Of a DNA stretch of 42,084 nucleotides, positions 1 through 42,084 are shown piece after piece. The notes under the pieces were generated by a model that saw only the letters and a list, made by a program, of their open reading frames with translations, searched no databases and was not told the DNA's origin. Positions within the stretch are counted from its first letter, which is position 1. The number at the start of each line of letters is the position of its first letter. Origin of the DNA: Burkholderiales bacterium LSUCC0115 (GTDB taxonomy: Bacteria; Pseudomonadota; Gammaproteobacteria; Burkholderiales; Burkholderiaceae_A); the NCBI GenBank assembly GCA_009646425.1, contig WJBW01000002.1, positions 558,122 through 600,205 on the forward strand. The letters are read 5' to 3'. Made by a program: the position numbers and the translations under genes.

Positions 1-687
1 AAAATGAACTGTCGCACCACCGCCGCTAGCAGTCACCGAACCGATGAAGTAGCGTGTAGCGTCCGAATCAATCGAATTCAGCGTGTCAGCAGGGCCCTTA
101 CCCTCGATTTGGAGTCGGGCCTGAATATCGCCGTCGGCATTCTCAAAAAAGGTGATGTTGTAGGTGCCGCCATATTCAAAGACGGCGTCATCAGAGATCA
201 CGGCTGACGTCGTCGCGCCGACCGGGGAGTCCACCGTGGTCTTGGGCTGCGACAACCTGGCTGGCGTATCAGCCGACAGCAGAATGCGCTCGTCGTTGGC
301 ATTGGTGGCCACGGCCATCTGAGACAGGGCCTCGTAGGCGGTACGAGCCTTTGCCGCCAGGGCTGAGAAACCGGCAGGGCCTAAGCTGCCATTCACCGCC
401 TGATCGGCAGCCTCTTTAATGACACCCATGCTGTCGATCATGCTGCCCAGTTGGGCGTCGGCCATGGCCATGCGCGTGGCCACAAAGTCTTGGTTGGCCT
501 TGAGCATCTTGAACTTGGACTGATCAAAGGCAATCTCAACACCCCGAGCCAAGGCAACCATACCCTGAGAAGCCGCGTTGTAGCGCTTGCCACTCGAGAT
601 TTGGTCTTGCCACTTCATGGCCTCGACCGACTGGTCTTGGATGGCCCGAATACTGGCGTTTAGAAGTTGTTGGCTGCTAATGCGCAT
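1..687 (-). CDS. flgL: Flagellar hook-filament junction protein FlgL (HAP3), N-terminal part
   Basis: FlgL forms the second junction ring between hook and filament and is exported through the flagellar type III apparatus. The gene runs off the left edge, so only about 229 N-terminal residues are visible. The protein begins MRISSQQLLN and carries the flagellin-like N-helix with QISSGKRY. The usual PSDDP-type motif after it is diverged to NAASQG. Residues from about 180 look like a beta-rich insert rich in Asp, Gly and Thr. The start is supported by AAGGTGA six bases upstream, overlapping the flgK stop. It follows flgK by 11 bases, as in most flg operons. Identification rests on position and the N-terminal motif; the missing C-terminus prevents a length comparison. 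Confidence 0.88.
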   Translation of the reverse strand, partial: MRISSQQLLNASIRAIQDQSVEAMKWQDQISSGKRYNAASQGMVALARGVEIAFDQSKFKMLKANQDFVATRMAMADAQLGSMIDSMGVIKEAADQAVNGSLGPAGFSALAAKARTAYEALSQMAVATNANDERILLSADTPARLSQPKTTVDSPVGATTSAVISDDAVFEYGGTYNITFFENADGDIQARLQIEGKGPADTLNSIDSDATRYFIGSVTASGGGATVHF

Positions 688-698
688 GTCGAATCACC

Positions 699-2204
699 TT
701 ATCGAGAGACCATGCTCAAAAGAGTTTGGAACATCTCATTGCCGGTCTGGATGATCTTGCTCGATGCCGCATAGAGCTGCTGAAACTTGACCATGTTGGC
801 AGCCTCTTCGTCCAGGTTCACGCCCGAGATCTCCTCGCGGCGGGTATTCAGGATCTCCATGACCGACTTGTCGGCTGCCCGGTTGTTGCTCCAAGTGGCA
901 ATCTGAGACCCGACCGTTGCGACGATGTCAGCTACGGGATCAGCAAACGTGCTGCGCTTGGCTTCCAGAGCAAAGGCCTGGTCACCGGTAATCTGCCAGT
1001 CGTCCGCGTTCTGGGGCGCTACCGCGACAAAGTTTGCAGCGCGGAGCTGGGTGAGCCCCAGCGAGTACTCGGCATCGGTCGGATTTAGTCGGTCACGAAT
1101 CTCGTAGATACCAGCGGCGCCGTTGACCGTTGGAATGTCTTTGACGTATTCGTCTACCGTCGTGTTACTAACCAGGTTGCCCGTGGCCACCCGAAATCCA
1201 AAGACCGGGTTGGGGCTGATCTCGTTGACGGTCTTGACCAAGCCAATGGCCACTGCGTCCAGCCGGCGGTTCACATCGGGCAGAAAGTCGCGAATCAGTT
1301 TGACGTAGGCACCAGCCTGACCGCCGCTGAACATATCAGTGGCAATGGTCTGGGTGGTGTGGTTGTAGATGCGATTGACTTCTCTGGCCTCGTTGATCGA
1401 GGCCTGGGTGTAGCTGGTGAAGGTGATCTTGAGATTATCGATGTTGCCTTCGGTGTTCACCACATTGAACTTGTTGGCAATGCCCCCCTCGACCAGCGGA
1501 ATGCCATTCATGTAATGGGTCGCGGTCTGGTCCGTATTGATGACCGTCTGGCCACCGACCAACTTCTGGAGGCGCATCAGCAAACGATCGCGCTCGTCCA
1601 GGTATTCGGGTGCTGGGCCAATGCCAGCCTCGGCGGCGGTGCCCTCTTTGATTTTGGCGTTCACCTGAGCCAGTTGCTCGGTATAGGCGTTGGCCTCGGC
1701 CAGGGTGGTCTCCAGAGCCTTACGCGCATCGCCATCGACTCGCGAGAGCGTCTCTGACAGACCAACGATGCGTTGGCTGACCATTTCAGCCTTGTGGGTC
1801 AGGTTGGCCCGATAAGCTGGGCTGGTGGGATCACCCACCATCTGGCCAGCCGCATCAAAGAATTCGGAAATAACCGTAGCAATCGAATTGCTCTCGTCGG
1901 CCACCAACTTGTCCAGCGCCGTGGTGGTCTGCACCAATGTGTCGGAGTAGGCGTATTTGCCCTGCTGACCCAGTCGCTGGTTTTCCAGCAGCCTTGAGTA
2001 GTCACGGATAAAGCCCTCGGGCGAAAAGCCCGTGCCCGTGGCGGTCGCCGTGTGCGGCGCCAGCCGATTGATGATGGCCGAGGCGTCTCGGCGGGTGTAG
2101 CCCTCAACCGAGGCGCCAGAGATGTTTTGCGAGGTGACCAGCAGGCCAGCCTGTGCAGCCTGAAGCCCGGCGTAGGCGGTGTTGAAGATAGAAGGGCCGG
2201 CCAT
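699..2204 (-). CDS. flgK: Flagellar hook-associated protein 1 FlgK
   Basis: FlgK (HAP1) forms the first junction ring on the distal hook, outside the cell. The 501-residue protein has the N-terminal rod/hook-type segment (GLQAAQAGLLVTSQNISGA, then GYTRRDA). It ends with the conserved C-terminal helix containing SGVNLDEEAANMVKFQQLY and a final QTLLSMVSR. Length is close to the family norm (about 550), so it lacks the large insertions seen in FlgE, FliD and the flagellins of this cluster. It lies between flgJ and flgL with 11-base gaps on each side, implying co-transcription. Residues GASVEGYTRR replace the more usual NTATPGYSRQ, a modest divergence. Confidence 0.95.
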   Translation of the reverse strand: MAGPSIFNTAYAGLQAAQAGLLVTSQNISGASVEGYTRRDASAIINRLAPHTATATGTGFSPEGFIRDYSRLLENQRLGQQGKYAYSDTLVQTTTALDKLVADESNSIATVISEFFDAAGQMVGDPTSPAYRANLTHKAEMVSQRIVGLSETLSRVDGDARKALETTLAEANAYTEQLAQVNAKIKEGTAAEAGIGPAPEYLDERDRLLMRLQKLVGGQTVINTDQTATHYMNGIPLVEGGIANKFNVVNTEGNIDNLKITFTSYTQASINEAREVNRIYNHTTQTIATDMFSGGQAGAYVKLIRDFLPDVNRRLDAVAIGLVKTVNEISPNPVFGFRVATGNLVSNTTVDEYVKDIPTVNGAAGIYEIRDRLNPTDAEYSLGLTQLRAANFVAVAPQNADDWQITGDQAFALEAKRSTFADPVADIVATVGSQIATWSNNRAADKSVMEILNTRREEISGVNLDEEAANMVKFQQLYAASSKIIQTGNEMFQTLLSMVSR

Positions 2205-2215
2205 AGCAATTCGCC

Positions 2216-2632
2216 TTAGTTATTCAATCCGTTAACGGCAAAATCGGGCTTTACATTAAGCCCGCCGGGGGAGGCTGCAGATGCGGCCTGGGGGCTCTTT
2301 AGGGCCATCTGTCCGCCTCTTGCGGCCTCGATTTGGCCCATCATCTGTTTGACCAGTGCATCGGCCATGCCAAAACCGCCCATGTTTGAGACAGCAGCCG
2401 CCAGCTGGTCATCGCCCATCTTTTGGTAGCTCTTGTGCTCACCTGACTTGGGGTCCCAGCTGGATTCGCGGGCCACTTCCAGCATCTTACGAATCATCAC
2501 CTGCTCAAAGCCTTTGGCGGCGTGCTCCAGCTGAGCCCGCTCGTCACCAGACTGACGCAGCCGTTCAGCAGCGGCCTGCTGGCCGCTTAAGTCCCAGACG
2601 TTCAGGTTGATCGCGTTGTTGATGCCGGCCAT
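2216..2632 (-). CDS. flgJ: Rod-binding protein FlgJ, single-domain form without muramidase
   Basis: FlgJ N-terminal domains cap or scaffold rod assembly in the periplasm. This 138-residue protein contains the rod-binding core (AAKGFEQVMIRKMLEVAR, then GDDQLAAAVSNMGGFGMADA). It stops after a short low-complexity tail. The peptidoglycan hydrolase domain fused to FlgJ in many beta- and gammaproteobacteria (full length about 300 residues) is absent, and the stop lies 11 bases before flgK, so there is no room for it. A separate muramidase must open the cell wall for the rod. It sits between flgI and flgK in the standard order. Identity is firm from context and the core motif. Confidence 0.9.
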   Translation of the reverse strand: MAGINNAINLNVWDLSGQQAAAERLRQSGDERAQLEHAAKGFEQVMIRKMLEVARESSWDPKSGEHKSYQKMGDDQLAAAVSNMGGFGMADALVKQMMGQIEAARGGQMALKSPQAASAASPGGLNVKPDFAVNGLNN

Positions 2633-2634
2633 GA

Positions 2635-3786
2635 TTAGATGATCTCCAGATCCGCCTTCAGGGCACCAGAGGCTTTGAGGGCCTGCAGGATAGACATCAG
2701 ATCGGCTGGTTTAGCACCGAGCATGTTCAGAGCACGAATCACGCCGTCCAGGTTGGCACCCTGCGGCACCTTGACCAATCCGCCGGGGCCGGTCTCGCCC
2801 TGCTCAACCTGCACGCTGGCCTGGTTGGTAACGGTGGTCTGACCGCGGCTAAAGGGCTCGGGCTGGCTGGTCGAGGCCGCCTGTTCAATCTTGACAGTCA
2901 GATTGCCGTGGGCGACGGCAGCAGGGGTCAGCGTGACCGCCTGGTTCATCACGACAGAGCCGGTCCGCGCATTCACAATGACTTTGGCGCGCTCAGCAGG
3001 TGTGTCGATGGGCAGGTTCTCAAGGTCAGCCAGAAATTTGATTCGGGCCATGGGTTCGGAGGGAACTGCTACTTTCAAGGCGCGCGCATCCAAGGGCATC
3101 ACCACACCCGCACCGAACCGCTTGGCAATGGCCTCAGCCGTTCTTTGCATGAGCGTGAAGTCGGACTGATGCAGATCCAGCTGAACAAACTGGCCCATCG
3201 GGGTCGCTGGAATGGCTCGCTCGACCAAAGCGCCCTCCGGGACCCGACCCACCGAGAGGTGATTGACCGTGGTGCTGGATCCAGCGGCGCTGGCGCCAGC
3301 ACCACCCACAAAGACACCACCCTGACCAAGGGCATAAATCTGGCCATCGGCACCACGCAGAGGGGTCATCAGGAGTTGACCGCCCTTTAAGCTTTTGGCG
3401 TTACCAATCGAGGACACCGTGATGTCGAGCTTTTGGCCCGGACGGGCCAATGCTGGCAGCTCTGCCGTCACGATAACGGCTGCGGTGTTACGCATCTGAA
3501 TCGACTGACCAGGCGGCAGAGCTACACCGAGCGAGGTCAACATGGAGATGACGCTCTGCAGGGTGAACGGGCTCTGGGTGGTCTGGTCACCCGAGCCATC
3601 CAGGCCCACGACCAAGCCGTAGCCGATCAGCTGGTTGGCGCGCTGACCAGAGACATTCGCAATCTCTTTGATGCGCGTTGCGTGGGCCATGTTGGGAAGA
3701 ATCATCAGGACAGCCAGAATGATCACTACGAAATAGAACCCGCCCTTACCAAAAGAACGCACGAGTTTGTTCATCAATCGGTCCAT
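2635..3786 (-). CDS. flgI: Flagellar P-ring protein FlgI
   Basis: FlgI polymerises into the periplasmic P-ring around the rod, at the peptidoglycan layer. A basic N-terminus and hydrophobic stretch (FYFVVIILAVLMILPNMAHA) form a Sec signal peptide with cleavage after AHA. The mature protein starts TRIKEIANVSGQRANQLIGY, a hallmark of FlgI, followed by GLVVGLDGSGDQT. The C-terminus LGAKPADLMSILQALKASGA is also typical. About 383 residues, normal length. The start at 3786 is preferred over the in-frame ATG at 3792. The AAGGG overlapping the flgH stop is seven bases from the former and only one base from the latter. It follows flgH directly. Confidence 0.96.
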   Translation of the reverse strand: MDRLMNKLVRSFGKGGFYFVVIILAVLMILPNMAHATRIKEIANVSGQRANQLIGYGLVVGLDGSGDQTTQSPFTLQSVISMLTSLGVALPPGQSIQMRNTAAVIVTAELPALARPGQKLDITVSSIGNAKSLKGGQLLMTPLRGADGQIYALGQGGVFVGGAGASAAGSSTTVNHLSVGRVPEGALVERAIPATPMGQFVQLDLHQSDFTLMQRTAEAIAKRFGAGVVMPLDARALKVAVPSEPMARIKFLADLENLPIDTPAERAKVIVNARTGSVVMNQAVTLTPAAVAHGNLTVKIEQAASTSQPEPFSRGQTTVTNQASVQVEQGETGPGGLVKVPQGANLDGVIRALNMLGAKPADLMSILQALKASGALKADLEII

Positions 3787-3796
3787 GGTCATGCCC

Positions 3797-4570
3797 TTAG
3801 AAAGGTGAAACTTTCAATAGAATTCCGGCCAGCCAGCCTGGCGTCTGGGCATCGTCACCAGCCCCACGACCGCGATACTCCAGACGCAGGTCAGCAACCT
3901 TGGCCGAAGTAATGGAGTTGTTTACAAGGTCTGCTGGGTTTACAACACCCTTGAAACGGATGATTTCCTCCTCGGCACTGACAGCCAGCTGCTTCTCACC
4001 AGCCACGATCAGGTTCCCGTTGGCCAGCACCTCGATCACTGTGCCAGTAATGGTGCCGCTAAAGGCGTTTTGAGCACTCGAAGTCCCCTTGCCCGAGAAG
4101 TCCACTGCACCTTCGCCGGTCACGTTAAACGCCTCTCCGGCCTGCCGGATGCGGTCAATCGCACTGGTGGTCAAGCCTCGAAGTGGTGTGCCGCGCAAGG
4201 CGCCGGTGTTCAAAGTGCCGTTATTGCCAGACAGGCCGCTCAGGGCACTCAGGTCTGAGGTGATGCCAGCGGAGCTCTCTTTGCTGGCCGAAGCATTGCT
4301 CGAACGGTTTGCAACGGTTCTCTCATTCAGAACAATGGTGATGGTGTCGCCGACATGACGCGCACGACGATCCTCAAAGAGCGGCCGGTAGCCACCCGAA
4401 TTGGTGGAGACTGTCGGAAACAGGCTTCCCGGATTGGATGGCGCCGCTGCCTGAGACGGGGGCGTGATAGACGTAGGCCCCTCGACCAAGGGTTTTTTAT
4501 CAGCTGTCGCGCAGCCGGCCAGCAGACCAATCGCGATCGCGGGCAGAGTCCAGTTACGAAGCAGGCTCAT
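3797..4570 (-). CDS. flgH: Flagellar L-ring lipoprotein FlgH
   Basis: FlgH forms the outer-membrane L-ring bushing. The 257-residue protein has a lipoprotein signal peptide with the lipobox LLAGC, cleaved before Cys19. Family motifs include SLFPTVSTNSGGYRPLFEDR, RARHVGDTITIVLNER and the C-terminal FKGVVNPADLVNNSITS with RLEYRGRG. It ends GWLAGILLKVSPF, a typical FlgH terminus. The start is supported by AAGGA six bases upstream, overlapping the flgG stop. It lies between flgG and flgI with a 9-base and a 10-base gap, consistent with one transcript. Confidence 0.96.
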   Translation of the reverse strand: MSLLRNWTLPAIAIGLLAGCATADKKPLVEGPTSITPPSQAAAPSNPGSLFPTVSTNSGGYRPLFEDRRARHVGDTITIVLNERTVANRSSNASASKESSAGITSDLSALSGLSGNNGTLNTGALRGTPLRGLTTSAIDRIRQAGEAFNVTGEGAVDFSGKGTSSAQNAFSGTITGTVIEVLANGNLIVAGEKQLAVSAEEEIIRFKGVVNPADLVNNSITSAKVADLRLEYRGRGAGDDAQTPGWLAGILLKVSPF

Positions 4571-4579
4571 GATTCGTCC

Positions 4580-5362
4580 TTAGAGTTGACCTAGACGCTG
4601 CAGCATCTCGTCGGAGGCGCTGATGGCTCGGGAATTAATTTCGTAAGCCCGCTGGGCAACAATCATGGAGACCAGTTCCTCGGCCAGATTGACGTTGGAG
4701 GCTTCCACAAAGTACTGCTTAAGGCTGCCGATGCCATTTGACCCAGGAGCACCCTGCTGAGGGGCACCCGAGGCAGCTGTCTCCAAAAACAGGTTGCCGC
4801 CGATGGAGGTCAAACCGGCCGGATTGATGAAGTTGGCCAACTGGATTTCACCAACGTTTTGAGGGGCCACCTGACCAGGCAAAGACACTGACACGGCGCC
4901 GGTTTCAGAAATGGTGATGCTGGTAGCATCCGCCGGGATGGTGACACCAGGTGCCAACACGTAGCCGGCCGACGTCACCATCTGGCCATTGGCATCACGG
5001 GTGAAGTTTCCGTCTCGGCTGTAAGCCGTGGTGCCATCTGGCAGACTGATCTGAAAAAAGCCCTTGCCGTAAATGGCCAGGTCCAGTGGGTTCTGGGTCT
5101 GGTTCAGCGCGCCCTGAATGTGCACGCGCTCTGTCGCAGCGGTGCGAACACCGGCACCCAGCTGCAGACCACTGGGGGACTGGGCCTGACCGTTGGTCGG
5201 ACCACCCGCCTGACGAATAGTCTGGTAGAGCAAGTCCTCAAACATGGGCTTGACGCGCTTGTAACCGGTCGTCGTGCCGTTGGCGAGGTTGTTGGCGATG
5301 ACATCCAGGTTGGTCTGCTGAGCATCCAAACCGGTTTTGGCAATCCAGAGTGAGCGAATCAT
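4580..5362 (-). CDS. flgG: Flagellar distal rod protein FlgG
   Basis: FlgG builds the distal rod that spans periplasm and rings. The 260-residue protein begins [20 protein letters not shown] and continues [16 protein letters not shown], the canonical axial-protein N-motif. It ends with [20 protein letters not shown], the conserved C-helix. The length equals that of the Salmonella homologue. AAGGA lies eight bases before the ATG. It is followed by flgH and preceded by flgF at about 20 bases. Distinguished from FlgF by the distal-rod sequence [16 protein letters not shown]. Confidence 0.97.
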
Positions 5363-5384
5363 GATGTGATTCCTTGGTTAGTCA

Positions 5385-6131
5385 CTAGAAGTTAGAAAGG
5401 GTCATGATCACGTTCGCCTGACGGGCGTTCTGATCACTGGTCTGCAGCATGCGCATGTTCAGATCGAACATGCGGGTCTGGTTAATCATTTGGACCATGG
5501 CGGCGGCGGCATTGACGTTGCTGGTCTCGTAGGCGCCCTGCACCACCTTGACTGCCTCATCCAGAGGGGCTGGCGGCTGGTTGGCGGGCAGCTCAAAGAA
5601 GCCGTCTTCTGCGCGGCGCAGGTCACGGATGTTGGGGTTCACCAGCTTGAAGCGGGCGATCTGGTTGTACTGCAGCTCTCCGCCTTCGCGAACCAGCACG
5701 CCACCATCACGACCCACCTCGACTTCGGCGCCAGCGGGAATGGTGATGGGGCCGTCTTCGCCCAGAACGATGATGCCTTTGCCCAGCTTGAAGACGCCTT
5801 CTTCGTCACGGAAGAATCGGCCCGCGCGGGTGTAGGCCTCGGAGCCATCGGCACGCCGAACCGCAAAGAAACCATCGCCATCAATGGCGAAGTCATTGGG
5901 GTTATCGGTTTTTTCGATGGCACCGGGGTTGAAAATAGCTGTGGGTGTGGAGTCGACGACAAAAGCACGGGAATCCGCCTGCTCACCGTCCAGGGGAACC
6001 GCACGGAAGGAAGTGACCATTTCCCTAAAGCCAGGGGTCTGAGCATTGGCCAGGTTGTTGGATGTGCTGGCCATCTGCCCCATGGCATGTTTGGCACCGG
6101 TCATCGCAACGTAAGCCATACGGTCAATCAT
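5385..6131 (-). CDS. flgF: Flagellar proximal rod protein FlgF
   Basis: FlgF is a proximal rod subunit. The protein starts MIDRMAYVAMTGAKHAMGQM and contains TSNNLANAQTPGFREM, the axial N-motif. It ends with VQMINQTRMFDLNMRMLQTS, the family C-helix. The start at 6131 is chosen over an in-frame TTG at 6152 for two reasons. GGAGAG sits just upstream of this ATG, and the TTG would lie inside the leader hairpin. About 248 residues, normal. It is the first gene of a transcript: a terminator separates it from flgE and a sigma-54 promoter lies about 50 bases upstream. Confidence 0.94.
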   Translation of the reverse strand: MIDRMAYVAMTGAKHAMGQMASTSNNLANAQTPGFREMVTSFRAVPLDGEQADSRAFVVDSTPTAIFNPGAIEKTDNPNDFAIDGDGFFAVRRADGSEAYTRAGRFFRDEEGVFKLGKGIIVLGEDGPITIPAGAEVEVGRDGGVLVREGGELQYNQIARFKLVNPNIRDLRRAEDGFFELPANQPPAPLDEAVKVVQGAYETSNVNAAAAMVQMINQTRMFDLNMRMLQTSDQNARQANVIMTLSNF

Positions 6132-6135
6132 CTGA

Positions 6136-6141
6136 CTCTCC
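6136..6141 (-). promoter_or_regulatory. Ribosome binding site deciding the flgF start
   Basis: GGAGAG on the minus strand lies four bases before ATG 6131. It supports this start over the in-frame TTG further upstream, which has no such sequence. Confidence 0.6.
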
Positions 6142-6151
6142 TGTCTGTCCA

Positions 6152-6165
6152 ACCCACCATTGGGT
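6152..6165 (-). promoter_or_regulatory. Leader hairpin at the 5' end of the flgF transcript
   Basis: The plus strand reads ACCCACCATTGGGT, a 4-bp stem with a 6-base loop. If the sigma-54 promoter at 6180-6195 is used, transcription starts near 6169 and the hairpin occupies roughly nucleotides 5 to 18 of the mRNA. A nearly identical element (ACCCCACCATGGGGT) lies at the same place before flgB. Confidence 0.45.
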
Positions 6166-6179
6166 CTCGAGCATCTATA

Positions 6180-6195
6180 AGCAATTCATGTGCCA
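6180..6195 (-). promoter_or_regulatory. Sigma-54 promoter for flgF operon
   Basis: On the minus strand the sequence is TGGCACATGAATTGCT. It matches the RpoN consensus TGGCACG-N4-TTGCW, with the invariant GG and GC ten bases apart. The predicted start is near 6169, 38 bases before flgF. It lies just downstream of the flgE terminator, so it can drive flgF to flgL independently of flgB to flgE. Confidence 0.85.
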
Positions 6196-6277
6196 GGAGA
6201 CAGAACCATTTAAAAACAATCACTTATGTACCGTCAAAAGGCCAGACCTAGCCCTTGGACCTAGTTGTTTAGCGGTT

Positions 6278-6293
6278 CGGCAGTTTTTTCCGC
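6278..6293. promoter_or_regulatory. Candidate activator binding site upstream of flgF
   Basis: The plus strand reads CGGCAGTTTTTTCCGC, an imperfect version of the palindrome CGGCAGTTCTTGCCGC found before flgB. It lies 83 bp upstream of the -24 element, compared with 86 bp for flgB. That distance is typical of enhancer sites bound by sigma-54 activators. The FleR-like regulator encoded in this window is the obvious candidate; this is inference. Confidence 0.45.
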
Positions 6294-6312
6294 TTTTCGA
6301 GGTTGTGGGCGG

Positions 6313-6345
6313 AAAAAAACCCCGCCTGGACCACGGGCGGGGTTT
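6313..6345 (-). terminator. Rho-independent terminator after flgE
   Basis: A perfect 10-bp inverted repeat (AAACCCCGCC / GGCGGGGTTT, loop of 9) lies at 6317-6345. On the minus strand the hairpin runs straight into seven T residues (6313-6319), with the last three T shared with the stem. It lies 57 bases beyond the flgE stop and ends the flgB-C-D-E transcript. The rest of the 270-bp flgE-flgF gap holds the flgF promoter region. Confidence 0.9.
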
Positions 6346-6401
6346 GGTAAGGCTGTCAGCGCACTACTAGCGCACCAACCAGCCAGGAGAAGCTTTAGTT
6401 A

Positions 6402-8513
6402 TTAGCCTCCAGCCATCCGGATGGTGGTCGTCAAGGTGTCGTCAAAGGCCCGGATGCTCTGGGAGTTGGCCGAGTACATGCGCTGCTGAATCAGCAGCTT
6501 GACCAGCTCGTTAGCCAAGTCGACGTTTGAGCCCTCGACCGCACCCGCTCGAATGCCACCTAAGCCCTTCTGACCCGGTTTGCCCACAATCACATTCGGG
6601 TGGACTTCATCGCCAGAGAGGTAAGACGCAGCGAACACGTTGTTGCCAGACGGCACCAGGCCATCGGTCGCTGCAAAGTTGACCAGCACCACCTGACCAG
6701 CCAGGAAGGTCCGGCCGTCACCGTAGGTACCGACCACCTCGCCGGCATCGCTGATGGTCACGCTATTCAGAAGTGCCACGGAACGACCGTCCTGGGTGCT
6801 CTGGTCGACACCAAAAGGCGTGGCGAAGTTGCGGGTTCCAGTTAGGTCCAGGGTAAAAATCAAATCGGGATCAGTATTTTCCGCAGTGTTTCCGGGGGTG
6901 GTGACCTTCCCGGTAAGGGTCACTTGAGACTCGAAGGTTGGAATGCCAGTTACAGGGTTGGTCACCAACGCGTCGATATTTTTACCCCCCCAGAACTGCA
7001 TCTCGGCAATCGGTTTGTATGTGCCATCACCGATAGGCGCTGGAAACTCGACATCAGAATAAAAATTGTTGTCCAAGGCGTTGTAAAACTTATCATCTAA
7101 GGATCCGTAAATCTCATACTTGGTCGTTACTGCCGTGAAAGCCTGGGTGTGCGTCGAGTCTGCGCTCGTTAGCAGATCACCGCTCATGGAGACTTTGGCG
7201 CCATCTTGCATGGTCAATCGATAGGCTACGGGATTAAAAAATACCAGTGGATTTCCCACCGTGGTGACGGCGGGATCTGGAGTTCCAGAAAGCGTCAATG
7301 TCGCTGTGGACGCACCACTCTCTACGGTAATTGGCACCCCGTTTGCATCCTTTAGTCGGGTCAAGTCTCCCGAGGCAGTGTCCACAAAGAAAACAAACTG
7401 CCCCTCCTCGATATCAATATTGGCAGCCGGAAGAGTGACTGTGGTTCCTGTTATCGACGAGGCGGTTGCCGTCGTAGCTGGGTTAAAAAACTCGATCTTG
7501 GCATCATCATCGATTCCCCCAGCTGCAGTGCGATCCAGGGTCACCACATTTGACGTCACCGATGAAACCCCAAGAGAGGCATCTCGCCCATTTATCAAAA
7601 TCCGTGCGTACTGTTCGATATCGCTGCCGTTATCGACAGTAATAGTACCGTCGCCAGCGGTCACGGCACCGTTAACATTGGTCTCCCGATGGGGAGCTGA
7701 GATTCTCTCCACACCATCTGACGTATCGTTGGTCAACACCACATTTGCTTGGCTCGCACCAAGCGGGTTTTTAGCAATTTCTGACGCCGGAAAATAAAAG
7801 TTTGTTCCATCGTAAGTGACCGACATATCTTGGTCATCCACTCGCCGATAGTAGAGAGTCATGGTGTGCGCTCCGCCATTGTCGTCCGCACTGTAGACAG
7901 TCTGTGACACTTTGTTGTTATAGGATGAAGGTACCTCTGGATCAAACGGCACGTCTCCCGCCGGAAGATAAGTATTTGTTCTGGCGTCCAAATTTACAGC
8001 CACAGTAGACAAGGTGGTCGTGCGTGGTTCGAGCTCCGTAGGCGGCATGGTGATCTTGTCGGTCCAGGCGTCACCCAGGGTAGTACCGTCCTGAGACGAA
8101 TAACCCGTCAGGAACATACCGTTCTGGTTAACGATGTAGCTGCGCTTGGGGAAATTGGGGTCAACCTCTTTGCTAACCGCAAACTGGCCATTACGGGTGT
8201 AGTAAACGGTGTCTGGGTCGTTGGCATCGCTCAGTCGAAACATGCCCATGGAGCCGGTAATGGCCATGTCCAGGGTGTTTTGAGAATCCTGTACCGTGCC
8301 CATGTTCATTAGGCGCCGAATGTTCTGCTTGGCGGTGCCCTGACCGGCACGGGCTGGGTCTAGGGGGTTGATGGCCTTGTAGAACTGGTCTTGAAAAATA
8401 TACTCGCCGGCCTTGTAGCCCACCGTGCTGGCGTTGGCGATGTTGTTGGAAATGGTGTCAATGGCGGCCGAGTTGGAATTCAGGCCTGACAAACCAATGC
8501 TGTAGTTGCTCAT
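6402..8513 (-). CDS. flgE: Flagellar hook protein FlgE, enlarged
   Basis: FlgE forms the flexible hook outside the cell. At 703 residues it is far longer than the roughly 400 of Salmonella. The N-terminus (MSNYSIGLSGLNSNSAAIDT, then ISNNIANASTVGYK) and C-terminus (GSNVDLANELVKLLIQQRMY, SANSQSIRAFDDTL) are canonical. The extra length is mainly central. Residues about 255 to 430 form a Thr/Asp/Val-rich insert with two related units each ending FFNP. This stretch of DNA is visibly AT-richer than the gene ends. The upstream AAAAGGG fits the start. It follows flgD and is last before the terminator. An enlarged hook exposes extra domains on the hook surface. Confidence 0.96.
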   Translation of the reverse strand: MSNYSIGLSGLNSNSAAIDTISNNIANASTVGYKAGEYIFQDQFYKAINPLDPARAGQGTAKQNIRRLMNMGTVQDSQNTLDMAITGSMGMFRLSDANDPDTVYYTRNGQFAVSKEVDPNFPKRSYIVNQNGMFLTGYSSQDGTTLGDAWTDKITMPPTELEPRTTTLSTVAVNLDARTNTYLPAGDVPFDPEVPSSYNNKVSQTVYSADDNGGAHTMTLYYRRVDDQDMSVTYDGTNFYFPASEIAKNPLGASQANVVLTNDTSDGVERISAPHRETNVNGAVTAGDGTITVDNGSDIEQYARILINGRDASLGVSSVTSNVVTLDRTAAGGIDDDAKIEFFNPATTATASSITGTTVTLPAANIDIEEGQFVFFVDTASGDLTRLKDANGVPITVESGASTATLTLSGTPDPAVTTVGNPLVFFNPVAYRLTMQDGAKVSMSGDLLTSADSTHTQAFTAVTTKYEIYGSLDDKFYNALDNNFYSDVEFPAPIGDGTYKPIAEMQFWGGKNIDALVTNPVTGIPTFESQVTLTGKVTTPGNTAENTDPDLIFTLDLTGTRNFATPFGVDQSTQDGRSVALLNSVTISDAGEVVGTYGDGRTFLAGQVVLVNFAATDGLVPSGNNVFAASYLSGDEVHPNVIVGKPGQKGLGGIRAGAVEGSNVDLANELVKLLIQQRMYSANSQSIRAFDDTLTTTIRMAGG
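7230..7673 (-). repeat. Two-unit repeat in the FlgE surface insert
   Basis: FlgE residues about 281-345 and 347-428 each contain a beta-rich segment with a VVTL or VTLP strand, followed by a stretch ending IEFFNP or LVFFNP. The units differ in length (about 65 and 80 residues), so this is a diverged duplication rather than an exact repeat. It lies in the part of FlgE that would form outer hook domains. Confidence 0.5.
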
Positions 8514-8538
8514 CTTCGTTTCACCCTTTTAGAAGAAA

Positions 8539-9234
8539 TTACTGCGCCATCCACTGAACCACGCCGCTAGAGGCGATCTCGCGACCATCTGCCAGCGTTA
8601 GACGAATATCGTTGCCACTGCGGCCCACAGCCACAACAGGCGAAGCCACGTAGGTCTGGGCCACTTTGCTGGCCTCACCGTCTTTGCCCACCACTTCAAC
8701 GCGGTAGTCGCCGGCGGCCACTTGCTGGCCATTTGAATCAATGCCATCCCAGTAGAAGTGCTTGATGCCAGAGGTCTGGGGACCCATCTCGGTCTTCAGA
8801 ATCAGGTTGCCAGCCGAGTCGTAAATGTTGGCAATGGCATTGGTCACTGGCGATGCAAAGTTAGAGGCCATGACCATCAGGCTCTGGCCGTCATAAGACA
8901 TCTCACTGCCCTCGACCAAGGCTGATTTACCCACGGTGGCGGCCTGGGACATAAAGTCGGCCGCCTGCATCTGCGAGATCAAGGAACTGAGGTTTTTGTT
9001 CATGGTGCCGATGCCATCGACCATGTTCAGCTGCGCCAGCTGAGAGGTCATTTCGGCGCTCTCCATGGGATTCATGGGGTCTTGGTTCTGCAGCTGAACC
9101 GTCAGCATGCGTAGAAAGTTGCTCTGCAAGTCTGACGTTGAGGTGGCATCAACGGCATTGCCCGACGTGCCCGTGGCATTGCCACCGTAGAACGTCAGGC
9201 CGGGTAGGTTGAGTGATTCGAGTGTCGTGGCCAT
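8539..9234 (-). CDS. flgD: Hook cap / scaffolding protein FlgD
   Basis: FlgD caps the growing hook and is needed for FlgE polymerisation. The 231-residue protein has the N-terminal motif FLRMLTVQLQNQDPMNPMES, then MTSQLAQLNMVDGIGTMN, diagnostic of FlgD. The C-terminal half contains a FlgD Ig-like segment (IYDSAGNLILKTEMGPQTSG, then YWDGIDSNGQQVAAGDYRVE) and a Tudor-like part ending VVQWMAQ. AGGA sits about nine bases upstream of the start. It lies between flgC and flgE, normal length. Confidence 0.96.
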   Translation of the reverse strand: MATTLESLNLPGLTFYGGNATGTSGNAVDATSTSDLQSNFLRMLTVQLQNQDPMNPMESAEMTSQLAQLNMVDGIGTMNKNLSSLISQMQAADFMSQAATVGKSALVEGSEMSYDGQSLMVMASNFASPVTNAIANIYDSAGNLILKTEMGPQTSGIKHFYWDGIDSNGQQVAAGDYRVEVVGKDGEASKVAQTYVASPVVAVGRSGNDIRLTLADGREIASSGVVQWMAQ

Positions 9235-9252
9235 TTAGTCAGGTCCTAGGGC

Positions 9253-9660
9253 TTAGTTCTTGCCAAGGTTGAGTGTGCGAAGCATGAGGATTCGCGTGGT
9301 GTTCATCATTTCGATGTTCATCTGGTAGGAGCGCGAGGCCGAGATCATGTTGACCATCTCCTCGACAGGGTTCACGTTGGGCATTTCCACAAAACCGGCC
9401 TCGTTGGCCTTGGGGTGGCCAGGCTTGAATTCCATGCGGAATGGCGCGTCACTCTCGATGATGTTGGCGACCTGCACGCCCTGACCGGGCGCATCCCCAA
9501 ACGGGATGGTCTTGAATTCGACCTGACGAGACCGGTAGGGGCGGCCATCTGGCCCCTCGGTGGTCTCGGCGTTGGCAATGTTCGAAGCGGTGGTGTTCAG
9601 ACGCAGCGACTGGGCCACCAGTGCGGTCGAACCAATTTCAAAGGAGCGAACGAGACTCAT
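9253..9660 (-). CDS. flgC: Flagellar proximal rod protein FlgC
   Basis: FlgC is a proximal rod subunit. The 135-residue protein begins MSLVRSFEIGSTALVAQSLR and carries LNTTASNIANAETT. The family signature MPNVNPVEEMVNMISASRSY occurs near the C-terminus, which ends TLNLGKN. Length is standard. It lies three bases after flgB and is co-transcribed with flgB and flgD. Confidence 0.97.
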   Translation of the reverse strand: MSLVRSFEIGSTALVAQSLRLNTTASNIANAETTEGPDGRPYRSRQVEFKTIPFGDAPGQGVQVANIIESDAPFRMEFKPGHPKANEAGFVEMPNVNPVEEMVNMISASRSYQMNIEMMNTTRILMLRTLNLGKN

Positions 9661-9663
9661 GGA

Positions 9664-10083
9664 TTACCCCGGCTGACCTGTAATGGCCGACATGCGCGAC
9701 TTGATCGAGCCGCCAAAGAACTCAATGGCGGCCTGCATCATCATGGCGTTTTGGGCGAAATGGCTACGCTCGGTATCGGCATCGACGGTGTTGCCGTCGA
9801 GCGAGGGCTGCAGCGGTGTGCGGTAGAGAACGCCAGGCTGCTCTTTGCGAACGGGCATCACGATATGCCCAGCGTTGGTGGCCTCCATGGCCAGCGATGA
9901 AATCTGTTGTTCTTGACCAGACAGACGTGCTTTGAGCACCTGTCCGAAGTCAACGTCGCGGGCTTTGTAGTTGGGCGTGTCCGCATTGGCCATGTTGGAG
10001 GCCAAAATCTCTTGACGGAAAGACCGCGCCTTGAGGGCGGCTTCACCGAATGCCAGAGAATCGTATTGCGGGACTAGCTTCAC
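9664..10083 (-). CDS. flgB: Flagellar proximal rod protein FlgB
   Basis: FlgB is the most proximal rod protein. The protein contains RQEILASNMANADTPNYKAR followed by DVDFGQ, the FlgB signature, and ends with QNAMMMQAAIEFFGGSIKSR. The start chosen is GTG at 10083 (protein MKLVPQYD, about 139 residues). GGAG lies seven bases upstream of it, and an upstream in-frame GTG at 10098 overlaps the leader hairpin. It is the first gene of the flgB-C-D-E transcript, behind a sigma-54 promoter. Confidence 0.92.
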   Translation of the reverse strand: MKLVPQYDSLAFGEAALKARSFRQEILASNMANADTPNYKARDVDFGQVLKARLSGQEQQISSLAMEATNAGHIVMPVRKEQPGVLYRTPLQPSLDGNTVDADTERSHFAQNAMMMQAAIEFFGGSIKSRMSAITGQPG

Positions 10084-10096
10084 TTCTGAGCTCCAC

Positions 10097-10111
10097 ACCC
10101 CACCATGGGGT
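10097..10111 (-). promoter_or_regulatory. Leader hairpin at the 5' end of the flgB transcript
   Basis: The plus strand reads ACCCCACCATGGGGT, a 5-bp stem with a 5-base loop. With a start near 10114 it covers nucleotides 4 to 18 of the mRNA, directly before the flgB ribosome binding site. The flgF leader has the same element. Confidence 0.5.
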
Positions 10112-10124
10112 TCGGCTCATGTAA

Positions 10125-10140
10125 AGCAAGGCCTATGCCA
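10125..10140 (-). promoter_or_regulatory. Sigma-54 promoter for flgB operon
   Basis: On the minus strand the sequence is TGGCATAGGCCTTGCT, matching the RpoN -24/-12 consensus with correct GG-N10-GC spacing. The predicted start is near 10114, 31 bases before flgB. The surrounding 140 bp resemble the flgF upstream region, including a shared TTAAAAACAATSACTTA block. Confidence 0.85.
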
Positions 10141-10225
10141 AATGTATAAAATCTATTAAAAACAATGACTTAAATTTTAAAATCGGCCAAGCCAGCTCAG
10201 CCCCTTGACCGAAAGTTTAGGCCCT

Positions 10226-10241
10226 CGGCAGTTCTTGCCGC
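10226..10241. promoter_or_regulatory. Candidate activator binding palindrome upstream of flgB
   Basis: The plus strand reads CGGCAGTTCTTGCCGC. CGGCA and TGCCG are inverted around five bases. It lies 86 bp upstream of the -24 element, a normal position for a sigma-54 enhancer site. A related sequence sits at the matching distance before flgF. Assignment to the FleR-like regulator is inference. Confidence 0.5.
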
Positions 10242-10247
10242 AGTCCA

Positions 10248-10275
10248 AACGGGGCTGGCGGTAAAGCCTGCCCCG
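10248..10275 (-). terminator. Possible weak terminator after the carbonic anhydrase gene
   Basis: CGGGGCTGGC and GCCTGCCCCG pair with one mismatch around GGTAAA at 10250-10275. Only three T residues follow on the minus strand, so termination would be weak. It lies 15 bases past the carbonic anhydrase stop and would insulate flgB from the upstream transcript. Confidence 0.4.
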
Positions 10276-10290
10276 CCTTGTTAGCCGAGC

Positions 10291-11415
10291 TTACTGACCG
10301 CCGGCCCGAGGAATACGGGGCATGGACGTCATGGCTGGGGCGGGCTTGGAGGCCACACCATCTGCAGGGGCGCGGCTGGCTTTGACCAGGCGGCCGTTCA
10401 TGCGCTGGGTCGGACGGGCGTTGTTGGCATACATCTTGGAGAAGACCTCAACCTGTCCAGCCGAGACTTCAACGGGCGACTGCAGGATGTACCAAGCCAC
10501 ACCCTCGGTACAAGGCGGCGTGGTCAGCGAGCCCATGTAGTGGAAGTAAGCCTTGTTGGCCGGCAGAAACTTGGCCAGGTCGACTTTGGCCGTGGGAGGC
10601 TCGATGGGCTTTTTCTTCTCGATGGGCATGTGGTTCCAAAGCGTCTGGATGAAGCGGTTTTCTTCGCCCAGGGTGAGCAGGACTGCGACCACCGCCAGCT
10701 GACCCTTGCTGTTCTTATGCACCAGGTGGGCCACCATGTCGTAGCGCTTGCCATTGACGACCTCCTCTGCGGGGCGATGGAAATGGAACTGAACCAGCTC
10801 GTAGCGCTGGCCCAAAATGGTCATGGCGCCGCCTTCCAGGTACTTCACCTCGACGGTATGACCGTTGTCGACGATCGAGAAACGGGAGTCGCGGTAATCA
10901 AAGTCAATGGCGGGCAAGTCCAGGTTCAGCATCGAGTCGGCCTCGACGGCGATCGGGGACTGGTTCTTGCCGTTGGAACAGGCCAGATACTGCTTGCTGA
11001 GCTTGCCCCAGTTGTGAGGGCCGCCCTCGCCCTCATAAGACCAATGCACCGTGTGCTTCTTGGGGGCTGCACGCTTTTTGGTCTGGCTGGCTGGTGCCAC
11101 ACCAGTGGATTTCAGGACTACCTCGCCCTTGCCAGCGATGCGCTCTGCAATGGCCTTGCGAATGGCCTCATTGGGATCGCCAGCGGGCACAGCGACTGGC
11201 CCCGCAGCAGGCGCGGGAGCGGCGGCCGGTGCAACCGGCGCGGCCTTGGGCATGGCAGGTGCTGCAACCGGGGCAATGGCACTGTGCGGCGCGGCGGGGG
11301 CGGCTGGCGGTGCGCCAGCCGATACGGCACTAGCCGAGAACAGGCCACCGGCCAGGGTCAAGGCCAGCATGGCTGCCAGGGGTCGCACGAATGGTCGTTT
11401 TGCTTGGTTTTGCAT
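10291..11415 (-). CDS. Exported alpha-class carbonic anhydrase
   Basis: It interconverts CO2 and bicarbonate, presumably in the periplasm. Residues 1-33 form a Sec signal peptide (basic start, hydrophobic core, ASAVSA). An Ala/Pro-rich segment follows to about residue 80, then a basic linker. The alpha-CA domain spans about 121-335 with the zinc ligands His211 and His213 (QFHFHRP) and His230 (MVAHLVH), the gate LTTPPCTEGV and IVDNGHTVEV. Cys146 and Cys302 are placed for the usual bacterial disulfide. At 374 residues it is longer than typical periplasmic enzymes (about 250) because of the linker and a low-complexity tail. All catalytic residues are present. It stands between fliR and flgB on the same strand, 104 bases after fliR. 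I see no convincing promoter of its own. Its link to motility is unknown. Confidence 0.93.
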   Translation of the reverse strand: MQNQAKRPFVRPLAAMLALTLAGGLFSASAVSAGAPPAAPAAPHSAIAPVAAPAMPKAAPVAPAAAPAPAAGPVAVPAGDPNEAIRKAIAERIAGKGEVVLKSTGVAPASQTKKRAAPKKHTVHWSYEGEGGPHNWGKLSKQYLACSNGKNQSPIAVEADSMLNLDLPAIDFDYRDSRFSIVDNGHTVEVKYLEGGAMTILGQRYELVQFHFHRPAEEVVNGKRYDMVAHLVHKNSKGQLAVVAVLLTLGEENRFIQTLWNHMPIEKKKPIEPPTAKVDLAKFLPANKAYFHYMGSLTTPPCTEGVAWYILQSPVEVSAGQVEVFSKMYANNARPTQRMNGRLVKASRAPADGVASKPAPAMTSMPRIPRAGGQ

Positions 11416-11519
11416 CTTGGCCCTCAGTCTTACAGTCGTCGGTACAAACTTTTATGGTGACCTTGTTACGGCCATTCGGGCCCCGCGGTTTAGTGGACTC
11501 AGGCCACCAGACCTAGTCG

Positions 11520-12293
11520 TTACTGGCCCAGCCCCATGCGCACCGTGCCGTAGGCTGGCTCCAATGCGCGCTGCACAAAGGCCGGCAGGTCGGGCAGGAT
11601 GATCATCAGGACCACAAAGGCCAGGGGCACCGTAATGGCAAAACCCACCGCAAACAGGTTGAACTGAGGGCTGGTACGGGCCAGGATGGCTTGAATGATG
11701 TAGAACAGGGTGTAGACCACGATGGTGGGCAAGGCCAAGACCATGCCCAGCCCAAACGAAAAGCTCAGCAGGTGCACCACCTCTTGCAGGTTCCAGCCAC
11801 CCGGCCAAGTGCCAAAGGGCAGGGTCTTGAAGCTGGCCATGACAAAGTCCAGCATGACCAGGTGCAGGTTCATGGCAAACATGAGCGCAATGGCGGTCAG
11901 GCCCAGAAACTCGCCCACCAGGCCCGAGGCAATGTTGGGGTCCCGGACATAGCTGGTGGCAAAGCTCAGACCCGTCTGCACCGACAGGACCTCGGCCGCC
12001 AGCTCAATGGCCATCATGCCCACTCGAATGACAAACCCAATGAACAGACCAATGAAGAGCTCCAGCGCTACCGCAAAGAAGGTGGGCGGCGCCAAGGCAA
12101 AAGACTTGGCCTGCTCGGTCAGGTTGGGAAACAGCAGCAGCGCCAGAAACAGGGTCAGTGAGACCCGAATCTGCATGGGAAAGGCACGAAAGCCAAAGAA
12201 CGGGGCGGCCAGAAAGACGCCAAACAGTCGCACCGAGACCAGCATGAAGCTGGTGGCGGCAGCAAAGATCTGGGCCTCGGTCAGGCTGATCAT
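11520..12293 (-). CDS. fliR: Flagellar export gate protein FliR
   Basis: FliR joins FliP and FliQ in the membrane export gate. The 257-residue protein is strongly hydrophobic with about six membrane segments. It has the family pattern of RLFGVFLAAPFFGFRAFPMQ near the N-terminus, IGFVIRVGMMAIELAAEVLS in the middle and a C-terminal FAVGFAITVPLAFVVLMI segment. AAAGG lies six bases before the ATG, close behind fliQ. Normal length. It is the last flagellar gene of the fliF-to-fliR run. Confidence 0.95.
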   Translation of the reverse strand: MISLTEAQIFAAATSFMLVSVRLFGVFLAAPFFGFRAFPMQIRVSLTLFLALLLFPNLTEQAKSFALAPPTFFAVALELFIGLFIGFVIRVGMMAIELAAEVLSVQTGLSFATSYVRDPNIASGLVGEFLGLTAIALMFAMNLHLVMLDFVMASFKTLPFGTWPGGWNLQEVVHLLSFSFGLGMVLALPTIVVYTLFYIIQAILARTSPQFNLFAVGFAITVPLAFVVLMIILPDLPAFVQRALEPAYGTVRMGLGQ

Positions 12294-12302
12294 GACCAGC
12301 CT

Positions 12303-12575
12303 TTACAGCGTGATGCTTGGAATGCGCAGAATCAACTCACGCAGGTAGTCGGTAAAGAGCGTGAGCATGACAGGGCCCGCCAGCAAGATGATCACCACCA
12401 AGACCAGGATCTTGGGCACAAAGGCAATGGTGGTCTCGTTGAGCTGGGTGGCGGCCTGCACAATACCGATCAGCAGGCCCACGATCAGCAAACCCAGCAA
12501 GATGGGGCCACTTAAGACCAGGGCCATGCGCAGGGCCTGAAAGACCAACTCAATGACCAGGCTGGAATCCATCAT
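12303..12575 (-). CDS. fliQ: Flagellar export gate protein FliQ
   Basis: FliQ is a small two-helix membrane subunit of the export gate. The 90-residue protein has two hydrophobic hairpins with the conserved LLIGIVQAATQLNETTIAFV and PKILVLVVIILLAGPVMLTL. Length matches the family (about 89). GGAG seven bases before the first of two tandem ATGs supports the start. It lies between fliP and fliR with a 3-base gap after fliP. Confidence 0.97.
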   Translation of the reverse strand: MMDSSLVIELVFQALRMALVLSGPILLGLLIVGLLIGIVQAATQLNETTIAFVPKILVLVVIILLAGPVMLTLFTDYLRELILRIPSITL

Positions 12576-12578
12576 GGC

Positions 12579-13325
12579 TTAGCTCCCCACCGCCGCGTAG
12601 CTCTGCACCAGAGACGCCGCCAACAAGCCCCAGCCATCGGCCATGACAAAGATGAGCAGCTTGAGCGGCAGCGAGAACATCATCGGCGAGACCATCACCA
12701 TACCCAGCGAGGTCAGGATGCTGGCCACTGCAAAGTCAATCGCCAGAAAGGGCAGAAAGATCATGAAGCCGACAATAAAGCCGGTCTTGATCTCGCTGAT
12801 CGCAAAGGCCGGAATGAGCACTGTCATGGGCACCTGCTCACGGGTCTCAATCGGCTTGCCATGCATGCGGGCAAACAGGGCCAGATCGTCCTCACGAGTG
12901 TTGCGCAGCATGAAGGCCTTCAGGGGTTTGCTGCCAACATCCACGGCCTGCTCAAAGCTCAGCCGCTTTTGGGTGTAGGGCACATAAGCCTGGTCGTAGA
13001 TCTGATCAAAGACCGGCTTCATGATGAAGAGCGTCAGAAACAACGACAGCCCCACCAGCACCAGGTTGGGCGGCATGGTGGTGAGACCCAGGGCCTGCCG
13101 CAACAGCGAGAAGACAATCAAGATCCGGGTAAAGCTGGTCATGAGCATGAGCGCAGCCGGAATAAAACTCAGCGCCGTCAGCACAATGAGCGTCTGGACC
13201 GGCACCGAGTAGGTGTTGCCCTGGACACTGACCAGAGGCAGGGTCTGAGCCACCGCAATGGCCGAACCGCCCATGAGCCCCGCCGCCAACAGACTGCCGA
13301 AGAACCACTTGGTGGACTTGCGCAT
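12579..13325 (-). CDS. fliP: Flagellar export gate protein FliP
   Basis: FliP forms the core of the export gate. The start at 13325 (MRKSTKWFF) is chosen because a longer frame from 13388 would overlap fliO by about 60 bases. This start instead yields a proper signal sequence ending AIAVAQ. Family motifs include LTALSFIPAALMLMTSFTRI, LLRQALGLTTMPPNLVLVGL and a late FLPFLAIDFAVASILTSLGM with MMFSLPLKLLIFVMADGW. About 248 residues, normal. It begins four bases after the fliO stop. Confidence 0.96.
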   Translation of the reverse strand: MRKSTKWFFGSLLAAGLMGGSAIAVAQTLPLVSVQGNTYSVPVQTLIVLTALSFIPAALMLMTSFTRILIVFSLLRQALGLTTMPPNLVLVGLSLFLTLFIMKPVFDQIYDQAYVPYTQKRLSFEQAVDVGSKPLKAFMLRNTREDDLALFARMHGKPIETREQVPMTVLIPAFAISEIKTGFIVGFMIFLPFLAIDFAVASILTSLGMVMVSPMMFSLPLKLLIFVMADGWGLLAASLVQSYAAVGS

Positions 13326-13329
13326 GGGG

Positions 13330-13824
13330 CTAGCGCTTTCTGGAGAAGAGTTGGGCCAGCTGACGTCCAAAGCTGGCTGAGAATTCAATGGGGGAGGCCT
13401 GCTGGGGGATGGCGGCCAGGTCTTCGGGGTCTAGCTCAGCCACCAGGTTGACCTGAGTGGGCGTGTGGCCCACCAGAAAGCCACGGTTACCAACTCGGAC
13501 GACCAAGAGTCGCTCCCGGGGCCCGACCGACTGGCTGCTCATGATGCGAATACCAGAGCTGGGGCCTGCATTGGCACCAAAGTTTTTGCGAAGCAGCCAG
13601 GCCACCAAGACCACCAGGCCAGACAACAAGGCCAGGGTCACGGCACTGAACCAGATCATGCTGCCAGCCGAGCTGCTACTGGCTACTGGCGCTGCTGCTT
13701 GAAAAGGGGCGGAACCGGCGGCAATTCCTGAGGCCTGCTGGGCCAGGGCTTGGGTCGCGAAGACGGCCTGAAGGCTCAGGCCGCTTAAAAGAGAAAGGGC
13801 CGCCTTTGCAGAGTGTTTGTGCAA
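13330..13824 (-). CDS. fliO: Flagellar biosynthesis protein FliO
   Basis: FliO helps assemble the FliP ring. The 164-residue protein has an N-terminal signal-like sequence (to about residue 29, ending ALAQ). One transmembrane helix follows (MIWFSAVTLALLSGLVVLVA at about 56-75). The cytoplasmic domain has SSQSVGPRERLLVVRVGNRG and FLVGHT, the FliO signature. FliO is poorly conserved, so the call also rests on its place between fliN and fliP. Confidence 0.9.
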   Translation of the reverse strand: MHKHSAKAALSLLSGLSLQAVFATQALAQQASGIAAGSAPFQAAAPVASSSSAGSMIWFSAVTLALLSGLVVLVAWLLRKNFGANAGPSSGIRIMSSQSVGPRERLLVVRVGNRGFLVGHTPTQVNLVAELDPEDLAAIPQQASPIEFSASFGRQLAQLFSRKR

Positions 13825-13845
13825 GAACAGCCCCCTTTCTAGGAA

Positions 13846-14235
13846 TTAGCGATTAATTTTGCGCAGCCGCTCCGCTGGGGTGACGATGTCGGTGAGTCGA
13901 ATGCCGTAGCGGTCGTTCACAATCACGACTTCGCCTTGGGCGACCAGACAGCCATTGACCATCACTTCTAGCGGATCACCCGCAAGCATATCAAGTTCAA
14001 TGACGGAACCATAGGACAGGTTGAGCAGGTTGCGAATCTGCATCTTGGCGCGACCCAGTTCTACGGTGACCTGTACCGGCACATCGACCACCAGGTCGAT
14101 GTCGTTCAGGGCGGCATTGCCACCATTGGCGGTGGGGTCGTCGTCCAGGTTGGCGTAGGGCGCCGGTTTGATCTGGGTGTCGCGCTCGCGCAGGCCAGCA
14201 GCCAGCGAGCCACCCGGGGTTTCGTTCTCAGCCAT
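13846..14235 (-). CDS. fliN: Flagellar motor switch protein FliN
   Basis: FliN forms the lower part of the C-ring and helps dock the export ATPase. The 129-residue protein has a variable N-terminus of about 45 residues. The SpoA domain follows (VDVPVQVTVELGRAKMQIRN, then LLNLSYGSVIELDMLAGDPL) and ends NDRYGIRLTDIVTPAERLRK. AAAGGAG lies six bases before the ATG. It is directly downstream of fliM, as usual. Confidence 0.96.
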   Translation of the reverse strand: MAENETPGGSLAAGLRERDTQIKPAPYANLDDDPTANGGNAALNDIDLVVDVPVQVTVELGRAKMQIRNLLNLSYGSVIELDMLAGDPLEVMVNGCLVAQGEVVIVNDRYGIRLTDIVTPAERLRKINR

Positions 14236-14259
14236 GACAGGCTCCTTTCAGATTCATCA

Positions 14260-15456
14260 CTAGCCCGCCGTCGGGCTTTCTTGTTTAAAAGCGGCCTCGA
14301 GGGTCTCACCCGCTCGAGTGTCTGCGGTGGCATACATCTCGCCACGCTCCTCGCTGCGCATCATGCTGGGCCCCAATCGGCCGTGCTGCAGCGGCATCTT
14401 CATGTATTCCACAGGGTGCTTGATACTGTCGATCTTGACCGAGTAGCGGCCATTTTTGACGCCGTACTTGCCGCGAATCATGGGCAGGCCATCGACGTAG
14501 ACGGTAATCGGGTCGTTGATCTCAATCGGAATGATTTCACCGACTGACATGCTGAGCACATCACCCAGGGCCATTTCCTTGCGAGCCAAAACGGCCACCG
14601 CCTGGACATGGGCTGACTGGACCTCGTTGTGCAGCTTTTCCACCCAGGCCTCGTCGGGCTCAGAGTTGAAGCTCTGCATGTTCTCGTAGAGCAACGTCTT
14701 GAGTGGCTCGAGCACCCAGAACGGAATGCACAGGTCGACATCGCCCTCGCGACCATTGATGTCAATCGTGAACTTGGCATGCATGACCATCTCTTCGGGG
14801 CCAGTGATCTTGGCAAAGGTGAAGTTGGTCTCTTGGCGCATGAAGTCGAACTTGAGTTCGTAGACGCTCTTCCAGGCCTTTTCGTACTCGTTGAGCAGGC
14901 CGTCCATGATTCGACGCACAATGCGCAGCTCGGTGGCCGTGTACTCCTTGATGCTCGAGCGTGGCGTGATACGACCCTCGCCACCAAACATGTTGTCAAT
15001 CGCCGTGTAGATCACCTGGGGGGCAATACACCAGCAGCCAATACCCCGCAGCGAGCGGATGTTGACGATGTTGATGTTGGTGCGCTCAGGAAAGCCGTTC
15101 ACAAAGTCCGCATAGGTCTTGACCATGGGCATGTGCACACGGACCTCGACCGGCGAGCGGATCATGTTGAAGAGCGTCAGACGGACTGTTCGGGCGAAGC
15201 GCTCGTGGATGAGCTCCAGGGTGGGCATGCGCCGCTTGACCAGCCGAGAGAGCTTGTCAAACATGCTCTTTTGGTGCTCAACCCGTTGCTCGCGCTTGCG
15301 CAGCGGGTCAAAGCTGTCGGCAGCGGCCGCCTGAGGCTCGTTCGCCTGCTCAGCGGCCTGGCCCTGATCAGCCTCGTCGACTGCGACGCCAGAAGCCACC
15401 GAATCATCGGCGCCCTGGTTCTCGTCCATCGTCTCGTTGTTGTCGTTTTCAGCCAT
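14260..15456 (-). CDS. fliM: Flagellar motor switch protein FliM
   Basis: FliM is the middle C-ring protein that links FliG and FliN and normally receives CheY-P. The 398-residue protein has the FliM middle domain from about residue 75, with RGIGCWCIAPQVIYTAIDNM and FGGEGR. A C-terminal SpoA domain includes VLSMSVGEIIPIEINDPITV. The N-terminus (residues 1-50) is acidic and Ala/Gln-rich. The usual CheY-binding motif (LSQDEIDALL type) is not visible. An in-frame TAG lies three codons upstream of the ATG, so a longer N-terminus is excluded. A Ser-rich to Gly C-terminal tail follows the SpoA domain. Confidence 0.95.
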   Translation of the reverse strand: MAENDNNETMDENQGADDSVASGVAVDEADQGQAAEQANEPQAAAADSFDPLRKREQRVEHQKSMFDKLSRLVKRRMPTLELIHERFARTVRLTLFNMIRSPVEVRVHMPMVKTYADFVNGFPERTNINIVNIRSLRGIGCWCIAPQVIYTAIDNMFGGEGRITPRSSIKEYTATELRIVRRIMDGLLNEYEKAWKSVYELKFDFMRQETNFTFAKITGPEEMVMHAKFTIDINGREGDVDLCIPFWVLEPLKTLLYENMQSFNSEPDEAWVEKLHNEVQSAHVQAVAVLARKEMALGDVLSMSVGEIIPIEINDPITVYVDGLPMIRGKYGVKNGRYSVKIDSIKHPVEYMKMPLQHGRLGPSMMRSEERGEMYATADTRAGETLEAAFKQESPTAG

Positions 15457-15497
15457 GACGGTCTAAGGTTCTATCTGACTTTGTCTGGAATCGATCG

Positions 15498-16250
15498 TTA
15501 CTGCATGACGAATTTGTCGAACAGCACCTGCTGGACTGGCAGATCCATCTCACTGACCTTCCAGAACTGGGCGGCCGCCTGAACCGCCGTCTGGCTGAGT
15601 TTCTCGCCAGCGGTCGTAGACTGCGGCATGGCGCCAATGCGCTCCAGGTTCTGCATATCGGCCGTTCCCGGCTGCTGCTGCAGGATGAAGATGGCGGTGA
15701 GCTGGGGCTCGATGATCGAGTTGATCACCAGGGCGATCTCGCGGGCCATGGCGTTCTTGCCTTCGACGGTAGAGAGCTCCTGCATGGTTCTGGAGGACAG
15801 CACCAGAATCACACGGTCACGAACAATGGGCAGAAAGTCCTTGATGCGACCCTCGGTGGCGCCATCGGCCGTGCGCAGCACAATACTGGCCTGCAGGTAG
15901 TGCTCACCACCACGACCCGGTAGGTTCACCGTGAACTCGTCCATCTTGATGAATTGAGGTGGCTTGTTCTCTTTTTTGAACTTGAGCTGCTGCTGCAGTT
16001 TGTATTCAGGGGTCTGCTCGAGCGCAGCCTGGGCAGCCGCTTTTTCTGCGGCACCCTTGGAATACATCATGTAGCCCACGACGGCGCCGATCAGTACAAC
16101 AGCACCAATGGCCCCAATGATGATGAGCTTCTTTTTCTTGGACTTGGCAGCAGCGGCAGCAGCGGCTGCCTCTTCGTCGACGGCCGCAGGAGCAGCTGCG
16201 GGGGCCGCAGCCGCCAGTGCCTGCTCTTGATTTTCGTTTTCGTCAGCCAT
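15498..16250 (-). CDS. fliL: Flagellar basal body-associated protein FliL
   Basis: FliL surrounds the stator and supports motor torque. The 250-residue protein has an Ala-rich cytoplasmic N-terminus and KSKKKK before a single transmembrane helix (LIIIGAIGAVVLIGAVVGYM, about 41-60). A periplasmic domain has MDEFTVNLPGRGGEHYLQAS and SIVLRTADGATEGRIKDFLP followed by VRDRVILVLSSRT, typical of FliL. It is longer than Salmonella FliL (155) at both ends, which is common in polar systems. It ends FDKFVMQ. It lies between fliK and fliM. Confidence 0.94.
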   Translation of the reverse strand: MADENENQEQALAAAAPAAAPAAVDEEAAAAAAAAKSKKKKLIIIGAIGAVVLIGAVVGYMMYSKGAAEKAAAQAALEQTPEYKLQQQLKFKKENKPPQFIKMDEFTVNLPGRGGEHYLQASIVLRTADGATEGRIKDFLPIVRDRVILVLSSRTMQELSTVEGKNAMAREIALVINSIIEPQLTAIFILQQQPGTADMQNLERIGAMPQSTTAGEKLSQTAVQAAAQFWKVSEMDLPVQQVLFDKFVMQ

Positions 16251-16271
16251 GATGCGATCTACTCCTTGGGT

Positions 16272-17873
16272 TTATGCGTACAGATTAACGCCGTTGTCGG
16301 TTGAGGTGGATGACTGGCCGCGGCCGGCCGGTGCGGTCATGCCAGCGGTGGCCACACCCTGACCATTGTCAGCGCGTGAGGAGCCGGAGCCCCCAGATTG
16401 ATTAGATCCGGAGAACTGCTGGGAGAACTGCATGGCCGCCTGGCCATCGTTGCGCTCACGCAGCTCCAGGTTTAGCGTTAGTCCCATGCCAGCCATGTCT
16501 TGGCGCAGGAAGCCGGCCGAAGACTCCAGGCGGGCCTTCATGCTGTCGGTCAAGCCATCGACCACCAGATTGGCCTTGCCATTGCCATCGAGCTGCAGGT
16601 CCAGACGAATCGGACCCTGGTTGGGCGGGGTGACCTCGATCACCGCACGACCACCACCGGCACCGGTGAGCTTGAGGACTTCCATGTTGATGGGGCCGGA
16701 ACCCAGAGAGGCGCGAAGGGCCTCGACTCTGGATTCGGTGCGAGCAGCCATTTGAGTGCTGGCCGATTCGGTAGCGGTCTGAATGTCCGCCACCACGGTG
16801 CCTGCTGGCGTCTGGGCGGCATTTAGGGCCTGGGCGTTGGCCTGGCCGTTGGCAGACAACTGGCCGACCAGTTGAGCGGATTGAGTGTTGGCATTGGCGG
16901 CCATAGCGGGTGTGCCAATCTGCTTGCCATCCATGACCAGGTTAAAGCGCTCGGCGCTGTCCTTGGTGGATTCGTCGATGACGGCAGAGAGCAGGCCTGC
17001 GGTGTCACCCGCGGCGGACTGTTGTTGGTCATCGTTGGCCGCCTGTTGATTGGCAGTCTGCTGCCCATTGCCAGCCTGAGCCAGACCCACCATACCGTTC
17101 GCGTTGGCTGCAGCCTGCTGGCCATTGGCGGTGGTGACTGCGTTGGCCACGTTGGCCTGAACCGGCAGGTTGGCCAGCAAGGCGGGATCCACATCGGCGC
17201 CCTGGGACTCGTCACCCTGGGCGGCGGTCTGCTGAGCGGCTGCGGCCTGAGCCTGTGCCAGTTGCTCTGGCGTGAGCTGAACCACTGAGGCCGTCTGTTG
17301 GGCTTGGGCTGAGACCATGTTTTGCTGACCGGTGACCAGCGCTGTGTCTTGTGCGGCTGCGTTGACCAGAGCCTGCTGGTCAGCGCTGGCCTGTGTCGCC
17401 AGAACGACCTGCTGAGCAGCAGCCTGATCGGCTAGGTCGCCGGTCTGTTGGGCCAGGGCTGCATCGACGGCTTGCCCAGCGGTTTGGCTGGCCAGCTGAG
17501 CGGCCGCATCAATCGCCTGAAGTTGTGCATCGCTGGTGGGGGTGCCAGCTGCAAAATTTGCCTGCTGGCCTGGGCTCATGATCACGCCGTTCGGCAAGAT
17601 CTGCCCAACTTGGCCCTGGGCAGCCAAGGCTGCGGCGTCCAGCAGCGCCTGCTGTTCTTCTTGTAGGCCCGCGCCAACGCGCGACAAGGCCACTTGCAGC
17701 GCCGCCGAGAACGGGTCGCTACCAGCGGCACCAGAAGAGTCGTTACCAGCCTCGCCAGCCAAGGCCCGGCCTGCCAGTAAGGCTTCAATGCCCGCGTCAG
17801 CGCCGTTTTGTCCGCTAGAGCCAGCGCTCGCACGAGCGCTTGGGGGTAAACCAGTCAGAATTGCCATGTCCAT
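16272..17873 (-). CDS. fliK: Flagellar hook-length control protein FliK
   Basis: FliK measures hook length and triggers the FlhB specificity switch. The 533-residue protein is dominated by an Ala/Gln-rich, probably extended N-terminal region (to about 380). The C-terminal Flg_hook domain (about 385-480) contains VEVTPPN-like IEVTPPNQGPIRLDLQLDGN and a late GLTLNLELRER. A Ser/Gly/Gln-rich tail follows. The N-terminal region is low complexity, so alignments there will be poor. The start at 17873 could equally be the ATG at 17867. It lies between fliJ and fliL, the normal position. Confidence 0.9.
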   Translation of the reverse strand: MDMAILTGLPPSARASAGSSGQNGADAGIEALLAGRALAGEAGNDSSGAAGSDPFSAALQVALSRVGAGLQEEQQALLDAAALAAQGQVGQILPNGVIMSPGQQANFAAGTPTSDAQLQAIDAAAQLASQTAGQAVDAALAQQTGDLADQAAAQQVVLATQASADQQALVNAAAQDTALVTGQQNMVSAQAQQTASVVQLTPEQLAQAQAAAAQQTAAQGDESQGADVDPALLANLPVQANVANAVTTANGQQAAANANGMVGLAQAGNGQQTANQQAANDDQQQSAAGDTAGLLSAVIDESTKDSAERFNLVMDGKQIGTPAMAANANTQSAQLVGQLSANGQANAQALNAAQTPAGTVVADIQTATESASTQMAARTESRVEALRASLGSGPINMEVLKLTGAGGGRAVIEVTPPNQGPIRLDLQLDGNGKANLVVDGLTDSMKARLESSAGFLRQDMAGMGLTLNLELRERNDGQAAMQFSQQFSGSNQSGGSGSSRADNGQGVATAGMTAPAGRGQSSTSTDNGVNLYA

Positions 17874-17902
17874 TTGCCTTTAAAAAAGGGATGCAGGGGA
17901 CA

Positions 17903-18376
17903 TTAAGCATCTTCTATGCCAACTCTCGCCTTTCGGTTGGCCGCCAGGGTCAGGCGAGCGCTGATGGATTCTTCGATTTCTTGGGCTTCGGATTCTTCCT
18001 GCTCGCGCAGGGCCGCCTGCTTGCGTCTGGCCACGGCATCGTCTAAGCCCTTGGACTTCATTCGGGCCGCCATGGCTAGAGCATTGGCCTGCTTGAGTTG
18101 GCGGTTAAGCTCTGCGGAAGCAAGCGCCTGCTCACTTGCGCCATCGAGCAATCGGGTCCTAAAGGCCATGGCGTCTTGCATCATGGCCACGGTGGTGCCG
18201 GATGACGACAACCCCTGCTCCATGGCCATGTTGCCGTACTCGCCGGCAAAGCCAATGACTTGGTCTTGCAGATCCTTGGCCTTGGCGACCTGGCTGGCCA
18301 GCCGTTTGGCCTTGGCCATGGCCACGTCCTGCTTGACCTTGGCCAGCCGGGCCATCGTCTGCAGGGCCTTGCTCAT
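17903..18376 (-). CDS. fliJ: Flagellar export chaperone/ATPase regulator FliJ
   Basis: FliJ is the coiled-coil stalk that inserts into the FliI hexamer. The 157-residue protein is almost wholly alpha-helical and charged, as expected for a coiled coil, with few prolines. The start overlaps the fliI stop by four bases (ATGA), showing translational coupling. FliJ is poorly conserved, so the call rests on length (Salmonella 147), helix content and position between fliI and fliK. Confidence 0.88.
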   Translation of the reverse strand: MSKALQTMARLAKVKQDVAMAKAKRLASQVAKAKDLQDQVIGFAGEYGNMAMEQGLSSSGTTVAMMQDAMAFRTRLLDGASEQALASAELNRQLKQANALAMAARMKSKGLDDAVARRKQAALREQEESEAQEIEESISARLTLAANRKARVGIEDA

Positions 18377-19758
18377 GCGGCCTTCCCGCCCATCAGGGTA
18401 GACAAAGCAGCCAAGGTGTCTTCCAGACCCACGCGCTCATCTGGAGACTGCTGCAGAAAATTCTTCATGGTGGGCCAGAGTTTGACGGCCTGGTCCAGCT
18501 CGGGGTCTCCACCGGGGACATATGCGCCCATGGAGATCAGCTCACGGCCCTGCATGTAGCGGCTGTAGAGCATCTTCATCTTGCGGGCCATGTCTTGGTG
18601 ATCACGGCTGGTGACCCGCGGCATGACCCGACTGATGGACTTCTCGATGTCAATGGCCGGGTAATGTCCGGAGTCCGCCAGGTTGCGCGACAGAAAGATG
18701 TGGCCATCCAGAATGCCCCGGGCCGTGTCGGCCACTGGGTCGTGGATGTCATCGCCCTCTAGCAAGATCGTATAAAAGGCAGTGATCGAGGCGTCGATTC
18801 GCTCGCCGTTGCCTACTCGCTCCACCAGCTCGGGCATCTTGGCAAAGACACTGGGTGGGTAGCCGCGCGACACCGGCGCCTCACCCAGGCTCAGGCCGAT
18901 CTCGCGCTGGGCCATGGCAAAACGCGTCAGCGAATCAATGATCAAGACCACATGACGGCCTTGGTCTCGGAAATAGGTCGCCACATCGGTGGCATAGGAC
19001 GCCCCACGAATGCGGGCCAGCGGCGAAGCATCGGCCGGTGCAGCCACCACCACGGCGCGGCCCATGGCCTGCTCCCCAAGGGTGTCTTCGCAGAACTCAC
19101 GCACCTCACGGCCACGCTCGCCGACCAGGCCAATCACAATCACGTCGGCCACACAGTTACGGGCCAGCATGCCCAGCATCACGCTCTTGCCCACGCCAGA
19201 GCCCGCAAAGATACCCACGCGTTGGCCACGGCCAACGGTCAGCGAGGCGTTCACGGCCTTGATGCCCGCATCCAGCGGTTCGTGAATGGGCGCACGTGTA
19301 AGCGGATTGAGTCGCTTGGTCGCCTGACCACTGGGGTGGGACAGGTCTACCGGCTTGCCATCGATCGGCCTGCCAAAGCCATCGACCACCCGACCCAGCA
19401 GGCTGTCGCCCATGGGCAGCGCATCTGCAGTCCGGTTGTGTTTGAAGCCTTGAACATCCCAATAGGGCGCGCCCTGCGGAAAGACCGGCGCACCGGGCGA
19501 GACGCCATCGATGGGGTCTACGGGCATTAAGTAAGAGGTCCCCGCATCAAAGCCGATGCACTCGGCCTCGATGATGGAGTGCCCCAGGTTCACCGCCGCA
19601 CGATCACCAATGACCATGGGCAGGCCCTCGACCTCATAGAGCAGTCCGGAGACCTTGACGAGTTTGCCTTCGCGCACAGACCGCGGTGCGCTGTTGACTC
19701 TTTGCTGAAGGGCCTTGAGTCGGCGACGCTGGGTGTCAAACAGGCTGGCCAGATGCAT
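18373..19758 (-). CDS. fliI: Flagellar export ATPase FliI
   Basis: FliI hydrolyses ATP to energise flagellar protein export at the cytoplasmic face. The 461-residue protein has Walker A AGSGVGKS (185-192) and GERGREV (213-219). Walker B is VVLIIDS (Asp275), followed by REIGLSLGEAPVSRGYPPSV, a strong FliI signature. The C-terminal part has DPVADTARGILDGHIFLSRN. Normal length. It overlaps fliH by 23 bases and fliJ by four, implying coupled translation. Confidence 0.98.
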   Translation of the reverse strand: MHLASLFDTQRRRLKALQQRVNSAPRSVREGKLVKVSGLLYEVEGLPMVIGDRAAVNLGHSIIEAECIGFDAGTSYLMPVDPIDGVSPGAPVFPQGAPYWDVQGFKHNRTADALPMGDSLLGRVVDGFGRPIDGKPVDLSHPSGQATKRLNPLTRAPIHEPLDAGIKAVNASLTVGRGQRVGIFAGSGVGKSVMLGMLARNCVADVIVIGLVGERGREVREFCEDTLGEQAMGRAVVVAAPADASPLARIRGASYATDVATYFRDQGRHVVLIIDSLTRFAMAQREIGLSLGEAPVSRGYPPSVFAKMPELVERVGNGERIDASITAFYTILLEGDDIHDPVADTARGILDGHIFLSRNLADSGHYPAIDIEKSISRVMPRVTSRDHQDMARKMKMLYSRYMQGRELISMGAYVPGGDPELDQAVKLWPTMKNFLQQSPDERVGLEDTLAALSTLMGGKAA

Positions 19759-20497
19759 GGTCTAGCCCCAGGGCCCCGCGCACAATGGCACGCCGAGCCT
19801 GTTCACCAATGTTCAAACGGGTGCCCGCGGCCTCTACAAAGGCATGACCCTCGGGCAGGTTTTCGTCCATGACGATGTCGCATTTAAAGGGCAGGCCCGA
19901 TCCACCCAAGGCCTCCTCCCAGGTCTGACGATCCTCTGGGCGAATTCGGAAAAAGAGGGTCTCGCCAGGTCTTGGCAGCCGCATGAGCGCCTCTTGAATC
20001 GCTGCCACCAGAGGGCCGCGGTCGATGCCCTCTTTGCCACTCAGTCGCTCGGCCACGCTGTAGGCCAGTTCATGAAGCGGATCCGCCATCTCTTGGGGCA
20101 GCGCCTCAATGGCCTCTAAGATCGCCTGCAGGTTCTCGGTCAAGGCATCGATACGGGCCTTGGCGACCTCAAAGGCCTCTGCATGGCCAGCCGCCCTGCC
20201 CTCTTCCAGGCCTTTTTCGTGACCCACTTCGTAACCCTTGTTCAGGCCCTCGTCACGACCCTCGTTAAAGCCTTGTTCATACCCGAGTCGATGGGCCTCA
20301 GCACGAATGGCCTCCACCTCGTCGACCGTGGGCAACGGCACCCGAACGACCTTCTGCTTGGGCGTGGGATCAAATGATGGAGGCTGCCAGACTTTGACGG
20401 GCGCCGAGTCGCTGAGCTTGGCGTCCTCTTCCTCGGCGCGACGCTGGGCCTCGAGCTCTTGGGCAACGCGGTAGACGGTCTCGAGCGAATAGGTCAA
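19736..20497 (-). CDS. fliH: Flagellar export ATPase regulator FliH
   Basis: FliH binds and regulates FliI and tethers it to FliN. The 253-residue protein has an unstructured N-terminus and a Gly/Glu-repeat helix (NEGRDEGLNKGYEVGHEKGL, about 99-118) typical of FliH. A C-terminal helical domain ends near LNIGEQARRA. The start is TTG at 20497, with AGGGA six bases upstream. No better in-frame start is near. It is placed between fliG and fliI and overlaps fliI by 23 bases. Confidence 0.94.
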   Translation of the reverse strand: MTYSLETVYRVAQELEAQRRAEEEDAKLSDSAPVKVWQPPSFDPTPKQKVVRVPLPTVDEVEAIRAEAHRLGYEQGFNEGRDEGLNKGYEVGHEKGLEEGRAAGHAEAFEVAKARIDALTENLQAILEAIEALPQEMADPLHELAYSVAERLSGKEGIDRGPLVAAIQEALMRLPRPGETLFFRIRPEDRQTWEEALGGSGLPFKCDIVMDENLPEGHAFVEAAGTRLNIGEQARRAIVRGALGLDHASGQPV

Positions 20498-20532
20498 GGC
20501 AGTCCCTTTGTCTTAGCTCGGCAAACGCTGAG

Positions 20533-21639
20533 TTACAGGAAGGCGTCGGCCTGCTTGCCGCGCTCGAGGTTGATTCGGCCTTCTTCCTGAAGACGACGGG
20601 CAATGGTGAGGAAGGCTTTTTGTTGCTCTTCCACATCCTGCACCTTGGTGGGACCGCGTGTCTCCAGATCTTCTTTGGTGGCCTCGGCCGCACGGCGGGC
20701 CATGTTCTTGAACAGCTTCTCGCGAAGCTTGGGCGAGGCGCCTTTGAGCGAGATGACCAACATGTCGGCAGGGATCTCGAGCAGCAAGGTCTGCAGCGAG
20801 CGGTCGTCGATCTCGATGAGGTCTTCGAAGGTGAACATCTGCTCCAAGATGAGCTGGGCCAACTCGGCGTCGTATTCCTTGATCTTGTTCAGGGCCGACT
20901 GGTCCATGCCACCCGACAGGTAGTTCAGGATCTCGGCCGTTGGGGTCACACCACCCACGTTGCTGCGGCGGGTATCGCCGCCCGACTCGGCGTTTCTGGA
21001 CATGACCTCGTTCAATTCCTTCAGAGCGGCTGGCTGGACTTTTTGCAGCAAGGCCACCCGCAGCATCAGTTCGTCGCGAAGCTCGTCCGGGAAGAGCTTG
21101 GTGACCAAAGCAGCCTGCTGAGGATCCAAGAAGACCATAACGGTGGCCACAATCTGTGGGTGCTCGTTCTTGATCATCTCGTAGAGCACATCGGGTTCCA
21201 TGCGCTTGAGGCTTTCGACACCCGACATGTCGATGGCGCTTTCGAGCTTGCCCAGCAGATCGCTGGCGCCCTCGGTGCCCAGCGCCTTGTGGAGCATGTT
21301 CTGCATGAAGCTGTCGGTGTCGAAGGCCACCTGCGAGCCATCGGCCGTGGCCTCGCGGAACTCACGCAAGACCTGAACCACAATCTCGCGCGACAGCGCA
21401 CGCACAGTGGACATCTTGCCGGAGATCTTTTGCACTTCGAAAGGTGAGACGTTGCGCAGCACATCAGCAGCGGCGTCCGGGCCAACGGCCAACAAGACCA
21501 CGGCTGCCTTGGAGGCGCCATCGATGTCGTCTACCGAGACAACCGAGGTGCTGCCACCACCCGCGGTCTTGACGCCCTCTTTTAGGGCCTCGGCAATCGA
21601 TTGTGGGCGTTCTTCTGTGGCCTGGTCATCATCGGGCAT
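20533..21639 (-). CDS. fliG: Flagellar motor switch protein FliG
   Basis: FliG couples the rotor to the stator and binds FliF. The 368-residue protein has an N-terminal acidic extension of about 35 residues and an N-domain with ASKAAVVLLAVGPDAAADVL. The EHPQ-containing segment MIKNEHPQIVATVMVFLDPQ begins the middle domain, followed by GGVTPTAEILNYLSGGMDQS. The C-terminal torque helix contains LIEIDDRSLQTLLLEIP and charged residues (KLREKLFKNMARRAAEATKE). GAGGTGA before the ATG supports the start. It lies between fliF and fliH. Confidence 0.98.
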   Translation of the reverse strand: MPDDDQATEERPQSIAEALKEGVKTAGGGSTSVVSVDDIDGASKAAVVLLAVGPDAAADVLRNVSPFEVQKISGKMSTVRALSREIVVQVLREFREATADGSQVAFDTDSFMQNMLHKALGTEGASDLLGKLESAIDMSGVESLKRMEPDVLYEMIKNEHPQIVATVMVFLDPQQAALVTKLFPDELRDELMLRVALLQKVQPAALKELNEVMSRNAESGGDTRRSNVGGVTPTAEILNYLSGGMDQSALNKIKEYDAELAQLILEQMFTFEDLIEIDDRSLQTLLLEIPADMLVISLKGASPKLREKLFKNMARRAAEATKEDLETRGPTKVQDVEEQQKAFLTIARRLQEEGRINLERGKQADAFL

Positions 21640-21654
21640 GGGTCACCTCGCTCA

Positions 21655-23580
21655 CTAAGCCGGTGGTGCAACGTCTTGTTGCATCCAGTTCTTGAACACA
21701 GCCGCGGCCACCTTGGGATCGCTGGCCACAAAGTCTTTGGCGTACTGCACCAGCTCTTCGTATTCCTTCTGGGCCTCTTCGGCACGCTTCTTGCGAGTCT
21801 CTTCCTCCATGCGCCTTTCCTCTTCGGCTTGGCGGCGGCGCTCTTCTTCTTCCAGGCGCTGCTTCTCGCGACGCAGCTCCATCTCCATGCGCTTGCGCTC
21901 TCTAGCCTCAGGCGACACGGCAGCCAGCTCGGCCTTCATCTTCTCGTCGAATTCTTCTTCCAGGCGCTGCTCAGCTGGTACCTCTTCCACAATGACCGGG
22001 AACAGGATTGGCTTAACCACGACAAAGAATATGATGCCCAACGCACCCAGCAGCAGGATCATCATGGTGATGTCTTTGGTCATGGCCAAGACACCAGGCT
22101 GCTGATAGAACGGAATGGACTCAACCGGCTCCGGGGTAAACGGAATGTTGGCCACGCTCACTGAGTCGCCGCGCTCGGCCCGGAATCCCACAGCATCACG
22201 GGCCAGGGCGGTCATCTGGGCGAGCTCCTGAGCACTGAAGGCCACGGTGGTGACCTTGCCCTTGTCATCGGTGTTGGACTTGTAGTTCACCACCACGGCT
22301 GCCGAAACCCGACGAACCTCACCCTTGGCCCGCTTGAGGTACTCAATGGTGCGGTCGACTTCGTAGTTGGTGGTCAGCTCGTTTCGGGCATTGGCAGACC
22401 CACCAGCTGAGCCGGGTGCGTTCAGTACGCGAGGATCATTGCCACCGGTGTTGGGGGCCGTCTGAATGGGGGCCTGGGCATTCGGAGGCGGCTGGTTGGT
22501 GAGCGAACCAGGAATGCCGCCGACTGGGCCAGAGGAGCCCTGGGTCTGCACGCTCTGCTGACTGCGAATGGCACCGGCGTTGGGCGGCGTGTTCTTGCCA
22601 AAGGCTTCTTGGGTGCGGGCCAGCTCGTTGAAGTCCATGTCGAGCGTGACCTGGGCCTTGACATTGCCCTTGCCGGCGACCGGCTCCAAGATGCCGGTGA
22701 CCCGCTTGGACAGGGCCGATTCGATCTCTTGAACGTACTTCAGCTGCGAGGCGTCCAGTCCAGAGGCACTGCGGTCTGGGTTGGGCGCCAGCAGGTTGCC
22801 CTCGGCATCCAGAATGGTCACATCCTGGGCGCTCATGTTGGGGATGGAGGCGCCAATCAGGTGGGCAATGCCAGTGGCCTGTTGCTGGGTCAGGTAGCGG
22901 CCACCATGCAGGTTCACCACCACCGAGGCGGTGGGCCGTTGACGCTCACGTACGAAGGCAGATTGTTTGGGTACGGCCAGGTGAACACGGGCGGTCTTGA
23001 CCGATGCAATGGACGAGATGCTGCGGGCCAGTTCGCCTTCCAGGCCTCGCTGGTAGTTCACCTGCTCCACAAACTGGCTGGTGCCCAGTTTCTGGTTCTC
23101 GAGGAGCTCCAGGCCAATCGAGCCCGACTTGGGCAGGCCTTGGCTGGCGAGCTTGAGACGCGTCTCATAGACCACGTTGTCCGGCACCATGATGGCGCCA
23201 CCACCTTCGGTGAACTTATAGGGCAGCTTGGCTTGTTCTAGAGCAGCAACAACTGCGGCCGCGTCTTTTTCTTCGAGGCCCGCAAAGAGCACCTTGTAGT
23301 CTTGGCGAGTGCTGGAGGTGCCGGTGTAGATCAGGATGAGCGCCACAAAGAAGAGCGCTGCGCCCAGAATCAGCTTCTGGCCCAAGGGCAATGACTTCAC
23401 GCGCGAGGCCAGGTCTTGTGCGACCTTGGATCGGCCCGTGGCCGGTGCCCGCGCAGCGGCAGTGGGTGCGGCCGCTGCAGGAGCAGCCGTTGCGCCAGCA
23501 GGTGCAGCCCCGTTTGAGACGTTCAAGACGGTGGCGTTTGCATCAGCTGCGTTTATGTTTGGTGTTGCGGCGTCGGCCAA
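21655..23580 (-). CDS. fliF: Flagellar MS-ring protein FliF
   Basis: FliF forms the MS-ring in the cytoplasmic membrane, the base for the rod and the C-ring. The 641-residue protein (usual 550-570) has an Ala-rich cytoplasmic N-tail. A first transmembrane helix follows at about 74-93 (ILGAALFFVALILIY). The periplasmic RBM domains have AALEQAKLPYKFTEGGGAIM and LALASQGLPKSGSIG-like LKLASQGLPKSGSIGLEL. A second transmembrane helix follows near residue 525 (MMILLLGALGIIFFVVV). After it comes a Glu/Arg-rich helix about 70 residues long and the FliG-binding end (PKVAAAVFKNWMQQD). The start is TTG at 23580, with GGAA upstream and no in-frame ATG before the first helix. It is divergent from fleS. Confidence 0.97.
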   Translation of the reverse strand: MADAATPNINAADANATVLNVSNGAAPAGATAAPAAAAPTAAARAPATGRSKVAQDLASRVKSLPLGQKLILGAALFFVALILIYTGTSSTRQDYKVLFAGLEEKDAAAVVAALEQAKLPYKFTEGGGAIMVPDNVVYETRLKLASQGLPKSGSIGLELLENQKLGTSQFVEQVNYQRGLEGELARSISSIASVKTARVHLAVPKQSAFVRERQRPTASVVVNLHGGRYLTQQQATGIAHLIGASIPNMSAQDVTILDAEGNLLAPNPDRSASGLDASQLKYVQEIESALSKRVTGILEPVAGKGNVKAQVTLDMDFNELARTQEAFGKNTPPNAGAIRSQQSVQTQGSSGPVGGIPGSLTNQPPPNAQAPIQTAPNTGGNDPRVLNAPGSAGGSANARNELTTNYEVDRTIEYLKRAKGEVRRVSAAVVVNYKSNTDDKGKVTTVAFSAQELAQMTALARDAVGFRAERGDSVSVANIPFTPEPVESIPFYQQPGVLAMTKDITMMILLLGALGIIFFVVVKPILFPVIVEEVPAEQRLEEEFDEKMKAELAAVSPEARERKRMEMELRREKQRLEEEERRRQAEEERRMEEETRKKRAEEAQKEYEELVQYAKDFVASDPKVAAAVFKNWMQQDVAPPA

Positions 23581-23682
23581 TTTTTTCGTTCCAAGTGGTC
23601 TGACGTGTGTTTGAACAGCAAAAAATTCTTTAAACTGAAGGCGTTATGACACTTTTTTCGACCTGCGTCAAGGAAAAGCGGC
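23581..23682. other. Divergent intergenic region between fliF and fleS
   Basis: This 102-bp AT-rich region should hold promoters for both directions. No clear sigma-54, sigma-28 or sigma-70 pair can be assigned. The minus-strand TTTGCT lacks a GG at the right distance. The plus-strand TTGAAC near 23610 has no matching -10 at 16-18 bases. Both genes use TTG starts: fleS has AAGGA 8 bases upstream (23670-23674), and fliF has GGAA 8 bases upstream. Confidence 0.4.
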
Positions 23683-24807
23683 TTGGCTGAGCACCCGAGT
23701 TCATCCGTCGGTGGTGGTGCCAGCAAAGAGCAGCTAGAAGAGGCCTTTGCCCTTTTTATCGAGGCTTCTAAGGCCATCGAGGCCCAGCAGACGCAGCTCC
23801 AGTCAGAAATTCAGCGCCTGTCCAACGACTTGGCCCAGGCCAACCAGCGGCTGACCGACCTGCTGCAGGCCCTGCCCACCGGGGTGATTCTGGTAGAAAA
23901 CGGCGTGATCGCCGACCAGAACCTGGCGGCCCAGACCCTGGTGGGACTGGCCATTGGCCAGGCCTGGCAGACCCCGGCCTCCTGGCTGCCCACGCCCATG
24001 CCGGGCGAATACCAGACCAGCACCGACTCCACGGCCCGCACCGTTAAGGTGACCCAGCTGTCTTTGGCCGAGCGGCAGATCGTGCAGATTCAGGACATCA
24101 CCGACAGCCTGCGGCTGCACATCGAAAGCCAGCGCCAGTCCAAGCTGGCCAGCATGGGCCAGATGGCCGCCAGCATTGCCCATCAGCTGCGCACCCCCTT
24201 GGCCACGGCCACCCTGTATGCCGGCAATCTGGGCATGCCCAACCTCAGCCCCGACAAACAAAAAGAAGCCCTGGATCGGCTGCGCAAGCAGCTGGCCTCG
24301 CTGGAGACCCTGACCACCCAGATGCTGCAGTTTGTTCGTCAGCGCCCCCAGAAGACCGAGATGGTCAGCGGCCAGGCCCTGCTCGACGAGGCCCTGGCGG
24401 CCATTGGTCCCATGTGCGAAAAACGCAACATTGGCCTGCGGGTGCAGGCCACTGGGCTGCAGGCCCTGGTGAACGTGGAGCGGCCGACCATGGTCGCGGC
24501 CATGGTGGCGATTCTGGAAAACGCCCTGCAGGTTAGCCAGGACGCGGGCGAGATCGTCTTAACGGGTCAGTCCGATGGGGCCCGGCTTCAGTTTGTGGTG
24601 GATGATGCGGGACCAGGCATTCCAAATGAGATGATGGCCAGCCTGTTTGAGCCCTTTGCCACCAGCCGCATCAATGGCACCGGCCTGGGCCTGTCGATTG
24701 CCCGCAATGCGGTCGAGGCCCATCGGGGTGAGATTCTGGCCAGCAACCGGGTCGAAGGCGGTGCCCGGTTTTCTATCAGCATTCCTTGTATTGCTGAGTT
24801 CTCGTGA
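23683..24807 (+). CDS. fleS: Flagellar sensor histidine kinase, FleS/FlrB-like
   Basis: It phosphorylates the FleR/FlrC-type regulator encoded next to it. The 374-residue protein lacks transmembrane segments, as in FleS. A predicted coiled coil at about 29-58 precedes a PAS-like region (about 60-140). The dimerisation and phosphoacceptor helix has His167 in ASIAHQLRTPLAT. The ATPase domain has Asn280 (LENALQVS), Asp307 in VDDAGPGIP and GTGLGLS near 332-338. The start is TTG at 23683, supported by AAGGA. All catalytic residues are present. A cytoplasmic kinase probably senses a state of flagellar assembly; the signal is not evident. Confidence 0.9.
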   Translation: MAEHPSSSVGGGASKEQLEEAFALFIEASKAIEAQQTQLQSEIQRLSNDLAQANQRLTDLLQALPTGVILVENGVIADQNLAAQTLVGLAIGQAWQTPASWLPTPMPGEYQTSTDSTARTVKVTQLSLAERQIVQIQDITDSLRLHIESQRQSKLASMGQMAASIAHQLRTPLATATLYAGNLGMPNLSPDKQKEALDRLRKQLASLETLTTQMLQFVRQRPQKTEMVSGQALLDEALAAIGPMCEKRNIGLRVQATGLQALVNVERPTMVAAMVAILENALQVSQDAGEIVLTGQSDGARLQFVVDDAGPGIPNEMMASLFEPFATSRINGTGLGLSIARNAVEAHRGEILASNRVEGGARFSISIPCIAEFS

Positions 24808-24834
24808 TCTTTCTTTTCCGGAGTTAAGCAATTC

Positions 24835-26340
24835 ATGGCCTACAGCGACGCACCCGTGATGATTGTGGAAGACGATGCCGACCTGCGTGAGGCCTTGTGT
24901 GCCACGTTGGATCTGCAGGACGTGGAGTACCGCGCCTTTGACTCGGCTGAGTCCGCCCTGGCTGCAATCGACCAAGAGGTCTACAGCATGGTGCTCACCG
25001 ACTTTCGTCTGCCGGGCATGGACGGCATGACCCTGCTGCGCTCGGTCCACAAGAAGTTGCCCGAACTGCCCATGGTCATGATGACGGCCTTTGCGGAGGC
25101 CCAGCTCGCAGTCGAGGCCCTGAAGGCCGGCGCACGCGACTTCTTGATCAAGCCCTGCCAGCCCGAGCACCTGGTCGAGGTGATTGGCCGGTATCGGCAG
25201 GCTGGTGGCGCAGGTGTTGGCTCTGCTGGAGCCGTGGCCGGAGGCAACGGTGGCGCAGGTGTCACCGGTGGGGGCAAGAACGGCGGTCAGCTGATTGCAG
25301 AGTCCCCTGCCATTCAGACCATTCTGTCGCGATGCACGCGGGTGGCCAGCACCGACGCCACAGTGTTGCTCACCGGTGAGTCTGGTGTGGGTAAGGATGT
25401 CTTTGCCCGCGAGGTGCACAAGCGCTCACCCCGCGCAGCCAAGCCCTACGTGGCCATTAACTGCGCGGCGATTCCAGAGACCCTGCTTGAGTCCATTCTG
25501 TTCGGCTACGAGCGTGGGGCCTTTACCGGCGCGGTCAAGCAGCAAGAGGGCAAGTTCGAGCAGGCTAATGGCGGCACGATTTTCTTGGACGAGATCGGCG
25601 AGATGCCGCTGGAATTGCAGGCCAAGCTGCTGCGCGTGCTGCAAGACAAGGTGGTCGAGCGCATCGGCGCCAACAAGTCGGTTGAAATCGACCTGCGGAT
25701 TATTGCGGCCACCAACCGAGACCTACCCGCCCGTGTGGCGTCCGGTCAATTCCGAGAGGACCTGTATTACCGGCTGGCGGTCTTTCCCATTGCCATTCCG
25801 CCGCTGCGCGAGCGGGTAGAGGATCTGCTGCCCCTGGCCCGATACTTTGTCACCAAGTACGGCGCCACCATGGGCCATGCGAAGGCCAGCCTGTCACAGG
25901 CTGCTGCCGAGCGGATTGTCAGCTACAGCTGGCCAGGCAATGTGAGGGAGTTGGAGAACGCCATTCAGCGGGCCCTGCTGCTGAGCGACAGCGGGGTGAT
26001 TGGACCTGCGGAATTGGAGCTGGGAGAGATTGGGGCGGCTAGCATGCCCGCAAGTGCTCCCGCGGCCGTCGCTCCGGGAGCCGCTGCGTCGACCCAGGCT
26101 CCGGGGCTTGCTCCCCCGGCCGCATCGAACACTCCAGCCACCGCAATTGCCGAATCTGGCCCAGATCTTGCTTCTTTATCCAACAAGAATCTGGCTGAAG
26201 TAGAGCGAGACCACATTCTGAAGGTGCTTCAACAGACCGATGGCAATCGCCGTAGAGCCATTGAGATCCTGGGCATCTCGGAGCGGGCCCTGCGCTACAA
26301 GCTAAAGGAATACAAGGAACAGGGCTTCCTGTCCGAGTGA
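24835..26340 (+). CDS. fleR: Sigma-54-dependent flagellar response regulator, FleR/FlrC-like
   Basis: It activates middle flagellar genes from sigma-54 promoters. The 501-residue protein has a receiver domain (about 8-120) with Asp56 as phosphoacceptor, acidic pair Asp13/Asp14 and Lys106. The AAA+ domain has Walker A GESGVGKD (181-188), GAFTGA (228-233) which contacts sigma-54, and [11 protein letters not shown]. An Ala/Pro linker (about 400-445) leads to a Fis-type helix-turn-helix near the C-terminus ([20 protein letters not shown]). The genes it most likely acts on in this window are those behind the sigma-54 promoters of flgB, flgF and fliD. It lies 27 bases after fleS. Confidence 0.93.
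26157..26172 (+). promoter_or_regulatory. Possible intragenic sigma-54 promoter for fliE
   Basis: The sequence TGGCCCAGATCTTGCT has GG and GC at correct spacing and a good -12 half. It lies inside the fleR-like gene, about 190 bases upstream of the fliE start. A transcript starting near 26183 would carry fliE with a long leader. It falls in the Ala/Pro linker, so coding constraint is weak; it could be chance. Confidence 0.35.
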
Positions 26341-26362
26341 ATTTGAACTAGAGTTTGGACTT

Positions 26363-26719
26363 ATGAGCATTGACAACAACATGAACGCCGCGATGGCCCG
26401 TATGCAAGCGCTTGCCGCGCTGGCCCAGGGTCAGGCAAAACCTGCCGACGACAATCTTGCCGGTGGGGCTGCTGCTGGCGGTTCGGCGGGCAATGGCGTG
26501 GACTTTGGCCAGGTGCTCCGCCAGGCCGTCCAGGATGTCAGCGATGCTCAGAACAGTGCCCAGGCCAAGGCTCAGGCCTTCCAGATGGGCGACAAAGACA
26601 TGTCTTTGGAGGAAGTGATGGTCTCGCTGCAGAAAGCCAACCTGGCTTTCCAGGGCATGATCGCCGTGCGGAACCGCCTGGTCGAGGCCTACAAAGAAGT
26701 CACCAACCTGCAGGTTTAA
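26363..26719 (+). CDS. fliE: Flagellar hook-basal body protein FliE
   Basis: FliE joins the MS-ring to the proximal rod. The 118-residue protein ends with the family signature LEEVMVSLQKANLAFQGMIA followed by VRNRLVEAYKEVTNLQV. The start gives MSIDNNMNAAMARMQALAAL, typical of FliE. Length is normal. It stands 22 bases after the fleR-like gene. It is separated from fliF, which in many genomes follows it directly. Its stop overlaps the stop of the convergent gene by four bases. Confidence 0.96.
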   Translation: MSIDNNMNAAMARMQALAALAQGQAKPADDNLAGGAAAGGSAGNGVDFGQVLRQAVQDVSDAQNSAQAKAQAFQMGDKDMSLEEVMVSLQKANLAFQGMIAVRNRLVEAYKEVTNLQV

Positions 26720-26991
26720 GCCTCCCGAAGATCATCGGCCGTTCGGCCATCCACCTCGAAGGCCCAGGCCAGCACCTCGGCCACCGCCGCATAGAGCTCG
26801 GGCGGCACCAGGCTGTTCAGATCCAACTGCACCAGTAGCTCTACCAACTCTGGCTCAATGGCCACCGGAATGTCGTGCTCCTTGGCCCGCTGCTCAATGA
26901 CCTGGGCCATAAAGCCGGCCCCCTTGGCCACCACCCTTGGGGCAGTGGAGTTCTGGGCGTACATTAGGGCGACGGCTCGTTTGTCTTTCAT
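26716..26991 (-). CDS. FlhB C-terminal domain-like protein (FlhX/FhlB type)
   Basis: This 91-residue protein resembles the C-terminal cytoplasmic part of FlhB that remains after self-cleavage. RAVALMYAQNSTAPRVVAKG matches the segment just past the NPTH site, and VPPELYAAVAEVLAWAFE matches the FlhB C-terminus. The NPTH cleavage motif and the four transmembrane helices are missing. It therefore looks like a free FlhB-CC polypeptide. It lies 12 bases after a FliK-like gene, pairing the two partners of the export specificity switch. Family members of this kind are known near fliS in other proteobacteria. Role here is inferred. Confidence 0.85.
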   Translation of the reverse strand: MKDKRAVALMYAQNSTAPRVVAKGAGFMAQVIEQRAKEHDIPVAIEPELVELLVQLDLNSLVPPELYAAVAEVLAWAFEVDGRTADDLREA

Positions 26992-27003
26992 GATCGCAGG
27001 CCC

Positions 27004-27978
27004 CTACTCGTCCACCGCCAGCCGCACGCGCACCTCGTGCAGGCCTGCTTTTTCGAGTCGGCCATCCAGATCGCCCAAATTGTTTTTCAAGACGGTCTGG
27101 GCTTTTTTCTCGGGCATGACCAGCAGGCCCACACTGTCTTTGACCTGCAACCCCCGAATGGTCACCTGGCCCAGGGTGGGCAGCTGCGCCTCGAGAGAAA
27201 TCTGACTGCCCTTGACCAGCTGACCGCCTGGCGTGTCGGGGTCTTCGGCATAGGCGTCCTCTCGAAAGAGCCTGGCCTGCACACCAGGGATGAGTTCGCC
27301 TGCCCACAAGAGCTGGCCATGCAGCAGCAGATTCAGACCGTCTTGCATCTGTTGGCTGCCGGCTTGCGGCATTTGGCGAGACAGGTCCTCCAAGCTGGTG
27401 TCGTGGGCCAGGTCGGCATCGGAGGCGCGCAGCCGATCCAGCAGTGACTCGGGCCGGCCATTGGCCGATTTGTTCGCTAGGGCTCGCCCTGGCGCAGCGG
27501 TCTCTTTGAGGACATCCGGTGCCAGCTTATGAGCCAGCTGCGAAACCGCCAGCATGGGTGAGCTGGCCAGGGCATCGCGCAGGGCGACGAGCGCCTGCTG
27601 AGGATTTTGGGCGACGGCCTGCCCCTGTGGTAAGGGCTGCCCGTTGGGCATCGCGGGCTGGGGCCACTTCAGGGTGTGAGGGCCAGATTCTGCGCGGCCC
27701 AGCTGTGCGGCGAGCTTGAGGGTGCGGGCCAACTCTGGATCATCGATCGCCTGCTCGGGCGAGACATAGAGCTGACCGGGGTGCTGGGTGGATGGCTTGA
27801 CCGGCTGGGCCTGGTTGGGCACCTGGCCCACCGGTACGGGCACCTTCAGGATGACGCTGGGGTCCATGAACTTGGACGCCACATCGGAGAAGACCACCGG
27901 CATGACGCGCACCACGGGCTCAGTCTTGGCCCGGGTGACTGGTACTTCTAACTGCGGTAACTGCGGGGGGATCTGCAT
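27004..27978 (-). CDS. FliK-like protein (second hook-length/export switch type)
   Basis: The 324-residue protein has a Pro/Gln-rich N-terminal half. The C-terminal part resembles a FliK or flagellar hook-length control domain (LLLHGQLLWAGELIPGVQAR, then LPTLGQVTIRGLQVKDSVGL). It is distinct from the FliK at 16272-17873, which has the canonical Flg_hook domain, and may be a partner of the adjacent FlhB-like protein. AAGGAG lies five bases before the ATG. Assignment is by domain resemblance and context, without full confidence in the family name. It is co-oriented with fliS and likely shares its transcript. Confidence 0.7.
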   Translation of the reverse strand: MQIPPQLPQLEVPVTRAKTEPVVRVMPVVFSDVASKFMDPSVILKVPVPVGQVPNQAQPVKPSTQHPGQLYVSPEQAIDDPELARTLKLAAQLGRAESGPHTLKWPQPAMPNGQPLPQGQAVAQNPQQALVALRDALASSPMLAVSQLAHKLAPDVLKETAAPGRALANKSANGRPESLLDRLRASDADLAHDTSLEDLSRQMPQAGSQQMQDGLNLLLHGQLLWAGELIPGVQARLFREDAYAEDPDTPGGQLVKGSQISLEAQLPTLGQVTIRGLQVKDSVGLLVMPEKKAQTVLKNNLGDLDGRLEKAGLHEVRVRLAVDE

Positions 27979-28007
27979 GCCGTCTCCTTCCCCCTTTTAT
28001 ACGGCTA

Positions 28008-28463
28008 TTAGGTGCTGGTGTGTAGCCCTTTGAAATCTTTTGGCTCAACCGACTCCATTGGTGCCACAGCAGAGTTGCCGTGCTCACGCATGGTGTAGAT
28101 CTCGGCCCAGGCGGACTCTAGGTCTTTGAAGACCTCAATCACGCCAGACAACAGCAAGGGGTTGTTCTTGAGCCGGGCCTGCAGGATCTCGCGCAGCGAC
28201 CAGTCGTAGAGAGCCGCCAGGTTCTGGGCAATCTCGCCACCCTTCTCGTGATCCAGCGCAGCAGCCAGGCCTTTTTGAATCAGGTCCAGTGCGCGGCTGA
28301 TGTACTCGGCGTTCTCTTTGCCCTCTTCCATGGCCTTTTGGGCCATGCGCAGGTTGTCAAGCAGGCGCTTGTAGACCAGCACGATGAGTTCAACGGGCGA
28401 GGCCTCGGAGACTGCGGTCTGGGCCGCAATATTTTTGTAGGCTTTCATGGCTCTGGCATTCAT
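28008..28463 (-). CDS. fliS: Flagellin export chaperone FliS
   Basis: FliS binds flagellin in the cytoplasm and prevents early polymerisation. The 151-residue protein is helical, with ASPVELIVLVYKRLLDNLRM near the N-terminus, a FliS signature, and YISRALDLIQKGLAAALDHE. AGAGGA lies seven bases before the ATG. The C-terminal tail is slightly longer than in Salmonella (135 residues). It follows fliD by 62 bases. No FliT-like chaperone gene follows it. Confidence 0.94.
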   Translation of the reverse strand: MNARAMKAYKNIAAQTAVSEASPVELIVLVYKRLLDNLRMAQKAMEEGKENAEYISRALDLIQKGLAAALDHEKGGEIAQNLAALYDWSLREILQARLKNNPLLLSGVIEVFKDLESAWAEIYTMREHGNSAVAPMESVEPKDFKGLHTST

Positions 28464-28525
28464 GTTGGGTTCCTCTGGGTTCTAGGTTTGTTCAGTTGTC
28501 TTATGGGTATGGAAAAGGGGAGCGG

Positions 28526-31438
28526 TTAGTTCTTCTGGCTGTTGACGAGGCTGTCGATGGCCGAGGCCAAGGCGTTACTGGTGGTCTGGAGACGGAACAG
28601 CAGGGCATCGAGTGCGGCGTACTGACGGTAGTAGCGGTCCTGGATGCGTGAGAGCTTGTCCTCCCAGTCCGAGATGCGCTCCTCGAGTTGAGCCTGCTGG
28701 GCCTCGACGTCACTCAGGTGGGTCGAGATGAGGCCAGTGGTTCGCAGCGAGGCCGTAAGGAAGCTGGTGAAGTTGCTGGTGCTGCTCTCGTAGCCCAGGG
28801 TGACACCTGCGGCCAGTTTGTCTTGCAGGCCATTGCTGACCGCCGTGTTCAAGGCGCCGGTGTCCAGGTAAAGGGTGCCGTCGCGCTGAAACTCCACGCC
28901 AATGGAGCCAAAGCTAATGTTGCTGCCGTCAGCCAACCGAATGCCCTGGGAGTAGAGCCCGCGCAGACGATCCATGAACGACCGAACATTGGAGTCACCG
29001 TTTAGGACGCCACGGGAATTGGGGTCTGTTGAGGCAACGGTCTCGGTCTTGTAGAAGCTGATCAGGTCGTTGTAGGCGGTGACGAAGTCAGTGACCGCCT
29101 CGGCGGACAGGTCTTGAGCGCCGGCGGTGACGTTGATGGTGGCGTCGGTCGTGCCAGAGGCAAAGGTCGTCGAAGAGAGCGCGGTGATAGCCCCACCAGA
29201 GGGCACCGTTGGCGTATTGAGATTGAAGGTGACACCCGAGACCACATCGTCGATGGAATTGGATGAGCGCTGCAGCGCCTGCCCGTTGATGGAAACAAAG
29301 GCGTCTCGGGCTGACTGGAGCTCAATGGAGGCGTGTTCGGTCAGGGTGGCGGCAACGGTTGTTCCGGTTCCCGAGACCAACATGGTGATTCTGTCACCCG
29401 CCTTTGCTGACCCAACCACGTCAGCGATGCTGATGATGTCGTTTACGCCATCGTTAACGCTAAACGTTCCGGAGGACAGCGTGGCGCTGTAATTAACGTC
29501 ATCGGGGCCAGAAACAATCCAAGACACGCCGTCATAAGTGGCCACATAGCTACCATCCGCCGGAGCGCTGGAGACAGATTCCGCACCCCACTCCGTTATC
29601 CCAAAGTTCTCAACATTTGCGACCAAGTTGGCTGCTGCGATACCTGCAGAGCTGGTCGCAGCGACTGTTTTAGCTGCGCTAAACCCGAAAGGCTCATTTG
29701 CTGTCAAGGCGGTGAAATCAACCGCATTCCCACTTGACGTCGCAACGGCGGTCGAACCAGTGCCGTACGCAGCAGCCAGCGCCGTCGCAATATTGGTGTG
29801 AGTCGCAGCAGTCGCACCGTCTCCATCGATATCCGCTGCCAGAACGGTGTAATTAAATGGGACACCTTCAATCGTCACTGATATGACGTCACCAGCGGTA
29901 AACTGACCCTTCAACTCAAGTCGAGCGACCTGTTCCACGCCATCACTAGCAGCCGTCTCCTCATAGATGACGGCGGCGGCCGCCCCCGATGAGACAGAAA
30001 TGGTGTGCGAGACACCCCCGGTCACAGCCGAGAAGTCGATGACACCGTCTGTTGCATCCGCCTCAACATCGGCGTGCCCATCAAAAAGCGCTGCTATGTT
30101 GGTGGCAATGTTTGCGTAGGCGGTGTCGGAGTTGCCGAGAACTGCGGCACCACCAGCGCCATCTGCAGTCAGATCGTCAGACGTGACCTGGTAAATAAAG
30201 GGGTCACCATTAACCGTTATGGTGACGACGTCTCCTGCAGCGTACGTTCCGGATAACGTCACTCGATCTAATTGCTGGTCCGGAGAAGAAATGCCACCAA
30301 TTGCAATCGCGTTATCCGCACCGGTAATGGTCGAACTAATACTTAACGAGTACTGGCCCGCGCCACTTTGAATGACAGCGGCCTGCAGACTTGCTCCCAA
30401 CGAGTTGATAGAGGACGCCAAATTAGCCAGGGTGAACGTCTCGCTTACCACGCCAGTTCCCTCGGGATCCCCGTCAGCAGAAGTCTGTGAGGTTGGAGTG
30501 CCCGTCACCACAGGGGAAACGCCCTGGTCGAGCGAGGCTATGAGGCCTTTGCTTGGATCGATCGACGCAATCCGGAGATCGTCAGAGACCACCGTTGCGT
30601 AGACACCGGATAGCGTCCCTGCGGTCACGGCAGCATTGATGGCGCTTGCCACCGTTCTTGCGGAGTCTTGCGTAGTCAGGGTGAAGGATTGGGGCGTACC
30701 GTCCGACAGCGTAAAAGTGATGACATCTCCCGATGCAAAGGTCGGTGAGCTGTCGAAGGTGACATACCCCGGAGTGTCCAAGGATGCCGACACCCCCTGA
30801 ATGGCGTTGACCGAGTCGATCTGAAGTTCATCATCTGCGCTGACCGAAGCAAATACACCAGTCAGAGTGCCAGCAGTAACGGCGGCATTGATGGCGTTGG
30901 CCACCTCAGAGGCTGTGGTTTGTGTCGTCACCGAAAAGGTCTGCGCATCTTGACCATTCAGGGTCATGGTGATGCGCTCATTGCGGGTAAAGGTTGTCTT
31001 GTCGGTCAGCGTAGCGAACTGGGGCGAGTAAGTTACGGCATCATCACCCGTCCCGACCGTTAGAGAAAACTCGTCGAGGTCAATGACCTGGGACGCACTC
31101 TGGAATCCGCCCAACACTTCGGCCTCGGCCTGGGCTGTTTGGGCCACTTTGACGGCATATGTTGCCGCGGCAGCGGAATTACTTGCCGTGGCGGAGACCT
31201 TGGTCGCATCACTGGAAGTGGTGTCCCGCAGCGCGTAGATACCGGGGGTGGTCAGGGCCTTAGCAGCAGACTCCAGGGCGGAGACCTTGCTCTGAAAGAC
31301 ACCCAGGGTGCTAATAACAAGGGTCTTTTGATCAACCTGCGTTTGCAGCTTGGTGACGGGCACGCGCTCAACGTCCATGAGACCCGATACGATCTCTGGA
31401 ACGTTAATTCCTGTGCTGGTCGTGCTGGAAACCGCCAT
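28526..31438 (-). CDS. fliD: Flagellar filament cap protein FliD, enlarged with repeat modules
   Basis: FliD caps the filament and inserts flagellin subunits. At 970 residues it is about twice the usual 450-500. FliD_N spans about 1-110 (INVPEIVSGLMDVERVPVTK) and FliD_C about 705-960, ending LASAIDSLVNSQKN. The middle has two near-identical flagellin IN-type repeats (155-222, 237-304). Two copies of a longer beta-rich module follow (390-490, 504-590). One GSYVATYDGVSW module is at about 626-650, shared with a flagellin here. AGAGGG seven bases before the ATG supports the start. A consensus sigma-54 promoter lies 64 bases upstream. Extended cap domains may match the enlarged flagellins. Confidence 0.95.
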   Translation of the reverse strand: MAVSSTTSTGINVPEIVSGLMDVERVPVTKLQTQVDQKTLVISTLGVFQSKVSALESAAKALTTPGIYALRDTTSSDATKVSATASNSAAAATYAVKVAQTAQAEAEVLGGFQSASQVIDLDEFSLTVGTGDDAVTYSPQFATLTDKTTFTRNERITMTLNGQDAQTFSVTTQTTASEVANAINAAVTAGTLTGVFASVSADDELQIDSVNAIQGVSASLDTPGYVTFDSSPTFASGDVITFTLSDGTPQSFTLTTQDSARTVASAINAAVTAGTLSGVYATVVSDDLRIASIDPSKGLIASLDQGVSPVVTGTPTSQTSADGDPEGTGVVSETFTLANLASSINSLGASLQAAVIQSGAGQYSLSISSTITGADNAIAIGGISSPDQQLDRVTLSGTYAAGDVVTITVNGDPFIYQVTSDDLTADGAGGAAVLGNSDTAYANIATNIAALFDGHADVEADATDGVIDFSAVTGGVSHTISVSSGAAAAVIYEETAASDGVEQVARLELKGQFTAGDVISVTIEGVPFNYTVLAADIDGDGATAATHTNIATALAAAYGTGSTAVATSSGNAVDFTALTANEPFGFSAAKTVAATSSAGIAAANLVANVENFGITEWGAESVSSAPADGSYVATYDGVSWIVSGPDDVNYSATLSSGTFSVNDGVNDIISIADVVGSAKAGDRITMLVSGTGTTVAATLTEHASIELQSARDAFVSINGQALQRSSNSIDDVVSGVTFNLNTPTVPSGGAITALSSTTFASGTTDATINVTAGAQDLSAEAVTDFVTAYNDLISFYKTETVASTDPNSRGVLNGDSNVRSFMDRLRGLYSQGIRLADGSNISFGSIGVEFQRDGTLYLDTGALNTAVSNGLQDKLAAGVTLGYESSTSNFTSFLTASLRTTGLISTHLSDVEAQQAQLEERISDWEDKLSRIQDRYYRQYAALDALLFRLQTTSNALASAIDSLVNSQKN
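29669..30271 (-). repeat. Duplicated beta-rich module in FliD, shared with flagellins
   Basis: FliD residues about 390-490 and 504-590 each follow the pattern L-x-G-x-(F/Y)-x-A-G-D-V-(I/V), then Y-x-V, an Asp/Gly-rich turn and NIA-type helix. The same order appears in flagellins at 31527 (residues 219-326) and 38508 (466-568). The copies are diverged, so they are an old family or repeated exchange rather than a recent tandem copy. Confidence 0.7.
30527..30976 (-). repeat. Tandem IN-type repeats in FliD
   Basis: FliD residues 155-222 and 237-304 share VTTQ or LTTQ then AINAAVTAGTL-x-GV and a following IDS or IAS strand. The underlying DNA is also alike near 30615-30655 and 30865-30905. The similarity at DNA level suggests a rather recent duplication. 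The motif matches the flagellin IN repeat family found in FliD and related proteins. Confidence 0.75.
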
Positions 31439-31465
31439 TCAAAAGCCCTCTGTCGACAAACGATT

Positions 31466-31483
31466 TACGGCCCAAAAGCCGTA
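31466..31483 (-). promoter_or_regulatory. Leader hairpin at the 5' end of the fliD transcript
   Basis: TACGGC and GCCGTA pair around six bases. With a start near 31491 it covers about nucleotides 9 to 26 of the mRNA. No T-run follows, so it is not a terminator for the flagellin upstream. flgB and flgF leaders also start with a short hairpin. Confidence 0.45.
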
Positions 31484-31501
31484 TTGGTTTAATCAGACAG
31501 A

Positions 31502-31517
31502 AGCAAGAGGCGTGCCA
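31502..31517 (-). promoter_or_regulatory. Sigma-54 promoter for fliD
   Basis: On the minus strand the sequence is TGGCACGCCTCTTGCT, an exact match to the RpoN consensus TGGCACG-N4-TTGCW. Transcription should start near 31491, 53 bases before fliD. It probably drives fliD-fliS and the FliK-like and FlhB-like genes. Confidence 0.9.
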
Positions 31518-31526
31518 GCGAGAGAG

Positions 31527-34500
31527 TTAGGCCGGCTGAGCCTGCAAGAGCGAGAGAATGACCTGGGGTAGAAGGTTGGCTTGGGCGGCCATTGCTGTCG
31601 CGGCCTGTTGCCCTATTTGAATTTTCGTGAGGCGCGCCATCTCGGCACCATAGTCGGCCTCTACGAGATCAGAATTCACTTTCGTCAAACCCTGAAAGAC
31701 ATACCCATTGCTCGAGATGGCGTGCTCCAAACGGTTCTGCTGAACGCCCAAACCTGTTCGAGAACGAGACACCTCGGTGATAACGGAATCTATGGTGTTT
31801 GCAAGTCCAGCGTAAAAATCATTGCTTTCAGCAGCAGGGACCCCATCCTGAAGCAATTCAAATCTAGCGGCCAGTTGATCAAACGCGAGCTTGCTGGAAC
31901 CGGTGTTCCGACTAGCCCCATTTAACCTGAAGTCCGACAATCCAGTAATCGAATAATCGCCGCTACGTGTATTTGCCCCGACCTGGAATAGAGCATCCGA
32001 CCCCACCGACGACACTTGCAGATCTGCGGCGAGCCCAGTCAATCTGGAGAATTCGTCCGAAGCCAAATCAGTCAGGCCGGAATTCTCAAGAGACAACGAA
32101 ACTCCAAGCGCCTCAAAATCTAGTTGTCTATTTCCTGAGGCGGGAACCTTCGACAGGCTAAGCGTTTCAGAGGTCAGCACTTCCCCAGAACCCCCCAGTT
32201 TAGTCAACGTGACCGAATCCGCGGAACCGATGGTTCTAACTTGTATGTCAATGTCGTCATTGCCAGTGAGCATCGGATAGTGCAGGGTGATCTGATTCGC
32301 ACTGGCGGAGACGCGAGCAGCCACCGGGAAGTCTGGAGTTTGGGTGGCGCTGGTCGTATTCGGAAAATCGTCGTCAATCAGACCGGCCAATTTCTCAGCA
32401 ATCGAACTTGCATCATCAGTAGACTCGACCAGTGCCACATAGTCTTTACCGGCAAAAGACAAGCTGACAGTATTTCCAACCGCCAGATCGGAGTCGCTGA
32501 TGGTTACAACACGATCAGATCGGTCTCGAAAATTCGAGGAAACCGAATCCTCACGTCCACCCAGATATGAGCCATTGACATAGCGATTTGTAATGACGTT
32601 ACCAGCTGTTAGGGTGAAATAAACCTTGTCGCCGACCTGGGGGGTGCCAGCCAGGTCTAACTCAACACGGTCGTCCGCAGAGCTTCCACCCGACGGATCC
32701 AAAATCAGCCAGTTCACGCCATTTTCAGTGGTGTACTGCGCAGTCAGCACAGTGTCGCCAAACGCATTCTTAATTGAGTAATCCGAACCGTTATATTCAA
32801 GGATGTAGTCGCCTTCGTCCAAGATTCCGGCCACCGCAAATCTAACGCCCGTGGTTCCAACCCTGAGGTAGGAGGGCGTGTTGTTATCCACCGTCATCTG
32901 ATCGCCGGTGATTGGCGTCCTCAGATTCGCACTTGCAGTTGAAGCATCCAAAGTCTCTGCACGGCGAATCTCGAAGCTTTGAGTAACGCGGGCACTCGTC
33001 CCTCCCGACCCATTTTGAACTATCGATCCGTTATAAACCGCATTTACAGGGCCCCCAGTGGTTGTCCATGATGAACCGTTGTAGGAAAATCCATAGGTTC
33101 CCTCGACAAGTGGGTTCTCGGTTCCGAGACTTGTTACGTCTCCATTAAAGTCATTGTATCGACCAGACAAATAAGACTGGTAGCGTGTTTCCCATACCGG
33201 ATTCAGTGCCGTACCAATATTTGCAGTGTAGGCATAGGTGCCAACTGTTATTACGTCTCCCTCTTTGCCGCTAGACAATGATCCAACGTTTCGGCCACTG
33301 ACATATACAGTCGAGCCGGAAACAGAGGAACTGCCCCCCGTGGTGGCAACCCAAGACGAACCGTTATAGCGAAAATCCCAGTACCCTGAGGCTACAAAAT
33401 TCGTGGTGTAACTCTGAGCAGAATATGTGCCACTAACGGACCGCGAGAGAGTTGCGATCCCAGACTGTCCTGTAGCGCCTACCGAAAAGCTTATGGAGTC
33501 GCCAGACCTATAGCCTGCGGTGAGCCCAAAGTTGCTGGAAGTCAACGAGCGGTAGGGGTTGTCGATCACAGTGACCGTGGAGGCACCATCGTACGTCGCC
33601 GTGTAGGTCGTTCCACTTGGCGTCCAGTAATTGAGAGATGCGTTGTACGTCAGCACATGCGACCCACTGGAAATAGTCCCTGTCCCGCCACTAACCGCAA
33701 CCAGCTTCGTATCGTTCCAGATACCGGGTACCACCGTATCATCCGTTGTGCCCATCGCAGCGTCTGCACCGTTGGCCGCAGTTGCTGTAATCGTCCGAGA
33801 AAGTGTCCTATCCGGGTCGCCATTTTGAATTTCAAAGAAATAGCGATCGCCGTAGCGCGGTGTTCCGGTCAGCGCCACGTTCACCTGATTTCCCGTACTG
33901 GTGGTCAAGACGGAGCCGTCGAACGTACTGACACTACCAGGCAACGGATCCCGAACAACAGACCACCCAGACTCGGAATACAGAATTTCGTAAACGCCAT
34001 CATCGAGTCGGCCACCAACACCCCAGGTGGCATCGGTAATACCCTGTGCTGGGCCGACACGCGTATTTAAGTCCCCACGCACAGTCTCGGTGGCTGCAAT
34101 CGTGATTGCAGCCATTCCAAGACCTAAGCTACTAGAGAAAGTAATCTGATTGTTACTTACCGAAACAGCTGACGCTCCGGAACCAAAATTCTGCTGAATG
34201 AGCCCGCCAAGTTTGGAAGCAACCGTGTTTTTATCGTCATCCGTACCTGCGATCACTGAGAACTGTGTGGACGTCTCGGGGTTGCCAACGCTGATGGTGA
34301 AGCGCCGCCCCTCGATCACATCAAAGTCCGCGATGGAGACAACCCGATCGGCAGTCGCCGAGCCAGTGGGATCAGAAACAGTTGATGCAAGATTCTCAAT
34401 CTGGCTGGCGCTGGCTGCCTGATAGACCTGGTAGGTCATAGCCGCGTTCGTTAGCCCGGACCCACTCTCAATCGTCAGAATGGACCCCGCTCTTATCGCC

Positions 34501-35645
34501 GTATCGGGATGGTCTGCTAGGACAGCCTGGCGGAGGCCCTCTGCCACGTCCTCCCTGCTTGAGTCACTCGCCACGATGTATTCATAAGACTTACCGTTAA
34601 TTGAAAGAGCGACTCGATTTCCTTCGGCTAGATCGCCGTCAGTGACGATGACTTCACGGGACTGATCGACCCTGTTGATCGCTTCGGCAGCGACGGATAT
34701 TGAGGTCAAGCCGGCCCCTTGGAAGGTAACGACCGCTCCGTCTGCTGTTGCGTCTGGCTTGGAAATATTGCTTGCGTTATACAGGGCCGCCATCCCAGCA
34801 GCAATGTTCGACAAGGCGGTGTCGCTTCCGCCACTCACCACTCCGCCAAATCCGTTGTTGTCCCTGGTCAGGTTCTCAGAGGTGACCGTATAGGTCTTGA
34901 CTGTGGTCTGGTCGGGGCTATCCCCCTTGACTGTGTAGCGAATGGTATCCCCAGCCTCGAAGACGCCAGACAGGGTGATGGTGCGAGCACTTGCTGAACC
35001 ACCGACGGTCGCCAGCTGAGTAAGGTCGGCACCCTCTAGCGGAGTGAGGGGGGACGACACCCTAGACATCTGGTTGGCCAACAGGCTAGAACTGCCAAAA
35101 CTCAAACGATAATTGCCGGGATCCGCCTGGGTGGCGTCCAAAGCCTTGACTGATAAACGCGGTTCAACAGCCGAGATGGTAGAGGCGAAAGCGGGAGCAT
35201 TGGGGCCCAGCGTGGAGATGAGAGATTTCTTGAGAAGAGAGTTTTCGTTGTAGCGGGTTCTCTCCGCGACTGCATTGATCTCGTCCCGAAGTTGCAATAG
35301 CTCCGCCGCGATGGATTTCCGTTGGTCGGCCGAGAGGTTGTCATTTCGACCCTGTACAGCCAACCCCTTCATTCGGTCCAGAATGTCGGAAACGGAGCTG
35401 AGAGCTCCCTCGGAAGTCTGAATGACCGAGATAGCCTCGGAGGCATTCTTTGTTCCTTGGGCCGACGCCACAATCTGGCTCTGAATCTTCTGCGAGATGG
35501 CAAGGCTGGAGGCATTGTCCGAGGCACGGTTAATCCGTAGGCCAGAGGACAAACGTTCAACGACAGACACATCACCAACCATGCCCATACTCGAGCTCTT
35601 ATATGTGTAAGTCTCTGAAAAATAATCGTTAAGTCTCACTGCCAT
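31527..35645 (-). CDS. Giant flagellin with repeat modules (flagellin A)
   Basis: A 1372-residue flagellin, more than twice the Salmonella size (about 495). The start at 35645 (MAVRLNDYF) puts ERLSSGLRIN at residue 30, exactly as in the flagellin at 38508. An upstream TTG would lie inside the putative promoter. The N-domain carries RLSSGLRINRASDNASSLAI and the C-domain ends LPQVILSLLQ. The N-terminal helix is unusually aromatic (NDYFSETYTY). The variable region holds one long beta module (219-326). It also has three REVIVTDGDLAEG-type modules (330-432, 434-530, 1045-1145) and five GxYxxxYNGSSW-type modules (547-960). I see no Cys. No good ribosome binding site is apparent. It probably forms part of the filament; its segment is unknown. 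Confidence 0.92.
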   Translation of the reverse strand: MAVRLNDYFSETYTYKSSSMGMVGDVSVVERLSSGLRINRASDNASSLAISQKIQSQIVASAQGTKNASEAISVIQTSEGALSSVSDILDRMKGLAVQGRNDNLSADQRKSIAAELLQLRDEINAVAERTRYNENSLLKKSLISTLGPNAPAFASTISAVEPRLSVKALDATQADPGNYRLSFGSSSLLANQMSRVSSPLTPLEGADLTQLATVGGSASARTITLSGVFEAGDTIRYTVKGDSPDQTTVKTYTVTSENLTRDNNGFGGVVSGGSDTALSNIAAGMAALYNASNISKPDATADGAVVTFQGAGLTSISVAAEAINRVDQSREVIVTDGDLAEGNRVALSINGKSYEYIVASDSSREDVAEGLRQAVLADHPDTAIRAGSILTIESGSGLTNAAMTYQVYQAASASQIENLASTVSDPTGSATADRVVSIADFDVIEGRRFTISVGNPETSTQFSVIAGTDDDKNTVASKLGGLIQQNFGSGASAVSVSNNQITFSSSLGLGMAAITIAATETVRGDLNTRVGPAQGITDATWGVGGRLDDGVYEILYSESGWSVVRDPLPGSVSTFDGSVLTTSTGNQVNVALTGTPRYGDRYFFEIQNGDPDRTLSRTITATAANGADAAMGTTDDTVVPGIWNDTKLVAVSGGTGTISSGSHVLTYNASLNYWTPSGTTYTATYDGASTVTVIDNPYRSLTSSNFGLTAGYRSGDSISFSVGATGQSGIATLSRSVSGTYSAQSYTTNFVASGYWDFRYNGSSWVATTGGSSSVSGSTVYVSGRNVGSLSSGKEGDVITVGTYAYTANIGTALNPVWETRYQSYLSGRYNDFNGDVTSLGTENPLVEGTYGFSYNGSSWTTTGGPVNAVYNGSIVQNGSGGTSARVTQSFEIRRAETLDASTASANLRTPITGDQMTVDNNTPSYLRVGTTGVRFAVAGILDEGDYILEYNGSDYSIKNAFGDTVLTAQYTTENGVNWLILDPSGGSSADDRVELDLAGTPQVGDKVYFTLTAGNVITNRYVNGSYLGGREDSVSSNFRDRSDRVVTISDSDLAVGNTVSLSFAGKDYVALVESTDDASSIAEKLAGLIDDDFPNTTSATQTPDFPVAARVSASANQITLHYPMLTGNDDIDIQVRTIGSADSVTLTKLGGSGEVLTSETLSLSKVPASGNRQLDFEALGVSLSLENSGLTDLASDEFSRLTGLAADLQVSSVGSDALFQVGANTRSGDYSITGLSDFRLNGASRNTGSSKLAFDQLAARFELLQDGVPAAESNDFYAGLANTIDSVITEVSRSRTGLGVQQNRLEHAISSNGYVFQGLTKVNSDLVEADYGAEMARLTKIQIGQQAATAMAAQANLLPQVILSLLQAQPA
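32766..34013 (-). repeat. Five YNG-type modules in flagellin A
   Basis: Flagellin A residues 547-960 contain five units with the pattern G-x-Y-x-x-x-Y-N-G-S-x-W, for example GTYGFSYNGSSWTTTGG and GYWDFRYNGSSWVATTGG. Two earlier units (GVYEILYSESGW, GSHVLTYNAS) and the last (GDYILEYNGSDY) are diverged. Beta strands and turns between units suggest a string of small domains. FliD has one related unit near residue 628. Confidence 0.75.
34056..34658 (-). repeat. Tandem VxIxDxDLxxG modules in flagellin A
   Basis: Residues 330-432 and 434-530 each open with a strand and Asp-rich turn (REVIVTDGDLAEG and RVVSIADFDVIEG). A Y- or F-x-V strand and an IN-type helix (DVAEGLRQAV, TVASKLGGLI) follow. A third copy is at residues 1045-1145 (RVVTISDSDLAVG). 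The flagellin at 38508 has three more. Confidence 0.75.
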
Positions 35646-35713
35646 GGTCTGGACACTGTCGAATAGGGGCTCCAATTTGGGGGCCCTCGGACGAAAGCCC
35701 CCCTCATCGATCA

Positions 35714-35740
35714 TTACGGTCAAACCATGTCAAATGTTTA
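35714..35740 (-). promoter_or_regulatory. Candidate sigma-28 promoter for flagellin A
   Basis: On the minus strand TAAA is followed after exactly 15 bases by GACCGTAA, which matches GCCGATAA at five of eight positions. Transcription would start near 35706, about 60 bases before the ATG at 35645. It lies just after the terminator of the neighbouring flagellin operon. Spacing is right but the -10 match is partial. Confidence 0.5.
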
Positions 35741-35752
35741 GCCGAAAGGTGC

Positions 35753-35781
35753 AAAAAAAATGGCCCTAAACAGGGCCATTT
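35753..35781 (-). terminator. Rho-independent terminator after flagellin B
   Basis: AAATGGCCCT and AGGGCCATTT form a perfect 10-bp stem around AAAC at 35758-35781. On the minus strand it runs into eight T residues (35753-35760). It lies about 19 bases past the stop of the flagellin at 35800 and separates that transcript from flagellin A. Confidence 0.92.
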
Positions 35782-35799
35782 GAAGAAAAAAGTGAGGGT

Positions 35800-38496
35800 C
35801 TACAACAGCAACTCCAAAACCACGCTGGGAAGCTGATTCGCCTGCGCCAGCATGGCCCCAGCCGCGTTGTAGCCAATTTGCATGCGGGCCAATCTCGCAG
35901 ACTCAAAGCCAAAGTCAGCATCTTGGATTACCCCTAGAGCGTTTGTTAGGCCTGCGTTCTGATCGAATAGGTTCTGTGAAGAGCTCTCCAAACGCCTTTG
36001 AAGGTTGCCAAAGTCGGTACGCCGACGGGTCACAGCCTCCAGCACCCGATCCAAATCACCTTGCAGCCCCTGAAACTCCACGCCACTCATGGCTACAGAT
36101 ACTCCAAGATCGGAAATGCTTGCGTCGAGCTGATTGAAAAGCGCCCCCTCCGAAGTGTCGGAGTTTTCCCCAATTCGGATGTCCCTAAAAACGCCTGCCG
36201 CCAAATCGGCTCTGGTGCCCTCTCCCAGCTGGAAAACCGGGCCCCGTTCGCTGACGGCGGACACCATTCGACTGGAGGCAAGCCGATGCTCAGCAGTTAG
36301 TCCAGCTTGAACTCCCCAAATGGTAATGGATTCATCAGAACTGTTGGATAAGGTGACCGATACACCAAGGGAATCAAACGATAGCTGTCTTGTTTGTCCA
36401 GAGGAGATCGAGCCTTTATCTCCTAAGTAAATGGTCTGATCACCCAGCAAAGTTGTTCCATCAACATCGTAGTGGGTCAGGGTTACATTCTGATTCGAGG
36501 CGTTGGTAGAAAGTTTAAATACGCCGTCTCTGGCACCGGCCGTATCCAACCGCGAAATACTCAGAGCAGTACCCACCTTCAGACTCCCCGGTGTTCCCAA
36601 GAGAATGGACTTGGAGGTAGAACCATAGACACCCTTGTAGCCACCGTACTCGATGACGTAATAGTCAACGTTATTGTTCCCGATCGAGAAGTCATTCCAG
36701 GTCGCGCCTCCAATGGCGTAAGCGAAATGCTCTCCGCTGGCATTTACATTACCGGGATAGGTGTACACGGTGGCATCCGCGTTATTCGGCTCGCCGATAC
36801 CTTGGTTCACACCCGATCTAATTGCAACGGTTGGATCAGCCCTGGCCCAGTCCGCATACGCCGTCTGGACTTGCCCAATTCCCCCGGATACCAGGTTCAC
36901 TGCGCCGCCGCTGACGTTGCCGTTTTGAAACTGCAGCCCAGCCTCCGGTCCATCAATCCAATACCACTTTCCCTCGGCTGCCGCTTGATCAGCATACGTC
37001 AGGGTATTTTGCCTAAAGGCGTTTCCTTCTCCAACTAATTGACCAGACGTTAACCAGGAGTTGCGATTGCCAATCGCCTCGTTGATTAGGTAATACCAGT
37101 CACTGGCACCGATCCAACCATTATTATTCAGCTTTTCCGCCAAGAAGGCGCTCTCTTCAGCGCTGGTGATATTGGCCAAGTATCCGTTATCGTAATCAGT
37201 AGGTAGGCCCAATTCACTTATGACGCTACTAAGAGCCGCACTTCGAGCGGTATCCCAGTTGATGTCATCACTACGAACAACTTGGTAATAAGACGTTGCG
37301 CCAGTCGATGAATTGGTAAAAACCGATATGTCATCAGGCACGATATCAATCGAAATATCACCGAGTCCTGTTTTGTTGTCGACTTCTAAGGTCGCTAAGA
37401 CTGAATTGAGTGCCGCGGCACTGCCCGTAAATGCCATCTCGTATCGCCCGGCATTTAGAGCGGACGAGCCAAGGGTGGCGTAACCACTTACTGCCGCAAT
37501 GCCAAGTGTGGTCATCTGGGCTGCGGTCAGGGTGGTTCTTATCTCCCCGCCGGAGGAGGTTACAACCGCCTTCAGAGTCCCCGAGCCGGAAGCCCAGTCA
37601 GCCCCCTCGACTTTGGTCCATCCCGCGTTCTTGATTTGCTCGTTGACAGTCGTTCCTATCCCGACAATCTTCGTTGCGATCTCTGCAGCGGTATGGTCAG
37701 ATCCGACTGCGGTATTTTTTACATCTAAAGTCACACCAAGTTGGAAAAAGTTTAGGGTTGTTGAGCCCCCAACGTTCTGAGATAACGACACCTCGCTCAA
37801 AGACTTCGGAGTAGACGTTGTCAAAGTGAGGGACTGAGAGGTGACGACCCCGTTGGCATCCGTTTTTTGAAGGGTTAATTGGGCCCCGTTGTTGGTAAGC
37901 GTATAGGTTCCGCTACCAGCATCATCGACAGACACATAGCTAAACTGAACCGAAGACTTGCCGGCCACGGTGGCCGATGAGTCCCCCTCGCGGATGGTCG
38001 AACCAATCAGAGAGGCTCTGGCAGAAGGATTCAAGTTTGTATTCAGATTAAACTGGCCTGACTGGGCCTCAGTAAAATCTCCCGTCAACACCTTCATACC
38101 GTTAAAGCTGGTACGTGTGGCAATCGCATTAATCTCGTCCCGTAGCTGGGTAATTTCACCAGACAACTGCCTCTTTTGATCCATAGACAGCCCATCCTGG
38201 GCACCCTGCACCGAAAGTTGACGCATGCGCTGCAGCAAGTCAGAGACATTTGACAGGGATGATTCTGCAGTCTGAACCATCGATATCGCCGATAACGCAT
38301 TGCGCTTGGCCATCTCGGTAGACCGGACCTGACGCTGAAGCTCCTGCGAAATCCCCAATCCGGCTGAATCGTCTCTCGCATGGTTAATCCTGAGGCCCGA
38401 GCTGAGTCTCTGGACGGACACACTCAGCGAATCTGAGGCGCGCTCAACTCCTCGGCTGCTAATAAGTCCTATTAGGTTTGTCTTTGCAGAAATCAT
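35800..38496 (-). CDS. Giant flagellin with inserted C-type-lectin-like domain (flagellin B)
   Basis: An 898-residue flagellin. The core is clear: QRLSSGLRINHARDDSAGLG with ALSAISMVQTAESSLSNVSD at the N-terminus, and a C-domain ending LARMQIGYNAAGAMLAQANQ, LPSVVLELLL. Between them, residues about 400-619 form a C-type-lectin-like domain (listed separately). Flanks at about 180-395 and 625-745 are beta-rich. No Cys is visible, so disulfides of animal lectins are replaced by other packing. It begins 11 bases after the flagellin at 38508 and shares its transcript, ending at the terminator 35753-35781. The Shine-Dalgarno sequence is weak (AGAG). Confidence 0.93.
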   Translation of the reverse strand: MISAKTNLIGLISSRGVERASDSLSVSVQRLSSGLRINHARDDSAGLGISQELQRQVRSTEMAKRNALSAISMVQTAESSLSNVSDLLQRMRQLSVQGAQDGLSMDQKRQLSGEITQLRDEINAIATRTSFNGMKVLTGDFTEAQSGQFNLNTNLNPSARASLIGSTIREGDSSATVAGKSSVQFSYVSVDDAGSGTYTLTNNGAQLTLQKTDANGVVTSQSLTLTTSTPKSLSEVSLSQNVGGSTTLNFFQLGVTLDVKNTAVGSDHTAAEIATKIVGIGTTVNEQIKNAGWTKVEGADWASGSGTLKAVVTSSGGEIRTTLTAAQMTTLGIAAVSGYATLGSSALNAGRYEMAFTGSAAALNSVLATLEVDNKTGLGDISIDIVPDDISVFTNSSTGATSYYQVVRSDDINWDTARSAALSSVISELGLPTDYDNGYLANITSAEESAFLAEKLNNNGWIGASDWYYLINEAIGNRNSWLTSGQLVGEGNAFRQNTLTYADQAAAEGKWYWIDGPEAGLQFQNGNVSGGAVNLVSGGIGQVQTAYADWARADPTVAIRSGVNQGIGEPNNADATVYTYPGNVNASGEHFAYAIGGATWNDFSIGNNNVDYYVIEYGGYKGVYGSTSKSILLGTPGSLKVGTALSISRLDTAGARDGVFKLSTNASNQNVTLTHYDVDGTTLLGDQTIYLGDKGSISSGQTRQLSFDSLGVSVTLSNSSDESITIWGVQAGLTAEHRLASSRMVSAVSERGPVFQLGEGTRADLAAGVFRDIRIGENSDTSEGALFNQLDASISDLGVSVAMSGVEFQGLQGDLDRVLEAVTRRRTDFGNLQRRLESSSQNLFDQNAGLTNALGVIQDADFGFESARLARMQIGYNAAGAMLAQANQLPSVVLELLL
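36640..37299 (-). other. C-type-lectin-like domain inside flagellin B
   Basis: Residues about 400-619 of flagellin B show the order of motifs of bacterial C-type-lectin-like domains. These are YYQVVRSDDINWDTARSAA, GYLANITSAEESAFLAEKL, WIGASD (461-466) and WYWIDGPEAG (511-520). GEPNN follows (EPN at 569-571), then GATWNDFSI (WND at 600-602) and YYVIEYGG (612-619). EPN and WND are the classical Ca2+ and sugar-contact motifs of mannose-type C-type lectins. It lies where flagellins have their surface-exposed variable domain. Binding to sugars is inferred, not shown. Confidence 0.85.
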
Positions 38497-38507
38497 TTGT
38501 ACTCTGT

Positions 38508-41500
38508 CTATGAGATGAGACTGAGGATGACATTAGGCAATTGATTAGCCTGAGCAAGCATGGCCGCGGCACTGCTTTGCCCAATTTGCTGACGCACCAT
38601 GCGCGACATCTCCGCAGCATAATCAGCGTCAGCTATGTTCGATTGGGCAGCCTGCAATTCAATTACCGAATTACCGAGCCCGGATATGCCGAACTGGAGC
38701 GAATTGATATACGCACCCATCTGAGAGCGAAGTCGAGCGACCTCCGTAGAAACCTCGTCAATGGCGACTTCAAGCTTCTCATCAATATCTGAGTCTGTCG
38801 GTCCAATCGAATCAAGACCAACAGCTGTGATGGCCTCATACAACTTGTCGAATGCTGGGGCATAGGAGAGTCCGCTCGAATTTCGGCCGGTTATCCGAAT
38901 ATCGCCAAGTGCCGGCAACCCTGTTGAGTCTCTGACATTTGAGCCAATTTGGAATATTCCAGCGTCCGAGAAGTTTTTAACTTCCATGGCTGCACTTAAC
39001 TTTGTCGAAGAAAACGCGGCGGATGCGTCAAAAACAGATTGGTCAATATTCTGCAGCTTCAGTGAGACTCCATAATCGCTAAAAAAAGCTTCAGCAGTAT
39101 CGCCAGCTGCAACACCACCGTCGATTGCTATCGTCTGACTAGAAACTCGATTCCCGTAGTCATCCAGCATCGACAGAGTGAGTGCATTTGCATTCTCTGG
39201 CTTAACGACCGCTAACCCAATATCATCAAGCCCCAGCAAAGCGGTCCCCGTGAAGCTTATTCGATTGGCGTCTAGAGCTATCCGAGTCCCAGTATCGTCA
39301 TTCGGATAATCAACCTGCAGCAAAGAGACCAGGCGCTTCGCCACCGTATCGGCAGTGTCAGATGAATCGATCTGGACAGCGTACTCTTTCTCGCCGATAG
39401 ATACCGAGAAAATCGCTCCATCAATCACATCTGCCTGACTAATCGTCAATGTTCTCGCGGTATCGTCACGCGCTCTTGGGCTCACCTGGGATGTTGTACC
39501 GGATGCCTGATAGTCAACAACCTCTCTCAAACCCAACGAAATGTTGGACATTCCGAAGCCGGTTGCCGCATTGATCGTAATGACATTAGAGACGACTGTA
39601 GATCCTGAAGAGGGCCCAATGGCTGAACCCATATTGTCATCGATGAGTGCTTCTAGTCTTTCGGCGACTGTCGAACTGGTATCGCCTGTTCCAACACGGA
39701 CTCTGTATGTGGTCGCTGTTCCGGGCGACCCAATGCTTACAGCAAGCTCACGACCAGGAATAAGATCTCGATCATTGATGACAATTCGCCTATCGGCTTG
39801 AGCAACATCGGAAGGATTGTCTACGTATGAAGCAAATGACGCGGCGGCCTGAAACTGTGACGGCGTCTGAACCGTCAGAGAAATCTCTGCGTCTGACGTC
39901 TGTGACCCTGGTTGAAAAGTAAGCGTCTCGTCAGAGACCGATATGGAGCCTGGGTAGTCCTTCGAGAGCTTCTCTTCGAAAATGCCGGCGACGCTGCTGG
40001 CCGTCATTCCCTGGCTTGTGATAACCGAGTAGTCCCGCCCCCCCACTGAGAGGGTTAGCTTGTTTCCCGCTGCCAAATCGGCTTGTGAGAAGGTGACGTC
40101 TCTTTGAAGCAGTGGCCGGTTGAGTTGCTCCGCTGTGATTGTGACGGAAGCCCCTGCAAATGTGACAATTCCCGAGGCAGCAGAGGATGTAGGGCTAGAG
40201 GTGGTTAAGTCGCCATACTGATCTGCAATGCTTTGTGCGATGTTTTGTCTTGCAAGGTCACTATCTGGGTCTATTGCGCCACCACTACCATCATTATTCT
40301 TTGTAAAGTTCTCTGCGGTTACGACATAGGTCAGCGTCGTAACGGTTGAGGTGTCCCCCTTAACCGAGTAGAGGATTTCGTCTCCGGCCTCCCACTCACC
40401 GGAAACCGTGAGTTTCGCGGCGGTAGTCGTGCCCCCCGTATAGACCTGGGTTTCACCTGCGCGGGCAGCAAAAGTGACATTTACATCATCGATCACCATC
40501 TGTGCCCCAGCCCCTCTGAATCCACTTTTGTCATAGGTACCAGAGACAAAGACAAATTTGTAATTGCCTTCCTGTCCAGCTAGAACGGTAACGGGATCGG
40601 CTGTGGCGAATGTGCCGTTTACTGTACCGGGTACAACGTCACTCGTACGAGTGCCAGTTGCCTTTAACAGCTCAATTGTCGACCCGTCTGATGTGTTTAG
40701 AAGGTAGCCGTACACATCAAAGTCATCGCTAACGTAATTCGCTCGCCACTTAAACGAAATTTCATCGCCAGCCTGTAGATCAACAGTGCCAGTGGATATG
40801 AGATAGGGGCCATGCACAACGTCGTATCCAACCGCTGTGGTCATGTTGGAATTTAAAACCGCAGACACCCCCTCCGCAGCAGCTGTCACCGTGCTAGCGA
40901 AACCTGCACTGTAAGTGGCACTCCCGGGGGTGTTTTCGTCGCCGTTAGGCGGGATTGTCCCAGGATTATTTGTGACACTTGGAGATACAAAACCACCGAT
41001 CTCTGTAGTCCCCAATTTCACCTGTTGGAGATAAACATCCCAACCGGGAATCGACTGAACGGTCACTGTTGTCGTAGCTCCCGCTGGGCCGTTTACCTGC
41101 ACTAACGCGGTAGACGTCGTAACAGAGCCACTGTTCTCAAAGTCATTGTTCGTGAACTGCGGCGGAGCGGGATTCGGTATGCGTCCCTCGGTAGGGTCTG
41201 ACTTGGCCGTCACATGGCTGGATACAGAGATCGGAGTACCCGGAGAGCCCACGGTCAACTCATACCGGCCTATTTCGGCTGTATCGACCCCAACCTCGGT
41301 CACCTTGAGTCCATTGGCCAACACACTCCCAGGCCTCAGACTGTCAACACCATTAGCAACTCCCACCACTTCATCGGATAGACGAGGCGGACCGATCGCA
41401 TTTTTGAGCAAAGACAGATGATTAAAGGTGGTGCGGTCGGCAATGGCATTGATTTCTGATTTTAGGCTCACGAGCTCATCAGATATAGCCTTCCTCTGCT

Positions 41501-41819
41501 TGGTGGAGAGGGAGTCGTTTCGGTTTTGAACCGATAACTCCTTCATGCGCTGAAGAATCGTGGACACCTCAGACAGGGAGCCCTCAGCCGTCTGAACCAT
41601 CGAAATCGCATCATTGGCATTGCGAATACCCTGGTTCAAGGCCGTTACCTGGCTCTTGATCTTCTCAGAGATCCCTAGACCAGCCGCATCGTCCTTGGCT
41701 CGGTTAATCCGCAAACCCGAAGACAAACGCTCAACGGAAGTGGCTAATCCCTGGCTGTTACTGGCCAAGGAGCGCGCCCCAAACATAGAGAGCAGATTTG
41801 TACCGGCTCTTATCGCCAT
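38508..41819 (-). CDS. Giant flagellin with jelly-roll domain and repeat modules (flagellin C)
   Basis: A 1103-residue flagellin. The N-core has VERLSSGLRINRAKDDAAGL at residues 29-48 and NANDAISMVQTAEGSLSEVS. The C-core has NIADADYAAEMSRMVRQQIG and ends QANQLPNVILSLIS. Residues about 222-451 form a jelly-roll-like domain (listed separately). Downstream is one long module at 466-568 and three VxIxDxDLxxG-type modules at 573-655, 678-775 and 789-880, as in flagellin A. It follows flaG by 16 bases and precedes flagellin B by 11 bases, so all three are likely co-transcribed. No clear ribosome binding site. Confidence 0.93.
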   Translation of the reverse strand: MAIRAGTNLLSMFGARSLASNSQGLATSVERLSSGLRINRAKDDAAGLGISEKIKSQVTALNQGIRNANDAISMVQTAEGSLSEVSTILQRMKELSVQNRNDSLSTKQRKAISDELVSLKSEINAIADRTTFNHLSLLKNAIGPPRLSDEVVGVANGVDSLRPGSVLANGLKVTEVGVDTAEIGRYELTVGSPGTPISVSSHVTAKSDPTEGRIPNPAPPQFTNNDFENSGSVTTSTALVQVNGPAGATTTVTVQSIPGWDVYLQQVKLGTTEIGGFVSPSVTNNPGTIPPNGDENTPGSATYSAGFASTVTAAAEGVSAVLNSNMTTAVGYDVVHGPYLISTGTVDLQAGDEISFKWRANYVSDDFDVYGYLLNTSDGSTIELLKATGTRTSDVVPGTVNGTFATADPVTVLAGQEGNYKFVFVSGTYDKSGFRGAGAQMVIDDVNVTFAARAGETQVYTGGTTTAAKLTVSGEWEAGDEILYSVKGDTSTVTTLTYVVTAENFTKNNDGSGGAIDPDSDLARQNIAQSIADQYGDLTTSSPTSSAASGIVTFAGASVTITAEQLNRPLLQRDVTFSQADLAAGNKLTLSVGGRDYSVITSQGMTASSVAGIFEEKLSKDYPGSISVSDETLTFQPGSQTSDAEISLTVQTPSQFQAAASFASYVDNPSDVAQADRRIVINDRDLIPGRELAVSIGSPGTATTYRVRVGTGDTSSTVAERLEALIDDNMGSAIGPSSGSTVVSNVITINAATGFGMSNISLGLREVVDYQASGTTSQVSPRARDDTARTLTISQADVIDGAIFSVSIGEKEYAVQIDSSDTADTVAKRLVSLLQVDYPNDDTGTRIALDANRISFTGTALLGLDDIGLAVVKPENANALTLSMLDDYGNRVSSQTIAIDGGVAAGDTAEAFFSDYGVSLKLQNIDQSVFDASAAFSSTKLSAAMEVKNFSDAGIFQIGSNVRDSTGLPALGDIRITGRNSSGLSYAPAFDKLYEAITAVGLDSIGPTDSDIDEKLEVAIDEVSTEVARLRSQMGAYINSLQFGISGLGNSVIELQAAQSNIADADYAAEMSRMVRQQIGQSSAAAMLAQANQLPNVILSLIS
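39180..40103 (-). repeat. Three VxIxDxDLxxG modules in flagellin C
   Basis: Residues 573-655, 678-775 and 789-880 open with RDVTFSQADLAAGNKL, RIVINDRDLIPGREL and RTLTISQADVIDGAIF. Each continues with a beta strand (SVGGRDY, SIGSPG, SIGEKEY) and an IN-type helix (VAERLEALI, VAKRLVSLL). Three further copies are in flagellin A. Confidence 0.75.
40467..41156 (-). other. Jelly-roll, carbohydrate-binding-like domain inside flagellin C
   Basis: Residues about 222-451 start with FTNNDFENSG and a PGW (IPGWDVYLQQVKLG). They continue with DLQAGDEISFKWRA and DDFDVYGYLLNTSDGSTIEL, then GNYKFVFVSGTYDKSG, and close with AQMVIDDVNVTF. This order, with the final IDDV strand, is typical of galactose-binding-like beta-sandwich domains in secreted and adhesive proteins. 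Sugar binding is a guess from fold type; no ligand residues can be named. Confidence 0.6.
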
Positions 41820-41835
41820 GGCTTAGCTCACAAAC

Positions 41836-42084
41836 CTAAGCTTTTTGATTGACGAGCATGCCGCGCATTTGGTCGATGCTTCTAGCGATGCGTAGGGTCT
41901 CCTCTGAGGGTAGGCTGCGGACTACCTCACCGGTCTCTGGGTTGACGACTCGTGCAACGTAATAGCCCGTAGACTCATCTACCGAGACATTCAGGTTGCG
42001 ACCAGACTCTTTCAGGTAGCCCTGGATCTGCTGGGCTGCCACCTGCATAACCTCTTTGGTCGCCTGTGCATACTGCTGCACATT
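41836..42084 (-). CDS. flaG: FlaG family protein, C-terminal part
   Basis: FlaG proteins influence filament length. The visible 82 or so residues include an amphipathic helix and LNVSVDESTGYYVARVVNPE, TGEVVRSLPSEETLRIARSI, the FlaG signature. The frame stays open to the right edge (an in-frame GTG at 42081 is unlikely to be the start), so the N-terminus is missing. It lies 16 bases before flagellin C and probably heads or shares its transcript. Confidence 0.88.
   Translation of the reverse strand, partial: NVQQYAQATKEVMQVAAQQIQGYLKESGRNLNVSVDESTGYYVARVVNPETGEVVRSLPSEETLRIARSIDQMRGMLVNQKA

Follow-up and report, generated by a model that had tools for sequence, protein, structure and literature searches.

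The question raised by this locus is whether a flagellin carries a C-type-lectin-like domain (CTLD) between its cores, and what such a domain would do on a flagellum. Flagella act as adhesins, and animal C-type lectins grip sugars with calcium. Eckhard et al. (2017) screened 26,587 flagellins and described hypervariable regions holding domains of 61 types; among the ten commonest inserts are gluzincin metallopeptidase (86), vWFA (21), Peptidase_M26 (17), and sialidase (10) (PMC5595980, excerpt). Flagellins with an inserted metallopeptidase, which an initial annotation of the present DNA had invoked as a precedent, are thus on record in the excerpted part of that survey. For the flagellar outer domains examined in another study, no convincing structural relative was found (PMC8931119, excerpt). 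The DNA analyzed here, referred to as the window, is a stretch of 42,084 nucleotides from Burkholderiales bacterium LSUCC0115, in which the initial annotation had placed a lectin-type insert in one flagellin. The sequence, the predicted structure, and the relatives of this insert in other genomes are described below.

Architecture of FlaB and its flagellar locus

All coordinates given in the following refer to the minus strand of the window. The CTLD-bearing flagellin B (FlaB, 898 amino acids; flaB, 35800-38496) starts with a Flagellin_N core (residues 6-141, 38074-38481; Pfam PF00669, E 2.8e-34; modelled as long helices 2-98 and 105-129) and ends with a Flagellin_C core (residues 816-897, 35806-36051; PF00700, 1.5e-14; modelled as a helix 805-897). 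With 118.6 and 54.5 bits, respectively, both ends score above the Pfam cut-offs. Four parts were distinguished in the outer region. Beta domain 1 (residues about 181-291, 37624-37956) was assigned from strands of the full-length model that are partly of low confidence. The adjacent domain (residues 292-392, 37321-37623) adjoins the CTLD N-terminally and was assigned by similarity to the stretch preceding the CTLD in five adhesin-like proteins; the term Ig-like is the label of this analysis. The CTLD itself (residues about 393-620, 36637-37320) was delimited by homologue profiles and structure prediction, and beta domain 2 (residues about 638-760, 36217-36585) by the full-length model and a domain comparison.

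Region 36640-37299 corresponds to FlaB residues 619-400. The order of C-type-lectin motifs that had been read there was found as claimed, with all six motifs in place: LANITSAEES starts at residue 440, WIGASD at 461, WYWIDGPEAG at 511, GEPNN at 568, WND at 600, and YYVIEYGG at 612. The EPN motif (E569-P570-N571) is encoded at 36784-36792 and the WND motif (W600-N601-D602) at 36691-36699.

The gene lies within a flagellar cluster, with flaG and flaC upstream and flaA, fliD, and fliS downstream. Specifically, flaG (41836-42081; PF03646, 7.5e-16), whose start may lie beyond the window, is followed by the gene for flagellin C (flaC, 38508-41819, 1103 amino acids), which ends 11 bases before flaB. 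Flagellin A (flaA, 31527-35723) is listed with 1398 amino acids from a TTG start, and its true start may be an internal ATG. Further downstream are fliD (28526-31438; PF02465 and PF07195) and fliS (28008-28463; NCBIfam TIGR00208). Additionally, the window contains flgK, flgI, flgH, flgG, flgE, and flgD as well as fliI, fliG, fliF, and fliE. A pattern scan revealed a terminator-like hairpin just 3' of flaB (35758-35781). As eight such sites were observed in the region and 6.3 were expected from shuffles, the hairpin is weak evidence by itself; taken together with the 11-base gap, it suggests that flaC and flaB are probably transcribed as one unit.

Sequence evidence for a C-type-lectin-like domain

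Direct searches with the window copy gave little signal. It scored 13.1 bits (E 0.17) against Lectin_C (PF00059), for which the Pfam cut-off is 22.6 bits, and the row containing its Ig-like domain and CTLD had no Lectin_C match at E ≤ 0.01. Similarly, a Lectin_C search of its own genome found no match, as was the case for the 14 control genomes, and phmmer with the window domain against the PDB returned no lectin and three antibody light chains (E 0.42-0.47). The low score is likely due to insertions in the window copy. Compared to the orthologue described below, these amount to nearly 40 residues after D466 and to shorter stretches elsewhere, including both sides of EPN. A shorter loop of similar sequence follows the SD motif in two Flavobacteriaceae CTLDs (L038 and L053).

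A different picture emerged once homologues were used. CTLD relatives were found in 72 loci of genome contigs, and an alignment (A3) of 53 rows was chosen by hand from the window and these loci, consisting of the window, the orthologue locus L006, and 51 more; 20 loci that were weak, short, or similar to others were left out. A Lectin_C match at E ≤ 0.01 was obtained for 50 of the 53 rows (best 1.3e-13), the window row being among those that did not match. The 53-row profile retrieved 115 PDB sequences at E ≤ 0.01, with CD23 as the best hit (1.4e-14) and MBP-C at 3.6e-13; a type II antifreeze protein was also among the matches. In the CD23 alignments shown for this profile, EPN, the additional glutamate, and WND were in register with the solved lectins. 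The Lectin_C comparison put forward in the initial annotation therefore had a divided outcome: the window copy itself stays below the cut-off, but its orthologue passes and nearly all rows match. At the level of sequence comparison, it is confirmed that FlaB carries a CTLD, the signal exceeding chance once homologues are used.

An orthologue in a second genus

A flagellin of 839 residues in a genome of the same family and another genus (G015) is 45% identical to FlaB over the full length. The same sequence is present on contig VERJ01000016.1 (L006) of the metagenome-assembled genome Burkholderiaceae bacterium ZLKRG38. In one frame, it matches Flagellin_N (137.5 bits), Lectin_C (29.0 bits; cut-off 22.6), and Flagellin_C (80.7 bits), all above the Pfam cut-offs. 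Its CTLD alone reached 33.6 bits against Lectin_C and, in the PDB, matched CD23 (E 1.4e-9) and mannose-binding protein A (1.8e-6). The CTLDs of the two flagellins are 59% identical. The gene order in G015 differs, as the lectin flagellin is located on the strand opposite to the other two flagellins.

This orthologue refutes the idea that the flaB reading frame arose through chimeric assembly or was misread. Both source assemblies are drafts (16 and about 90 contigs), which leaves room for such an artefact. However, the same architecture occurs in a second genus and an independent assembly, with 45% full-length identity and no stop codons, and the two flagellin CTLDs are sisters in the tree described below; we regard the probability of a chimera as close to nil.

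A duplication of the beta domains flanking the cassette was also considered. The first domain of the window protein matched the second domain of the orthologue by blastp (8.9e-5), while within the window FlaB beta domains 1 and 2 gave only 0.84 by blastp; the hhalign probability was 61%. As these similarities are weak, no duplication is claimed.

Structure prediction

AlphaFold2 modelling of FlaB residues 292-637 with the 53-row alignment resulted in a mean pLDDT of 77.1 and a pTM of 0.77. In blocks of ten residues, pLDDT was 49-70 around EPN, 58 in the EPN block, and 81-86 in the WND blocks. The best Foldseek match of this model was the CD23 lectin domain (E 2.5e-5). VIA-align ranked the collectin CL-K1 first (4yli; Z 15.3, 1.7 Å over 122 residues), followed by CD23, scavenger receptor C-type lectin, langerin, MBP, and surfactant protein D at Z about 14-15. 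The full-length model is of moderate quality (pLDDT 66.9, pTM 0.44). Its matches include flagellar filaments (highest Z 16.2) and, for the segment spanning about residues 381-625, CL-K1 (Z 15.6) and MBP-C with mannose (Z 14.7). A C-type lectin fold of the FlaB insert is thus supported by the models; the initial annotation had named the lack of a lectin-type fold in a structure prediction as an outcome that would speak against it, and the predicted fold is of this type. Likewise, its description of the domain as lying between intact flagellin cores agrees with homology, the second-genus orthologue, and the structure prediction.

The predicted calcium site

In mincle, EPN, WND, and one more glutamate coordinate the site-II Ca2+, which contacts the 3- and 4-hydroxyl groups of the sugar (PMC7618208, excerpt). 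The corresponding predicted ligands in FlaB are E569, N571, E589, N601, and D602, with P570 as the motif proline. The initial annotation had listed E569, N571, N601, and D602. All four are present, but the canonical ligand E589 (36730-36732), which is also present and is a glutamate in 53/53 rows, had been omitted. Five ligands and the proline are found together in 51 of the 53 rows; the exceptions are L035, with serine in place of N601, and L064, with QPD in place of EPN and isoleucine in place of N601. According to the same excerpt, EPN occurs in DC-SIGN (mannose, fucose) and marks the mannose/glucose/fucose type more generally, whereas the galactose-binding MGL has QPD (PMC7618208).

The window flagellin contains no cysteine, as is the case in 42 of the 53 rows, and can therefore form no disulfides. 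Disulfides are typical of the animal C-type lectin domain; given the cysteine-free rows, they would not be a defining trait of the bacterial CTLD branch. The sugar specificity of the window CTLD may be altered or weakened, since it has insertions near EPN, a low pLDDT at EPN, and a longer branch in the tree.

The same features bear on the proposal that the CTLD folds as an outer domain but recognizes a protein or another ligand that is not a sugar, Ca2+ doing no more than steadying its loops. Not all proteins with this fold are sugar binders: some bind protein or ice, as illustrated by the type II antifreeze protein among the PDB matches above, and in several CTLDs Ca2+ only stabilizes loops. 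Intimin_C, a distant relative of the C-type lectins, illustrates that such folds serve other ligands (PMC8286594, excerpt), and the inserted loops of the window copy lie near the site. The retention of the sugar-type set of EPN, glutamate, and WND in both flagellins and in 51/53 rows argues against this proposal, which we consider unlikely.

It could also be argued that the CTLD is bulk filler which alters the filament surface, its supercoiling, or its recognition by phages or grazers and has no ligand of its own. The adjacent FlaC and FlaA (1103 and 1398 amino acids) have large outer regions with no Pfam family above the cut-off, and the outer domains of flagellins commonly vary (PMC12445082, excerpt). 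Yet the predicted Ca2+ ligands are all conserved even though the flagellin CTLDs are only 59% identical, and the filler explanation appears rather improbable.

Distribution

Matches to a CTLD profile (A2) were obtained in 3/26 genomes of the family, 14/399 of the order, and 3/398 of the phylum, and matches to the longer profile of Ig-like domain and CTLD (A3) in 17/369 genomes of the class, with G040 and G958 matching by their Ig-like part alone; each of these counts includes the window, and the samples overlap. When the fetched loci were checked with flagellin profiles, a CTLD was found within a flagellin frame only in the window and in the orthologous gene (G015/L006), frames exceeding the fetched locus being covered in part. 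Flagellin_N matched in 17/26 family genomes, FlgL-type matches included. Three genomes of the same genus (G001, G003, and G004) encode other long flagellins with a core sequence that differs by eye. Another genome (G017) has a relative of flagellin A, and no more than about 1.1 kb of the flagellin gene that follows is present on its contig. The CTLD flagellin is therefore rare and patchy in the sampled genomes.

Origin of the cassette

FlaB residues 292-392 resemble the stretch preceding the CTLD in the proteins of L010, L035, L063, G204 (L084), and G348 (L085/L093, one protein). With a profile of the Ig-like domains of the two flagellins, six of 61 pre-CTLD stretches, from these five adhesin-like proteins, matched at E 1e-7 to 1e-4, and none of 127 control stretches did. 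The signal weakened when whole frames were searched with this profile, which returned L086 only (0.0066) at default filters, and L010 (7e-4), L086, and L071 (0.18) when unfiltered. By blastp, the Ig-like domain of the orthologue matched L035 (4e-6) and L010 (5.5e-5), and that of the window copy L035 (0.006) and L010 (2e-4). Some CTLD-bearing frames are long, with 4056 amino acids within the locus for L035 and 1969 for G348. These similarities constitute a moderate link between the Ig-like domain and adhesin-like proteins.

A tree built on 148 alignment columns of 64 CTLDs places the domains of FlaB and its orthologue in a single clade with a support of 98/93. Nearest by path were one domain from Chlorobiaceae and one from Verrucomicrobia. 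The branch of the window CTLD (0.65) was longer than that of the orthologue (0.29). The Ig-CTLD pairing in adhesin-like proteins together with this clade suggests that the cassette was probably captured once from an adhesin. This may have happened before the genera split; alternatively, the flagellin may afterwards have passed from one genus to the other.

The GC content of the CTLD part (51.7%) lies within that of the rest of flaB, whose parts span 48.6-56.1%; composition thus gives no sign of recent import, and recent foreign DNA was rejected as an explanation on this basis. A mobile-element origin was rejected as well, within the phage and plasmid records searched. No match was obtained with the window domain by tblastn against plasmids, and weak relatives of the compact orthologue CTLD were found in four of 50,697 phage records and three of 72,556 plasmid records, none of these records giving a sign of a phage or plasmid that carries the flagellin version.

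CTLDs, including many prokaryotic ones, are common targets of diversity-generating retroelements, and the insert could be a hypervariable target of this kind. The check consisted of a search for the reverse transcriptase family PF00078, which had no match in the own genome (99.96% complete) and matched in three of 14 control genomes; a retroelement target is hardly credible here.

Proposed function

We consider it likely that FlaB is a filament subunit with a Ca2+-dependent, sugar-binding lectin cassette that faces outward and was captured from an adhesin. Given its intact cores and its locus, FlaB would be exported and assembled into the filament together with FlaA and FlaC. The D0/D1 core would build the filament, and the Ig-like spacer and CTLD, placed between two beta domains, would face outward. 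This orientation is suggested by the position of the cassette, as the central region of flagellins forms the filament surface (PMC5595980, excerpt). Each CTLD would hold one Ca2+ through the five predicted ligands, and the ion would grip vicinal hydroxyls of a sugar of the EPN class. GlcNAc is also among the sugars of this class, and the ligand would accordingly be of the mannose, glucose, GlcNAc, or fucose type. Single sites would be weak, and many copies along the filament would provide reversible, high-avidity binding to polysaccharide, algal, biofilm, or cell surfaces, the propeller doubling as an adhesive or a surface sensor. From this, we infer a multivalent, Ca2+-dependent sugar-binding surface, in line with the initial annotation. 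With two further flagellins available, FlaB may be present in few copies per filament, and the lectin density may be low. The cassette would stem, by one capture, from a large surface adhesin with the same Ig-CTLD pair.

The broader reading of a lectin flagellum, in which functional Ca2+-dependent CTLDs of adhesin origin on the filament would combine swimming, surface sensing, and glycan-specific attachment in one organelle, seems to us slightly better than an even bet; such an organelle would possibly be tuned by environmental Ca2+ and pH. With a recognizable domain of sugar-binding type, flagellar adhesion can be dissected at the level of single residues, and a lectin joins the short list of recognizable flagellin inserts. 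Furthermore, a natural filament with a foreign lectin would be useful for display and capture materials.

Comparison with known systems

Within the scope of titles and the beginnings of abstracts, no report of a CTLD flagellin was found in the literature, Fields et al. (2024) and the rarer domain types of PMC5595980 lying outside this scope; the word lectin is absent from the main texts of PMC5595980, PMC8931119, PMC12445082, and PMC7643111.

As in flagellinolysin, a domain with relatives elsewhere is inserted between flagellin cores and would be displayed by the filament in many copies (PMC5595980, excerpt). Unlike flagellinolysin, FlaB gave no Pfam match to a peptidase family, and its insert, which is predicted to fold as a CTLD, is a C-type lectin, a type outside the ten most frequent domains given in that excerpt. 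With animal mannose-type lectins (collectins, MBP, CD23, langerin, and DC-SIGN), the FlaB CTLD shares the predicted fold, EPN, WND, and the WIG core motif, but it lacks cysteines and disulfides and is carried by a flagellar subunit. Bacterial adhesins and secreted proteins with Lectin_C (PF00059) belong to the same family, have the same Ca2+-site residues and, in some cases, the Ig-CTLD pairing; in contrast to FlaB, these adhesin-like, secreted, and surface proteins had no flagellin core around the CTLD in the checked loci. The RTX adhesin AhLap, whose ligand-binding domains bud from split Ig-like domains, similarly bears a domain of sugar-binding type on an Ig-like stalk in a long surface structure, whereas its module is a beta-sandwich carbohydrate-binding module rather than a CTLD, and the protein has a type I secretion signal (PMC12077191, excerpt). 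Flagellin, unlike AhLap, leaves through the flagellar export apparatus. The Ig-CTLD cassette is itself a known adhesin part, and flagellins with foreign inserts are also known.

Companion flagellins and other genes of the flagellar cluster

The two flagellins neighboring the lectin flagellin are very long: flagellin A (31527-35723, minus strand) comprises 1398 aa and flagellin C (38508-41819, minus strand) 1103 aa. Besides the two flagellin cores, no Pfam family scored above the cut-off in either protein in a Pfam scan. Outside the window, the same genome (G000) contains an 82-residue open frame with approximately half of a Flagellin_N domain (G000:C10:198977-199198), which is perhaps a remnant.

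The flagellar gene cluster of the window encloses a gene for an alpha-type (eukaryotic-type) carbonic anhydrase (10291-11415, minus strand; PF00194, 3.7e-42), flanked by flgB/flgC-like genes on one side and a fliR-like gene on the other, as named by eye only. Between fliS and fliE, a gene (27004-27978, minus strand) encodes a 324-aa protein that was searched against Pfam and NCBIfam with no matches.

Flagellins in related genomes

Other family members encode different long flagellins of about 730-1900 aa (loci L128-L137), and the flagellin core sequence of other members of the window's genus appears dissimilar to that of the window. In G015, a genome from another genus of the family, the orthologous lectin flagellin is flanked by two genes, one encoding a PIN-domain protein and the other a Sel1-repeat protein (L130 9261-9698 and 12394-13050, plus strand), and all three share one strand. 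The remaining two flagellins, separated by two flaG copies, lie on the opposite strand.
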